This document shows, one piece after another, positions 1 to 36,301 of a stretch of DNA of 36,301 nt (within the stretch, counting starts at the first letter, position 1; the number at the start of each line of letters is the position of its first letter). Origin of the DNA: a virus; the IMG/VR virus record IMGVR_UViG_3300021438_000044, positions 1 to 36,301 of that record. One strand, given 5' to 3'. Below the pieces are notes generated by a model that searched no databases, was not told the DNA's origin, and saw nothing but the letters and a program-made list of their open reading frames with translations. The position numbers were made by a program, and so were the translations under genes.

Positions 1-2
1 CC

Positions 3-41
3 CAATCTTCTGCAAATGAAGTTTTAAAGGGGGGTGTATGA
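3..41 (+). CDS. 3' end of an upstream gene (partial)
   Basis: An open frame enters from the left edge and stops with TGA at 39-41. It overlaps the ATG of the small terminase gene in an ATGA arrangement. Only about 12 codons are visible and no function can be given. The coupling to the next gene and the Shine-Dalgarno sequence inside it (AAGGGGGG) suggest a real gene end. The two other frames stop earlier. Confidence 0.35.
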   Translation, partial: QSSANEVLKGGV

Positions 42-514
42 GCGTTAAAAACAAACTGCCACCTGAACTTCACATAGTTCATGGCACAAAAGGACAAAAC
101 CAAGGAACTTTGCTTCCTGAAAAAGTTAGGGCGAGAATCCCTAAAGCTTATTGGCTAACCAATCCATCAGCTTGGAACGAAGATCGGTTTATTGAAGAAA
201 CTGCTGAATATCTTTTTAATGTTTATGGCATAGGTTCAGAACAGGATCAACATACGCTTTCATTCCTAGCAACTCAAATCACACTTTACATACAATGTTT
301 GATTAAGGTTAAAGAAGAAGGCATTGTTACTGAATACAACAATGGCAAAACATTAGGACCATCGCCTTATATGTCTTTAATGGACAAGCTTCTTCAACGA
401 ATTATTATTTTGATGAACGAATTAGGATTAACGCCTAGGGGCAGATTACAAAAGACAGCTTCCGATAATTCTAGCATTGGCGATCTAATGACAGGTCCTG
501 ATAACTTTAAATGA
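38..514 (+). CDS. terS: Terminase small subunit, P27-like
   Basis: This 158-residue protein is the likely DNA-recognition subunit of the packaging motor. It would bind the packaging site and hand DNA to the large subunit encoded directly downstream. The N-terminal stretch with a glycine turn (residues 9-20), the helical middle, and the conserved C-terminal LTPRGRLQK segment fit the P27 family of HK97-type phages. Length is typical. The start has a very strong ribosome site (AAGGGGGG). The end overlaps the large subunit start by 4 bases (ATGA), so the two are translationally coupled. Confidence 0.85.
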   Translation: MSVKNKLPPELHIVHGTKGQNQGTLLPEKVRARIPKAYWLTNPSAWNEDRFIEETAEYLFNVYGIGSEQDQHTLSFLATQITLYIQCLIKVKEEGIVTEYNNGKTLGPSPYMSLMDKLLQRIIILMNELGLTPRGRLQKTASDNSSIGDLMTGPDNFK

Positions 515-2172
515 ACGATTGGCAAGATGGAATACAATATGCCATTGATGTAACCAAAGGCAATATTGAAGTATGTAATGATGTAAAGTTGGCTTGCCAA
601 AGATTGTTAGATTTTATGGGCGATCGGCAATGGGAATTTGAGTTTCACGAAAAATATGTTCGGCACTTCTTAAAGTTTGTTGAACTTCTAAAACACACCA
701 AAGGTCCTGATGCAGGTAAGCCCATAATTCTTGAGCCATTCCAAATTATGCTCATTTGTGCCATTTATGGCTTTAGGCACAAAAAAGATGTAACCAAAAG
801 AATGACCACAGATGTCATTGTCTTTATTCCTAGAAAAGCAGGTAAATCTACACTAACAGCAGTTATAGCCTTATACGAATTAACCTATGGTGAAGCAGGT
901 GCTGAAGTCTTTACTTTGGCTACCAATCGTGAACAAGCTACTATTGTATTTGATGCGGCAAGAGGTATGGTTGAATCTATGGGTGCAAATGCCCAAGCTT
1001 TATTTAATGTTAGTAAATATCACATTGGTAAAGCAGGCGATAGCCAATCTATGTTTAGGGCTTTATCTAGGGACAATAAAAAGTCAGGCGATGGTAAGAA
1101 TGCTTCTTGTGCGATTATAGACGAAGCCGCACAAATTGTTGATCGTAACTCAATTGAAGTTATCCATTCAGGTATGGTGGCTCGTAAAAATCCATTGCGT
1201 ATATACATAACCACAGCTTCATTTACTAAAGACACAAAATTCTATGAAGACATGAGTGCTTTCCAAGCTATGCTTCATGGCGAAGCTAAAGATAATCCAC
1301 ATTGGTTTGGATTATTATATTCGCTTGATCCGCAGGATAATTGGCGTGAACCTAAAACTTGGGCTAAAGCTAATCCAATGCATGGCATATCCATATATCA
1401 ATCTGCAATTGAAGAACGATGCGAACAAGCAAAACTTAAACCTGCATCATTAAATGAGTTTCTATGTAAAACACTTAACATATATGTAAGTGCCAACACA
1501 GCATGGATTGACAGACAATATTGGGATGATTCTGTAGGCGAATCTAAACCCGAACCTGAAGAAGTATTTATTGGCTTTGACCTTGCGGCAACACGAGATT
1601 TAAACGCAGTATGCACATTAAAACGCTATGCAGAAGACGATTATTTTGCAGAGTTTAAATTCTTCCTACCTGAAGATGGTCTTGCATTAGTTCCTAGTCA
1701 TTATCGTTCTATTTTTGACCAAGCTGTTCAATCAGGCATCCTTAAAATTACAGAAGGCAATGTAATGGATGATAGAGAAATTTCAGAATACATAAAACAA
1801 CAAGCTACAACATATAACATTAAAGAAGTTGGCTATGACGCCTACAATGCCGCTAGTTTAATTGCTAGGTTACACGAAAATGGCATTCCTGTTAAAAAGG
1901 TAGGACAAGGTATGGCAGTTTTAAGCAATCCTTCCAAGCATACTGAAAAGCTTATTATGCAACATTCTATTAAACATGATGGTAACCCATTCCTAGGTTG
2001 GCAACTTGGAAACTCTGAAGTATATGAAGATGTGAATGGAAATATTAAGATTCGTAAAAATGAAAGTGATAAATCAGCGAAGATTGATGGTATAATCGCA
2101 CTTATTATTGCGATGCATTGCTCATTGGATCATCCATTGACATCTACTTCATTTGGCTTCAGAAGTATTTAA
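511..2172 (+). CDS. terL: Terminase large subunit
   Basis: This 553-residue protein is the ATPase and nuclease that cuts concatemeric DNA and pumps it into the prohead. The Walker A-like motif PRKAGKS is at about 107-113 and Walker B with its catalytic glutamate (AIIDEAA) at 201-207. The RNase H-fold nuclease follows, with a first acidic motif in FIGFDLAAT near 352-360 and a late acidic residue in KIDGIIALI near 523-531. This is the Terminase_1 (HK97/P27-associated) architecture at its usual length. It overlaps terS by 4 bases and is followed after 9 bases by the portal gene. Confidence 0.95.
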   Translation: MNDWQDGIQYAIDVTKGNIEVCNDVKLACQRLLDFMGDRQWEFEFHEKYVRHFLKFVELLKHTKGPDAGKPIILEPFQIMLICAIYGFRHKKDVTKRMTTDVIVFIPRKAGKSTLTAVIALYELTYGEAGAEVFTLATNREQATIVFDAARGMVESMGANAQALFNVSKYHIGKAGDSQSMFRALSRDNKKSGDGKNASCAIIDEAAQIVDRNSIEVIHSGMVARKNPLRIYITTASFTKDTKFYEDMSAFQAMLHGEAKDNPHWFGLLYSLDPQDNWREPKTWAKANPMHGISIYQSAIEERCEQAKLKPASLNEFLCKTLNIYVSANTAWIDRQYWDDSVGESKPEPEEVFIGFDLAATRDLNAVCTLKRYAEDDYFAEFKFFLPEDGLALVPSHYRSIFDQAVQSGILKITEGNVMDDREISEYIKQQATTYNIKEVGYDAYNAASLIARLHENGIPVKKVGQGMAVLSNPSKHTEKLIMQHSIKHDGNPFLGWQLGNSEVYEDVNGNIKIRKNESDKSAKIDGIIALIIAMHCSLDHPLTSTSFGFRSI

Positions 2173-2181
2173 AGGAAAAAC

Positions 2182-3591
2182 ATGGCTCTACTAGATATAT
2201 TCAAAAGAAAATCAAACGCAAACACTTCTGAAAGCAATACTCTTTTTGGTCAAACTGCACTAGGAAACAATGTCCTACGCAATGCAGGTGGCAAAGGCTA
2301 TCAAGCCAATAATCAATTATTATATGTAACAACATCATCTGTTAATACAGCAGGTCGTGTTGTTGATATGTCTGTATTAAGCAAGAACTCTACAGTCATG
2401 GCTTGTGTAGGTGCTAAAGCTAGAGCATTGGCTCAATTACCTATTAACATTATGGCTTATAGAGAAGATGGCACTTTAGTTAATGCTATTACCGATCCTA
2501 ATGTATCAAACAGAGATAAAGCAAAAGCAAAAGCAGTTTATAACCTATTAAACAATCCAAATAACTATCAATCTACATACGAATTTTGGTATCAATGGTC
2601 AATGTGGTATGACCTAGCAGGTGAAACATTTACTGCATTATGGCGTAAAGACCAATCTAATCCTACGCTAACACCAATGGAAATGTATTTGCTAGATTCG
2701 ACACTTATTACTGCTCAAATTACAGAAACTCGCTATCCTACATACAGACTTTCAACTTCTACATACGGATTTAACAAAGATACACCATTAGATTACTTCC
2801 AAGTCATTCATGCTTCAGAAGCGGCATGGCAAGGTTCAGCAGGTTTCAATAAAGGCATTCTTGCAGTTGAATTAGTAAGTTTGGATCAGGACATTGACCT
2901 TTATAGCAACTTCATTATGTTGAATGGCGCTAAACCAAGTGGTATGTTCGTTACAGACCAAGTAATTCCTGATGCTAAATTTAAAGAAATTGCGGCAAGA
3001 CTTAAAGAGGCATGGACTAGCCTAACAGGTTCTAAATCAACTGATTTAAGCAAGCCCGGTCAAGGTATGTTATTAGACAATGGCATGAAATATATGCCGC
3101 TTGATATGCTTACACTTCAAGATGCAGATGCTAGAGCATTAAAAGATCAAACTATGAAGCGTATTTGTGGTTTGTTTGGCGTTCCACCTGCATTAGTAGG
3201 TATTACAGATCAAAAGTATAATAATACGCAAACAATGCTAGATGAATTTTATAAATCTACTATGTTGCCTATCATTACTAATATTGAACAGAAGTTTGGT
3301 GCAAATCTGCTTTCAGGTTATCCAAATCTTTGCATTCAATTCCAAACAGAGCAAATTCTTAAAGGTGCGCCATTAGATCAAATGAATTATGCAGTAGCAG
3401 GTGTTAATGCAGGTATTCTTACTCCAAATGAAGCTAGAGAATATTTAGGCAAACAAAATATTGCTGATGCAGACAAATTAAAAGATAACAATAAACAAGC
3501 ACAACCCATTAGTGGCACTTCACCACAAGATACAGGTGGTGGCGGCAATACTTCTAGCGTTGGCAAAACAGGTCAGGCAGGTAAGGCTTAA
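2182..3591 (+). CDS. Portal protein, HK97 family
   Basis: This 469-residue protein would form the dodecameric ring at the packaging vertex. The core resembles HK97-family portals: an N-terminal segment ending in the STVMACVGAKARALAQLP helix, a WYDLAGETF region, and a C-terminal FGVPPALVGI segment. The last 30 residues are Gly/Ser/Gln-rich and probably disordered. An AAAGGAAA ribosome site precedes the start. The stop overlaps the first base of the next small ORF's ATG. Confidence 0.93.
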   Translation: MALLDIFKRKSNANTSESNTLFGQTALGNNVLRNAGGKGYQANNQLLYVTTSSVNTAGRVVDMSVLSKNSTVMACVGAKARALAQLPINIMAYREDGTLVNAITDPNVSNRDKAKAKAVYNLLNNPNNYQSTYEFWYQWSMWYDLAGETFTALWRKDQSNPTLTPMEMYLLDSTLITAQITETRYPTYRLSTSTYGFNKDTPLDYFQVIHASEAAWQGSAGFNKGILAVELVSLDQDIDLYSNFIMLNGAKPSGMFVTDQVIPDAKFKEIAARLKEAWTSLTGSKSTDLSKPGQGMLLDNGMKYMPLDMLTLQDADARALKDQTMKRICGLFGVPPALVGITDQKYNNTQTMLDEFYKSTMLPIITNIEQKFGANLLSGYPNLCIQFQTEQILKGAPLDQMNYAVAGVNAGILTPNEAREYLGKQNIADADKLKDNNKQAQPISGTSPQDTGGGGNTSSVGKTGQAGKA

Positions 3592-3701
3592 TGACATTAA
3601 AAGAGTTACTTAATAAATTAACCCAACAGGCATTAAAGCGACAACCGCAACCTGTTAAAACTAACGGAATGAAAGAAAAGGGAGTAAAAATAAATGGCTA
3701 G
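3591..3701 (+). CDS. Small ORF between portal and protease
   Basis: This 36-codon ORF begins on the last base of the portal stop codon (TAATG) and ends 8 bases inside the protease gene. It is rich in Lys and Gln (start MTLKELLNKLTQQ) with a helical, basic look. I do not recognise it. The tight overlaps on both sides suggest it couples translation of portal and protease. It may be a real small protein or mainly a coupling leader. The protease ribosome site (AAAGGGAG) lies inside it. Confidence 0.5.
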   Translation: MTLKELLNKLTQQALKRQPQPVKTNGMKEKGVKING

Positions 3702-4500
3702 TAAAGATATTAAGTTTTTATTTGAAAGCAAAGTTGCTCTCGGCATTAAAGCTGATGAAGCACAAGATTCAAGTGGTCAAATTGAAGCTACTGTAACGAC
3801 TTGGGGTGCTAGAACAGGTGCTGATGGTCGTAAATTCAATTATCAACCTGAAGGCTTTGCACAATGGGCAGATGAATTTGCTAAATCAGGCAAACCACTT
3901 CCTATGTTCTTCCAACATAACGATCAATCAATGCCTGTAGGCGAATGGACATCATTTGAATTTACAGAAAAAGGCATGGATGCTAAAGGTCGTTTATTTA
4001 CTAATACAACAGCAGGTAAAGACCTATATACCATTATGAAAGAATCACCAAACATGGTTGGTGGTGTTTCTGTAGGTGCTTATGCTGATGAATATGCAAT
4101 GGTTGATGAAAGTGGCAACCCATTAGATGATGATGCAGACATGGAAGAAGGTTTCTTTCAAATCACTAAAGGTGGATTACAAGAAGTATCAATCGTTATG
4201 CAACCAAATAATCTTGAATGTAATGTTTCTAAATTAGAATCTTGTTTCCGTGAAGATGGAACATTAGATTTAAAACTAATCGAGAAGGCATTGCGTGATG
4301 CAAAACTTTCAAGAAAAGATGCGACCACCGCGTCTTCAATTTTCAAACAAATTTTAGCAACTCGTGATGAGGCTAAAGTTGAGGTTGAAAAAGCACCTAA
4401 TCAGAGTGATGCTGATGCGGTGGTAAATGAGCAAGATATTCTTAATGCCTTGGCAGAGAGAGATTTGCTCAAAACTCTTAACAATCGTCTAAAAGGATAA
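3694..4500 (+). CDS. Prohead maturation protease
   Basis: This 268-residue protein is a likely HK97-type serine protease (peptidase U35-like) that cleaves the capsid delta domain after assembly. The expected catalytic residues are visible: His75 in FFQHN, Ser126 in GGVSVGA, and the LQEVSIVMQPNN strand at 162-173 with Glu164. After residue 180 a helical, charged extension (Lys/Asp/Ala-rich, about 90 residues) probably acts as an encapsidation or scaffolding segment. It lies directly before the capsid gene, as in HK97. Confidence 0.9.
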   Translation: MASKDIKFLFESKVALGIKADEAQDSSGQIEATVTTWGARTGADGRKFNYQPEGFAQWADEFAKSGKPLPMFFQHNDQSMPVGEWTSFEFTEKGMDAKGRLFTNTTAGKDLYTIMKESPNMVGGVSVGAYADEYAMVDESGNPLDDDADMEEGFFQITKGGLQEVSIVMQPNNLECNVSKLESCFREDGTLDLKLIEKALRDAKLSRKDATTASSIFKQILATRDEAKVEVEKAPNQSDADAVVNEQDILNALAERDLLKTLNNRLKG

Positions 4501-4503
4501 ATT

Positions 4504-5865
4504 ATGTCAGACAAAATTATCGAAAAGCTAGACGCTATTGAGCAAGCACAAGTTGAAGCAGTTGAATCTGTTAAAGCTGATGTTGATGCTAAATTAGCTG
4601 AAAGCCAAAAAGCAGTAGAAGAAAAAGTTGTATCATTTGAAGAAAAAGTAGCGGCTCTTGAAGCTAAAGTTGCTTCTATCGGTGCAACACCTTTAATCAA
4701 AACTTACAAAACGATTTCTCAAGAAGTTAATCGTTCTGTTAAAGAGCAATTAAAAGCTTTCTACGAAAAAGGTAGCAAAGTTGAAAAAGAACTTAAAATG
4801 TTTGAAGATGTTGGTCAATATGACGCTTACATCAAAGAAGCTTCAGCATTAACAGGTTCAGGTGCAGGCGTTGGTGGTAGAACTGCTTATGATCCTGTAT
4901 TCGTTCCATTAAGACTTGCTAACCCAATGCGCGGTGTATCTCGTTCTGTTGCTACTGATGGTGCTACTTACCAATTCCGTGCTAAAACAGGTAACGCAGG
5001 TGCGGCATGGGGCTATGCAATTCAAAACAATGGTTCAGCTACAACTGAAGATACAAACATTTGGCAATTAACATTGCAAGACTTAAATGTTCAATTCCCA
5101 ATCAGAACTGCGGCTTTAGATGACATCGATGGTTTAGAATCAAATGTTGTTTCAGATATGCTTCTTGAGTTCTCACAACAAGAAGGTTTATCAATGATTC
5201 AAAATAACGACCAAGGTGCTACATCATTACCTTATGGTGGTTCTAATGGTCTTCGTGGTCTTGATCAATACGCAGGTGCTAATGCAACCTTTACAGGCGG
5301 CACAACTTCTGTTTCAGCATTTGGGACAAGTGGCACAGGCTCAACATCAGGTCTTCATTCATTAGCAACTTATGACCAATTAACATCTAACACAAACTCT
5401 GTAACTACAAACAATGTAACTTACAAAGATATTGTTAATTTAATCTACGCTTTACCACAAGAATATTGGACAGAATCAACAAAATTTGTTATCAATCCAA
5501 TCATGCTTGGTGCAATTCGTGGTTTAACAGATACACAAGGTCGCCCAATCTATGTTGATGGTCTTGCTAGACCTGATGGCATCGTTGGCACATTACTCGG
5601 CTTCGATGTAGTGGTAAATAAATATGTTGATCTTCCAAACCAAGCTTCAACAGGTGCGGCAGGAACAACATCTAAATATCCAATCTTCTTTGCTGATTGG
5701 TCTAAATACCATGCAATCGTTGATCGTTTAAATATGGTAATGCGCCGCTACGACCAAACACTACCCGGCTATATCACATTCTATGGTGAGAAGCGTTTAG
5801 CAACTTCTGTTGTTAATCCATTTGCAGGTGTTCGTTACAGATCAACTGCAACTGCTAATAGCTAG
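4504..5865 (+). CDS. Major capsid protein, HK97 fold, with delta domain
   Basis: This 453-residue protein is the main shell subunit. Residues 5-62 form a strongly predicted coiled coil (Glu/Ala/Lys/Val heptads), the scaffolding delta domain removed by the protease. The mature region includes KEASALTGSG at 111-120 and a C-terminal YGEKRLATSVVNPFAGV segment typical of HK97-fold capsids. The ribosome site AAAGGATAA is at the end of the protease gene. A strong intrinsic terminator follows. A shorter paralogue lies downstream at 5941-6975. Confidence 0.95.
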   Translation: MSDKIIEKLDAIEQAQVEAVESVKADVDAKLAESQKAVEEKVVSFEEKVAALEAKVASIGATPLIKTYKTISQEVNRSVKEQLKAFYEKGSKVEKELKMFEDVGQYDAYIKEASALTGSGAGVGGRTAYDPVFVPLRLANPMRGVSRSVATDGATYQFRAKTGNAGAAWGYAIQNNGSATTEDTNIWQLTLQDLNVQFPIRTAALDDIDGLESNVVSDMLLEFSQQEGLSMIQNNDQGATSLPYGGSNGLRGLDQYAGANATFTGGTTSVSAFGTSGTGSTSGLHSLATYDQLTSNTNSVTTNNVTYKDIVNLIYALPQEYWTESTKFVINPIMLGAIRGLTDTQGRPIYVDGLARPDGIVGTLLGFDVVVNKYVDLPNQASTGAAGTTSKYPIFFADWSKYHAIVDRLNMVMRRYDQTLPGYITFYGEKRLATSVVNPFAGVRYRSTATANS

Positions 5866-5888
5866 TAGTTAGTAACAAAATGTAGGAC

Positions 5889-5921
5889 AAAAGGGCGAGT
5901 TAATCGCTTGCCCTTTTTTTT
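5889..5921 (+). terminator. Intrinsic terminator after the major capsid gene
   Basis: An 11-bp stem with one G-T pair (5889-5899 with 5907-5917) and a 7-base loop is followed by a run of T to 5921. This is a classic Rho-independent terminator. Its place just behind the capsid gene suggests it stops most transcripts there. That would give high capsid and lower downstream expression, with partial read-through into the tail genes. Confidence 0.88.
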
Positions 5922-5940
5922 AATCAATTAGGAATAGACC

Positions 5941-6975
5941 ATGAACATAACTGAAAAAATTTTAGATGGCATCAAACAGACGCTTGAAACAGGAAGCAAG
6001 GTTAATATTGGCCTTAAAGAAGCTTCTGCTCTTACAGGCTCGGGTGATGGTGTAGGTGGTCGCACCTACTTTGATGATGCATTTGCGGCATTAAGATATG
6101 CAAACCCTTTTAGACAAGGGTCAAGACAAATTAAAGCAAGCGGTTCATCTGTGCAATTTGTAGCTAAAACAGGTAATGCGGCTAACTCAACTAACCCTTG
6201 GCTTTATGCAGTAACACCAAATTCAGGTTCGCCAAACATTGCAACATCTATTTGGCAACTACCAACAAGAGTAATTACTGCTCAATTGCCAATCAGAACA
6301 GCGGCAATGAGTGATATTAACTATTTAAATGAAGCTTTAGTAAAAGATTTATTTTTAGAATTTTCGTCTTTAGAAGCACAATCTATGGCTACTAATAATG
6401 ACCAATCAGGCTCAACAACCACAGCTACAGGTGGCGTTAATGGCTTGCGTGGCTTATCTTATTATGCAACTAGCACTTCTTCTGCATCTTATGGTTCAAG
6501 TGGTTCTGCTATTACTAATGGTATTCATACAATTTTAAAGAAAACATTTACAGCGGCTTCAGTAACTTACGATAATATTGTTGATACAGTTAATCTTTTA
6601 CCTGCTCAATATTGGTCATTACCAACAACAGCTTGGCATATGCATCCTGATTTAATTGTTCAATTAAGAAAATTAAAAGGTTCTACAGGTGGACAACCAA
6701 TGTTTATTGAAGCAGGCGATGAAGATGGTGGTGCAGTAGCTTATGTATTTGGCTTTCCTGTAATCCCTAATCCATATCTAGAAACACCTGCGGCAGGTTC
6801 TTTATCAGCAGTTTTAGCAAATTGGGATCAATTTATGACTATTGCTGATGTTGAAGACATGAATGTTCAAGCTATGGAACAAACAGCACCGGGCTTTGTA
6901 ACCCTTTATGCTGAAAAACGACTTGTATCAACAATCAGAAATCCATTTGCAGGCGTTTATTTAATAGGGGCATAA
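5941..6975 (+). CDS. Second capsid protein: delta-less paralogue of the major capsid protein
   Basis: This 344-residue protein is plainly homologous to the major capsid protein upstream. KEASALTGSG (26-35 here, 111-120 there) is followed by a matching GVGGRT block, then AKTGNA, PIRTAA, NGLRGL, and a closing YAEKRL..RNPFAGVY. It lacks the roughly 85-residue coiled-coil scaffold region and keeps only a short leader. It has its own AGGAATAG ribosome site and lies behind the terminator, so lower expression is expected. It could be a minor shell subunit (for example pentons or a specific vertex) or a decoration-type protein. Homology is read directly; role is inferred. Confidence 0.88.
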   Translation: MNITEKILDGIKQTLETGSKVNIGLKEASALTGSGDGVGGRTYFDDAFAALRYANPFRQGSRQIKASGSSVQFVAKTGNAANSTNPWLYAVTPNSGSPNIATSIWQLPTRVITAQLPIRTAAMSDINYLNEALVKDLFLEFSSLEAQSMATNNDQSGSTTTATGGVNGLRGLSYYATSTSSASYGSSGSAITNGIHTILKKTFTAASVTYDNIVDTVNLLPAQYWSLPTTAWHMHPDLIVQLRKLKGSTGGQPMFIEAGDEDGGAVAYVFGFPVIPNPYLETPAAGSLSAVLANWDQFMTIADVEDMNVQAMEQTAPGFVTLYAEKRLVSTIRNPFAGVYLIGA

Positions 6976-6976
6976 T

Positions 6977-7642
6977 ATGGCAGATACGCTTGGACAAGTA
7001 GCTTATGGCTCTACGAACAATCCATTCAACTATGATAAGGTTGAGCAGATTGATCGTGATTTGTCCACAAGTTGGCTAACATTAGATGAAATCACACAAC
7101 AATTAAACTTGTTTGGTGATGAATCTCAAGATGACTATTTAACAGGTCTTGAATTGGCAGTTCGTATGCATATTGAGGATTATCTCGGTATGCCTATATT
7201 CAATACATCTTACAGGGTTTATTATGGATTAAGTTCCCTTTACGCAAGCCCTGTATGTCTTGATTTGCCTGAAGTTTCATATACTGATTCATTTGGATCA
7301 GGAAGTGTAACGATTAATTCTGTTAAATACTATAATGGCAATACTCCAAGCGAACTGATTACATTGGCTAGTTCTAATTACTATTACGACAAGTCAGGTA
7401 ATAAAGTAATTCTTCCAAATGGAACGCCTAGCAATATTAGCCAAAACAGAACTTCACCTATTGTTGTGGAATATACAGTAGCACCTAATTTTTTATCACA
7501 ATATCCTGTGATTAAACAAGCGGCTTTATTGTTATTGACACATCTTTATAACAATAGATCAGAAACTAATTTTGGTGCATTGCAAAATATTCCTTATGGT
7601 GTAGATGCTTTATTAAGACCATATAAACCACTTGTAATGTAG
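6977..7642 (+). CDS. Head-tail connector, HK97 gp6-like
   Basis: This 221-residue protein is the likely adaptor ring under the portal. The segment LTLDEITQQLNL...DDYLTGLELAVRMHIEDYLG (about 36-72) is the hallmark helical core of gp6-like connectors. The rest is longer and more beta-rich than in HK97 gp6. It starts 2 bases after the second capsid gene with an AGGGGC ribosome site and is followed by the head-closure candidate. Confidence 0.8.
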   Translation: MADTLGQVAYGSTNNPFNYDKVEQIDRDLSTSWLTLDEITQQLNLFGDESQDDYLTGLELAVRMHIEDYLGMPIFNTSYRVYYGLSSLYASPVCLDLPEVSYTDSFGSGSVTINSVKYYNGNTPSELITLASSNYYYDKSGNKVILPNGTPSNISQNRTSPIVVEYTVAPNFLSQYPVIKQAALLLLTHLYNNRSETNFGALQNIPYGVDALLRPYKPLVM

Positions 7643-7650
7643 GGATATAA

Positions 7651-7995
7651 ATGGCAATTAAACGCTATGAGAATGTGGATGTTAATACGCTTACCTTTGG
7701 CACAGATGCCTATGGCGAACAAACAACTACAATAACAAAGAAATTTACAGGCAGACCATTGGTTAGTTCTGTAAAAAATTCTTTACAAATAACAGGCGAT
7801 ACTCGTATTTACCAAGATTTAATTAATTTTAAATTTAATTTTACGCCTTGGATGCAAGATGTAATTGTCAATCAAAATCTTTATTCGTTTAAATGGCGAA
7901 ATCAAGATTGGCGAATTACAAATGCAATTGAATCTGATGATAAAATGAGTGTTACAATGTTATGTTATCGTTCTGATCCTGTTACGAAAGTATAA
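7651..7995 (+). CDS. Head closure protein (head-tail joining), probable
   Basis: This is a 114-residue beta-rich protein directly after the gp6-like connector. The size, the order, and the pattern of an opening TFGTDAYGEQTTT strand, a central hydrophobic barrel, and an FKWRNQDWRITNAIESDD segment fit SPP1 gp16-like head-closure proteins. These sit between adaptor ring and tail terminator. Sequence similarity by eye is modest, so position carries much of the weight. The ribosome site is AGGGAT. Confidence 0.65.
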   Translation: MAIKRYENVDVNTLTFGTDAYGEQTTTITKKFTGRPLVSSVKNSLQITGDTRIYQDLINFKFNFTPWMQDVIVNQNLYSFKWRNQDWRITNAIESDDKMSVTMLCYRSDPVTKV

Positions 7996-7998
7996 AAA

Positions 7999-8418
7999 AT
8001 GGCTACGCAACAGAATGTTAATCAGTATGCAAAAGCAATACAGGCTCAATTAACAAGTATAGTTACACCTGTTCCTGTATATGCTAATTTCAACAGAAAC
8101 TTTGCAACTGAACCCAAGTTTATTACTTGGCATTTAAGAAATGTGCATCAACCTGTATATGCAGGTCAGTATCAAAGCAATAAAGGTATTGATAGACCTA
8201 TATTCCAAATTAGTGTTTTCTCAACCACTATGGAAGATAACTTTCAAATAAGCAATACAATTTTACAGTCGCTACATGGTTATAGTGGTTTATTTGGTGG
8301 TGCTACTTATGGCTTCCAAATATCTAAAGCTGATGTAGTATGGTTATATAATGGATACGACAATGAGATCAATCTATATACGATACATATGGATTGCACT
8401 ATAGATATACCAACATAA
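7999..8418 (+). CDS. Tail terminator / tail completion protein, probable
   Basis: This 139-residue protein has an amphipathic N-terminal helix (about 5-20) followed by beta strands (RPIFQISVFS, INLYTIHMDCTIDI). It lies just before the tail tube gene. These features fit the small alpha/beta proteins that cap the tail (lambda gpU, SPP1 gp17 or DUF3168 type). No signature motif settles it. The gene starts 3 bases after the previous stop. Confidence 0.6.
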   Translation: MATQQNVNQYAKAIQAQLTSIVTPVPVYANFNRNFATEPKFITWHLRNVHQPVYAGQYQSNKGIDRPIFQISVFSTTMEDNFQISNTILQSLHGYSGLFGGATYGFQISKADVVWLYNGYDNEINLYTIHMDCTIDIPT

Positions 8419-8451
8419 GAATTTTTAATTTTTTTAACGAGGAAATAAATC

Positions 8452-8946
8452 ATGGCATTACCAAATAAAGTCTTACCCGGTTTTAGTGCAACCCTTTATA
8501 TGCAACCTACAGCTTCACCAACAGCTTTAACTACAGCTAACCTTTCAGTTTATGCTTCAGTATCAGCTATTGCTGTTTCAGGCAATGCAGTTCCTGTAGA
8601 AGCTATCCCTGCATTTGGTCAAGATGACGCAGTTGCTTCATTTGGCGTAGCAGGTTCAAGACAATCTGATAAGATTCCTACACAATCTGCACCTACATCA
8701 ATGACAATTACTGCGGCTTGGAATCCATCTGACACTAACCTTCTTTTAATTCGTGGCGATGCTTACAATGGCACAATTGACAGAACATTTGTTATTTCTG
8801 CTACTGATGGAACAAATACAGTTTATTACGCTTTCAATGGTCGTGTATCAGAATTTAAAATTGATTCTGCACCATCTGCTGAAGCTAAATGTATGTTCAC
8901 GATCCATCCACGCGGCAATCAATATGGTTGGTCTAACAACACTTAA
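8452..8946 (+). CDS. Major tail tube protein
   Basis: This 164-residue Ala/Ser/Thr-rich beta protein begins MALPNKVLPGFSATLY, a common opening for siphovirus tube subunits. It has its own good ribosome site (GAGGAAA) after a short AT-rich gap, as expected for an abundant protein. Codon choice is smoother (GCT, CGT, TTC) than in neighbours, as in the major capsid gene. No C-terminal Ig-like extension is present. Its place ahead of the chaperone and tape measure genes supports the call. Confidence 0.82.
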   Translation: MALPNKVLPGFSATLYMQPTASPTALTTANLSVYASVSAIAVSGNAVPVEAIPAFGQDDAVASFGVAGSRQSDKIPTQSAPTSMTITAAWNPSDTNLLLIRGDAYNGTIDRTFVISATDGTNTVYYAFNGRVSEFKIDSAPSAEAKCMFTIHPRGNQYGWSNNT

Positions 8947-8957
8947 TAGAGGTAAAT

Positions 8958-9188
8958 ATGAAGTTATCTGAAGCTATAGAAGTATTAAGTAAAACATATA
9001 AAAGCCTAGATGCTGTGGCTATTGGGCTTCCTGTGGATGCTAAAGAGGTATCAGACGCTTTAGCAAAAGCAGTAAAAGGTAGTCAAGAAGAAGTGGTTTT
9101 AAATGTATTAGCTAAATACAATCCTTTAAGTAAAGAAATTAAAACAAAAGAGAATATTAAAAATGACAGCACAGATAAAGTCGAGTGA
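8958..9188 (+). CDS. Small protein of the tail region, unknown
   Basis: This is a 76-residue, mostly helical, charged protein (start MKLSEAIEVLSKTYKSL, Lys/Glu-rich end). It lies behind the tail tube gene with an AGAGGTAAA ribosome site and overlaps the next gene by 26 bases. I do not recognise the family. Its position would suit a tail assembly factor. Confidence 0.65.
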   Translation: MKLSEAIEVLSKTYKSLDAVAIGLPVDAKEVSDALAKAVKGSQEEVVLNVLAKYNPLSKEIKTKENIKNDSTDKVE

Positions 9189-9390
9189 TGATTTATTGAG
9201 TTATTTGGTAAGCCAAGCCAATTCAGGTCAAAAGAATTGGTTTGGTTTTGCTCAACAACGATTAACAGGTATTGCATTGGCACATGATATTGCTAGAGTT
9301 CATGCAGACAAGCTTTCACCTGAAGAATGTGTTGATTATGCAGTTAAGCTAAATAACGCTATTTATCAAAAAATTATCAAGGCAGATTAA
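9163..9390 (+). CDS. Small protein of the tail region, unknown
   Basis: This is a 75-residue helical protein containing NWFGFAQQRLTGIALAHDIARVHADKLSPEECVDY. It overlaps its upstream neighbour by 26 bases and its last base is shared with the next ATG (TAATGG). Such nested spacing points to co-translation in one assembly cassette. No known domain is recognised. Confidence 0.65.
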   Translation: MTAQIKSSDDLLSYLVSQANSGQKNWFGFAQQRLTGIALAHDIARVHADKLSPEECVDYAVKLNNAIYQKIIKAD

Positions 9391-9947
9391 TGGAAGCAAA
9401 GTTTGAAGTATCAGGATTAAAAGAAACACTAGATGTCTTTAATCAACTTCAAGAACAAATTGGCGATAAACAAGCCAAAAGTAAAATATTAATTCCTGCT
9501 GTTAGAGAGGCTATGAAGCCTGTATTAGCTTTGGCTAAAGCTATGTCGCCAAAAGATACAGGTTTATTAGAAAGTTCTCTTTACATTACAGCAAGAAGAC
9601 CTACTAAAAAAGATATGGGATCAAGATATATTAGCCCACAAGATTCTGTTATATCTCTTGTATCTACTAGACCAATCCCAAGAAAAGTAAAGCAAGAATT
9701 TTATAGCAAATATTCAGGCTTAAAAGGCAAAGAATATAAACAGGCTAAAAAGCAATTTTATGCAGAACAAGGGTTGATTTATGATGCTCGTGCTATTGCT
9801 AATGAGTTTGGAACAGCTAAAATGGCTTCACATCCATTTATGAGGTCATCATTAGAAAGCCAAGCACAGACTGTATCAACATTATTAGGTCAAATTTTAA
9901 ATTTAAAAATAGAAAGCTTTAAGTCAAAACAAAAATTAACAAAATAA
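9390..9947 (+). CDS. HK97 gp10-like neck/tail completion protein
   Basis: This 185-residue protein opens with FEVSGLKETLDVFNQL (about 4-20), then REAMKPVLALAKAMSPKDTGLLESSL (about 39-64), and has an ANEFGTAKMASHPFMRSSLE segment at about 131-150. This pattern matches the HK97-gp10-like family. In HK97-type genomes this gene normally lies before the tail tube gene. Here it lies after it, behind two small genes. An insertion rich in Lys/Tyr (about 96-125) makes it longer than many homologues. Confidence 0.85.
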   Translation: MEAKFEVSGLKETLDVFNQLQEQIGDKQAKSKILIPAVREAMKPVLALAKAMSPKDTGLLESSLYITARRPTKKDMGSRYISPQDSVISLVSTRPIPRKVKQEFYSKYSGLKGKEYKQAKKQFYAEQGLIYDARAIANEFGTAKMASHPFMRSSLESQAQTVSTLLGQILNLKIESFKSKQKLTK

Positions 9948-9959
9948 GGAAAATAAAAG

Positions 9960-10430
9960 ATGAGTAAATTAGGTGATGCTTTAGGTAAGAAATATGAAGA
10001 AAATAAATTGTCTATTATTACAAGGCAATTTGAACTAGGTGGTCATACTTTTAAAGTAAAAGTTCCAAGTGTTTCAGAAGTTGAAAATATTTATGATTAC
10101 TTTAAAACGCCAAATGAAGATGATGTTGAAAGAAACTATCAGGCTTTAATAAAAGGATTTAATGCCGAAAAAGCTGAAGGTGTAGAAGTTAAAGATAATG
10201 ACATTATTATTGAAGGCAGATCAATGAGAGAAACTGCCAAAAATAAAACATTATTGCAATATAGAATTACTGCATATATTAAATTTTTAATTGGTGAAAA
10301 TGGCGAAACATTAGACCAAATTACCTATGAAGATATAGAAGCTGAATTTCCATTGGCTATTCAACTTACATTAGTAGATAAAATTAATGAAGTTATAAGC
10401 CCTGAATATAAAGAGATACGCTCAAAGTAA
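9960..10430 (+). CDS. Tail assembly chaperone, short form (G-like)
   Basis: This 156-residue helical protein lies just upstream of the tape measure gene. Its TFKVKVPSVSEVENIYDYF opening resembles tail assembly chaperones. The downstream ORF is in the -1 frame, has no ribosome site, and stays open across this gene's stop codon. This is the arrangement of lambda G/GT. The short form would bind the tape measure protein during tail polymerisation. The ribosome site is AAGGAAA. Confidence 0.78.
   Translation: MSKLGDALGKKYEENKLSIITRQFELGGHTFKVKVPSVSEVENIYDYFKTPNEDDVERNYQALIKGFNAEKAEGVEVKDNDIIIEGRSMRETAKNKTLLQYRITAYIKFLIGENGETLDQITYEDIEAEFPLAIQLTLVDKINEVISPEYKEIRSK
10424..10430 (+). promoter_or_regulatory. 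Probable -1 frameshift site at the chaperone stop codon
   Basis: The zero-frame codons end TCA AAG TAA. On A-AAG the lysyl-tRNA can slip back one base to AAA, as on the A_AAG motifs known from IS3-family elements. It would then read GTA instead of the TAA stop. The -1 frame is open from 10412 through the next gene. The site is not a full X-XXY-YYZ heptamer. Confidence 0.55.
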
Positions 10431-10771
10431 TAGGCTCGTTAAGAACCCAAGTCCGTGCGGCTATGATTTTTAACGGGCATACAAAACAAGATATAGATGC
10501 ATTAGATGAGGCTACAATGAACGAAATAATCGTTATGTATGCAGATGGTGCTTTGGGTAATAAAAGTTCGGTAGTAGGGCTAGGAACGCTTACAGCAGGG
10601 GTGTTTAATTATTTAAAAGCAAGTTCTAGTCCACCTTATACTCTTAAAAGTATCTTGGGAAATGTCTATCAATATTACTATAATGAGCCTGAACAATCGT
10701 CTAGTGAAGCGTTATTAACATTCATTAGTCAAGCCCAAGGGTTTGATATAAACAAATTTAAAAGGCAATAA
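10427..10771 (+). CDS. Tail assembly chaperone extension (T-like), made by -1 frameshift
   Basis: The T part adds about 114 residues to the upstream chaperone, giving a fusion near 270 residues. An internal ATG at 10463 would give a free 102-residue protein, but the 15 bases before it (GTCCGTGCGG) hold no Shine-Dalgarno sequence. The sequence DIDALDEATMNEIIVMYADG is typical of the T domain next to tape measure genes. The C-terminus (DINKFKRQ) abuts the tape measure gene 2 bases on. Confidence 0.7.
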   Translation, partial: VIGSLRTQVRAAMIFNGHTKQDIDALDEATMNEIIVMYADGALGNKSSVVGLGTLTAGVFNYLKASSSPPYTLKSILGNVYQYYYNEPEQSSSEALLTFISQAQGFDINKFKRQ

Positions 10772-10773
10772 TT

Positions 10774-12489
10774 ATGGCAATTATTTCAAGATTAGCAGTT
10801 TTACTTGGACTTGATGCAGGCGAGTTTAATAAAAATCTTGGGGCGGCAAAAGACAAAGTAGAAGGATTTAGTGCAAGCACTTCTATTAGTTTAGCCGCAG
10901 TTGGTTCTGCATTTGTTAGTTTATCAAAAACTGCGATTCAGTTTGCTGATGAAATTAATAATGTGGCAAAAGCCAATGAAGTTGCTGTATCTTCAGTTCT
11001 TCAATTATCACAAGCATTAGCAATTAATGGTGGCAATGTTGATGATGCATCAAAACTCTTTTCATCATTTAACAATAAAGTAGATGAAGCAGTCCAAGGA
11101 TCATCAAAATTAAGAAAATCATTTCTTGAACTTGGTGTTACCACTAAAGATTTAGCCACATTAACCGAACAAGAACTTATTGAAAAAACTTTAAAAGGCT
11201 TATCTTCTATTGAAGATCCTGTTCGTAGAAATGCTTTAGCTTTTGATATATTAGGTCGATCTGTAAAAGGTGTTGATGTTAAATCTTTATATGAAGATTA
11301 TTTAAAAGCTGAAGGCACATTTAAAAGTAGTGAAGAAGTCTATAAAAAAGTTGGTTTAGAAATAGACAAAATGGACATTAGATGGCTTCATTTTAAAGAC
11401 AATTTAGTTCAAAATGTATTGCCTGTTCTTGAAGCTATTGGAAAAGCTTTAGATTGGATACATCAAGTAAATGTAAAACTTGATCCTTACTTTGAAAAGC
11501 TAGATAAAATGTTTGGAATGGGCAAATCTAATGCTCAAGGATCATCAACTTATAAGCCTGTTGATTACAATAGTCCATTATCACCTAACTTTAATGCAAA
11601 TACAGTTATTAGACAATTAGGTCAAACTGATGAAGAAAAAAAGGCTACTGAATTACTTAAAAAACAAGAAGAATTTTATAAAAAAGAATTAATGATTACT
11701 GAAGCAAAAAGACAAAGACTTATAGAAGAACAAGGATTGGCTTTTATAGGTGAATCAGAAAAAGAGCTTGCTTTAGCTTTATTTGACATTGAAAAGAAAA
11801 GATTGCTTTTAATTCAAGAAAAAAAAATGACAAAAGAACAAGCCAATGAATGGGCGGCTTCTGAAAATAATTTAGCACATTTTATATATCAAAATGAACA
11901 AGCACAAAGAACATTTGAATATGGTTGGAAAAAAGCCTATGCAAGTTATGTTGATAGCACAACAAATTATGCAAAACTTGGCGAACAGGCTTTTGTATCT
12001 GTTACGCAAAATATGGAAACTGCTTTAGATAAATTTGTTCAAACAGGAAAATTAAGTTTTGGTGATTTAGCTAAAAGTATTATTGCAGACCTTATTAAAA
12101 TTCAATTAAAAGCATCAGCAACTTCTTTATTTGGTGGTATGTTTTCTAGCCTTTTGGGAAGCCTTGGTATTGGAGGTGGTGGTGGTAGTGGTGCTTATAC
12201 TCATAGCGTATTTTCAGCAGGTGGCAATCAATTAGGGGCGGGACAACCATCAATTGTTGGCGAAGATGGTCCTGAAATGTTTATTCCTAAATCAGCAGGA
12301 ACAGTTATTCCAAATTCAAATATGAGCCAAATGTTTGGTAATAGCCCACAAGTAGTTTATAATGGACCTTACATTGCTAATATGAGTGCTATAGATACTC
12401 AATCAGCAACTCAATTCCTTGCTAAAAATAAACAAGGTGTTTGGGCGGCTAATCAATCAGCACAAAGAGGGCTTCCACAAAGTAGATAA
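10774..12489 (+). CDS. Tape measure protein, lambda family
   Basis: This 571-residue protein sets tail length. The N-terminal domain (LDAGEFNKNLGAAKDKVEGF, then a hydrophobic SISLAAVGSAFVSL segment) is standard for minor tail proteins. Charged coiled-coil helices fill about 285-390. The C-terminus has the lambda-family signature FGDLAKSIIADLIKIQLKAS, a glycine run, and GEDGPEMFIPKSAGTVIPN. The length is short for the family. By the usual scaling of about 1.5 angstrom per residue it predicts a tail of roughly 85 nm. Confidence 0.92.
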   Translation: MAIISRLAVLLGLDAGEFNKNLGAAKDKVEGFSASTSISLAAVGSAFVSLSKTAIQFADEINNVAKANEVAVSSVLQLSQALAINGGNVDDASKLFSSFNNKVDEAVQGSSKLRKSFLELGVTTKDLATLTEQELIEKTLKGLSSIEDPVRRNALAFDILGRSVKGVDVKSLYEDYLKAEGTFKSSEEVYKKVGLEIDKMDIRWLHFKDNLVQNVLPVLEAIGKALDWIHQVNVKLDPYFEKLDKMFGMGKSNAQGSSTYKPVDYNSPLSPNFNANTVIRQLGQTDEEKKATELLKKQEEFYKKELMITEAKRQRLIEEQGLAFIGESEKELALALFDIEKKRLLLIQEKKMTKEQANEWAASENNLAHFIYQNEQAQRTFEYGWKKAYASYVDSTTNYAKLGEQAFVSVTQNMETALDKFVQTGKLSFGDLAKSIIADLIKIQLKASATSLFGGMFSSLLGSLGIGGGGGSGAYTHSVFSAGGNQLGAGQPSIVGEDGPEMFIPKSAGTVIPNSNMSQMFGNSPQVVYNGPYIANMSAIDTQSATQFLAKNKQGVWAANQSAQRGLPQSR

Positions 12490-12491
12490 TT

Positions 12492-13163
12492 ATGCCATTA
12501 AATACAATTTTATCCGTTGCTGAATCAATTGCTATTAAAGACCAAAAGTTTGTAGGTCAAGTTATAAGCCGAAACCAAAGAATATCTACATCTGAAATCT
12601 TATCTGTTCAACCATTTCAGTTTGAAATGAAACCAATGAACTATTTATTGCTTTCACAAAATAAAGGTTTATTAAGTGAATTAAGGGTTGCTGATAGATT
12701 ATCAGAACAATTGCTTAATTTTACATCTACAGGTTGGACAAATTACATAAACTATCAGGGCGATATGTCTAGCGCTCAAATAATTGCTTGTCAATACCAA
12801 ACCTTATCCACAGGAAAAACTATTGTTCTAGGTAGCTTGCCGTCAATCCTATCAACACAATACATAGTAAAAGCAGGTGATTATTTACAAATTGGTAGAT
12901 ATTCTTATATTGCAACTTCCGATGTATTAAGAGGAACGGGATCAACTGTTAATATTCCTGTTCATAGAAGCATTTTAACGACTGTTCAAACTTCCGATCC
13001 TGTCGTAATTGGTCAATATGGCACAAATTCATTTGCACAAACAGGCATAACTTTTCCTGTTGTATTAACTCAATATCCAACTTATACTTTAGTGCCTATG
13101 ACTAATGATTCATTTATTGCTTGGAATTCATCATTTATAGCTTTAGAACTTGTCTTAAATTAA
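12492..13163 (+). CDS. Minor tail protein downstream of the tape measure
   Basis: This is a 223-residue beta-rich protein in the position of a distal tail or tail tip protein (lambda gpM-like slot). It contains an AGDYLQIGRYSYIATSDVLRGTGSTVNIPVHR stretch. Phage proteins often use such a beta-barrel segment to describe an OB-like domain. I see no decisive family motif. It starts 2 bases after the tape measure stop. Confidence 0.6.
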   Translation: MPLNTILSVAESIAIKDQKFVGQVISRNQRISTSEILSVQPFQFEMKPMNYLLLSQNKGLLSELRVADRLSEQLLNFTSTGWTNYINYQGDMSSAQIIACQYQTLSTGKTIVLGSLPSILSTQYIVKAGDYLQIGRYSYIATSDVLRGTGSTVNIPVHRSILTTVQTSDPVVIGQYGTNSFAQTGITFPVVLTQYPTYTLVPMTNDSFIAWNSSFIALELVLN

Positions 13164-13173
13164 AGGAAAATAT

Positions 13174-13719
13174 ATGGCTTTACCTATTACAATACCAAAT
13201 ACTTTTGCAACTCAATCAGGACCAATCCCTTTATCTCAATTAGATACCAATTTTACTACTGTTGCTAATGGTGTTAATGGCATAGGTTCAGGATCAAATG
13301 CTTTAACAGCACCTGTGCTTGGCAATGCTACTGCAACAACATTAACTGCATCAGGCTCAATTAAATCTAGTTCAAGTTCAGGAATTGGTTATTCAACAGG
13401 TGCAGGATCAACTGTAACTCAAGCCACAAGCAAATCAACAGGCGTAACCATTAATTATATTTCAGGTCAGATAACAACATCAAATGCCGCTTTAGCCGCA
13501 GGTTCAGAGGTTGTTTTTACAGTAACAAATTCAGCTATTGCTTTAACAGATGTAGTTATTATTAATCATGCTTCAGGCGGAACAGCAGGTTCTTACAGCG
13601 TTGAAATTGCAGGAATAGCAACAGGTTCTTTTGGAGTTTGCATATCAAATCTTTCAACTTCAAGCAAATCAGAAGCAATTACTTTAAATTATGCAATTAT
13701 TAAAGCTGTTAATGCTTAA
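13174..13719 (+). CDS. Small tail/virion protein with a common phage beta domain
   Basis: This is a 181-residue Ser/Thr/Ala-rich beta protein. The second half (from GIGYSTGAGSTVTQATSKS at about 69) is a module I recognise as widespread in phage virion proteins, usually annotated as hypothetical or as a fibre domain. It includes ALTDVVIINHASGGTAGSY. The N-terminal third looks like a fibre attachment segment. It shares its last base with the next ATG. A minor fibre or tail decoration role is likely but not shown. Confidence 0.6.
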   Translation: MALPITIPNTFATQSGPIPLSQLDTNFTTVANGVNGIGSGSNALTAPVLGNATATTLTASGSIKSSSSSGIGYSTGAGSTVTQATSKSTGVTINYISGQITTSNAALAAGSEVVFTVTNSAIALTDVVIINHASGGTAGSYSVEIAGIATGSFGVCISNLSTSSKSEAITLNYAIIKAVNA

Positions 13720-14456
13720 TGGAAAATATAGTATTTAATAATGGTTCTGCTATTAATTGGCAGAATGATTCAGGATCAATAGTAACTTGGCAAAATAACT
13801 CAAGTGTAACTGTTGTATGGACTACTTATAATGCAAATTATAATCTTCGTATGGCAGATTTTGTTAGAGTTACAACAAGTGATGCTACATATAGATTTTC
13901 AACAGCACCAACAGCTATGACTATATCAGCAGTAGATAGCCAACCATTTGCAGGATTAAGTCAATTAGTTAATATTGGTGAAGTTACAAGAGATATTAAA
14001 TCAACTGCTAATGAAACAGCTATTACTTTAATTGGGCTAGATACATCATTATTAGGTTGGGTTTTAGGGCAAACAATTAAGGGTTCTAAAATTGAAATGT
14101 GGCATGGCTTTTTTGATGCTGATAACAATTTAATAATCACAGGCGGCACAGGTGGTCTTTATAAATTTTTTACAGGTTATGTAAATTCATTCCAAATATC
14201 AGAACAATGGATTGAAGAAGCTAGATCATATACAGGCGTTGTAAGTGTTAATGCTTCAAGCATTCAAATTATCCTACAAAATTCTGTTTCAGGCAGATTT
14301 ACAAACAACAATGCTTGGACATTTTTTAATCCAACAGACACATCAATGGCTCGTGTAGGGTTTATTGAAACTATTAATTATTCATTTGGTGCAGAAAATG
14401 TGCCAACAATTACAGCAGATAAAATACAATCAAAATCAATACCAACTGAAATATAA
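13719..14456 (+). CDS. Tail tip assembly protein, probable lambda gpL-like slot
   Basis: This 245-residue protein contains VRVTTSDATYRFSTAP and NIGEVTRDIKSTANETAITLIGLD. Its C-terminal section reads VSGRFTNNNAWTFFNPTDTSMARVGFI. These patterns occur in tail tip or hub assembly proteins encoded just before J-like proteins. The N-terminal WQNDSGSIVTWQNNSS repeat is unusual. It begins on the stop of the previous gene and ends on the start of the acetyltransferase gene, so the block is tightly coupled. Confidence 0.6.
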   Translation: MENIVFNNGSAINWQNDSGSIVTWQNNSSVTVVWTTYNANYNLRMADFVRVTTSDATYRFSTAPTAMTISAVDSQPFAGLSQLVNIGEVTRDIKSTANETAITLIGLDTSLLGWVLGQTIKGSKIEMWHGFFDADNNLIITGGTGGLYKFFTGYVNSFQISEQWIEEARSYTGVVSVNASSIQIILQNSVSGRFTNNNAWTFFNPTDTSMARVGFIETINYSFGAENVPTITADKIQSKSIPTEI

Positions 14457-14908
14457 TGGAAATAAAATACAAGATAGCAAATAATAAAGAAGTATTTAAT
14501 GAAGTTTCTCAAATGTTTGAAAAGCATTATGAGGAATTATCTGCAACAAAAGGTTTTAAACTTAACCCTGATTATGATATTTATTGGGAAGCTGACAAAC
14601 GCAATACTCTAAAAACTATTGTTGCTTTAAAAAATGATGAAATAATTGGTTATATTGTTTATTTTGTAGGTATTAATTTACATTATAAAGATTGTTTATT
14701 AGCAACTGAAGACATTTACTATTTAAAGCCTGAATATAGAAAAGGTTTAATAGGTCCTAGAATGTTTGTATTTGCTGAAAAATATTTAAAATCTATTGGT
14801 GTTAATATGATTAGATATAGCACCAAAACACATTTAGATAATTCAAGATTGTTTGAATTTTTGGGTTGTAATTTTGTAGAAAAAGTTTATACGAAAGAAC
14901 TTAAATAA
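14456..14908 (+). CDS. GNAT-family acetyltransferase in the tail module
   Basis: This is a 150-residue enzyme-like protein. The central strand (KTIVALKNDEIIGYIVYFV), the acetyl-CoA loop in YLKPEYRKGLIGPRMF (about 94-109), and the end RLFEFLGCNFVEKVYTKEL match the GNAT fold. It would transfer an acetyl group from acetyl-CoA to an amine. The substrate is unknown. It overlaps both neighbours by one base, so it is made with the tail tip proteins. Acetyltransferases at this slot occur in other siphoviruses, where a role in modifying tail or host proteins has been proposed but not settled. Confidence 0.82.
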   Translation: MEIKYKIANNKEVFNEVSQMFEKHYEELSATKGFKLNPDYDIYWEADKRNTLKTIVALKNDEIIGYIVYFVGINLHYKDCLLATEDIYYLKPEYRKGLIGPRMFVFAEKYLKSIGVNMIRYSTKTHLDNSRLFEFLGCNFVEKVYTKELK

Positions 14909-17900
14909 TGGGTGGTTTAGTAACATTAGCGATTGAGTTATACAAAACAAGTTCACTATTTGCCTTTGCGGTAAATATGGTGGCTTCTGCCATTATCTCT
15001 AAAGTATTTGCCCCAACACCACCTGAATTGGGACAACAATCTAATCCCGGATCTAAACAACAACTTCCACCATCAGGCTCAAATAAAATTCCTGTAATTT
15101 ACGGAAATGCTTGGACAGGTGGCATGATTACAGATTTAACTATATCAGATAATAATAAAGATATTTATTGGGTGATAGCTTTATCTGAAGTAACCAATAC
15201 TGAATCAGGTGTTAGCACAGGAAGTGCTGATGATATTAATTTTGGTGAAATTTATTGGGGTGGTAAAAGATGTTTATTTCAGACATCAAAAAATACAACT
15301 TCAAATCCATCATCTAAAAATGGAAAACAACCAACAAAAAATAATGGTGGCGGTAGCGTTGATTACACAGAAGTTATTGGATTGCAAGATACAAGCACAG
15401 GCGAAATTATTGATTTAAGTAATGACAATGGTTATTTAATGAATATTTATTTATATTCAAATGGCTCTGATGCACCATATAACACAGAATTAAAAGCATA
15501 CGAAGTTTTATCTAATGCTACAAACCCACAAAGCGCAACACTTATTTATGAGTGGGATTCATCTAAAAAAATGACAAATACTGTTTTTGCTATTGTTCAT
15601 CTTCATTACAATACAGATACAGGCATGACAGGTCTTCAACAAACTAGATTTCAAGTCATTAATTCTCGTTCTTCGCCCGGAGATTGCTTTATGGATTACT
15701 TGCAATCTACTCGTTATGGTGCAGGTATTTATTCTTATCAAATAGATACAAATTCATTTAATGAATTAAATAATTATTCAAATCAAGTTATTAACTATAC
15801 AGATTACGCAGGTAATGTTCAATCTCAAAAAAGATATGAATTTAATGGCACATTAGAAACAAATCAAAAATTAATGACTAACATTCAAACTATGTCAGAT
15901 TGTTGCAATAGTTTGATTAGATACAATGAAATATTAAGTATGTGGGGCGTAGTGCTTCAAACTCCATATTATGATGTGGCTATGGCTCTTAATGATAGTA
16001 ATATCATTGGTCCACTTGTTATTAGCCCTATTGATTTATCTAATTCATTCAATATTATCGAGGTTGCTTTTGCAGATAATACAGAAAAAGATACATTTAC
16101 AACTGCAAACTTTGATTTAGCGGTTATAAATCCAAGCCTTTTATTTCCTAATGAACCTGTAAATAAACAAAGCGTTCAATTAAATTTAGTTAATAATTCT
16201 GTTCAAGCCCAATATATTGCTAATCAAATGCTTGAAGGTGCTAGAGAAGACTTGCAAGTTCAATGCGAGATTAATTATTATGGTCTTCAATTACAAGCAG
16301 GTGATATTGTTACATTAAGTAATACAAATTATGGCTTTGTTAATAAGCTATTTAGAATTATTAAAGTTACTCAAAAGTTTAATGACAAAGGTCAAATTAC
16401 AGCGCAATTAAGTTTGACAGAATACAATCCTACTGTATTTGATAACAAAAATGTTACACAATTTACACCTGCACCAAATACAGGTATTGGAAGCCCATTA
16501 GCTTTTGGAACTGTTCCTGTTCCTATTGTAAGTGCTACAAATCCATCAGCTTTAACGCCTTATATTACTGTTCAAGTTACAACGCCTAATGGTGGCATTA
16601 CGCAATATGCTGAAGTATGGTATTCAGCTTATCAATATCCAACAGCATCTCAATACATATTTGCAGGTATAAGTGAAATAAGCCCTAGTGGAAATACTTA
16701 TAGCAATAATTTCAAACTTCCTGACATTCAATTAACAACTATTCCATCAGGCAATTGGTATATATTTACTAGAATGGTTAATGGACTTGGTAAAAGTTCT
16801 TATTCATCAGCTTCAGATTTAGTTCAATGGCGACCAACAACACTTCAATATACTCAAGAATATGTGGTTATTGCTTATGCTAATGATGTAAATGGCACAG
16901 GTTTAAGTTTTTCACCAACTAACAAAACATATTTTGGTTTATATAATTCTAATTCTACAACAGCACCAACTGATCCAACCCTTTATAAATGGTTTTCAGT
17001 AAGCCTTACTTCAAGTGGTGCTTATACAGATTTTGGAACAACTCGCTTTATTGCTTATATAAATAGAGGAAGTCGTTTATTTAGCTTTAATGTGGATACG
17101 CAAACTTATATTGCTACCGATAAATATGTTCCATCAACAACAGCTTTATTTGATCCAAAATTATGGTCTTCATTATCTAGTGCTTTAAATTATATTGATT
17201 TAGATGTTTCAACAGGTCAGTTAATTAGAGTAGGCAATACATCTTCAAATGCAGGAACAGGACAATTATCTATAACCAATGATCCTACAGGTCAGATTAT
17301 TGCTTCATTAGATCAATTCCTAGATTTTGGTGGACCAACAACTAAAACAGCTAATGCTTCAACGCTTACTATTGATATATTTGGTCGCGTTGTAGGTTTT
17401 GCCGCACCTGATGACTTTAATTTTACATACGAAACATTTACTGCTACTTCAGGACAAACTGTATTTACACCTGCAACAAGAAGTGCTTATTACATAACAG
17501 GGCAAGATTTAATCTTTAAAAATGGCGCTTTACTTTCAACATCAGATTACACAGAAACATCTACAACATTTACTTTAGGCGTAGGCGCTACAACAGGCGA
17601 TATTATTACTTGTATTTCAATGTCTGCTAAATCAGGCTCTAAAGCATATATTGATGCAAACATTAATGTATCAAGTGTAGCAACTAATGTAGTAACTTGG
17701 GATTCTGCAACAATGCCTTATCAGCTTATTCCTGTTGGGCAAGAAATGACTTTTAGTAATGTAGGAACACCAACTGTTTATACAGTTACAGCAGTTAATT
17801 ACACAACTAGACAAATAACATTTAGCACATCAGTTACAGCTTTTGCAGGAAATCATATATATTTCCATAGAAATTCAAACTCTGCTTATGCACCATTCAG

Positions 17901-18330
17901 TAGATTTGAATTTGATCTTATAAATCAATCTACCTATACCCCTACAACATGGAATTTAGCTAGCGGATATGAAATACCATATATTAATGGGGCTATTTTA
18001 GCTGATGCAGACTATGACATTGTAAGTGGTTCATTAACTAATTTCCCATCATCAACCACAGGAAAAGTTATTTATCTTCAATTTGCAGATAACAATCTTA
18101 CTGTTCCTGCGGGAAATCCTGTTAATGTGCCAACTAATGCAGTTATAGGACAAACTGCTTATAATTTTGCTTTCACAACAAACGCTTTTGATTTGTATTC
18201 AAATGGTGTATTATTAAAAGATTCAACAGATTACACAACAAGCACAGGAACATACACATTGGCAAATAGCCCAACAACTACTTTACAATTATTATTACAA
18301 CAAACATTTAGCAGAACAGGCTCTGCATAA
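14908..18330 (+). CDS. Tail tip / host specificity protein, lambda gpJ-like
   Basis: This 1140-residue protein is the central tail tip protein. A hydrophobic N-terminal segment (FAFAVNMVASAIISKVFAP) is followed by the conserved KIPVIYGNAWTGG and YWVIALSEV motifs. After that come CFMDYLQSTRYGAGI and the hub-like LQAGDIVTLSNTNYGFVNKLFRI region. Fibronectin-like beta modules follow. The last third carries three spaced NG-[AV]-[IL]-L...DY modules (about 17505, 17985 and 18205). These are often seen at C-termini of phage J proteins, where receptor contact usually lies. Confidence 0.9.
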   Translation: MGGLVTLAIELYKTSSLFAFAVNMVASAIISKVFAPTPPELGQQSNPGSKQQLPPSGSNKIPVIYGNAWTGGMITDLTISDNNKDIYWVIALSEVTNTESGVSTGSADDINFGEIYWGGKRCLFQTSKNTTSNPSSKNGKQPTKNNGGGSVDYTEVIGLQDTSTGEIIDLSNDNGYLMNIYLYSNGSDAPYNTELKAYEVLSNATNPQSATLIYEWDSSKKMTNTVFAIVHLHYNTDTGMTGLQQTRFQVINSRSSPGDCFMDYLQSTRYGAGIYSYQIDTNSFNELNNYSNQVINYTDYAGNVQSQKRYEFNGTLETNQKLMTNIQTMSDCCNSLIRYNEILSMWGVVLQTPYYDVAMALNDSNIIGPLVISPIDLSNSFNIIEVAFADNTEKDTFTTANFDLAVINPSLLFPNEPVNKQSVQLNLVNNSVQAQYIANQMLEGAREDLQVQCEINYYGLQLQAGDIVTLSNTNYGFVNKLFRIIKVTQKFNDKGQITAQLSLTEYNPTVFDNKNVTQFTPAPNTGIGSPLAFGTVPVPIVSATNPSALTPYITVQVTTPNGGITQYAEVWYSAYQYPTASQYIFAGISEISPSGNTYSNNFKLPDIQLTTIPSGNWYIFTRMVNGLGKSSYSSASDLVQWRPTTLQYTQEYVVIAYANDVNGTGLSFSPTNKTYFGLYNSNSTTAPTDPTLYKWFSVSLTSSGAYTDFGTTRFIAYINRGSRLFSFNVDTQTYIATDKYVPSTTALFDPKLWSSLSSALNYIDLDVSTGQLIRVGNTSSNAGTGQLSITNDPTGQIIASLDQFLDFGGPTTKTANASTLTIDIFGRVVGFAAPDDFNFTYETFTATSGQTVFTPATRSAYYITGQDLIFKNGALLSTSDYTETSTTFTLGVGATTGDIITCISMSAKSGSKAYIDANINVSSVATNVVTWDSATMPYQLIPVGQEMTFSNVGTPTVYTVTAVNYTTRQITFSTSVTAFAGNHIYFHRNSNSAYAPFSRFEFDLINQSTYTPTTWNLASGYEIPYINGAILADADYDIVSGSLTNFPSSTTGKVIYLQFADNNLTVPAGNPVNVPTNAVIGQTAYNFAFTTNAFDLYSNGVLLKDSTDYTTSTGTYTLANSPTTTLQLLLQQTFSRTGSA

Positions 18331-18339
18331 AGGAAAATA

Positions 18340-20118
18340 ATGACACAAGCATATAATTTAAGCCAATTAGCCAATAAAGTTAATACATCAGGTCAGCTTG
18401 ATGCATCAACAGGGTTATCAGGAACAACGCCAATAGCCAATGGTGGAACAGGTGGCTCAACCCAACAAACAGCCCTTAATAACATAGCAGGTGCAGTAAC
18501 TAATGGTTATGCCTTAATAGGTGATGGAACTAATGTTTCTATGCAACCTATTACAGCTTCAGGAATTACAGGCACATTAGGCACAGCTAATGGTGGAACA
18601 GGTCAAACCACATATACTAATGGTCAATTATTGATTGGTAATTCCACAGGCAATACTTTAACAAAATCTACTTTAACAGCAGGTGGTGGTGTAACTATTA
18701 CAAATGGTGCAGGTTCAATTACTATTGCGGCTACAAGCAACGCAGGTGGTGCTACAGAAACAACAACTGCAGCAGATGTAACCCTTACATCATCATCAAA
18801 TCGTGTTCAAAAGGTTACGCAAACAGGTGTAGGTAAAGCATTTAATTTACCTGATGCGACTACATTTTCTCAAGCAGGAAGTCCAATATTTAATTTAGGT
18901 GCTATAACTTCAAATCCAATGTTTATTAAATATAGTGATGGCTATAGATGTGGAAGTGTAACTACAACATCAGGCGCACAAATATCATTATCTAACATTA
19001 CTAATGCACAAACAGGTTATGGAATTAATAATATTTATCCTGTTGTAAAAGTTACTGATGAATCAGTCGCTATATCTACTTCGTTTGGAAGTAACGCATC
19101 AGGTGATGGATCTTCACAATTTATAGCCATAGATCAAATAGACACTAATAAATTTATTGTTGGTTATATTAATGTATCTACCACAACTGCTTATGTTGTT
19201 GTTGCTACACAATCAGGAAATACATTTAGCTTTGGAACGCCTGTTGCTTTAACTAATACAGTTGATATAAATACATATAGTATTAATGTGGTTGGTTTAT
19301 CTACAACAACTGCTTTTGTTGTATTTAGCAATTCAAGTGGTAATATGCAATGTCAAGGTTTAACTATATCAGGCACAACAGTAACTGCTTCTGCTACTGC
19401 AAACATACAAACAAATAATGCACCCATATATAGAATAAATAAACTTTCATCTACAACTGCTTTATTTTGTTATGGAACGGCAACAACGGCAAATACTTCA
19501 TCTATTCAATGGAGAATTGCTACTCACAATGGCGCATCTGCTGTTACATTTGGAACTGCTGTAACTTCCACATCTAGTTCTGTTGGAACAGCACCTGCTT
19601 TTGTATGTATGTTGTCATCAACAAAATTCTTATCTATTTATGGTAGAAATAAAAACTTTTATGCTAGATGTGGAACTATATCAGGAACAACTATAACTAT
19701 TGGAACTGAATTAACAGTTTCTACTACTATAACTAATTCTGCTACTTCTGTTTATAAAGGACTTCTTTCATATTCAGCAACGGAAGCATTTTTTATTGGA
19801 AGTGATTTTTCAGGTTATTTAACTGTATCAGGAACAACAATTACATTAGGCTCAATTGCAACAAGCACATTAAGCATATCTAATGCTTTAGTTCCTACAT
19901 CAACCACAACAGGTAGCACACTTATGAATGATTCTAATGTGATTACTTATTCAGGTTCAGGAAGTTTTACCATTAAACCAAATCCTACTTATACAGGTCA
20001 AAACTATTCAACAGGATTAGGTAATGTAATTTCAGGATCAACCACATCATATATTAATTGTGGTAGCCAATATGCAACAAACTATGGTGCAATTTGGGTT
20101 ACTGCTCAAGTAGCATAA
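18340..20118 (+). CDS. Tail fibre / receptor-binding protein with blade-like repeats
   Basis: This 592-residue protein begins with a fibre attachment region and GTANGGTGQTTY repeats common in tail fibres. From about residue 245 it changes to repeats of an FIVGYINVSTTTAYVVVATQ type. Each repeat joins a strand ending in a 'TTTA[YF]V' turn to an SGNTFSFGTPV-like strand. This looks like a beta-propeller of about six blades, a fold suited to binding surface sugars. No protease or lyase motif is seen. The ribosome site is AAAGGAAA. Confidence 0.75.
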   Translation: MTQAYNLSQLANKVNTSGQLDASTGLSGTTPIANGGTGGSTQQTALNNIAGAVTNGYALIGDGTNVSMQPITASGITGTLGTANGGTGQTTYTNGQLLIGNSTGNTLTKSTLTAGGGVTITNGAGSITIAATSNAGGATETTTAADVTLTSSSNRVQKVTQTGVGKAFNLPDATTFSQAGSPIFNLGAITSNPMFIKYSDGYRCGSVTTTSGAQISLSNITNAQTGYGINNIYPVVKVTDESVAISTSFGSNASGDGSSQFIAIDQIDTNKFIVGYINVSTTTAYVVVATQSGNTFSFGTPVALTNTVDINTYSINVVGLSTTTAFVVFSNSSGNMQCQGLTISGTTVTASATANIQTNNAPIYRINKLSSTTALFCYGTATTANTSSIQWRIATHNGASAVTFGTAVTSTSSSVGTAPAFVCMLSSTKFLSIYGRNKNFYARCGTISGTTITIGTELTVSTTITNSATSVYKGLLSYSATEAFFIGSDFSGYLTVSGTTITLGSIATSTLSISNALVPTSTTTGSTLMNDSNVITYSGSGSFTIKPNPTYTGQNYSTGLGNVISGSTTSYINCGSQYATNYGAIWVTAQVA

Positions 20119-20120
20119 TG

Positions 20121-20129
20121 TGTTATAAT
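20121..20129 (+). promoter_or_regulatory. Extended -10 promoter between fibre genes
   Basis: TGTTATAAT is a perfect -10 hexamer (20124-20129) with the TGn extension. No good -35 lies at 16-18 bases, as is common for extended -10 promoters. It is placed just after the fibre stop and about 75 bases before the next ATG. It would give the distal fibre genes their own transcript. The context GTGTTATWATGC recurs at 28509-28520. Confidence 0.6.
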
Positions 20130-20201
20130 GCAGAATATAAGATAAGACCATTCTCGTTCTGTAAGCATATAGGCGAGTTATTAACCTAGTGAGGAAAACA
20201 A

Positions 20202-20681
20202 ATGGCGGTCTTTAATAAAAATTCTTTATCCCAAATTTCAGGATTTGACAATCCTATTATTGCAGGCGAATTAGTTTATAACCAAAAAACTTATTGGAAT
20301 CTTGCAATGGCAACTGATGGCGTTCCTGTTGATTTAACAGGTGCTACAATCTCTGCTTCTATTATTCGCAGATCAGTTACCAATCTTCACGATACTCGTT
20401 ATGGTCTTACTTTTGACATAGCCGATTACACACCAACTCCAACTGCCATTGATCTCACTATTGCTAATCGTTCTGATGCCGAAGGCTTATTTACATTAGT
20501 TATTGACGAATCAGCTTGGTCAGTTATCTCTACCGATCCACAACTTGATATTAACGCTACAGATTGCGTTGGCTTTTCAGGTAGGATTAAAATTTCATTC
20601 CCTGCTTCAGGCACTACACCTGCTCAAGACAACATCATTTTCTTATTATTTTTGGTGAGAAGCGATGGTGTGGTGTCGTGA
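20202..20681 (+). CDS. Fibre-associated protein, N-terminal Ig-like or BppU-like domain
   Basis: This 159-residue beta protein contains GELVYNQKTYWNLAMATDGVPVDLTGATISASIIRR. This resembles the 'linear tether' domain of phage baseplate upper proteins and similar fibre adaptors. It probably links or chaperones the large fibre encoded next. It has a good ribosome site (GTGAGGAAA) and follows the extended -10 promoter by a short leader. Confidence 0.6.
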   Translation: MAVFNKNSLSQISGFDNPIIAGELVYNQKTYWNLAMATDGVPVDLTGATISASIIRRSVTNLHDTRYGLTFDIADYTPTPTAIDLTIANRSDAEGLFTLVIDESAWSVISTDPQLDINATDCVGFSGRIKISFPASGTTPAQDNIIFLLFLVRSDGVVS

Positions 20682-20721
20682 GTTATTTAATTTATTCTCA
20701 TTTTGATAAGGTGGTGAATTA

Positions 20722-23469
20722 ATGTCCACATTAACCATAACTAAAGGCACACCAAATGATGTGGTTGTTTCTATTAATGAAACGGATGTAGTCGTTACGC
20801 AAGGAAACAATATAACTGTAGAAGTAACACCAACACCTGTTACGACACTTAATATTGACAAAGGTATTATTGGTCCACAAGGTCCACAAGGACCAACAGG
20901 CGAGGGTGTGGCATCAGGTGGAACGACAGGTCAAGTATTAACCAAAGCTAGTAATGCTGATTATGATACAATATGGACAACCAATGGAAGTGGCACAGTT
21001 ACTAGCATAACCGCAGGAACAGGTTTATCAGGTGGCACAATTACATCATCAGGCACTATTGCAATTGATAGCACAGTAGCTACATTAACAGGATCACAAA
21101 CACTTACTAACAAAGTTATTTCAGGTTCTACAAACACTTTAAGCAATATTGCTAATGCAAGTTTAACCAATTCAAGTATCACTATTAATGGCACACCTAT
21201 TAGCCTTGGTGGTTCAGTAACAACACCATCAGGCACAGTAACATCTGTATCAGGCACAAGTCCTATATCTGTAGCTACAGGAACTACAACACCTGCTATT
21301 AGTATATCTCAAGCCACAACATCTACTAATGGCTATCTATCATCTACTGATTGGAATACATTTAACAATAAACAACCTTCAGGAAGCTATTTAACATCTG
21401 TAACAGCAGATAGTCCATTAACAGGATCAGGAACATCTGCAAGTCATTTGTCTATTCCTGCGGCTACTACAAGCATAAGTGGTTATCTTACAAGCACAGA
21501 TTGGAATACATTTAATAACAAAGGTAGTGGATCAGTTACAAGCGTATCAGGCACAGGCACAGTATCAGGAATTAGTTTAAGTGGAACAGTAACATCATCA
21601 GGAAGTTTAACGCTTGGTGGCTCATTAGATTTATCTAGCCCACCTGCTATCGGTGCTACTACTGCTTCCACAGGTAAATTTACATCTGTAACCACACCAT
21701 CAGTTACAGCATCATCTACAGACTTAACATTAAGTGCTATTAGCACAGGAACAACTAATCTTGCTACAGCAGGCGGAATACAATTTAAAGCGTTAAATAT
21801 TGCATCAGCAGTTAATTATGTTCAATCACAAGGTTCATCAACAGGAAATCAACCATTTTTATGGGTAGGTGGAAGTGATACAAATATTGCTCTTGGCATA
21901 TCAAGCAAAGGCAATGGAAATATAAATTTATTTACCAATGGTGGTGGAAACGCTCAAGCAATTATAGCCCACACCGCTTCTGCTGTAAACTATGTTCAAG
22001 TAACAGGTGCTACAACAACTAATGGGCCTTTTATTTCTGCTCAAGGTTCAGACACTAACATACCTTTAAACATTTCAGGTAAAGGTGGTAGTGGTATTGC
22101 GTTCTATCAAAATGGTAGTGGAACGCCAAGAATGGTGCAAATGCAAACACAAGCAGGTGCAGTTAATTATCATACATTTACTCCATCTGTAACAACACAA
22201 GCACTTTTATATGGTGCGGCAGGCACAGACACCAACATCTCTATGGCTTTCCAACCTAAAGGCACAGGTGCTATAGACCTAGCCGCAGGGAGTTCAGGTG
22301 TGAACTTGAGTAATGGTAATACTGTAACGGCTCTTACGAGGACGACAGGTGGTTCAGGATATACTAGTTTCCCTACTATAGCAGTTTCAGCACCAACTAC
22401 AGCAGGTGGAGTTCAAGCAGTAGTTACTCAAGCATCTATGGCGGCAGGTGCAGTTGCTATTAATAGTGGTGGCACAGGTTATACAGTTAATGATGTGCTT
22501 ACAGTTTCAGGTGGAACAAGTGGTAATTGCACAATTACTGTTACTTCTGTATCAGCAGGTGTTATTACAGGAATAAGTTTTACAACAACAGCACCATATA
22601 CAGTTCTTCCTACTAATCCTGTAAGTGTGACAGGTGGAACAGGCTCAAGTGCCACATTTAATATTACCTACGGTATTTCAGGTGTATTCACCATATCCAA
22701 CGCAGGTTCAGGCTACATAGAACAACCTACAGTAACTTTTAGTGGTGGTGGTGGTAGTGGTGCGGCGGCTTATGCTACTGTGGGTAGTAATACTACAATT
22801 AAGAATTTGGGAAATATAACAACATTTGCAACTCCTAATAGTAATGTATTGGCAATTGTAGATAAAAATTCTTCAGGAAACAATCCTACAAATACAACTG
22901 TAGCTTTTGCTATGGTTCCATCACAATCTGCATTTGGTGCAAGTTTTTTAGGGTTTGGTGCTCAAGCATATTTAGGAACTACTAATACATCATCTTCGGC
23001 ATTTGTATTTGCAACATCTGTAAGTTCACCTGTATCTAATGGCGGTGGTGGTTCTGCACAACTTAACATAGCCCACACAGCATCAGCAGTTAATTATGTG
23101 CAGGTGACGGGTGCGGCAACGACTGCTAGACCTGCTATATCTATGCAAGGTTCAGATACTAACATTAGTATGACTGTTACTGCAAAAGGCACAGGTAATA
23201 TTGTATTTAATACATCATCAGGTGTTACTTATGCAGTTATCAATTCTGTAGCAAGTGGTGTTAATTATCCTGTGCTAGACCCTTCTGTTGCAGGTTCGCC
23301 TGTTACATACAGAGTTACAGGAGGTGACACTAACATAGACCTAGCACTAACACCTAAAGGAACAGGTGTGTTACAATTCGGAACATATACTGCAAGTATA
23401 TTAACACCAACAGGCTATATCACTATTAAAGATAGTGGTGGAACAACAAGACGATTATTAGTCGGATAA
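20722..23469 (+). CDS. Large tail fibre with collagen-like turn and repeat modules
   Basis: This is a 915-residue protein. A short globular start is followed by a mini collagen-like stretch GPQGPQGPTGEG (about 52-63). STDWNTFNNK modules, common in aquatic phage fibres, come next. Then come five copies of an [IV]NY...QG[ST]DTNI...KG[TN]G unit of about 40 residues (near 21805, 21975, 22155, 23080 and 23250). Copies 3 and 4 are parted by a Gly-rich insert with GSGY...P[TI]-type repeats. There is no intramolecular chaperone or hydrolase motif. The ribosome site AAGGTGGTG is strong. Confidence 0.85.
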   Translation: MSTLTITKGTPNDVVVSINETDVVVTQGNNITVEVTPTPVTTLNIDKGIIGPQGPQGPTGEGVASGGTTGQVLTKASNADYDTIWTTNGSGTVTSITAGTGLSGGTITSSGTIAIDSTVATLTGSQTLTNKVISGSTNTLSNIANASLTNSSITINGTPISLGGSVTTPSGTVTSVSGTSPISVATGTTTPAISISQATTSTNGYLSSTDWNTFNNKQPSGSYLTSVTADSPLTGSGTSASHLSIPAATTSISGYLTSTDWNTFNNKGSGSVTSVSGTGTVSGISLSGTVTSSGSLTLGGSLDLSSPPAIGATTASTGKFTSVTTPSVTASSTDLTLSAISTGTTNLATAGGIQFKALNIASAVNYVQSQGSSTGNQPFLWVGGSDTNIALGISSKGNGNINLFTNGGGNAQAIIAHTASAVNYVQVTGATTTNGPFISAQGSDTNIPLNISGKGGSGIAFYQNGSGTPRMVQMQTQAGAVNYHTFTPSVTTQALLYGAAGTDTNISMAFQPKGTGAIDLAAGSSGVNLSNGNTVTALTRTTGGSGYTSFPTIAVSAPTTAGGVQAVVTQASMAAGAVAINSGGTGYTVNDVLTVSGGTSGNCTITVTSVSAGVITGISFTTTAPYTVLPTNPVSVTGGTGSSATFNITYGISGVFTISNAGSGYIEQPTVTFSGGGGSGAAAYATVGSNTTIKNLGNITTFATPNSNVLAIVDKNSSGNNPTNTTVAFAMVPSQSAFGASFLGFGAQAYLGTTNTSSSAFVFATSVSSPVSNGGGGSAQLNIAHTASAVNYVQVTGAATTARPAISMQGSDTNISMTVTAKGTGNIVFNTSSGVTYAVINSVASGVNYPVLDPSVAGSPVTYRVTGGDTNIDLALTPKGTGVLQFGTYTASILTPTGYITIKDSGGTTRRLLVG

Positions 23470-23495
23470 CTTTAACTACTTAAAGAGGAAACAAA

Positions 23496-23765
23496 ATGGC
23501 ATTATTAAAAGCAATACCTTCAGACTTTGGCGTAGATTGCCAATATTGGAACATAGGTGCAGTTCAAGAGGACTTTAAAGGTAAAGGCACAGAAGTAACA
23601 TTCTATGGCTACGCATCTAAAGAAGCAAGAGATGCAGGCAAACAACCTTTATCAGCAGGTAAAGTTCAAATTGCAGGTGATGAATATGTAGCAGGTGCTG
23701 ATCGTGCCGCACTATACGCTATTATCAAACTCAAACCTGAATTTGAAGGTGCTGAAGACGCTTAA
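23496..23765 (+). CDS. Small protein after the tail fibre, unknown
   Basis: This is an 89-residue protein with GVDCQYWNIGAVQEDFKGKGTEVTFYGYASKEARDAGKQPL. I recognise the pattern from other phages as a hypothetical gene next to fibres, but not its function. It has a strong ribosome site (AAAGAGGAAA). A virion-associated or fibre assembly role is possible. Confidence 0.7.
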   Translation: MALLKAIPSDFGVDCQYWNIGAVQEDFKGKGTEVTFYGYASKEARDAGKQPLSAGKVQIAGDEYVAGADRAALYAIIKLKPEFEGAEDA

Positions 23766-23951
23766 TTGGAAAATTCAGATACAATTGATGATTACTTCAA
23801 TTTCCTACAAAATAAAACAATCAAAGATATGGGGGCTGATAGCTACGATGGTAAAAATTACTTGGTTATTTTACTATCTGATGGCTCTATTGCTTATATA
23901 TATAGCGATAGCAGTCTTTATATGTCTGTTGAAAAGCATCTTATTAATTAG
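23766..23951 (+). CDS. Small hypothetical protein, TTG start
   Basis: A 61-residue frame begins with TTG directly after the previous stop. A later ATG at 23829 is an alternative start. The product (ending LVILLSDGSIAYIYSDSSLY...) looks like a small soluble alpha/beta protein. No family is recognised. It competes with an overlapping hydrophobic ORF at 23848-23964. The previous gene's tail gives only a weak ribosome site. Confidence 0.45.
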   Translation: MENSDTIDDYFNFLQNKTIKDMGADSYDGKNYLVILLSDGSIAYIYSDSSLYMSVEKHLIN

Positions 23952-23964
23952 TGGAAAGAAATAG
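23848..23964 (+). CDS. Possible 38-residue membrane peptide overlapping the previous ORF
   Basis: In another frame, an ATG at 23848 opens a peptide with a long hydrophobic run (WLFYYLMALLLIYIAIAVFI), a clear membrane span with basic ends. A purine run (GGGGG) lies about 12 bases upstream. It ends 2 bases before the next gene. It may be a real small membrane protein, or the hydrophobicity may be a by-product of the AT-rich sequence. Confidence 0.25.
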   Translation: MVKITWLFYYLMALLLIYIAIAVFICLLKSILLISGKK

Positions 23965-23966
23965 TT

Positions 23967-24200
23967 ATGGATTATCAAGCATTATTAAACATCATTCTAG
24001 GTGTTGCCCTGTCGGTTGGTGGTTGGTTTGTTAGGCAAATGTGGGATGCAGTTCAGAATCTTAAAAATGATATTCAAAAGATTGAGGTTGAGTTGCCAAC
24101 ACATTATGTTAGAAAATCAGACCTAGATGTTAGGTTAGATAAAATTGATGATATGCTCGAGAAACTATTTGATAGATTGAATTCTAAAGCTGATAAATAA
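23967..24200 (+). CDS. Small membrane-anchored coiled-coil protein
   Basis: This is a 77-residue protein. An N-terminal membrane span (ALLNIILGVALSVGGWFV) is followed by a charged coiled coil with the IEVELPTHYVRKSDLDVRLDKID segment. Similar small proteins are common near lysis or tail genes of aquatic phages. The type recalls XhlA-like or spanin-like partners, but with the membrane part first. The function is not known. It ends directly before the HNH gene. Confidence 0.7.
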   Translation: MDYQALLNIILGVALSVGGWFVRQMWDAVQNLKNDIQKIEVELPTHYVRKSDLDVRLDKIDDMLEKLFDRLNSKADK

Positions 24201-24560
24201 ATGCCTTTAAAAGACAAGACCAAAACAAAAGAATATTTAAGGGCTTGGAAAGATAAGAACCGAGAAAAGAATTTGTTTCAATTGGCACATCATCGCGCCA
24301 AAATCAAAGGCATTGAATTTAATATAGAAATATCCGATATAGTCATTCCTGATACCTGTCCTATCTTGGGGCTTCCTATCAAAAAAATAATTGATGGTAA
24401 TAGAGATTTAAGCCCTAGCCTTGATAGAATTGATAATTCTAAAGGCTATGTTAAAGGCAATATTCAAGTCATATCATTTAAAGCTAATGCTATGAAATTG
24501 ACTGCTAACAAAGACGAATTAATTAACTTTTCTAATTGGGTAAGGAATACATATGAGTAA
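24201..24560 (+). CDS. HNH-like endonuclease family protein
   Basis: This 119-residue protein contains a basic N-terminus, CPILGLPI (53-60), SPSLDRIDNSKGYVKGNIQVIS (71-92) and a closing KANAMK. This SLDRID...GY..GN pattern is typical of a small HNH-type nuclease family in phages and bacteria. The usual second cysteine of the zinc pair is missing, so metal binding may be altered. It starts immediately after the previous stop and overlaps the next gene by 8 bases. Confidence 0.7.
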   Translation: MPLKDKTKTKEYLRAWKDKNREKNLFQLAHHRAKIKGIEFNIEISDIVIPDTCPILGLPIKKIIDGNRDLSPSLDRIDNSKGYVKGNIQVISFKANAMKLTANKDELINFSNWVRNTYE

Positions 24561-24768
24561 ATATAATGAAGCAGGAAAAGGATCAGCACCAAAGCTAAAG
24601 CAAAAAAGTCTTTACGATGAGAATTACGAAAGAATATGGGGCAATAAGACTAATAAGCTTTATGAAGACAGGTATTATGATTCTGATGATTCATCTAACA
24701 CTTGGGATGAAGATCGTATGGATATAATTGGTATCAACGGAAACACAGGTGATCATTATATTAAATAA
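24553..24768 (+). CDS. Small acidic hypothetical protein
   Basis: This 71-residue protein is rich in Asp, Tyr and Asn (for example YEDRYYDSDDSSNTWDEDRMD) and probably partly disordered. It has a good ribosome site (AGGAATAC) inside the HNH gene. It is the last gene of the leftmost plus-strand block. No function is recognised. Confidence 0.6.
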   Translation: MSKYNEAGKGSAPKLKQKSLYDENYERIWGNKTNKLYEDRYYDSDDSSNTWDEDRMDIIGINGNTGDHYIK

Positions 24769-24790
24769 TTAAATCAAAAAAAGTGATATA

Positions 24791-24820
24791 TCAAGAAATT
24801 TCAAGAATTTTCAAGAAATA
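24791..24820. repeat. Three tandem 10-bp repeats (TCAAGAA core)
   Basis: TCAAGAAATT, TCAAGAATTT and TCAAGAAATA follow one another with an exact 10-base period, one helical turn. They lie in non-coding DNA just before the convergent terminator. Such phased sites often bind a protein on one face of the DNA. The role is unknown. Confidence 0.75.
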
Positions 24821-24823
24821 AAA

Positions 24824-24844
24824 AAGGGGCATTTTAAGCCCCTT
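24824..24844. terminator. Convergent (bidirectional) intrinsic terminator
   Basis: A 7-bp stem AAGGGGC / GCCCCTT with a 7-base loop lies between the plus-strand structural block and the minus-strand operon. On the minus strand it is followed by a T run (complement of the A run 24816-24825), a strong terminator. On the plus strand the T tract is broken (TTAATTATTTT), so termination there is weaker. Confidence 0.8.
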
Positions 24845-24885
24845 AATTATTTTGATTTTCGTCTATTCGTAATGAAATTATAGCA

Positions 24886-24957
24886 TTACTTATTCATTAC
24901 ATACATTGTAACTTCGAAACCGAAACGCATTTCTGTTGCTGATGGAGTTGTCCACAT
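24886..24957 (-). CDS. pqqA: PqqA-like PQQ precursor peptide
   Basis: This 23-residue peptide begins MWTTPSATEMRFGFE and continues VTMY. It has the size and pattern of PqqA, the ribosomal peptide whose Glu15 and Tyr19 are cross-linked by the radical-SAM enzyme PqqE (with PqqD) and cut out to build pyrroloquinoline quinone. Both residues fall exactly at 15 and 19, inside the family core E-V-T-M-Y. A proper ribosome site (AAAGGAC, 8 bases before the ATG) shows it is a gene. It is the last gene of the minus-strand operon and ends before the terminator. No other pqq gene is present, so host enzymes would process it. Confidence 0.88.
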   Translation of the reverse strand: MWTTPSATEMRFGFEVTMYVMNK

Positions 24958-25051
24958 AATTAGTCCTTTATAAATGTTATACAAGCGCCAAAATTGAAGT
25001 TTGTATTGCAAATTATGACCTTTTTGCTAAACAAAACCATCAGTAAAATCA

Positions 25052-25288
25052 TTAAAATGGCATATCGCCTTCAGATGCAGATGCGTTTGAATTAGCACCT
25101 TCTCTTGGTTGTGGTTCGCGCATTGTAACCCAACCATCAAAATTGACAGGGATGGATTCAATAAGAAGTGAAGTGCCACCTTGTTTGTTGGACATAGCAA
25201 CGCCTACTTTAGTCCATCTTGCCTTTGTTTCACCATTAGCGTTCTTGTATTCGCCTGTTTTAGCGATTAAATCATGTGTTATTGCCAT
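25052..25288 (-). CDS. Small protein with SSB-like C-terminal tip, recombination operon
   Basis: This is a 78-residue protein. The beta-rich N-terminal part (DLIAKTGEYKNANGETKARWTKVGVAMSN) is followed by a flexible Asn/Ser/Ala/Glu linker and the final residues EGDMPF. That ending resembles the acidic DDDIPF tip by which SSB recruits partners. With a nuclease and ERF upstream, a small single-strand binding or mediator role is likely. It overlaps the exonuclease gene by 17 bases and has an AAAGGAAA ribosome site. Confidence 0.6.
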   Translation of the reverse strand: MAITHDLIAKTGEYKNANGETKARWTKVGVAMSNKQGGTSLLIESIPVNFDGWVTMREPQPREGANSNASASEGDMPF

Positions 25289-25940
25289 TTGATATTTCCT
25301 TTAAGTTAATTACTACAGTTTCAATTTCATGTAAGAACGAGATCACCTTGTCTTCCATTTGTTTAATGTATTCATCATCACGATAAATACGCTTTACGAA
25401 TCCTTGCAAATGATCAGGCATTTCAGGATCAAATGATATAAGGTCGCAAAATTCTTTTTCAGGCATGCAGGCTAATTGCCACATGCATTGGTCGTAATAT
25501 TGTTCCAATTGCTTGCCATTAGTCAAAATATTATCAAGATGATTTTCAGGATTAGGAACTTTGATTTCAATTAATGAATTGGTTGATTCAACAATGCCAT
25601 CAGGTGAACATTGACCACCTTCAATAGTAGGATGCAAAACGATTGCTACTTGATCCACAAAGACATTGTGTTTAACTTCATACCAAGACCTAGCCATAGG
25701 TTCTAAATCGATGCCACGCATCATTGCAGGCGTTTTATAGGTATCTAATTTACGACCTGTAAGCCTTTCCCTGATAAGTTCGTTTTTATACTTTCTACGA
25801 GTTAAGGATTCAGCACCACCACGACCTTCAGTAAGCAAATCTGCGATTCTGCTACCACCTATTTTACCTACGCGCAAAGACATCCATTCAGGTGATCCCT
25901 GAACGATGCCTTTTATTATTCTATCTTCTAATGTTTTCAT
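25272..25940 (-). CDS. YqaJ-type / lambda-exonuclease-like recombination nuclease
   Basis: This 222-residue enzyme would chew 5' strands at double-strand ends for annealing by ERF. Motifs: QGSPEWMSLRVGKIGGS (14-30), RGIDLEP with Glu80, CSPDGIV with Asp114, and LIEIKVP with Glu125 and Lys127. Together these form the PD-(D/E)XK active site. Length and order match YqaJ viral recombinases. The ribosome site is AGGAAC. Confidence 0.92.
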   Translation of the reverse strand: MKTLEDRIIKGIVQGSPEWMSLRVGKIGGSRIADLLTEGRGGAESLTRRKYKNELIRERLTGRKLDTYKTPAMMRGIDLEPMARSWYEVKHNVFVDQVAIVLHPTIEGGQCSPDGIVESTNSLIEIKVPNPENHLDNILTNGKQLEQYYDQCMWQLACMPEKEFCDLISFDPEMPDHLQGFVKRIYRDDEYIKQMEDKVISFLHEIETVVINLKEISNGNNT

Positions 25941-25948
25941 AACAGTTC

Positions 25949-26119
25949 CTATTCAATGGGTTTATCAAGTTTCTTGGTTAAAGGTGCTAATAAATACTTA
26001 TCACCTAAAAATCTTTTTAAAGCTTCAACTCTAGTTCTTCTTGCTTCTGCCTGCATAAGTTCTTCAGCAGTAATTGGTATTGGATAACCATAAAAATTAC
26101 GGATAATAGGTTCAGACAT
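25949..26119 (-). CDS. Small hypothetical protein between ERF and exonuclease genes
   Basis: This is a 56-residue protein starting MSEPIIRNFYGYPIPITAEE, with a basic helical middle (AEARRTRVEALKRFLG). Its ATG overlaps the 3' end of the ERF gene by 8 bases, with AAAGG about 9 bases upstream. I do not recognise it. The place suggests an accessory role in the recombination cassette. Confidence 0.65.
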   Translation of the reverse strand: MSEPIIRNFYGYPIPITAEELMQAEARRTRVEALKRFLGDKYLLAPLTKKLDKPIE

Positions 26120-26660
26120 TTAATTCGCCTTTCCTTTTATCTTTAGCATCAATCACCAATTTAGATAATGTGCGATCTGATTTAACTTCGCCCATTACAA
26201 AATTATAATTAGCTTGTAGTTCTTCTAGGGTTTGAGAATGATTAATTTTTTGAAGATAGTCTGAAGCATTAAGGACTGCTGATTGACCATCATCATCGTC
26301 TGCATATAAAGCACATAGGCTTGAGATTGAGTAGCGGCGAATATAAGATATAGCCGAACCCATGCTTTGTGCATCTTGCTTTTGTAAAGGACAGACAGCA
26401 GTATCTTCAATCCATTCACCTGAACTATGGATTAAACGGGTGGTTAGATGTAATTTACTGTCGTCTGAAGGACTTAATGATTGAATTAAAGCTATGCCAT
26501 TATCGTTTAATGGCTTTTTAACTGCATCAATCACAGAATTAATGTTAGCGTATTTGGATTTGTAATGAGGGTTGGTTGAATCTTTAACTGCAAAACGGAT
26601 TTCTTTTTGAGCCAAGACCAATGCTTCTGCAATAGCTTTTATGCTGTCTGATGTTTTCAT
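26112..26660 (-). CDS. erf: ERF-family single-strand annealing protein
   Basis: This 182-residue protein carries the ERF signature. TNPHYKSKYANINSVIDAVKKPLNDNGIALIQ spans 29-60, and DAQSMGSAISYIRRYSISSLCALYADDDD spans 96-124. The family (P22 Erf) anneals complementary single strands and circularises or recombines phage DNA. A helical C-terminal part follows. It works with the nuclease encoded two genes downstream. The ribosome site is AGGAAACC. Confidence 0.93.
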   Translation of the reverse strand: MKTSDSIKAIAEALVLAQKEIRFAVKDSTNPHYKSKYANINSVIDAVKKPLNDNGIALIQSLSPSDDSKLHLTTRLIHSSGEWIEDTAVCPLQKQDAQSMGSAISYIRRYSISSLCALYADDDDGQSAVLNASDYLQKINHSQTLEELQANYNFVMGEVKSDRTLSKLVIDAKDKRKGELNV

Positions 26661-26682
26661 GTCTTATGGTTTCCTGTAAAAG

Positions 26683-27033
26683 TTAAATAATATTTTCTAT
26701 TGTAGCATCATAAATGGCTCTAGCCCATCTATTGGTTTCATGTTTAGTATAAACAAAATAAGCCATATCTGAAATGACTTTATTTAAGGTATCACGAATA
26801 CGACCTTGTTTGTCATCGTTTGGATCAAACATGATGGTATGTATTTTATTTAAAAGAACGCCATTGCCTTCATAGTCAGCGTAAAGATCACCAAAGTTAT
26901 CACATTGGAAAGTTAAGTAATATTCAATCAACTCAAGCATATTTTTAATTTCATCTGAATCATCAAAGAAGTCAGGATCAGGTTGATGAAGTGCCTGAAT
27001 GTGTATCTTGTTTTCAACTGTGCGATCTGTCAT
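26683..27033 (-). CDS. Acidic hypothetical protein
   Basis: This is a 116-residue protein. I chose the ATG at 27033 because AAAGGAAC lies just upstream. The frame itself is open further. It is acidic in the first half (DPDFFDDSDEI) and helical (NMLELIEYYLTFQCDNFGDLYADY). No domain is recognised. It is the gene before ERF in the recombination operon. Confidence 0.65.
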   Translation of the reverse strand: MTDRTVENKIHIQALHQPDPDFFDDSDEIKNMLELIEYYLTFQCDNFGDLYADYEGNGVLLNKIHTIMFDPNDDKQGRIRDTLNKVISDMAYFVYTKHETNRWARAIYDATIENII

Positions 27034-27101
27034 GTCAGTTCCTTTAAGTTGTTGATTTTGTAGTATGCTAGTCTTATCTTGTTGATTTGGCAACATTAAT
27101 T

Positions 27102-27209
27102 TTATCCCAACCATTTCATGGCGATTGGGGTTAAAACATAAAGGCATAAAGCAAAATAAGATAGTGTAAAAATGGCATACACGATTGCAAGTTTGGTATC
27201 TTTACTCAT
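27102..27209 (-). CDS. Small single-span membrane protein
   Basis: This is a 35-residue peptide with one membrane helix (AIVYAIFTLSYFALCLYVLT). Its GGAG ribosome site is 7 bases before the ATG, and it overlaps the secreted repeat protein gene by 8 bases. Paired with a secreted protein, it may act in the envelope, but no function is known. Confidence 0.6.
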   Translation of the reverse strand: MSKDTKLAIVYAIFTLSYFALCLYVLTPIAMKWLG

Positions 27210-27468
27210 TGTTATCTCCAATATCTGATTTATAAGGATCGGTAGAACTTTGCACATATTCAAAAGAATCATTTTGCGAATTGTATTTGAGTTCTGAATT
27301 AGGTGCAACAAATTCGTATTTGTCATTAGTCCAATTGTATTTAAGCTTGGCATTAGATGGTGCGTAGTGCCATTCCTTTTCAACCCAATTGTAACGAAGC
27401 TTTGGTGCTTCACCACCAATTGATGTAATTGGTAGTGATATTAGCAATGCAATTAAAAGTTTGTTCAT
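27202..27468 (-). CDS. Secreted small protein with three LxYN repeats
   Basis: This is an 88-residue protein. Residues 1-19 look like a signal peptide (MNKLLIALLISLPITSIGG). The rest is three repeats of about 19 residues: PKLRYNWVEKEWHYAP, AKLKYNWTNDKYEFVAP and SELKYNSQNDSFEYV. It is presumably exported to the periplasm or surface. I know similar LKYN..(N)xW/YEY repeats from aquatic phage hypothetical proteins only. Superinfection exclusion or envelope binding is possible. It is spaced by one shared base from its upstream gene. Confidence 0.7.
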   Translation of the reverse strand: MNKLLIALLISLPITSIGGEAPKLRYNWVEKEWHYAPSNAKLKYNWTNDKYEFVAPNSELKYNSQNDSFEYVQSSTDPYKSDIGDNNE

Positions 27469-27926
27469 TATGCGGCTTCCTTTATATTGTTGTATTCCTG
27501 AAGCCTATGGACATTCATAAGGTCTTCATGGTCTGCGTTCCACAATGACTTATAAAAATCATTGTAGAGGTTTAAATGCTTTTCTAATAGCAAAGTGTCA
27601 GGTTTAACGCCACTAGCGTATTTGTGGTAGTTGCGTTCATATTCAAGCAACCAAATAGCAACATAGATAACTGAATTTTTACGGACTTCTAAATACTTTT
27701 CAGGCTCGTAAGAATAGCCACCATTTCTAACATACTTTTTAGAGGTCATGCCGCCTGAAATAACTTTATCCCAAACAATATAACCTTTAAGCTTGCCTTT
27801 GCGTTCACCACGAGTAATTCTAGGGAGTTGGTTGATAAGATCATCACCAAAGATTTTGCGAGCATAGGATTCGCCAAAATCTGAAGATAAGTAGGTTTTT
27901 TTGGTTTCGATTTGAGCATTAGACAT
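27468..27926 (-). CDS. Hypothetical protein of the minus-strand operon
   Basis: This is a 152-residue protein. The start at 27926 is preferred because AAAGGAAAC lies in the end of the previous gene and the longer reading has no ribosome site. Composition is Tyr/Lys-rich with GGMTSKKYVRNGGYSYEPEKYLEVRKNS and a helical C-terminus. Not recognised. It could be a nucleic-acid-binding protein given the basic patches, but that is a guess. Confidence 0.65.
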   Translation of the reverse strand: MSNAQIETKKTYLSSDFGESYARKIFGDDLINQLPRITRGERKGKLKGYIVWDKVISGGMTSKKYVRNGGYSYEPEKYLEVRKNSVIYVAIWLLEYERNYHKYASGVKPDTLLLEKHLNLYNDFYKSLWNADHEDLMNVHRLQEYNNIKEAA

Positions 27927-27927
27927 A

Positions 27928-28095
27928 TTAGTTTCCTTTAGTTTCTTGTTGAGTTGTATAAAGCACATCAATAGCTTGAGTTATTTTTTCGTCAAAGTCA
28001 AGCCAAAATGAATTAGTTGGAATTGAAAATTTAACTTCATGTTGCACAGCTTCTAAAAGTTTTTCAATTTTTAAGAATTTTTTTTCATTTATCAT
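27928..28095 (-). CDS. Small helical hypothetical protein
   Basis: This is a 55-residue protein starting MINEKKFLKIEKLLEAVQHE, with an amphipathic helix. An AAAGGAT ribosome site lies just after the internal terminator. Its stop is one base from the next gene's start, and its 3' end supplies that gene's ribosome site. No family is recognised. Confidence 0.6.
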   Translation of the reverse strand: MINEKKFLKIEKLLEAVQHEVKFSIPTNSFWLDFDEKITQAIDVLYTTQQETKGN

Positions 28096-28107
28096 ATTTT
28101 ATCCTTT

Positions 28108-28135
28108 AAAAAAACAGGGGCAATTAAGCCCCTTG
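28108..28135 (-). terminator. Intrinsic terminator inside the minus-strand operon
   Basis: On the minus strand the stem AGGGGC / GCCCCT with loop TTAATT is followed by G and a run of seven T. The stop codon of the first operon gene lies in the loop. It should end part of the transcript after the first gene, setting a ratio between it and the rest of the operon. No good promoter is seen between it and the next gene. Confidence 0.8.
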
Positions 28136-28465
28136 TCTTATTACTAATCCTGTTAAAACATCAACAACTGTTTCTTCAGGTTCAAAATTTGCCGCAATTT
28201 CAGCAAGAGTTTCTTCTGAATAACCATGTTGTTTTCTTAATCTAATATAATTAGCAATAGCTTTGTTATCTTCTTCAAATTTTGTTTCAAGGCTAATTTG
28301 AAGTGTTTGTTCTGAAATTTTGCCATCAACAAAAGCTAATTCAAGAATATCAATTGGTGGAACAGAATTGTTTGAAGCCCAACGAATAACGCCATTAGCG
28401 TCTGTGTAGTGTTCGTATTTGTCTAATTTAGCTACGAATCTGAAGTCTGTTGTTTGAAGTTTCAT
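28124..28465 (-). CDS. First gene of the minus-strand operon, unknown
   Basis: This is a 113-residue protein with a beta-rich N-terminus (TTDFRFVAKLDKYEHYTDANGVIRWA) and a helical, acidic C-terminus. No DNA-binding helix-turn-helix is obvious. A strong ribosome site (AAGGAAAC) precedes the start, and a promoter is visible 42-75 bases upstream. A terminator directly follows it, so it is expected to be the most abundant product of the operon. Confidence 0.7.
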   Translation of the reverse strand: MKLQTTDFRFVAKLDKYEHYTDANGVIRWASNNSVPPIDILELAFVDGKISEQTLQISLETKFEEDNKAIANYIRLRKQHGYSEETLAEIAANFEPEETVVDVLTGLVIRQGA

Positions 28466-28509
28466 GTTAGTTTCCTTAAAAGTTTCGTTAATAAAAATGT
28501 GTTGCTAGG

Positions 28510-28518
28510 TGTTATTAT
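28510..28518 (+). promoter_or_regulatory. Extended -10 promoter of the right-hand plus-strand genes
   Basis: TGTTATTAT is an extended -10 (hexamer 28513-28518) on the plus strand. It lies exactly over the -10 of the divergent minus promoter. The flanking GTGTTATWATGC is shared with the promoter at 20121. Transcription would start near 28525, ahead of the VRR-NUC gene. Confidence 0.5.
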
Positions 28519-28541
28519 GCCTATCTAAATATAAAAAACAA
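28514..28541 (-). promoter_or_regulatory. Promoter of the minus-strand operon
   Basis: On the minus strand, TTGTTT (28541-28536) and CATAAT (28519-28514) are separated by 16 bases, a sigma70-type pair. The start of transcription would fall near 28507, giving a leader of about 40 bases with the ribosome site AAGGAAAC. Confidence 0.6.
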
Positions 28542-28571
28542 CTATTTTTAACATTTAATAGCAAATATTTT

Positions 28572-28925
28572 ATGCAACAAAAAGAACACTTGGCACAGTC
28601 TTTGCTTATCCAATGGTTTAGGCTTCAGTATCCTTTAATGGCAAAATGCCTGTTTGCCATACCAAATGGTGGTGCTAGGCACATTGGCACAGCTATAAAA
28701 CTTAAAGCTGAAGGCGTTACAGCAGGCGTAGCAGACCTATTTTTAATGATTCCTAGCCATGGAAAACATGGTCTTTTCCTAGAAATGAAGCAAAAAGATG
28801 GAAAATTACAACAAAATCAAAAAGAGTTCCTTTTGTTAGCTGAATCAATGGGTTATGGTGCAGAAGTGGCTTTTGGTTTTGAAGATGGTGTAGAAAAAAT
28901 CAAAAATTACTTGCAAGAAAATTAG
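28572..28925 (+). CDS. VRR-NUC domain nuclease
   Basis: This is a 117-residue protein from the ATG at 28572. The upstream GTG at 28509 would lie at or before the predicted transcription start. The frame holds GVTAGVADLFLMI with Asp55 and GLFLEMKQKDGKLQQNQKEF with Glu71 and Lys73. This is the PD-(D/E)XK core of the VRR-NUC family, known for structure-specific DNA cleavage and resolvase-like roles in phages. No clear ribosome site precedes the ATG, so weak translation or an unusual start is possible. Confidence 0.85.
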   Translation: MQQKEHLAQSLLIQWFRLQYPLMAKCLFAIPNGGARHIGTAIKLKAEGVTAGVADLFLMIPSHGKHGLFLEMKQKDGKLQQNQKEFLLLAESMGYGAEVAFGFEDGVEKIKNYLQEN

Positions 28926-28940
28926 ATTTCGTTTTATAGT
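28911..28940 (+). promoter_or_regulatory. Promoter before the replication gene
   Basis: TTGCAA (28911-28916) and TATAGT (28935-28940) are 18 bases apart, a good sigma70-type match. It starts in the end of the VRR-NUC gene and would transcribe the replication gene from near 28947. Confidence 0.6.
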
Positions 28941-28975
28941 GCTTGAACATTACAAGACAATAAGCAAGGAAACTT

Positions 28976-29626
28976 ATGCACTATTATCAATACAACATTG
29001 CAGATTACCGCAAAGACACAACACATTTAACCCTGTTAGAGCATGGTTGTTACAGGCAGTTACTTGATCAATATTATCTTGATGAAAAGCCATTGCCTTT
29101 AGAAGAAGATAAACTTTTTAGATTATTTAATGCGAGGTCAGATGATGAAAAGAATGCTATTAAAAATGTCCTTAATGATTTTTGGACTAAAACTGAAGAT
29201 GGTTATGTTCAAGGAAGGTCTAAAACTGAAATTGAACTGTATAAAGACCGACTAGATACTGCATCCAAATCTGCAAAGAAGCGATGGGACAAGGGTTCTA
29301 TGCCAACCCAATGCCAACCCAATGCCAACCCATTGCTAACCACTAACCAAGAACCAATAACCAATAACTTAATAACCATTAACCAATATACATCTAAAGA
29401 CTTTGATGTCTTTTGGGAAGCGTATCCAAAGAAAAAGAAAAAGGAAGACGCTAGAAAAGCTTGGAATACGACAAGACCTAATATAGAAAATGTGCTTAAA
29501 GCTTTAGAATGGCAGAAACAATCGCCTGAATGGTTTAAGCAGGGTGGACAGTTCATTCCGTATCCCGCTTCATGGATACGATCTCATTCGTGGGAAGATG
29601 AAAAGTCTGTATCAGTAACATTTTAG
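28976..29626 (+). CDS. Replication initiation protein, DUF1376 (lambda O-like organisation)
   Basis: This is a 216-residue protein. The N-terminal domain (1-95, HYYQYNIADYRKDTTHLTLLEHGCYRQLL) is DUF1376, a winged-helix-like domain of phage replication proteins. A low-complexity linker (about 107-137) is encoded by the iterons. The C-terminal part DVFWEAYPKKKKKEDARKAWNTT is the domain often found at the end of such proteins. It would bind the origin in its own gene and recruit the helicase loader. The ribosome site is AAGGAAAC. Confidence 0.82.
   Translation: MHYYQYNIADYRKDTTHLTLLEHGCYRQLLDQYYLDEKPLPLEEDKLFRLFNARSDDEKNAIKNVLNDFWTKTEDGYVQGRSKTEIELYKDRLDTASKSAKKRWDKGSMPTQCQPNANPLLTTNQEPITNNLITINQYTSKDFDVFWEAYPKKKKKEDARKAWNTTRPNIENVLKALEWQKQSPEWFKQGGQFIPYPASWIRSHSWEDEKSVSVTF
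29300..29394 (+). repeat. Iterons inside the replication gene: candidate origin
   Basis: Three exact tandem copies of ATGCCAACCCA (29300-29310, 29311-29321, 29322-29332) are followed by a degraded copy. After that comes an AT-rich tract with repeated AACCA[AT] words, nearly free of G on this strand. The 11-base period is not a multiple of three, so the copies are read in three frames. The layout (iterons, then AT-rich DNA, in the linker of an O-like gene) mirrors the lambda origin. Confidence 0.7.
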
Positions 29627-29634
29627 GGGTATCA

Positions 29635-30009
29635 ATGTTAAGTGAACTTATGTGTTTATCAGCAATTATCGCAGGTGAAGCAGGTGGTGAAGTAATGCAA
29701 GGTCAGAAGTATAGTATTGGGCAAGTAGCGGTGGCTTATTCAGCAGTAAATAGAAAAGCTGATCCTAACTATCCAAAAACTATATGTGGCGTTATGAATC
29801 AACCTTATCAATACGAGTTTTTAAAAAAGAATGGAATGCCATCTAAAAAACAGATTGAGTATTTTATGCCTTTAGCAAAAGCAGTATTGGAACATAAGAT
29901 AGACGATCCAACAAATGGATGTAAGTGGTTTCATACAAAATGGATAAAACCATATTGGGCTAAAAACAAAGAAGTCAAATTAGCTTATATGAACCACATT
30001 TTTTATTAA
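29635..30009 (+). CDS. Cell wall hydrolase, SleB/CwlJ family (Hydrolase_2)
   Basis: This 124-residue protein contains the family core AGEAGGE with catalytic Glu15. GQVAVAYSAVNRKADPNYPKTICGVMNQ and a TNGCKWFHTKWIKPYW end (about 93-108) follow. The family cuts peptidoglycan glycan strands. It has no signal peptide, so it would need the holin or act inside the virion or cell. It lies in the replication block, far from the holin/M15 pair, with an AGGGGT ribosome site. Confidence 0.88.
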   Translation: MLSELMCLSAIIAGEAGGEVMQGQKYSIGQVAVAYSAVNRKADPNYPKTICGVMNQPYQYEFLKKNGMPSKKQIEYFMPLAKAVLEHKIDDPTNGCKWFHTKWIKPYWAKNKEVKLAYMNHIFY

Positions 30010-30026
30010 TAAGATTAGGACAAAAC

Positions 30027-30482
30027 ATGACACAAGAAAATATTGGAAGAATGCCTGCTCTTGAAGGATGGGTTCGTCAGCTTTATGGTGAACTCATACC
30101 TTCAAAGGTAGCAAACATTAAAGCTACTCAACCTGATATATCTAAAAACTATATTGTTTATTTAAGGGCAACAGGTCTTGTAGGTTTATTTTCAGAATCA
30201 AATAAAAATAGAGTTAAAGATTGTAATGTTCAGTTTATATTTGATGGTGATAGTTATAAATTTAAAGACATATCACTTATTAACCCTAAAGGCACATCTT
30301 TAAAAGACGATGACATAATTCGTCAATATGTAATATTTTTAAGGGGCATTGGAACTGTAGGTCTATGTTCAGTAACAAATCGCAACAGAACTCGTGCTTG
30401 TAATGTAGAATTTACATTTGATAGAGAAACACACGAACTTAAAGCTGTTAAAGTTATAAATCAAGGCGAAGATGAAGCATAA
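30027..30482 (+). CDS. Hypothetical protein with an internal 45-residue duplication
   Basis: This is a 151-residue protein. Residues 42-86 and 101-145 align without gaps, with about 20 of 45 identical by hand count. Shared features include LR..G.VGL, S..N.NR, CNV.F.FD and a final IN. Each unit looks like a small beta domain with basic tips and one cysteine. No known family is recognised. A nucleic-acid or replication accessory role is only a guess from the neighbours. It has an AGGACAAAAC ribosome site. Confidence 0.72.
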   Translation: MTQENIGRMPALEGWVRQLYGELIPSKVANIKATQPDISKNYIVYLRATGLVGLFSESNKNRVKDCNVQFIFDGDSYKFKDISLINPKGTSLKDDDIIRQYVIFLRGIGTVGLCSVTNRNRTRACNVEFTFDRETHELKAVKVINQGEDEA

Positions 30483-30690
30483 AGAACCCAACACTAAAGA
30501 ATGGATTTTAAAAGTCCATAGACAAACGCAAGTTGATCTTGAATATCGTAAGCAATTAGCCCAAGATGTTAGTCAGCTTGTAGAAGCTTTGGATTGGATG
30601 GTTGAAGGTCTTACTCAAGGCGATCCAAGATATGACGCAATACCTTGTGTAAGGAACGCAAAAGTAATTTTAGAGAAACTAAAGGGATAG
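30472..30690 (+). CDS. Small helical hypothetical protein
   Basis: This is a 72-residue, charged, helical protein (EYRKQLAQDVSQLVEALDWMVEGL). It overlaps the previous gene by 11 bases with AAGGCGAAG as ribosome site. Not recognised. Confidence 0.65.
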   Translation: MKHKEPNTKEWILKVHRQTQVDLEYRKQLAQDVSQLVEALDWMVEGLTQGDPRYDAIPCVRNAKVILEKLKG

Positions 30691-30692
30691 TT

Positions 30693-30914
30693 ATGGAAAC
30701 AGTAAAAGGTTACATGATAGAAGAATTTGATAAAAATGGAAATTTGGTATGGAAGATGTTTTCATTCTTTGAGCCTGATTCAATTCAATGGATGAAGGAC
30801 ATCAAGGGCAAATCTCATAATCTTGTTATTTCAAAACTTGGTGTTATTGAATCAAAAGAAATTAATAACATTGAAAAGAAATACGATTCATCTAAATTTG
30901 TTGTAGGGCTATAA
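30693..30914 (+). CDS. Small hypothetical protein
   Basis: This is a 73-residue protein. I take the ATG at 30693 because AAAGGGATAG lies just before it. The longer frame from 30645 lies inside the previous gene. The content is mixed alpha/beta (GYMIEEFDKNGNLVWKMFSF). No domain is recognised. Confidence 0.65.
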   Translation: METVKGYMIEEFDKNGNLVWKMFSFFEPDSIQWMKDIKGKSHNLVISKLGVIESKEINNIEKKYDSSKFVVGL

Positions 30915-30915
30915 A

Positions 30916-31023
30916 ATGTTAGAAAAGATTATTAATTTTGCAATTAAATTATTAATGATTGGTGGGGCAATAGGATTACTTCTTGGACTATCTTTAGTGT
31001 TAGAATTAGCTTTTATCCGATGA
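30916..31023 (+). CDS. Small single-span membrane protein
   Basis: This is a 35-residue peptide with a Gly/Leu-rich membrane helix (LLMIGGAIGLLLGLSLVLEL). It begins just after the previous stop, and its stop overlaps the next start (ATGA). The function is unknown. Confidence 0.55.
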   Translation: MLEKIINFAIKLLMIGGAIGLLLGLSLVLELAFIR

Positions 31024-31211
31024 GTAATTTTATGGAAGTATTATTTCGTTATTTAGTATTTGATGATGTTGGCGATCCTATTCGTAGGTTTAGAACAAAG
31101 CATGAAGCTGAATGTTATGTTTTGCATAGACCTAATCATAAGATTGTAAGGTTGCCACCACCACCAAAAGAAAATGTATTTGATTTAATAAAAGATGAGC
31201 CATTGTTTTGA
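31020..31211 (+). CDS. Small hypothetical protein
   Basis: This is a 63-residue protein with FRYLVFDDVGDPIRRFRTKHEAECYV and a proline run (RLPPPPKE). It is coupled to the upstream membrane peptide by ATGA. A later in-frame ATG at 31032 is an alternative start. The DDVGDPIRRFRTKHEAE pattern recurs in small phage proteins of unknown role. Confidence 0.6.
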   Translation: MSNFMEVLFRYLVFDDVGDPIRRFRTKHEAECYVLHRPNHKIVRLPPPPKENVFDLIKDEPLF

Positions 31212-31351
31212 GCCATACATTAATAATTATTACAGGTTTAATTTATTCTTATATAAGTATTGAACAATTTTGGCTAGGCAATTATGGAATGAGCATATGT
31301 TATTTTGGATATGCTTTAGGTAATGTAGGTTTATATTTAATGGTTAAATAA
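31208..31351 (+). CDS. Small two-span membrane protein, TTG start
   Basis: This is a 47-residue protein that begins at TTG overlapping the previous stop. It has two hydrophobic stretches (LIIITGLIYSYISI and SICYFGYALGNVGLYLMV) around a QFWLGNYGM loop. I recall similar short proteins (Q.[WL].GN.GM...F.GYALGN) in other aquatic phages, all of unknown role. The conserved loop supports a real gene despite the rare start. Confidence 0.55.
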   Translation: MSHTLIIITGLIYSYISIEQFWLGNYGMSICYFGYALGNVGLYLMVK

Positions 31352-31363
31352 AAAGGATAAGAC

Positions 31364-31525
31364 ATGATATTACATGAGTTTATGGAAGGTAAAAGAAAAG
31401 CAACTGTGCATGAAGAAGAAGGAAAGTTTATTGTTTATTATTATTTGAATAATGAACTTGTTAAAGTAAAGCCTGCTTACGATGAAGAAGATGCTGAAAT
31501 ATTAGCAGAAGATTGGGTTTTATGA
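31364..31525 (+). CDS. Small acidic hypothetical protein
   Basis: This is a 53-residue protein starting MILHEFMEGKRKATVHEEEG and ending in an acidic helix (DEEDAEILAEDWVL). AAAGGATAAG is its ribosome site and its stop overlaps the next start (ATGA). Not recognised. Confidence 0.6.
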   Translation: MILHEFMEGKRKATVHEEEGKFIVYYYLNNELVKVKPAYDEEDAEILAEDWVL

Positions 31526-31953
31526 ATCAAAACGACAAGACAAGCTTCAAGTCCATGATGGACACAGTTACATCTTTATATCAAAAGCCTAATCTTGATA
31601 TTGATACTTTAAGGGTTTGGTTTCATAAACTTGATAAGTATGAATTTAATGTAGTTACCAAAGCTTTTGATAAGTGGGTTGATAATAATAAATTTATGCC
31701 TACTGTATTTGACATTCTACAACTCTGCCGGGAAAAGCCTGTTGAGTTTGTCCAACTCCAAGCACCTAAACTAAACAATCAGCAAAACAAGGCACAGGCA
31801 GATAAGCTATTGGCTTTAATTCAGGAAAAGATGCCACAGGAAGAAAAGAAGTTAAATGATATGCGAGCATGGGCAAGACGCATTATGGCTAATCCTAAAA
31901 ACTATTCTGCTATATCTTTAAAGACTGCCAAGGAAGCGTTGAGTGCGAAATGA
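31522..31953 (+). CDS. Possible helicase loader / replication accessory protein
   Basis: This is a 143-residue protein from the ATG at 31522, coupled by ATGA to the previous gene. The N-terminal half (MMDTVTSLYQKP, then VWFHKLDKYEFNVVTKAFDKWV and FMPTVFDILQLCR) resembles the small helical domain of phage helicase loaders and inhibitors (G39P-like, lambda P-region proteins). The C-terminal part is helical and basic. With an O-like initiator upstream, a loader role is sensible but not proven. Confidence 0.55.
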   Translation: MNQNDKTSFKSMMDTVTSLYQKPNLDIDTLRVWFHKLDKYEFNVVTKAFDKWVDNNKFMPTVFDILQLCREKPVEFVQLQAPKLNNQQNKAQADKLLALIQEKMPQEEKKLNDMRAWARRIMANPKNYSAISLKTAKEALSAK

Positions 31954-32540
31954 AAATATTAATAGCTTGTGAGTTTAGTGGAACTGTTAGAGAAGCATTT
32001 AAAAAATTAGGACATGATGCTTGGTCTTGCGATTTAGAGCCTACAGAAATACCCGGTAATCATTATCAAGGCGATATGTTTGATATTGTTAATAATGGGT
32101 GGGATTTAATAATTGCACATCCGCCATGCACACATTTAGCTGTAAGTGGTGCGGCACACTTTGCTAAAAAAAGAGCGGATGGAAGACAACAACAAGGCAT
32201 AGATTTTTTTATGAAAGTTGTTAATATAAATGTTCCTAAATTAGCAATTGAAAATCCAATAGGAATTATGTCCACAATATATAAAAAACCAAATCAAATT
32301 ATTCAACCTTGGCAATATGGTCATCATACAACAAAAGCAACTTGTCTTTGGTTAAAAGGACTTCCATTATTACAACCTACAAATATTGTTGATAAAGGTG
32401 AAGTTTGGGTTGCAAAAAGTGGAAACAGAATGTCTAAATGGTTTTATGAATCATCTTGTTTGCCACCAAAAGAACGCGAAAAAATGAGAAATAAAACTTT
32501 TCAAGGTATAGCTGATGCAATGGCTAATCAATGGGGATAA
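31950..32540 (+). CDS. C5 cytosine DNA methyltransferase-like protein
   Basis: This is a 196-residue protein. Motif I-like CEFSGTVREAFKKLGHDAWSCDL (7-29) is followed by the catalytic loop AHPPCTHL with Cys60 and the AIENPIG motif at 99-105. This is the Dcm fold in a short phage form. The target recognition region is very small or missing, so its specificity is uncertain. It may modify phage DNA against host restriction. It overlaps its neighbour by 4 bases. Confidence 0.8.
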   Translation: MKILIACEFSGTVREAFKKLGHDAWSCDLEPTEIPGNHYQGDMFDIVNNGWDLIIAHPPCTHLAVSGAAHFAKKRADGRQQQGIDFFMKVVNINVPKLAIENPIGIMSTIYKKPNQIIQPWQYGHHTTKATCLWLKGLPLLQPTNIVDKGEVWVAKSGNRMSKWFYESSCLPPKEREKMRNKTFQGIADAMANQWG

Positions 32541-32542
32541 TT

Positions 32543-32854
32543 ATGCAAAATAAATGGACTAAATTGAGCCAATATTGCATTGAACGCAATAATTATTACA
32601 TTTCTAAATACATTCTTGCAGATAACGCAAATCGCTTTATCTTATGGGATGGCACAAAGATTTTGAAAGTATCTGATAACTCACAGGAACTAAAAGACTA
32701 TGCAATGGATTATGACAAGACACAACCAAAAAGAGATAATCGACTACCTGCTTACATTGAAGCTAGAAGAAATCTACACAGTAGAAGTAAAGAAGAAAAG
32801 GAACAACAGAACAAACGATCAGAACAAGCGTCTCTTTGGCTACCTTTATCCTAG
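32543..32854 (+). CDS. Hypothetical protein overlapping the NinB-like gene
   Basis: This is a 103-residue protein from the ATG at 32543 (GGGGATAA ribosome site). The first 65 residues look normal (YISKYILADNANRFILWDGTKILKVS). The rest, encoded in the overlap with the next gene, is a highly charged tail (RRNLHSRSKEEKEQQNK). Either the overlap is real overprinting or a small sequence error hides an earlier end. Not recognised. Confidence 0.55.
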   Translation: MQNKWTKLSQYCIERNNYYISKYILADNANRFILWDGTKILKVSDNSQELKDYAMDYDKTQPKRDNRLPAYIEARRNLHSRSKEEKEQQNKRSEQASLWLPLS

Positions 32855-33056
32855 TCTATCCAATTACTTTGGTTATACAGTCAATGAAATTCATTTGCTT
32901 ATGGGCATAAAGTTTTTAAAAGAAACAAGAACACACAATGGAAAGTCTATTGATGTAATTAGATCAACAACTGATTTAACTGTGGAAGAAATGATGACAT
33001 ATCAACAATCAATTGAAATTTGGGCGGCAGAACTTGGGTGGTCAGATGTCGAATAG
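32700..33056 (+). CDS. NinB-like recombination protein
   Basis: This is a 118-residue frame with ATGs at 32700 and 32712. The core VEVKKKRNNRTNDQNKRLFGYLYPSL resembles the NinB/Orf signature (R...DQN..LW) and the end TTDLTVEEMMTYQQSIEIWAAE fits its C-terminal helix. NinB binds single-stranded DNA and helps load recombinases in lambda. It overlaps its upstream neighbour by up to 155 bases in another frame. Confidence 0.6.
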   Translation: MQWIMTRHNQKEIIDYLLTLKLEEIYTVEVKKKRNNRTNDQNKRLFGYLYPSLSNYFGYTVNEIHLLMGIKFLKETRTHNGKSIDVIRSTTDLTVEEMMTYQQSIEIWAAELGWSDVE

Positions 33057-33471
33057 ACCTATATATCAAACCAATCGTGATCTTGAAAATGAAAAGAAGG
33101 TTAAGGCAGTTATTGAGCCAAAATGGCGTTGTGAATTAAAGAAGCTTCCATTTGCATACCATGTAGATTGGATGGCTTTAAGAAACAATAAACCTTTAGC
33201 TTTTATTGAAATTAAATGGCGTGAGAATTTGCCTATCAATAAATATCCTGAATATATGATGTCTTTAAACAAATGGATGAAAGGTAAAGAATATACCAAA
33301 GAAACTAATATTCCATTTATCTTGATCGTGCATTTTACGGAAGGCACATACTATGTTAAACAGGATAATTTAGAAGTTCGTTATGGCTTTGGTGGTCGTT
33401 ATGATCGTGGCGATGCACAAGATGTAGAGCCAATGGTGTTTATTCCAATAGGGGCATTTGTTCCTATATGA
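33046..33471 (+). CDS. PD-(D/E)XK-like nuclease candidate
   Basis: This is a 141-residue protein from the ATG at 33046 (GGGTGGTC upstream). The longer frame starts inside the NinB-like gene. AYHVDWMALRNNKPLAFIEIKWRENL has the D...ExK spacing of restriction-like folds, followed by NKYPEYMMSLNKWMKG and a beta end. Similar phage proteins appear beside recombination genes. It overlaps the next gene by 4 bases. Confidence 0.6.
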   Translation: MSNRPIYQTNRDLENEKKVKAVIEPKWRCELKKLPFAYHVDWMALRNNKPLAFIEIKWRENLPINKYPEYMMSLNKWMKGKEYTKETNIPFILIVHFTEGTYYVKQDNLEVRYGFGGRYDRGDAQDVEPMVFIPIGAFVPI

Positions 33472-33758
33472 CCAAAGACGAAAAGAAACATTATGACAAG
33501 CTTTCACAATTAGGTTGCATTGTTTGTAGGCGTGAAGGTTGGGGCTTTAGTCCACCACACATTCATCATATTAGGCATGGCGCAGGCATAGGTCAAAAAA
33601 GCCATTGGTCATTAGCAATACCACTATGCCCAAATCATCACCAAAATGGTGGTTATGGCATAGCACTTCATGCAGGACAAAAGGAATTTGAACGAAAGTT
33701 TGGAAAGGAACTTGAATTATTATCATTTACTTTAGAATTATTAAGCAAAAAAGCATGA
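33468..33758 (+). CDS. Ref-like HNH nuclease (DUF968-type)
   Basis: This is a 96-residue protein with LGCIVCRREG (Cys17, Cys20), PPHIHHIRHG (His33, His34), PLCPNHHQNGGYGIALHAG (Cys54, His57, His58) and a closing FERKFGKELELLSF. This is the pattern of P1 Ref / lambda NinG-neighbour HNH proteins. They cut at RecA filaments or recombination structures. The order after NinB-like and nuclease genes matches a nin-type block. Confidence 0.82.
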   Translation: MTKDEKKHYDKLSQLGCIVCRREGWGFSPPHIHHIRHGAGIGQKSHWSLAIPLCPNHHQNGGYGIALHAGQKEFERKFGKELELLSFTLELLSKKA

Positions 33759-33764
33759 TAAAAT
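33756..33764 (+). promoter_or_regulatory. Weak extended -10 promoter candidate
   Basis: TGATAAAAT matches TGnTAtAAT with one change and lies over the Ref gene stop, about 25 bases before the next ATG. No -35 is seen at the right distance. Confidence 0.3.
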
Positions 33765-33788
33765 CGTTATTTACTTGAAAGGCTTATT

Positions 33789-34196
33789 ATGAAGAAAATT
33801 TATTCAATCAAAGAAGGCGAAATGCCATCAACATCAAAGCCAACAATTGGCGAGTTCTTTTTAACATTACTTCATGCCGCAACTAATGGTCATATTTTAC
33901 ATTTACAGACCAAATCCTATTCAGAGCATAAAGCTATGCAAAAGTATTATGAAGAATTGCCTGATTTGGTAGATAGAATTATTGAAGAATGGCAAGGTGC
34001 ATATCAAGTGATTGTTGAGTATCCAAATGAATACAAAGCACCAAGTTCTGATTCATTAACCGAAGTAACAATGATTCGTGATTATTTAGTGGCTAATCGT
34101 GATGTAGTAGGTCCATACACATCTTTACAGAACGATGTTGATGAATTAATGTCACTTCTTGATTCAACGATTTATCGTCTTACATTTTTAGACTAA
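33789..34196 (+). CDS. Ferritin/Dps-like helical protein (DUF5856-type)
   Basis: This is a 135-residue, all-helical protein. IGEFFLTLLHAATNGHILHLQTKSYSEHKAMQKYYEEL followed by VDRIIEEWQG resembles DUF5856 phage proteins, which have a Dps-like four-helix shape. Some metal-ligand-like His/Glu residues are present, but a full ferroxidase set is not obvious. It may protect or bind DNA. It has a clear ribosome site (GAAAGG) and stands slightly apart from the genes before it. Confidence 0.55.
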   Translation: MKKIYSIKEGEMPSTSKPTIGEFFLTLLHAATNGHILHLQTKSYSEHKAMQKYYEELPDLVDRIIEEWQGAYQVIVEYPNEYKAPSSDSLTEVTMIRDYLVANRDVVGPYTSLQNDVDELMSLLDSTIYRLTFLD

Positions 34197-34610
34197 ATGC
34201 CCTATGCCCCACTTAATGATAAGTGTAGGGAATTAGGTTGTAAGAATCCCAAGACAAGTCGTTCCACTTTTTGTAGTGAACATGGTGGTGGAATTACTGA
34301 TAAGGGTAAAGAAAATAGTAAGTTGTATTCAACAGCATTTTGGAAACAGAAAAGAAAAGAACAGTTAAGCAGGAAGCCATTATGTGCTTCTTGTTTATTG
34401 GAAGGTCGAGTTGTTCAAGCAGAACATATTGACCATGTATTTCCACATAGGCAAGATGGAACAAAATTTAGAATTAATTTGTTTCAAAGTCTTTGTGCTT
34501 CATGTCATACGAATAAGACATTAGAAGAAAACCAAGGAAATTACATATATTATTCACCTAATGGAATCATTCAATATACTGATTCAGATTATTCAAAGGA
34601 AGTTTTATGA
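34197..34610 (+). CDS. HNH endonuclease
   Basis: This is a 137-residue protein. A zinc-knuckle-like start (Cys10, Cys15, Cys26, His29) is followed by PLCASCLLEG (Cys63, Cys66), VQAEHIDHVFPHRQDG (His77 to His80) and LCASCHTNKT (Cys100, Cys103). HNH proteins of this type sit next to terminase genes in HK97-like phages and help DNA packaging. Here it is near the right edge, which may adjoin the terminase genes if the genome is circularly permuted. It overlaps the next gene by 4 bases. Confidence 0.88.
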   Translation: MPYAPLNDKCRELGCKNPKTSRSTFCSEHGGGITDKGKENSKLYSTAFWKQKRKEQLSRKPLCASCLLEGRVVQAEHIDHVFPHRQDGTKFRINLFQSLCASCHTNKTLEENQGNYIYYSPNGIIQYTDSDYSKEVL

Positions 34611-35068
34611 CAATTATTGTTTGGGATGGAAAAACGCTTGCCGCTGATAAGCAAACAAATGATGGTGGTCAAAAAATTAAATGCACAAAAATATTTAAAT
34701 GGAAAAATCATTTAATAGGTGGATCAGGAACATCAGTTTTAAATGAAGCAATGTTTCAATGGTTTAAAGATGGTGCAGACCATGAAAAATTTCCTGATTA
34801 TATTAATTTAGATGATGATAACGATTGTCATATGTTAGTAATAACACCTAAAGGAAAAATACTTAATTATGAAAACAATCCTTATCCAATGGATTATACA
34901 GAAAACAAAGTTTTTGCTATTGGATGTGGATCACCTTATGCATATGCGGCAATGTCTATGGGGGCTGATGCTAAAAAAGCAGTTGAAATAGCTATTGAAC
35001 ATGATGCTAATTGTGGCATGGGAATTGATACATTAACATTTGGAAAAAGAAAATTATGGCAATTATAG
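34607..35068 (+). CDS. Proteasome-like Ntn hydrolase
   Basis: This is a 153-residue protein. It starts MTIIVWDGKTLAADKQ, with a threonine at position 2 that would become the N-terminal nucleophile after Met removal. KIKCTKIFKWKNHLIGGSGT (23-42) carries Lys28, and VFAIGCGSPYAYAAMSMGADA (about 102-122) follows. The layout (Thr at the tip, Asp14, Lys) is like HslV and 20S subunits. Such single-domain Ntn hydrolases occur in phages, function unknown. It overlaps the holin gene by 13 bases. Confidence 0.75.
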   Translation: MTIIVWDGKTLAADKQTNDGGQKIKCTKIFKWKNHLIGGSGTSVLNEAMFQWFKDGADHEKFPDYINLDDDNDCHMLVITPKGKILNYENNPYPMDYTENKVFAIGCGSPYAYAAMSMGADAKKAVEIAIEHDANCGMGIDTLTFGKRKLWQL

Positions 35069-35445
35069 ATACAGTATTAACTACAATTGGTTCAGTATTA
35101 GATAAAGTAATTCCTGATGCTAATGCAAGATTAAAAGCTAAAGAAGAATTAGAAAGGGCATTAAATGATCAAGACTTTCAAATTGCTATTGAACAAATCA
35201 AGATTAATGCTATTGAAGCACAATCGGAAAGCTTCTTTAAATCAGGTTGGCGACCAAGCGTTGGTTGGATATGCTCAATCGCTTTCGCATTACACTTTGT
35301 TATTCTTCCCTTATTCAACTACTTTCTCATGCTCTGCGGTGGACAACCAATTCTTGTGCCATTTCAAATGGATACTCTTTTAACAGTATTGCTTGGATTA
35401 TTAGGCATGGGAACATTAAGAACAGTTGAGAAGATGAAGAAATGA
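35056..35445 (+). CDS. Holin, 3-TM (GTA holin) superfamily
   Basis: This is a 129-residue protein. The amphipathic N-terminal half (LDKVIPDANARLKAKEELERALNDQ) and the motif SGWRPSVGWICSIAFALHF are the hallmark of the 3-TM holin family. Three membrane spans follow in about 72-120. It would permeabilise the inner membrane at lysis. The peptidase gene starts on its stop (ATGA), so holin and endolysin are coupled. Confidence 0.85.
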   Translation: MAIIDTVLTTIGSVLDKVIPDANARLKAKEELERALNDQDFQIAIEQIKINAIEAQSESFFKSGWRPSVGWICSIAFALHFVILPLFNYFLMLCGGQPILVPFQMDTLLTVLLGLLGMGTLRTVEKMKK

Positions 35446-35876
35446 ATTTAACGGAACATTTTACTTTAGACGAATTAATATTTAGCGACATTGCTAAACG
35501 CAATGGTTTAGACAATAACCCTGATAAAATTATTATTGGAAACTTAACTAGACTTGCACAATTACTTGAGGAAGTTCGCACCTTATTTAATAAGCCTATT
35601 CGTGTTAATAGTGGATATAGAAGCGTTACAGTCAATGCATTATTGGGAAGCAAACCTAACTCCCAACATTGCATTGGTTGTGCCGCTGATATTCACATTG
35701 ATGGATTAACGCCTGATCAAATAGTTAAAAAAATTATGGCAAGCAATATTCAATATGATCAATTGATAAGAGAGTTTGATTCATGGGTTCATATATCTGT
35801 TCCTAATGGTGAAGGATATTTACCACGAAAGAACGCACTTATTATAGATAAGACAGGCACACGATCATACGCATGA
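35442..35876 (+). CDS. Peptidase M15 endolysin
   Basis: This is a 144-residue protein. Zinc ligands are visible: SQHCIGCAADIHI with His76 and Asp83, and SWVHISV with His117. RVNSGYRS (54-61) is typical of the Peptidase_M15_3 / D-Ala-D-Ala or L-Ala-D-Glu endopeptidase type, which cuts peptidoglycan stems. It has no signal peptide, as for holin-released endolysins. It ends on the ATG of a small membrane gene. Confidence 0.9.
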   Translation: MNLTEHFTLDELIFSDIAKRNGLDNNPDKIIIGNLTRLAQLLEEVRTLFNKPIRVNSGYRSVTVNALLGSKPNSQHCIGCAADIHIDGLTPDQIVKKIMASNIQYDQLIREFDSWVHISVPNGEGYLPRKNALIIDKTGTRSYA

Positions 35877-36022
35877 TAAACGAGTATGTGCTATGTGATA
35901 TACTATGTGCTATTGGTTATCTTGAATGGATGGCTATTGTATTTATTATTGCATTAATAATAGAAGAAGGAATATATGGACAAGACAGAGATATTAAGAA
36001 CAGCAAACGAGTTCGTAAGTAA
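35873..36022 (+). CDS. Small membrane protein after the endolysin
   Basis: This is a 49-residue protein with one membrane helix (WMAIVFIIALIIEEGI) and a basic tail (KNSKRVRK). It starts on the endolysin stop (ATGA) and overlaps the next gene by 47 bases. The place and topology suit a lysis accessory or a minimal spanin-like protein, but no lipobox partner is seen. Confidence 0.5.
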   Translation: MINEYVLCDILCAIGYLEWMAIVFIIALIIEEGIYGQDRDIKNSKRVRK

Positions 36023-36266
36023 AGACCGACAACAAACGCATGGACAAGCAGAGGATAACTTTGCTAACATCAGTAGGCTATGGTCTGCTTATTTAAACCA
36101 TCCAATCACCCCACAAGATGTAGCAATCCTTATGGTATTGCTTAAAGTCGTGAGGTTCAAAGGCAACCCATCACATATAGACAATGCTATTGATATGTGT
36201 GGATATTCTGCACTAGCAGGCGAGATAGGTCAGCGTCTTGGAACGCAGTCAGGACAAGGGAAATAA
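35976..36266 (+). CDS. DUF6378-type protein
   Basis: This is a 96-residue protein with DRQQTHGQAEDNFANISRLWSAYL, TPQDVAILMVLLKVVRF and HIDNAIDMCGYSALAGE. This is the DUF6378 pattern of phage proteins, which looks like a compact helical MazG-like or nucleotide-handling fold but is unassigned. Its ribosome site is AGAAGGAA. Its last base is shared with the next start. Confidence 0.75.
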   Translation: MDKTEILRTANEFVSKDRQQTHGQAEDNFANISRLWSAYLNHPITPQDVAILMVLLKVVRFKGNPSHIDNAIDMCGYSALAGEIGQRLGTQSGQGK

Positions 36267-36301
36267 TGAATAACTTAAATTTTGGGGCTTTGCTAAACGA
36301 G
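36266..36301 (+). CDS. 5' start of a further gene (partial)
   Basis: ATG at 36266 opens a frame starting MNNLNFGALLNE that runs off the right edge. AAGGGAAATA is a good ribosome site in the end of the DUF6378 gene. Only 12 codons are visible, so no function can be read. Confidence 0.5.
   Translation, partial: MNNLNFGALLNE

Follow-up and report, generated by a model that had tools for sequence, protein, structure and literature searches.

In most HK97-type phages the head is the textbook one-protein shell, the same protein being used in hexons and pentons. In bacteriophage T4, gp24, which is probably a duplicate of gp23, forms eleven pentons and loses 10 residues, versus 65 for gp23 (PMC9958956). 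In SaPIbov5 procapsids, the capsid protein CP is found exclusively in hexons and its homologue Ccm exclusively in pentons (PMC8569155).

The window, i.e. the whole stretch of DNA analysed here, is a 36,301-base virus record and a relative of Methylophilaceae phage P19250A. Its head module, assigned with Pfam and PHROG profiles, comprises the small and large terminase subunits, portal, S78 protease, major capsid protein (MCP), a second capsid protein (MCP2) and connector, and displays the terminase-portal-protease-capsid-connector order of HK97-fold phage capsid modules (Table 1). The MCP2 ortholog of P19250A (P19250A_0006, APC43891.1), 68.5% identical over its full length, likewise lies between MCP and connector; it is annotated as a hypothetical protein, and the record gives no capsid role.

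Like T4 gp24, MCP2 is a second HK97-fold protein related to the MCP, and its pro-region is much the shorter of the two (26 residues compared with 111 in MCP, the cleavage being putative). T4 differs in its prolate head and separate scaffold, and a penton position of MCP2 would follow by analogy. No T4 gp24 chain is present among the listed matches of MCP2 in a PDB sequence search and a fold search, and the two may still be related. Ccm is similar in that it is a second HK97-fold capsid homologue paired with a delta-domain-bearing HK97-like CP, but it has its own 87-residue delta domain, is satellite-encoded and redirects head shape. Such satellite-encoded redirection is not what we found: in the loci that we examined, MCP2 is part of the head operon of the phage itself. 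Two-component Family 2B encapsulins likewise build one shell from two HK97-fold proteins (PMC12407261), but are cellular compartments with mixed, irregular tiling and not portal-bearing, genome-packed phage heads. The best solved-structure relative of both MCP and MCP2 is the RcGTA major capsid protein Rcc01687, which differs in that only one capsid protein of RcGTA occurs among the search matches, with approximately 15-19% identity to MCP2.

Table 1. Position of the capsid genes and neighbouring features in the window.
Feature	Position	Strand	Basis
Prohead protease (Peptidase_S78), 268 aa	3694..4500	+	PF04586 1.6e-9; head maturation protease PHROGs
Major capsid protein (MCP), 453 aa, including an N-terminal delta/scaffold region	4504..5865	+	PF05065 3.3e-32; TIGR01554 1.4e-31; AF2 pTM 0.62; Foldseek top match RcGTA capsid
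N-terminal part of MCP, residues 1-111, missing or reduced in MCP2 (coiled-coil helix 2-58; further helices 71-88 and 103-115)	4504..4836	+	AF2 secondary structure; shared block from E112
Hairpin with U-run between the capsid genes	5889..5921	+	Scan; folding z -5.07; hairpin in 84/84 distinct gaps
MCP2 ribosome-binding site AGGA	5930..5933	+	Sequence; SD match of 4 bases in most loci
Second capsid protein (MCP2), 344 aa, lacking the N-terminal coiled coil	5941..6975	+	PF05065 9.7e-17; TIGR01554 1.5e-19; 37% identity to MCP; AF2 model similar to RcGTA capsid
MCP2 short conserved N-terminal segment, residues 1-26 (helix 3-17; G10, K12 and G18 invariant), putative short propeptide	5941..6018	+	Alignment; AF2
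MCP2 predicted spine helix, residues 126-151	6316..6393	+	AF2 secondary structure
Head-tail connector (Ad1/gp6-like), immediately 3' of MCP2	6977..7642	+	PF05135 9e-5; phrog_40 2.8e-14

Paralogy and fold of the two capsid proteins

MCP and MCP2 are tandem HK97-fold capsid paralogues. Both open reading frames are in place, with the shared HK97-fold blocks that the sequence-only reading had described, and the alignment of the two proteins spans 375 columns with 37% identity (E 7e-73). Both exceed the cut-offs of PF05065 (24.2 bits; 112.5 bits for MCP and 61.7 bits for MCP2) and of TIGR01554, major_cap_HK97 (27.5 bits; 110 and 70 bits). The same reading had named a structure unlike the HK97 fold as evidence against itself, and the predicted MCP2 model does match this fold. 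AF2 monomer models, built from 28-sequence alignments from which P19250A was left out, have modest confidence (pLDDT 58.8 and pTM 0.64 for MCP2, pLDDT 63.2 and pTM 0.62 for MCP); both match HK97-fold shells, with the RcGTA capsid as best match. For MCP2, and within the modest confidence of its model, this match has a Z of 19.5 and an rmsd of 3.4 over 230 aligned residues, and that to HK97 itself (1ohg) a Z of 14.3 and an rmsd of 4.5 over 212 residues.

The two proteins differ most visibly at their N-termini. The first residue of the shared block is E112 in MCP and E27 in MCP2, a difference of exactly 85 residues. The MCP model opens with a long helix (residues 2-58), followed by two more helices and the HK97-like core, and the MCP2 model has one short helix (3-17), followed by the same kind of core. 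With 26 residues before the mature domain, compared with 111 in MCP, MCP2 lacks a built-in delta scaffold, for which approximately 100 residues are expected. The earlier claim that MCP2 has no delta domain of roughly 85 residues thus holds for the coiled coil, but not for the entire pro-region, since a short conserved N-terminal helix is retained. Because the MCP2 segment ILDGIKQTLETGSKV resembles the MCP segment VKEQLKAFYEKGSKV in the alignment, the sequences suggest that the coiled coil was lost and a distal pro-segment kept, the short helix of MCP2 probably being the counterpart of a distal MCP delta helix. The similarity of the two proteins begins abruptly at E112/E27, as would be expected if the protease cut at this putative site and left both with the same mature N-terminus, but the preceding residue is not conserved.

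QT.PG and 52 further sites are identical between the paralogues and at least 90% conserved in both, and residues conserved in MCP2 only are present as well. The QTxPG turn lies between the last two long strands and is presumably placed at the three-fold contact. Among the core regions, MCP and MCP2 are least alike in the second part of the A-domain, and the E-loop region of MCP2 aligns to that of MCP almost without gaps. A common QTxPG together with a strongly diverged later A-domain would suit separate capsomers that meet at three-fold contacts, the domain boundaries used here being taken from AF2 secondary structure and not from mapped interfaces.

These features also bear on the reading that MCP2 co-assembles with MCP inside hexamers and pentamers, so that the shell would be mixed and its composition would vary. 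The two HK97-fold proteins of the Streptomyces lydicus Family 2B encapsulins do tile irregularly together (PMC12407261), the MCP2 model aligns to both of them with a Z of approximately 15, and the nearly gap-free E-loop region points the same way. We nevertheless consider mixing unlikely: phage heads need a fixed size and resistance to DNA pressure, the T4 and Ccm precedents are position-specific, and the core has diverged most in that part of the A-domain which should lie near the capsomer axis, a pattern that disfavours mixing within a capsomer.

In P19250A, both paralogues (MCP at 4600-5988, MCP2 at 6066-7124) carry the rare motif AGLQGSG instead of SALTGSG, which could reflect gene conversion or a joint constraint on the N-arm.

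Spread and evolution of the gene pair

A scan anchored on MCP2 yielded 80 viral loci, all with the order protease-MCP-MCP2-connector up to the contig limits; scans of viral and genome contigs anchored on MCP were added to avoid bias. The search of related phages for the pair, which the sequence-only reading had proposed as a check, gave MCP2 beside MCP in 221 of 222 MCP loci with room downstream. Some of the counted loci share one contig, and the complete pairs represent 139 clusters at 95% nucleotide identity. The pair is also present in the isolate P19250A, and seven phage contigs of 36-39 kb carry exactly two PF05065 genes each, which are adjacent. As a control, 38 PF05065-bearing genomes from one betaproteobacterial order (the PF05065-positive ones of a 200-genome search) contained a single adjacent pair, which is that of this lineage. 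The pair is therefore fixed in the whole phage lineage, a large and mostly aquatic family. In the literature searched, which included only a minority of subscription journals, no description was found of a tandem HK97 capsid pair in this group.

The only locus among the 222 with MCP but without MCP2 is a contig-edge fragment (L090, 1-210) in a Polymorphobacter MAG, in which a 69-aa C-terminal piece of MCP is followed by bacterial-looking genes; it is perhaps a prophage remnant or an assembly join. The head module was also found on a contig placed in the bin of an archaeon, Candidatus Nitrosotalea (JAHEYD010000010.1); this contig is probably mis-binned phage DNA. Phage Venkman has been called similar to P19250A in synteny (PMC8163748), but was rejected as a second isolate with the pair, its GenBank record (MT375522.1) showing a scaffolding protein, one MCP and a different head module.

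In the phylogenetic tree, MCP2 forms a single clade (support 99/98) and MCP another (86/69), with largely mirrored subgroups. This pattern points to one old tandem duplication of an HK97-type MCP that predates the sampled lineage, after which the genes travelled together. The stem of the MCP2 clade is longer (1.12 versus 0.38 for MCP, with an uncertain root and distant outgroups), as expected for the copy that changed its role. Outside the group, the closest relatives with a name are Burkholderia phage Bcep176 and Rhizobium phage RHph_X2_25; they share the module and its gene order, with one annotated capsid gene at the equivalent position and without MCP2.

Both copies are under strong purifying selection, with a median dN/dS of 0.225 for MCP and 0.233 for MCP2, values that are approximate given the high dS in many pairs. 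Structural-gene duplications do occur, and MCP2 might be seen as a relic or as a redundant copy that has no role of its own; this is most improbable, and we rejected it on the selection data (dN/dS of approximately 0.23), next to which stand the conserved MCP2-only residues and the maintenance of the gene over the 139 sequence clusters.

In several loci MCP2 has gained additional domains. In three of them (L110, 5363-5665; L113, 5379-5681; L114, 2816-3118), a domain of approximately 100 aa (phrog_2859, function unassigned) is placed in-frame before the usual MCP2 start; an internal ribosome-like site is present in these fusions, and an internal start may yield the short form too. In Synechococcus phage S-CBS3 and in Roseobacter phage CRP-821, the same domain opens a capsid precursor that is long. 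In another locus (L154, 3116-3322), a 69-aa segment inside the E-loop region matches phrog_21413 and a tail-fibre family; used alone as tblastn query against phages it gave no match. The insert site is a possible natural display site. The N-terminal fusions and the E-loop insert are easiest to explain with MCP2 in the shell.

Intergenic hairpin and expression signals

The hairpin between the capsid genes of the window has a folding energy of -16.6 kcal/mol, with a z of -5.1 versus dinucleotide shuffles for a 41-nt stretch and of -2.7 for an 80-nt stretch. An intergenic hairpin is present in all 84 distinct MCP/MCP2 gaps, the base sequences differing considerably (mean z -3.5 versus mononucleotide shuffles), but five or more T in the ten bases that follow occur in only about 55% of the versions. 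Of the terminator proposed earlier for this site, the strong and conserved hairpin is thus confirmed and the U-run is seen in part of the loci, termination being its presumed function. MCP2 does have its own ribosome site, as had been stated, in the form of a Shine-Dalgarno AGGA; across loci the typical match is 4 bases for MCP2 and 5 for MCP.

The share of C-ending codons, a usual correlate of high expression, has a median of 0.40 for mature MCP, 0.28 for MCP2, 0.27 for the protease and 0.28 for the connector. It is higher in MCP than in MCP2 in 25 of 28 loci, which are related, so that a p-value would not be independent. The codon share of MCP2 being near that of protease and connector, the sequences suggest that MCP is highly expressed and that MCP2 is not and resembles the low-copy head genes.

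This resemblance, and the position of the gene next to the head-tail connector, on the side of the hairpin where expression is presumed to be low, would also agree with MCP2 marking one special site, e.g. the capsomer ring around the portal. A codon bias that exceeds those of connector and protease only slightly would fit a few copies per virion as well. Such a role is improbable in our view, as the bias of MCP2 is slightly above that of the connector in 18 of 26 loci and no HK97-fold paralogue with such a role was found in the literature searched.

A candidate minor shell subunit

The sequence-only reading took MCP2 for a stoichiometrically minor shell subunit, with pentons, a special vertex or a size regulator as options. 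The general proposal gains support from the universal pairing, the purifying selection, the predicted fold, the position behind the hairpin, and a codon bias and ribosome site weaker than those of MCP; among the options, pentons are best supported, through the analogy with T4 gp24 and SaPIbov5 Ccm. Sequence and models together make it very probable that MCP2 is a member of the shell, and by analogy we lean, with moderate confidence, towards MCP2 forming the pentons and MCP the hexons. MCP could in principle form pentamers by itself, as the capsid protein of most HK97-type phages does, which counts against this assignment.

In the arrangement that we infer, covering incorporation into the virion, pentameric position, cleavage, subunit ratio and T number, MCP2 would be a dedicated minor shell subunit derived from the old tandem duplication and would build the 11 non-portal pentons, with MCP building the hexons. 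For a genome of approximately 37 kb and an assumed T=7, this would correspond to about 55 copies of MCP2 and 360 of MCP. The scaffold would be the N-terminal delta region of MCP, presumably cleaved off by the S78 protease, and MCP2 would come in with only a short helical pro-segment, so that it would probably be unable to drive shell assembly alone. It would fill the five-fold positions left by the MCP hexamers via the retained three-fold loop contacts (QTxPG), and the hairpin and weaker translation signals would hold its output nearer to the level of the connector genes.

MCP2 might instead regulate assembly or size, entering early and setting capsid geometry, and be retained in the virion only to a small extent. 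Ccm does alter head shape through pentons (PMC8569155), and size control and a penton role can coincide; however, MCP2 is phage-encoded and fixed in the lineage, so that no alternative size is evident, and it retains the full mature capsid domain, which makes a purely regulatory protein doubtful. Returning to MCP2 as penton subunit, it is tentatively conceivable that a head module with no separate scaffold gene divides the shell between a hexon protein that bears the scaffold and a penton protein that lacks it, that the lack of the delta coiled coil defines the vertex and in this way the capsid geometry, and that the MCP2 vertex serves as an evolvable display point, as in the E-loop insert and the N-terminal fusions.

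If MCP2 does form the pentons, a widespread phage group would represent an independent case of penton specialisation, beside T4 and the satellite-encoded Ccm. Since the missing scaffold is the most visible difference of MCP2, the role of the delta domain at five-fold versus six-fold positions, and the way in which capsid size is fixed, would become directly testable. The analysis also provides a likely function for a protein that is annotated as hypothetical in the cultured phage P19250A.

Follow-up and report, generated by a model that had tools for sequence, protein, structure and literature searches.

A solitary pqqA gene in a P19250A-like phage and its recurrence in unrelated phages of methylotrophic Methylophilales

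Why should a phage carry, in a gene of 72 bp, the peptide from which bacteria make the cofactor PQQ? The question was raised by the first-pass annotation of a viral DNA, IMG/VR record IMGVR_UViG_3300021438_000044, the whole of which (36,301 bases, including genes for terminase, major head protein and tape measure) was analyzed here and is referred to as the window. PqqE, with PqqD, cross-links the glutamate and the tyrosine of PqqA as the first step to PQQ, and one peptide is used per PQQ molecule. The annotation had read a 23-residue frame with Trp2, Glu15 and Tyr19, preceded by a ribosome site, as such a precursor. The frame proved to lie on the minus strand, with its ATG at 24957-24955, the end of its stop codon at 24886 and AAAGGA 6 nt before the ATG, and all of the residues named are present in the encoded peptide, MWTTPSATEMRFGFEVTMYVMNK.

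The identity of the peptide was examined by profile search, as the annotation had proposed. The peptide scored 41.3 bits (E 1.4e-10) against the Pfam model PF08042 and 38.5 bits (E 6.9e-10) against TIGR02107, an "equivalog" model of NCBIfam, both far above the curated cut-offs (21.1 and 20, respectively), and it was the single PqqA match in the whole record; the lack of a significant profile match, which the annotation had named as refuting its reading, was thus not seen. A six-frame scan of the window for the motif W..P.....R.G.EVT.Y gave a single occurrence, and 300 mononucleotide shuffles of the window gave none; these counts and the profile scores rule out a chance frame. The E-x-x-x-Y spacing of PqqA is present in the EVTxY core (E15 and Y19, which in known PqqA end up as the PQQ skeleton, numbered after the 23-residue Klebsiella peptide), and the frame is a short translatable ORF within the expected size of about 20-30 residues, with a start codon, a Shine-Dalgarno (SD) site and coding-type conservation. 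A longer in-frame version from a TTG start (25011, 41 residues) was rejected because of its lower profile score and because relatives keep only the ATG version with the SD site; a plus-strand reading of the same coordinates contains a stop and gives no product. A sequence search of the PDB gave no match. By these profile and motif data, to which identical peptides in host-type contigs are added below, positions 24886-24957 encode a real pqqA.

The carrier is a genuine phage genome, since terminase, major head, tape measure, ERF and YqaJ genes are found in the window (Table 1) and the same small gene occurs in isolated phages. The terminase large subunit (TerL) has its closest match in P19250A, with the second-ranking phage record at only 34% identity. 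P19250A infects the Methylophilaceae bacterium IMCC19250, a freshwater member of the LD28-clade. That the window represents a tailed phage of a Methylophilaceae methylotroph, related to P19250A, is well supported by its sequence; a host of this kind had been predicted from the start, in agreement with the TerL match and with the host-type peptides described below.

Table 1. Features of the window and pqqA loci located in phages of Methylophilales/Methylophilaceae
Feature	Record	Position	Strand	Evidence
pqqA with TAA stop	window	24886..24957	minus	PF08042, TIGR02107; tblastn to nine Methylophilales/Methylophilaceae phage records
Shine-Dalgarno AAAGGA	window	24964..24969	minus	6 nt 5' of pqqA ATG; from sequence
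Stem-loop terminator AAGGGGC..GCCCCTT, U-tracts on both sides	window	24824..24844		terminator scan
78-aa protein, acidic DMPF tail	window	25052..25288	minus	phrog_37570 (unknown function); homologues at same place in G001, G002
YqaJ-like recombination exonuclease	window	25272..25940	minus	PF09588 E 1.2e-17; phrog_149 E 5.6e-40
ERF single-strand annealing protein	window	26112..26660	minus	PF04404 E 9.5e-25; phrog_2324 E 7.6e-50
Terminase large subunit	window	511..2172	plus	phrog_9 E 1.8e-139; tblastn, 83% identical to Methylophilaceae phage P19250A
pqqA, unannotated	KX815270 (P19250A)	28085-28153		tblastn
pqqA, unannotated	MT375522	9977-10045		tblastn
pqqA, unannotated	MW452941	3316-3384		tblastn
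pqqA, unannotated	OP830906	41902-41970		tblastn
pqqA, unannotated	OP830907	43050-43118		tblastn
pqqA, unannotated	MZ577097	76140-76205		tblastn

The gene had been described as closing an early-type operon, and its surroundings agree: a leftward recombination operon, with the ERF, YqaJ and 78-aa protein genes upstream on the same strand, ends in pqqA, and a stem-loop terminator follows directly. This stem-loop is predicted to end both the pqqA operon and the rightward operon facing it; the terminator scan of the region found 6 against 2.2 in shuffles. The 78-aa protein may be like a phage ssDNA-binding protein, as judged from its position and DMPF tail, and in the environmental phage record MW202481 an annotated SSB adjoins pqqA. 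In records G001 and G002, pqqA lies at the homologous place. The 94-nt gap 5' of pqqA contained no promoter scoring 9/12 or more, so that read-through from the operon would be the simplest model of its transcription. In P19250A, pqqA runs in the same direction as the preceding gene; in Venkman both neighbours are encoded on the other strand, and pqqA therefore requires its own transcription. Across the terminator from pqqA, the window encodes an endonuclease VII-like protein (24201-24560, plus strand; phrog_3322), and within the tail genes a GNAT acetyltransferase (14456-14908, plus strand), for which a single one of the ten close relatives gave a match.

To locate the gene in named phages, the peptide was compared by tblastn with 50,697 phage records. 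All nine Methylophilales/Methylophilaceae phage records found carried pqqA (P19250A, Venkman, MEP301, MEP401, MEP402 and four Melnitz records), a count that is not one of all named phages, as MEP431-434, Venkman EXVC038S, MG-MTP1 and RSA-MFP1 appear in the taxonomy without a genome in the collection. The only other matches were MW202481, an environmental genome, and two "Acinetobacter phage" records. The latter, named "Acinetobacter phage MD-2021a", were not counted, because the contig inspected (CAKLQF020000010.1) carries pqqBCDE, polyphosphate kinase, housekeeping genes and other bacterial genes and is apparently a mislabelled chromosome. None of the named phage records inspected had pqqA annotated, and Melnitz and MW202481 have a "hypothetical protein" annotated across the locus on the incorrect strand. 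Host contamination was ruled out for the isolates as a source of these matches, and PqqE was absent from the viral records.

The nine records fall into at least four groups, namely the P19250A/Venkman siphoviruses, MEP301, MEP401/402 (Zobellviridae) and Melnitz (Kyanoviridae). A 5-kb stretch of MEP401 has essentially pqqA alone in common with P19250A, MEP301, Venkman and Melnitz; the same stretch holds a structural gene common to Roseobacter phages (CRP-4/5), and the MEP301 terminase is closest to that of a pelagiphage. Roseobacter phages CRP-4/5 and pelagiphages EXVC031P and HTVC008M (Kyanoviridae) were absent from the pqqA matches among the 50,697 records. Because unrelated groups carry the gene, and no match came from phages that infect other hosts yet have genes or a family in common with these groups, pqqA tracks the host and not the phage family. 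Within the TerL lineage of the window, pqqA was found in 5 of 24 records (3 of the 12 longer than 30 kb), so that the gene is gained or lost there.

Environmental viruses gave the same gene in more than 200 IMG/VR contigs. Three scans, each with at least 120 matches, were pooled into at least 253 phage loci in 25 linkage groups defined by shared proteins. Among the matches listed in the first scan, 120 of 120 were PqqA frames that begin with ATG, and an SD-like site preceded nearly all of them; an AGGA/AAGG-type site 5' of the ATG was present in nearly all relatives and coincided with a peak of upstream information. In the second scan, E15 and Y19 were left free, and both were retained in 120 of 120 among the matches listed; the loss of Glu15 or Tyr19 in related phages, which the first-pass annotation had named as evidence against its reading, was not seen. 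Among 212 distinct copies in the matches listed, the information was 0.82 bit at third codon positions versus 1.49 and 1.61 bits at the others, and 0.08-0.17 bit in the flanks, with no conservation outside the ORF and the SD site. The dN/dS of the distinct copies listed was about 0.13. Arg11, which the two broader scans left free, was invariant among the matches listed, with all six Arg codons in use. The variable third positions, fixed Arg11, unconserved flanks and low dN/dS together show that selection acts on the peptide.

Viral contigs of other kinds also carried pqqA. A second, unrelated class consists of lambda-like temperate phages in IMG/VR (several of 26-41 kb, about 52% GC) with an enterobacterial-type pqqA (MWKKPAFIDMRLGLEVTLYISNR; contigs L430, L440, L428, L398, L403, L423, L450, L481 and L497), located in several of them near one contig end. 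A tyrosine integrase lay near a contig end in two of the six tested, and in L481 the gene has phage genes on one side and a truncated TonB-receptor-like gene on the other. No match to this pqqA was found in E. coli genomes, and from its sequence context it may be either a phage moron or host flank. Three further viral contigs (L437, L456 and L490) encode PqqA of a non-Methylophilaceae type (e.g., MAWNTPSIVEICAGMEVTSYSSAEI), which suggests that phages of other PQQ-making bacteria may carry the gene as well.

The bacterial counterparts were also compared. Among the matches listed in a scan of bacterial genomes, Methylophilaceae and Methylophaga predominated. The window peptide was identical to PqqA of two host-type metagenome contigs (L201 and L209) and one residue off the common Methylophilaceae form, and the peptides of P19250A and MW202481 were the two commonest Methylophilaceae forms. 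Identity to a compared host PqqA was observed for 58 of the 253 phage loci listed, including P19250A and the window, while the Melnitz and MEP401 copies were 3 residues off the nearest compared host peptide. The nearest host gene, that of Candidatus Methylopumilus Baikal-deep-G83, differed at 4 of 72 nt; these differences are clustered and followed by 48 identical bases, suggesting a recent exchange between phage and host. The gene is thus host-like, and with a dN/dS of about 0.13 it is under purifying selection, as is characteristic of an auxiliary metabolic gene (AMG). Twelve host-side genomes held 1-12 pqqA copies each; Methylotenera mobilis 13 and others reach up to 12 scattered copies in one Methylophilaceae genome. 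Such amplification fits a selection on dosage. A host-phage tree was set aside, since its 66 columns are too few: 32 changes of label were counted, only 4 of them forced by supported branches, and the phage and host copies intermingled.

Compared with bacterial PqqA, including the multi-copy stand-alone pqqA of Methylophilaceae, the window copy has the same length, W2, P5, R11, G13, E15-V-T-x-Y19, SD site and ATG. It differs in that it sits in a phage recombination operon with no PqqE in the phage, and the third positions of phage copies are slightly more AT-rich. Linked pqqBCDE genes were not found: PqqE above cut-off was seen in none of 54 pqqA-bearing viral records (the window and 53 others), and the earlier remark that the window holds no other pqq gene stands as far as PqqE is concerned, the gene covered by the profile search. 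Membership in PqqA is unaffected, because the linkage is usual but not defining and host copies are also solitary, as reported for stand-alone copies in a methylotroph (PMC9851590). A general link to a phage-encoded methanol dehydrogenase was ruled out, as only 1 of 50 pqqA-bearing viral records encodes one. That record (IMGVR_UViG_3300025120_009955, 72 kb) has a PQQ-dependent methanol/ethanol dehydrogenase at 34049-35731 and is a candidate relative of the Lake Baikal virus VP_266.

Taken together, these data make it quite probable that the phage carries a functional pqqA as an AMG, topping up a PQQ precursor that is consumed. During infection, expression of the last gene of the recombination operon would yield the peptide, in which PqqD/PqqE of the host would link Glu15 with Tyr19; the remaining steps to PQQ would be left to proteases, PqqB and PqqC of the host. 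PQQ-dependent methanol dehydrogenase, and thus the energy supply of the host, could then be kept running as host gene expression falls, to the benefit of the phage. Because PqqA alone among the pathway components is consumed, we propose that 72 bp would be the cheapest route to sustained PQQ. Five pqqA copies have been reported in a PQQ-producing methylotroph, and purified PqqA added to a Gluconobacter extract gave PQQ with 70-80% conversion (PMC9851590). An increase of PQQ on raising pqqA alone in Gluconobacter is cited in PMC7936290. In Acetobacter, pqqAB gave only 29% more PQQ versus an eightfold increase with the whole operon, which argues that PqqA need not limit PQQ (PMC7936290). Against the supply model also stand the presence of at least one pqqA in the hosts and its absence from some TerL-related phages. 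In the literature searched, we found no transcript, protein or PQQ measurement for pqqA-bearing phages.

Other readings of the gene were weighed against precursor supply. It is unlikely that the raw or modified peptide has a different role, such as signaling, control of host pqq/mdh genes or anti-defence. In ocean metagenomes, a PqqA-like RiPP family was expressed together with defence systems (PMC11118758), and pqqA lies beside recombination genes, not metabolic ones; however, the sequence constraint equals that of the substrate, no phage-specific motif has been added, and the distribution follows the host group instead of the phage family. We consider it very unlikely that the peptide is a decoy which ties up PqqD/PqqE and reduces or diverts PQQ synthesis, shutting down methanol oxidation or starving a competitor. 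Competition with host PqqA is conceivable for a peptide able to bind PqqD/PqqE, and the divergence of the Melnitz and MEP401 copies would allow for this, but the 58 loci with a host-identical peptide are indistinguishable to the enzymes, and a decoy would gain by losing both E15 and Y19, which were retained in all 120 matches listed. Both precursor supply and PqqE titration had been offered in the first-pass annotation; the former is favored by these sequences and the latter disfavored, because no distinct decoy is possible where the phage peptide is identical to the host substrate.

There is a slim chance that pqqA is a neutral passenger captured from a multi-copy host genome. Hosts with up to 12 copies would make capture easy, and phage and host copies are mixed on a tree of poor resolution, but purifying selection, the occurrence of the gene in four or more unrelated groups of phages infecting a single host order and the intact SD site in nearly all copies listed argue against neutrality. 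The chance that the DNA itself matters, as an attachment or recombination site common to the host chromosome, is close to negligible: about 48 identical bases shared with Methylopumilus pqqA and the position near one end in enterobacterial prophages would suit it, but the codon pattern (variable third positions and nothing conserved beyond the ORF and SD site in the 212 distinct copies listed) already largely refutes it, and none of the 54 pqqA-bearing viral records has a tyrosine integrase.

Whether viral pqqA had been reported before was left undecided in the first-pass annotation. Two reports were found, and no further one in openly accessible papers. In 2020, pqqA and methanol dehydrogenase were described in VP_266 from Lake Baikal (PMC7678222), which is also a Methylophilaceae-assigned phage and for which the same idea of boosted methanol oxidation was put forward; VP_266 is, however, a T4-like contig with a methanol dehydrogenase, whereas the window has a solitary pqqA in a 36-kb P19250A-like phage. 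P19250A was said to carry none of the AMGs of that study (PMC7678222), whereas tblastn located pqqA at KX815270 28085-28153. In 2026, pqqA from reservoir sediments was counted as a viral AMG (PMC13188868); it is grouped there with pqqD and pqqE as a gene of phosphate solubilisation, and the accessible part of that paper draws no link to methylotroph phages. The AMG list in the MEP401/402 paper does not include pqqA, and PQQ is nowhere named in the papers on MEP301 and Venkman. A near-universal, solitary and unannotated pqqA in methylotroph phages appears to be new with respect to openly accessible papers.

Cyanophage psbA, a photosystem AMG, encodes a protein subunit that is repaired. The phage in both cases would supply the fastest-used part of the host energy system, but the psbA product is a repaired subunit, whereas the pqqA product is a peptide destroyed to make a cofactor. 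On balance, we lean toward the view that pqqA is a host-specific hallmark of Methylophilales phages, unrelated groups of which each acquired and kept a 72-bp gene, missed by gene callers, that feeds the consumable component of the PQQ pathway. If so, it would be an AMG that encodes a substrate peptide and not an enzyme. Genes of 20-30 codons such as pqqA are missed by standard annotation, which serves as a warning, and cultured phage-host pairs (P19250A/IMCC19250, MEP301/FZCC2181 and Venkman/H5P1) make the proposal immediately testable. Methylophilales (OM43 and Methylopumilus) are abundant methanol oxidisers of coastal seas and lakes; if all of their phages carry the precursor, viral control of methanol oxidation would be routine and not a curiosity of one Baikal virus.

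Follow-up and report, generated by a model that had tools for sequence, protein, structure and literature searches.

A candidate phage replication origin within a DUF1376 gene, built of 11-bp and 7-bp tandem repeats

Why would a protein-coding gene of a virus carry the same 11-bp sequence three times in a row? In the stretch of viral DNA analysed here (36,301 nucleotides, called the window below), ATGCCAACCCA is found in three exact head-to-tail copies inside a DUF1376 gene, where the original prediction had placed a candidate origin of replication. From the sequence anatomy of the locus, we infer that the region 29300-29388 is very probably a phage replication origin embedded in its own initiator gene.

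The DUF1376 gene of the window and its repeats

The gene (28976-29626, plus strand, as are all the features of this locus described below) encodes a YdaU-type protein of 216 amino acids, a putative replication initiator. It belongs to DUF1376: PF07120 is matched over its full profile length (E 1.9e-25), with a score of 89.5 bits against a curated cut-off of 30.1, and the presumed DNA-binding N-terminal domain (profile positions 1-86 of 86) covers 28979-29236, within the first 87 residues. A short basic "tail", SKSAKKRWDKGS, follows directly at 29264-29299. The whole protein matches phrog_9327, "primosomal protein" (E 3.9e-60), while the C-terminal domain (FDVFWEAYPKKK...WIRSHSWEDE, 29402-29623) matches phrog_270 and phrog_9474, both "replication initiation protein". 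The corresponding C-terminal region of the relative L207 shares 53-58% identity with phage proteins annotated as replication or O proteins, whose N-terminal parts are different. An O-type domain was not found at the N-terminus, where Pfam gives DUF1376 only, and a PDB sequence search returned no credible homologue of the DUF1376 domain. The gene can therefore be called O-like, as it had been, at its C-terminus but not at its N-terminus.

The nearest cultured relative of the window is Methylophilaceae phage P19250A (79% identity). Helicase or loader genes are frequent neighbours of DUF1376 genes: a gene for a DnaB-type helicase comes next downstream at 8 of 58 loci, and at other loci this position is occupied by a P-like or DnaC-like loader. 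In the window, no helicase gene lies directly downstream, and a candidate helicase loader was detected about 2 kb away at 31513-31953 (phrog_2289, "helicase loader", E 9.5e-10; PF11417 at E 0.021, a weak match below the cut-off). Upstream, a divergent intergenic region (28466-28568) separates leftward recombination genes (ERF, YqaJ) from rightward replication genes (VRR-NUC, DUF1376) and is likely an early regulatory region. A 10-bp tandem repeat, TCAAGAAATT, was also found in 2.9 copies (89% matches) at 24791-24819, just right of a gene ending at 24768. The GC skew of the window tracks gene orientation and was uninformative, giving neither an origin signal nor a site-specific feature.

The three 11-bp copies noted earlier map to 29300-29310, 29311-29321 and 29322-29332, and a degenerate fourth iteron, TTGCTAACCAC, was recognized at 29333-29343. 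ATGCCAACCCA occurs nowhere else in the window, where every other site has at least two mismatches, and an Rfam search gave no match. Since 11 cannot be divided evenly by 3, the reading frame rotates from copy to copy (codon phases 0, 2 and 1), and the resulting peptide, MPTQCQPNANP, has different residues for each copy, in agreement with the expectation drawn from the 11-base period. Chance is excluded as the source of this repeat. None of 60 Markov-simulated genomes contained an exact three-copy tandem repeat with a period of 7-30 and, with the protein held fixed and the codon usage of the window, an exact 3 x 11 bp repeat arose in about 3 per million draws, a rarity due to the use of the rare codons ACC, CCC and GCC by the iterons. 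The window copies are non-palindromic, as had been noted; this description fails for most relatives, whose iterons have palindromic cores (ATGCGAACGCA, GTTNAAC).

The fourth iteron overlaps the start of a second array, TAACCAA in 7.3 copies (29337-29388, detected by TRF), which we propose as an unwinding or single-strand loading element. The tract following the iterons had been described as AT-rich and G-poor. The second term is accurate, as 5 G against 32 C in 95 nt is the most negative GC skew among all 95-nt stretches of the window; the first is weak, since the tract has 69% A+T compared with 65% for the window as a whole.

Periodicity and stop-codon avoidance across the family

Searches of viral contigs, cultured phages and bacterial genomes led to a sample of 235 DUF1376 genes, which dereplication reduced to 168. 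The 7-bp array itself had served to find 88 of these, and the 80 found through protein similarity were therefore also analysed apart. Across the 168 genes, repeated linker hexamers peak at lags of 7, 14, 21, 28 and 35 and of 11, 22, 33 and 44, with lags 10, 12 and 13 at background. Such a hexamer is found at lag 7 in 148 genes, at lag 11 in 103, at lag 14 in 148 and at lag 22 in 92; the corresponding numbers for a protein-preserving null obtained by synonymous resampling are 41, 25, 31 and 19 (z 16-27). In the protein-selected set, lag 7 was found in 66 of 80 genes and lag 11 in 45. The order of the arrays is nearly invariant, the 11-bp array lying upstream of the 7-bp array in 120/122 genes (both sets pooled), with centres 56-58 bases apart. 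The same linker design is present in the bacterial prophage loci L406, L408 and L404 and in a gene of an Acinetobacter plasmid. This mobilizable plasmid, pSWBY1 (L424), carries a DUF1376 gene with a GGRP tail (see below), matching motifs and the 7-bp array; the gene adjoins one for an ATP-binding protein, and the plasmid also has RepM.

In a 7-bp array, every third unit would read TAA in frame, and the T is lost exactly there. Among the genes selected by protein, AACCA is preceded by T in 91% and 84% of units in the two harmless codon phases and in 0% where TAA would form; A or G takes its place in this dangerous phase, and the recurrent peptide TNHKPLTxNQEP is a consequence of this loss. T thus appears to be favoured at the DNA level and surrendered only where the protein would terminate. 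The array is not universal, as a chain of at least three AACCA units was found in 46 of the 80 protein-selected genes. A scan of viral contigs gave at least 120 matches; among the 120 listed, 113 lie in the sense orientation in DUF1376 genes and none antisense in such a gene, the remaining 7 comprising 4 that resemble contig-edge fragments of DUF1376 genes and 3 perfect microsatellites. The same scan of bacterial genomes placed 118/120 matches outside DUF1376 genes, nearly all of them perfect or near-perfect heptamer repeats, so that its diagnostic value holds for viral contigs and does not extend to bacterial genomes. Among the latter (L283-L402), cyanobacteria and Bacteroidota commonly contain TAACCAN heptamer microsatellites, which are often repeated many times.

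The prediction that conservation of the linker repeats acts on DNA rather than on protein is strongly supported by the period, the frame rotation, the stop avoidance and the swapping of motifs (see below) across the 168 genes. Both the synonymous null and the way in which stops are avoided lead us to reject repetition at the protein level.

Copy number, tails and exchange of iterons

If the repeats act as DNA units, their number should change in steps of 11, a check proposed with the original prediction. Indeed, the nine contigs of the window clade (L003-L011) contain 3, 4 or 6 units with a constant start and a strict 11-bp register; going from 3 to 6 units adds 33 bp and leaves the frame intact. 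In their linkers, the iterons are kept and the TAACCA array is replaced by a plain A/T-rich run (TTAATAACTTAATAACTAAACAA). The sister clade of P19250A (L001, L012-L018) has a different motif, AACGGGCGTT, at the same place, with 11- and 21-bp spacings. Whereas the domains of the window and P19250A are 87% identical, their iterons share 3% of 5-mers, and the tail has been swapped along with the iterons (KKRW in the P19250A clade, GRxSA in the window clade); the 7-bp array and C-terminal domain of the P19250A clade resemble those of the window. In a third group (L020, L022, L023), a CCCAGTGG-type motif is repeated six times, also at 11-bp spacing. In the record of Vibrio phage 1.183.O (L076:1861-1890), a CRISPR spacer match is marked within the linker repeat region of the DUF1376 gene.

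The link between tail and iteron extends to the whole family. Four tail types were found after the domain, each with its own motif: GGRP with ACCCA-type iterons, RW with ATGCGAACGCA, AG-x-ASA with GTTNAAC and E-R-E-x-KR with CACGAA-CGTGC. The tail type predicts the iteron motif in 153 of 160 genes, the tail types and motif lists having been defined on the same data as the measurement. With domain clusters (60% identity; single-linkage and therefore broad) counted once, the match is 23/27 (permutation p < 1e-4). Within three of these clusters, tails of several types occur, always paired with the motif that matches them, and the pair has therefore been exchanged repeatedly. The window is an RW-type, its motif ATGCCAACCCA being a drifted form of the palindromic ATGCGAACGCA; a simple motif count scores it as GGRP-like because of its CCCA, and it is thereby counted among the 7 mismatches.

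In RW and GGRP genes, the motif of the class also clusters a second time, within the coding sequence of the domain, 90-165 bases upstream of the tail. This cluster is 11-periodic, has z scores of 16 (RW) and 24 (GGRP) against the protein-preserving null, and accounts for the lag-11 signal seen in the N-terminal control region. Examples are L117 and L149 (RW) and L089 and L102 (GGRP), in which, for example, ATGCGAACGCAT encodes MRTH and AACCCAAGTGGTT encodes TQVV. The protein segment at this place is more variable between classes than the sequence on either side of it: with flank identity matched, identity is 0.28 for RW against GGRP genes and 0.48 among genes of the same class. In the AG-x-ASA types this signal is weak, and no second cluster is present in the E-R-E-x-KR types, in the window or in its clade.

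A proposed origin, its alternatives and its relatives

How could such a locus work? We infer three steps, in which protein binds to the iterons, the strands open and the helicase is loaded. The tandem 11-bp iterons would be bound by the DUF1376 protein, probably by means of the basic segment right after its domain; being spaced by about one helical turn, they would present themselves on the same face of the DNA. The assembled complex would strain and open the adjacent G-poor 7-bp array, and the opened array would serve as a strand-specific, single-stranded landing site, where the replicative helicase would be placed by the O-like C-terminal domain together with a loader.

Other functions can be proposed for the same repeats. 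The 11-bp array could be an operator through which the DUF1376 protein represses or times its own operon, replication beginning elsewhere; the iterons do lie within the gene, and they vary together with a segment of the protein, as is usual for operators and their repressors. This is improbable, however, as the motifs of each class concentrate in the linker (in two classes also in the domain) and show no such concentration over the 600 bases that precede the gene, an operator has no need of a fixed order with an adjoining 7-bp array, and the C-terminal part of the protein resembles replication initiators. It is a shade less probable again that only the 11-bp repeats belong to an origin and that the 7-bp tract acts as RNA, either as a C-rich unstructured site for Rho loading (rut-like) or as a processing site. 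The sense strand of the array is indeed C-rich and G-poor with CC about every 7 nt, but TAACCA is conserved letter by letter, including the T where the frame permits, beyond what a YC-rich rut site needs; moreover, the tract sits in translated mRNA and holds a fixed place after the iterons. Finally, neutral minisatellites born of replication slippage in a tolerant, disordered linker are scarcely credible: the variable copy number among close relatives and the bacterial heptamer microsatellites described above fit this reading, but slippage leaves unexplained the single period of 11.0 common to unrelated motifs, the motif that follows the tail class, the invariant array order, the change in every third unit precisely where a stop would arise and the matching clusters within the conserved domain. 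A selectively neutral minisatellite was rejected on the exact periods of 7 and 11, the fixed order, the stop avoidance and the synonymous null.

The replication origin that we favour had been likened to that of lambda, and the comparison holds in part. As in lambda O/ori-lambda and its relatives in Stx phages, iterons followed by an easily opened tract lie in the middle of the initiator gene, as judged from sequence anatomy, and annotated O proteins have C-terminal domains related to those of the DUF1376 family. The number of iterons varies in those phages too, with four in lambda and six in Stx phages, and the A+T-rich tract beside the lambda iterons can be bound by the initiator as a single strand (PMC7466680). 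The N-terminal domain here is DUF1376, however, and the roughly 20-bp inverted-repeat iterons of lambda were not found: the 11-bp period is family-wide and the window copies are non-palindromic. In addition, the 7-bp array stands in for the simple A+T-rich tract, the iteron motif and short basic tail swap together, and in some DUF1376 classes the motif clusters again within the sequence that encodes the domain. In the O-type relatives that we examined, the repeats are spaced by 23-24 bp, in contrast to the 11 bp with rotating frame seen here. L418, L419 and L421, phage genes annotated as or presumed to be involved in replication initiation, have a related C-terminal domain; their linkers carry other repeats, spaced by 23-24 bp, and lack the 7-bp array. 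The best explanation is that the window origin would work on the lambda O/ori plan without being a member of that group by domain, iteron size or repeat design.

Two further systems offer analogies. RepB of pMV158 binds three tandem 11-bp and two tandem 7-bp repeats (PMC4753449), the same two repeat lengths as at the DUF1376 loci. This is a likeness and not membership. RepB nicks plasmid DNA near its origin, and the pMV158 repeats are not described in that paper as lying inside the initiator coding region. The 7-bp array can likewise be compared with the DnaA-trio and DnaD element of B. subtilis oriC and with the 13-mers of oriC and RK2, in which a strand-specific, repeated single-stranded motif beside the initiator sites guides helicase loading. 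DnaD of B. subtilis uses a strand-specific TnnT element, and the complement of AACCA contains TGGT, which fits this core (PMC10201434). The proteins and the host group differ from those of the DnaD/oriC systems, and single-strand use of the 7-bp array is suggested by analogy.

A literature search, with most subscription journals outside its reach, found DUF1376 rarely mentioned and never joined to the phrase "origin of replication". It is a finely balanced proposition that DUF1376 proteins form a large, unrecognised class of phage initiators whose origins are written in their own gene. Such origins would combine two elements: iterons of 11 bp, placed in the linker and, for at least two classes, in the domain coding sequence as well, and a strand-specific loading array of 7-bp units that yields to the protein mainly by avoiding stops. 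Specificity would reside in a short swappable cassette of basic peptide and iterons. Since the basic segment and the iterons that it would read are encoded side by side, one recombination event would change both.

If the origin reading is correct, DUF1376, a family of unknown function present in phages of many hosts, would have a function as a replication initiator, and the origins of DUF1376 phages could be located within about 100 bp by sequence alone. The locus would also be a clean example of codon choice being overruled by DNA sites within a gene. The tail-iteron cassette, if real, would provide a natural set of matched initiator-origin specificities in which to study the evolution of such pairs.
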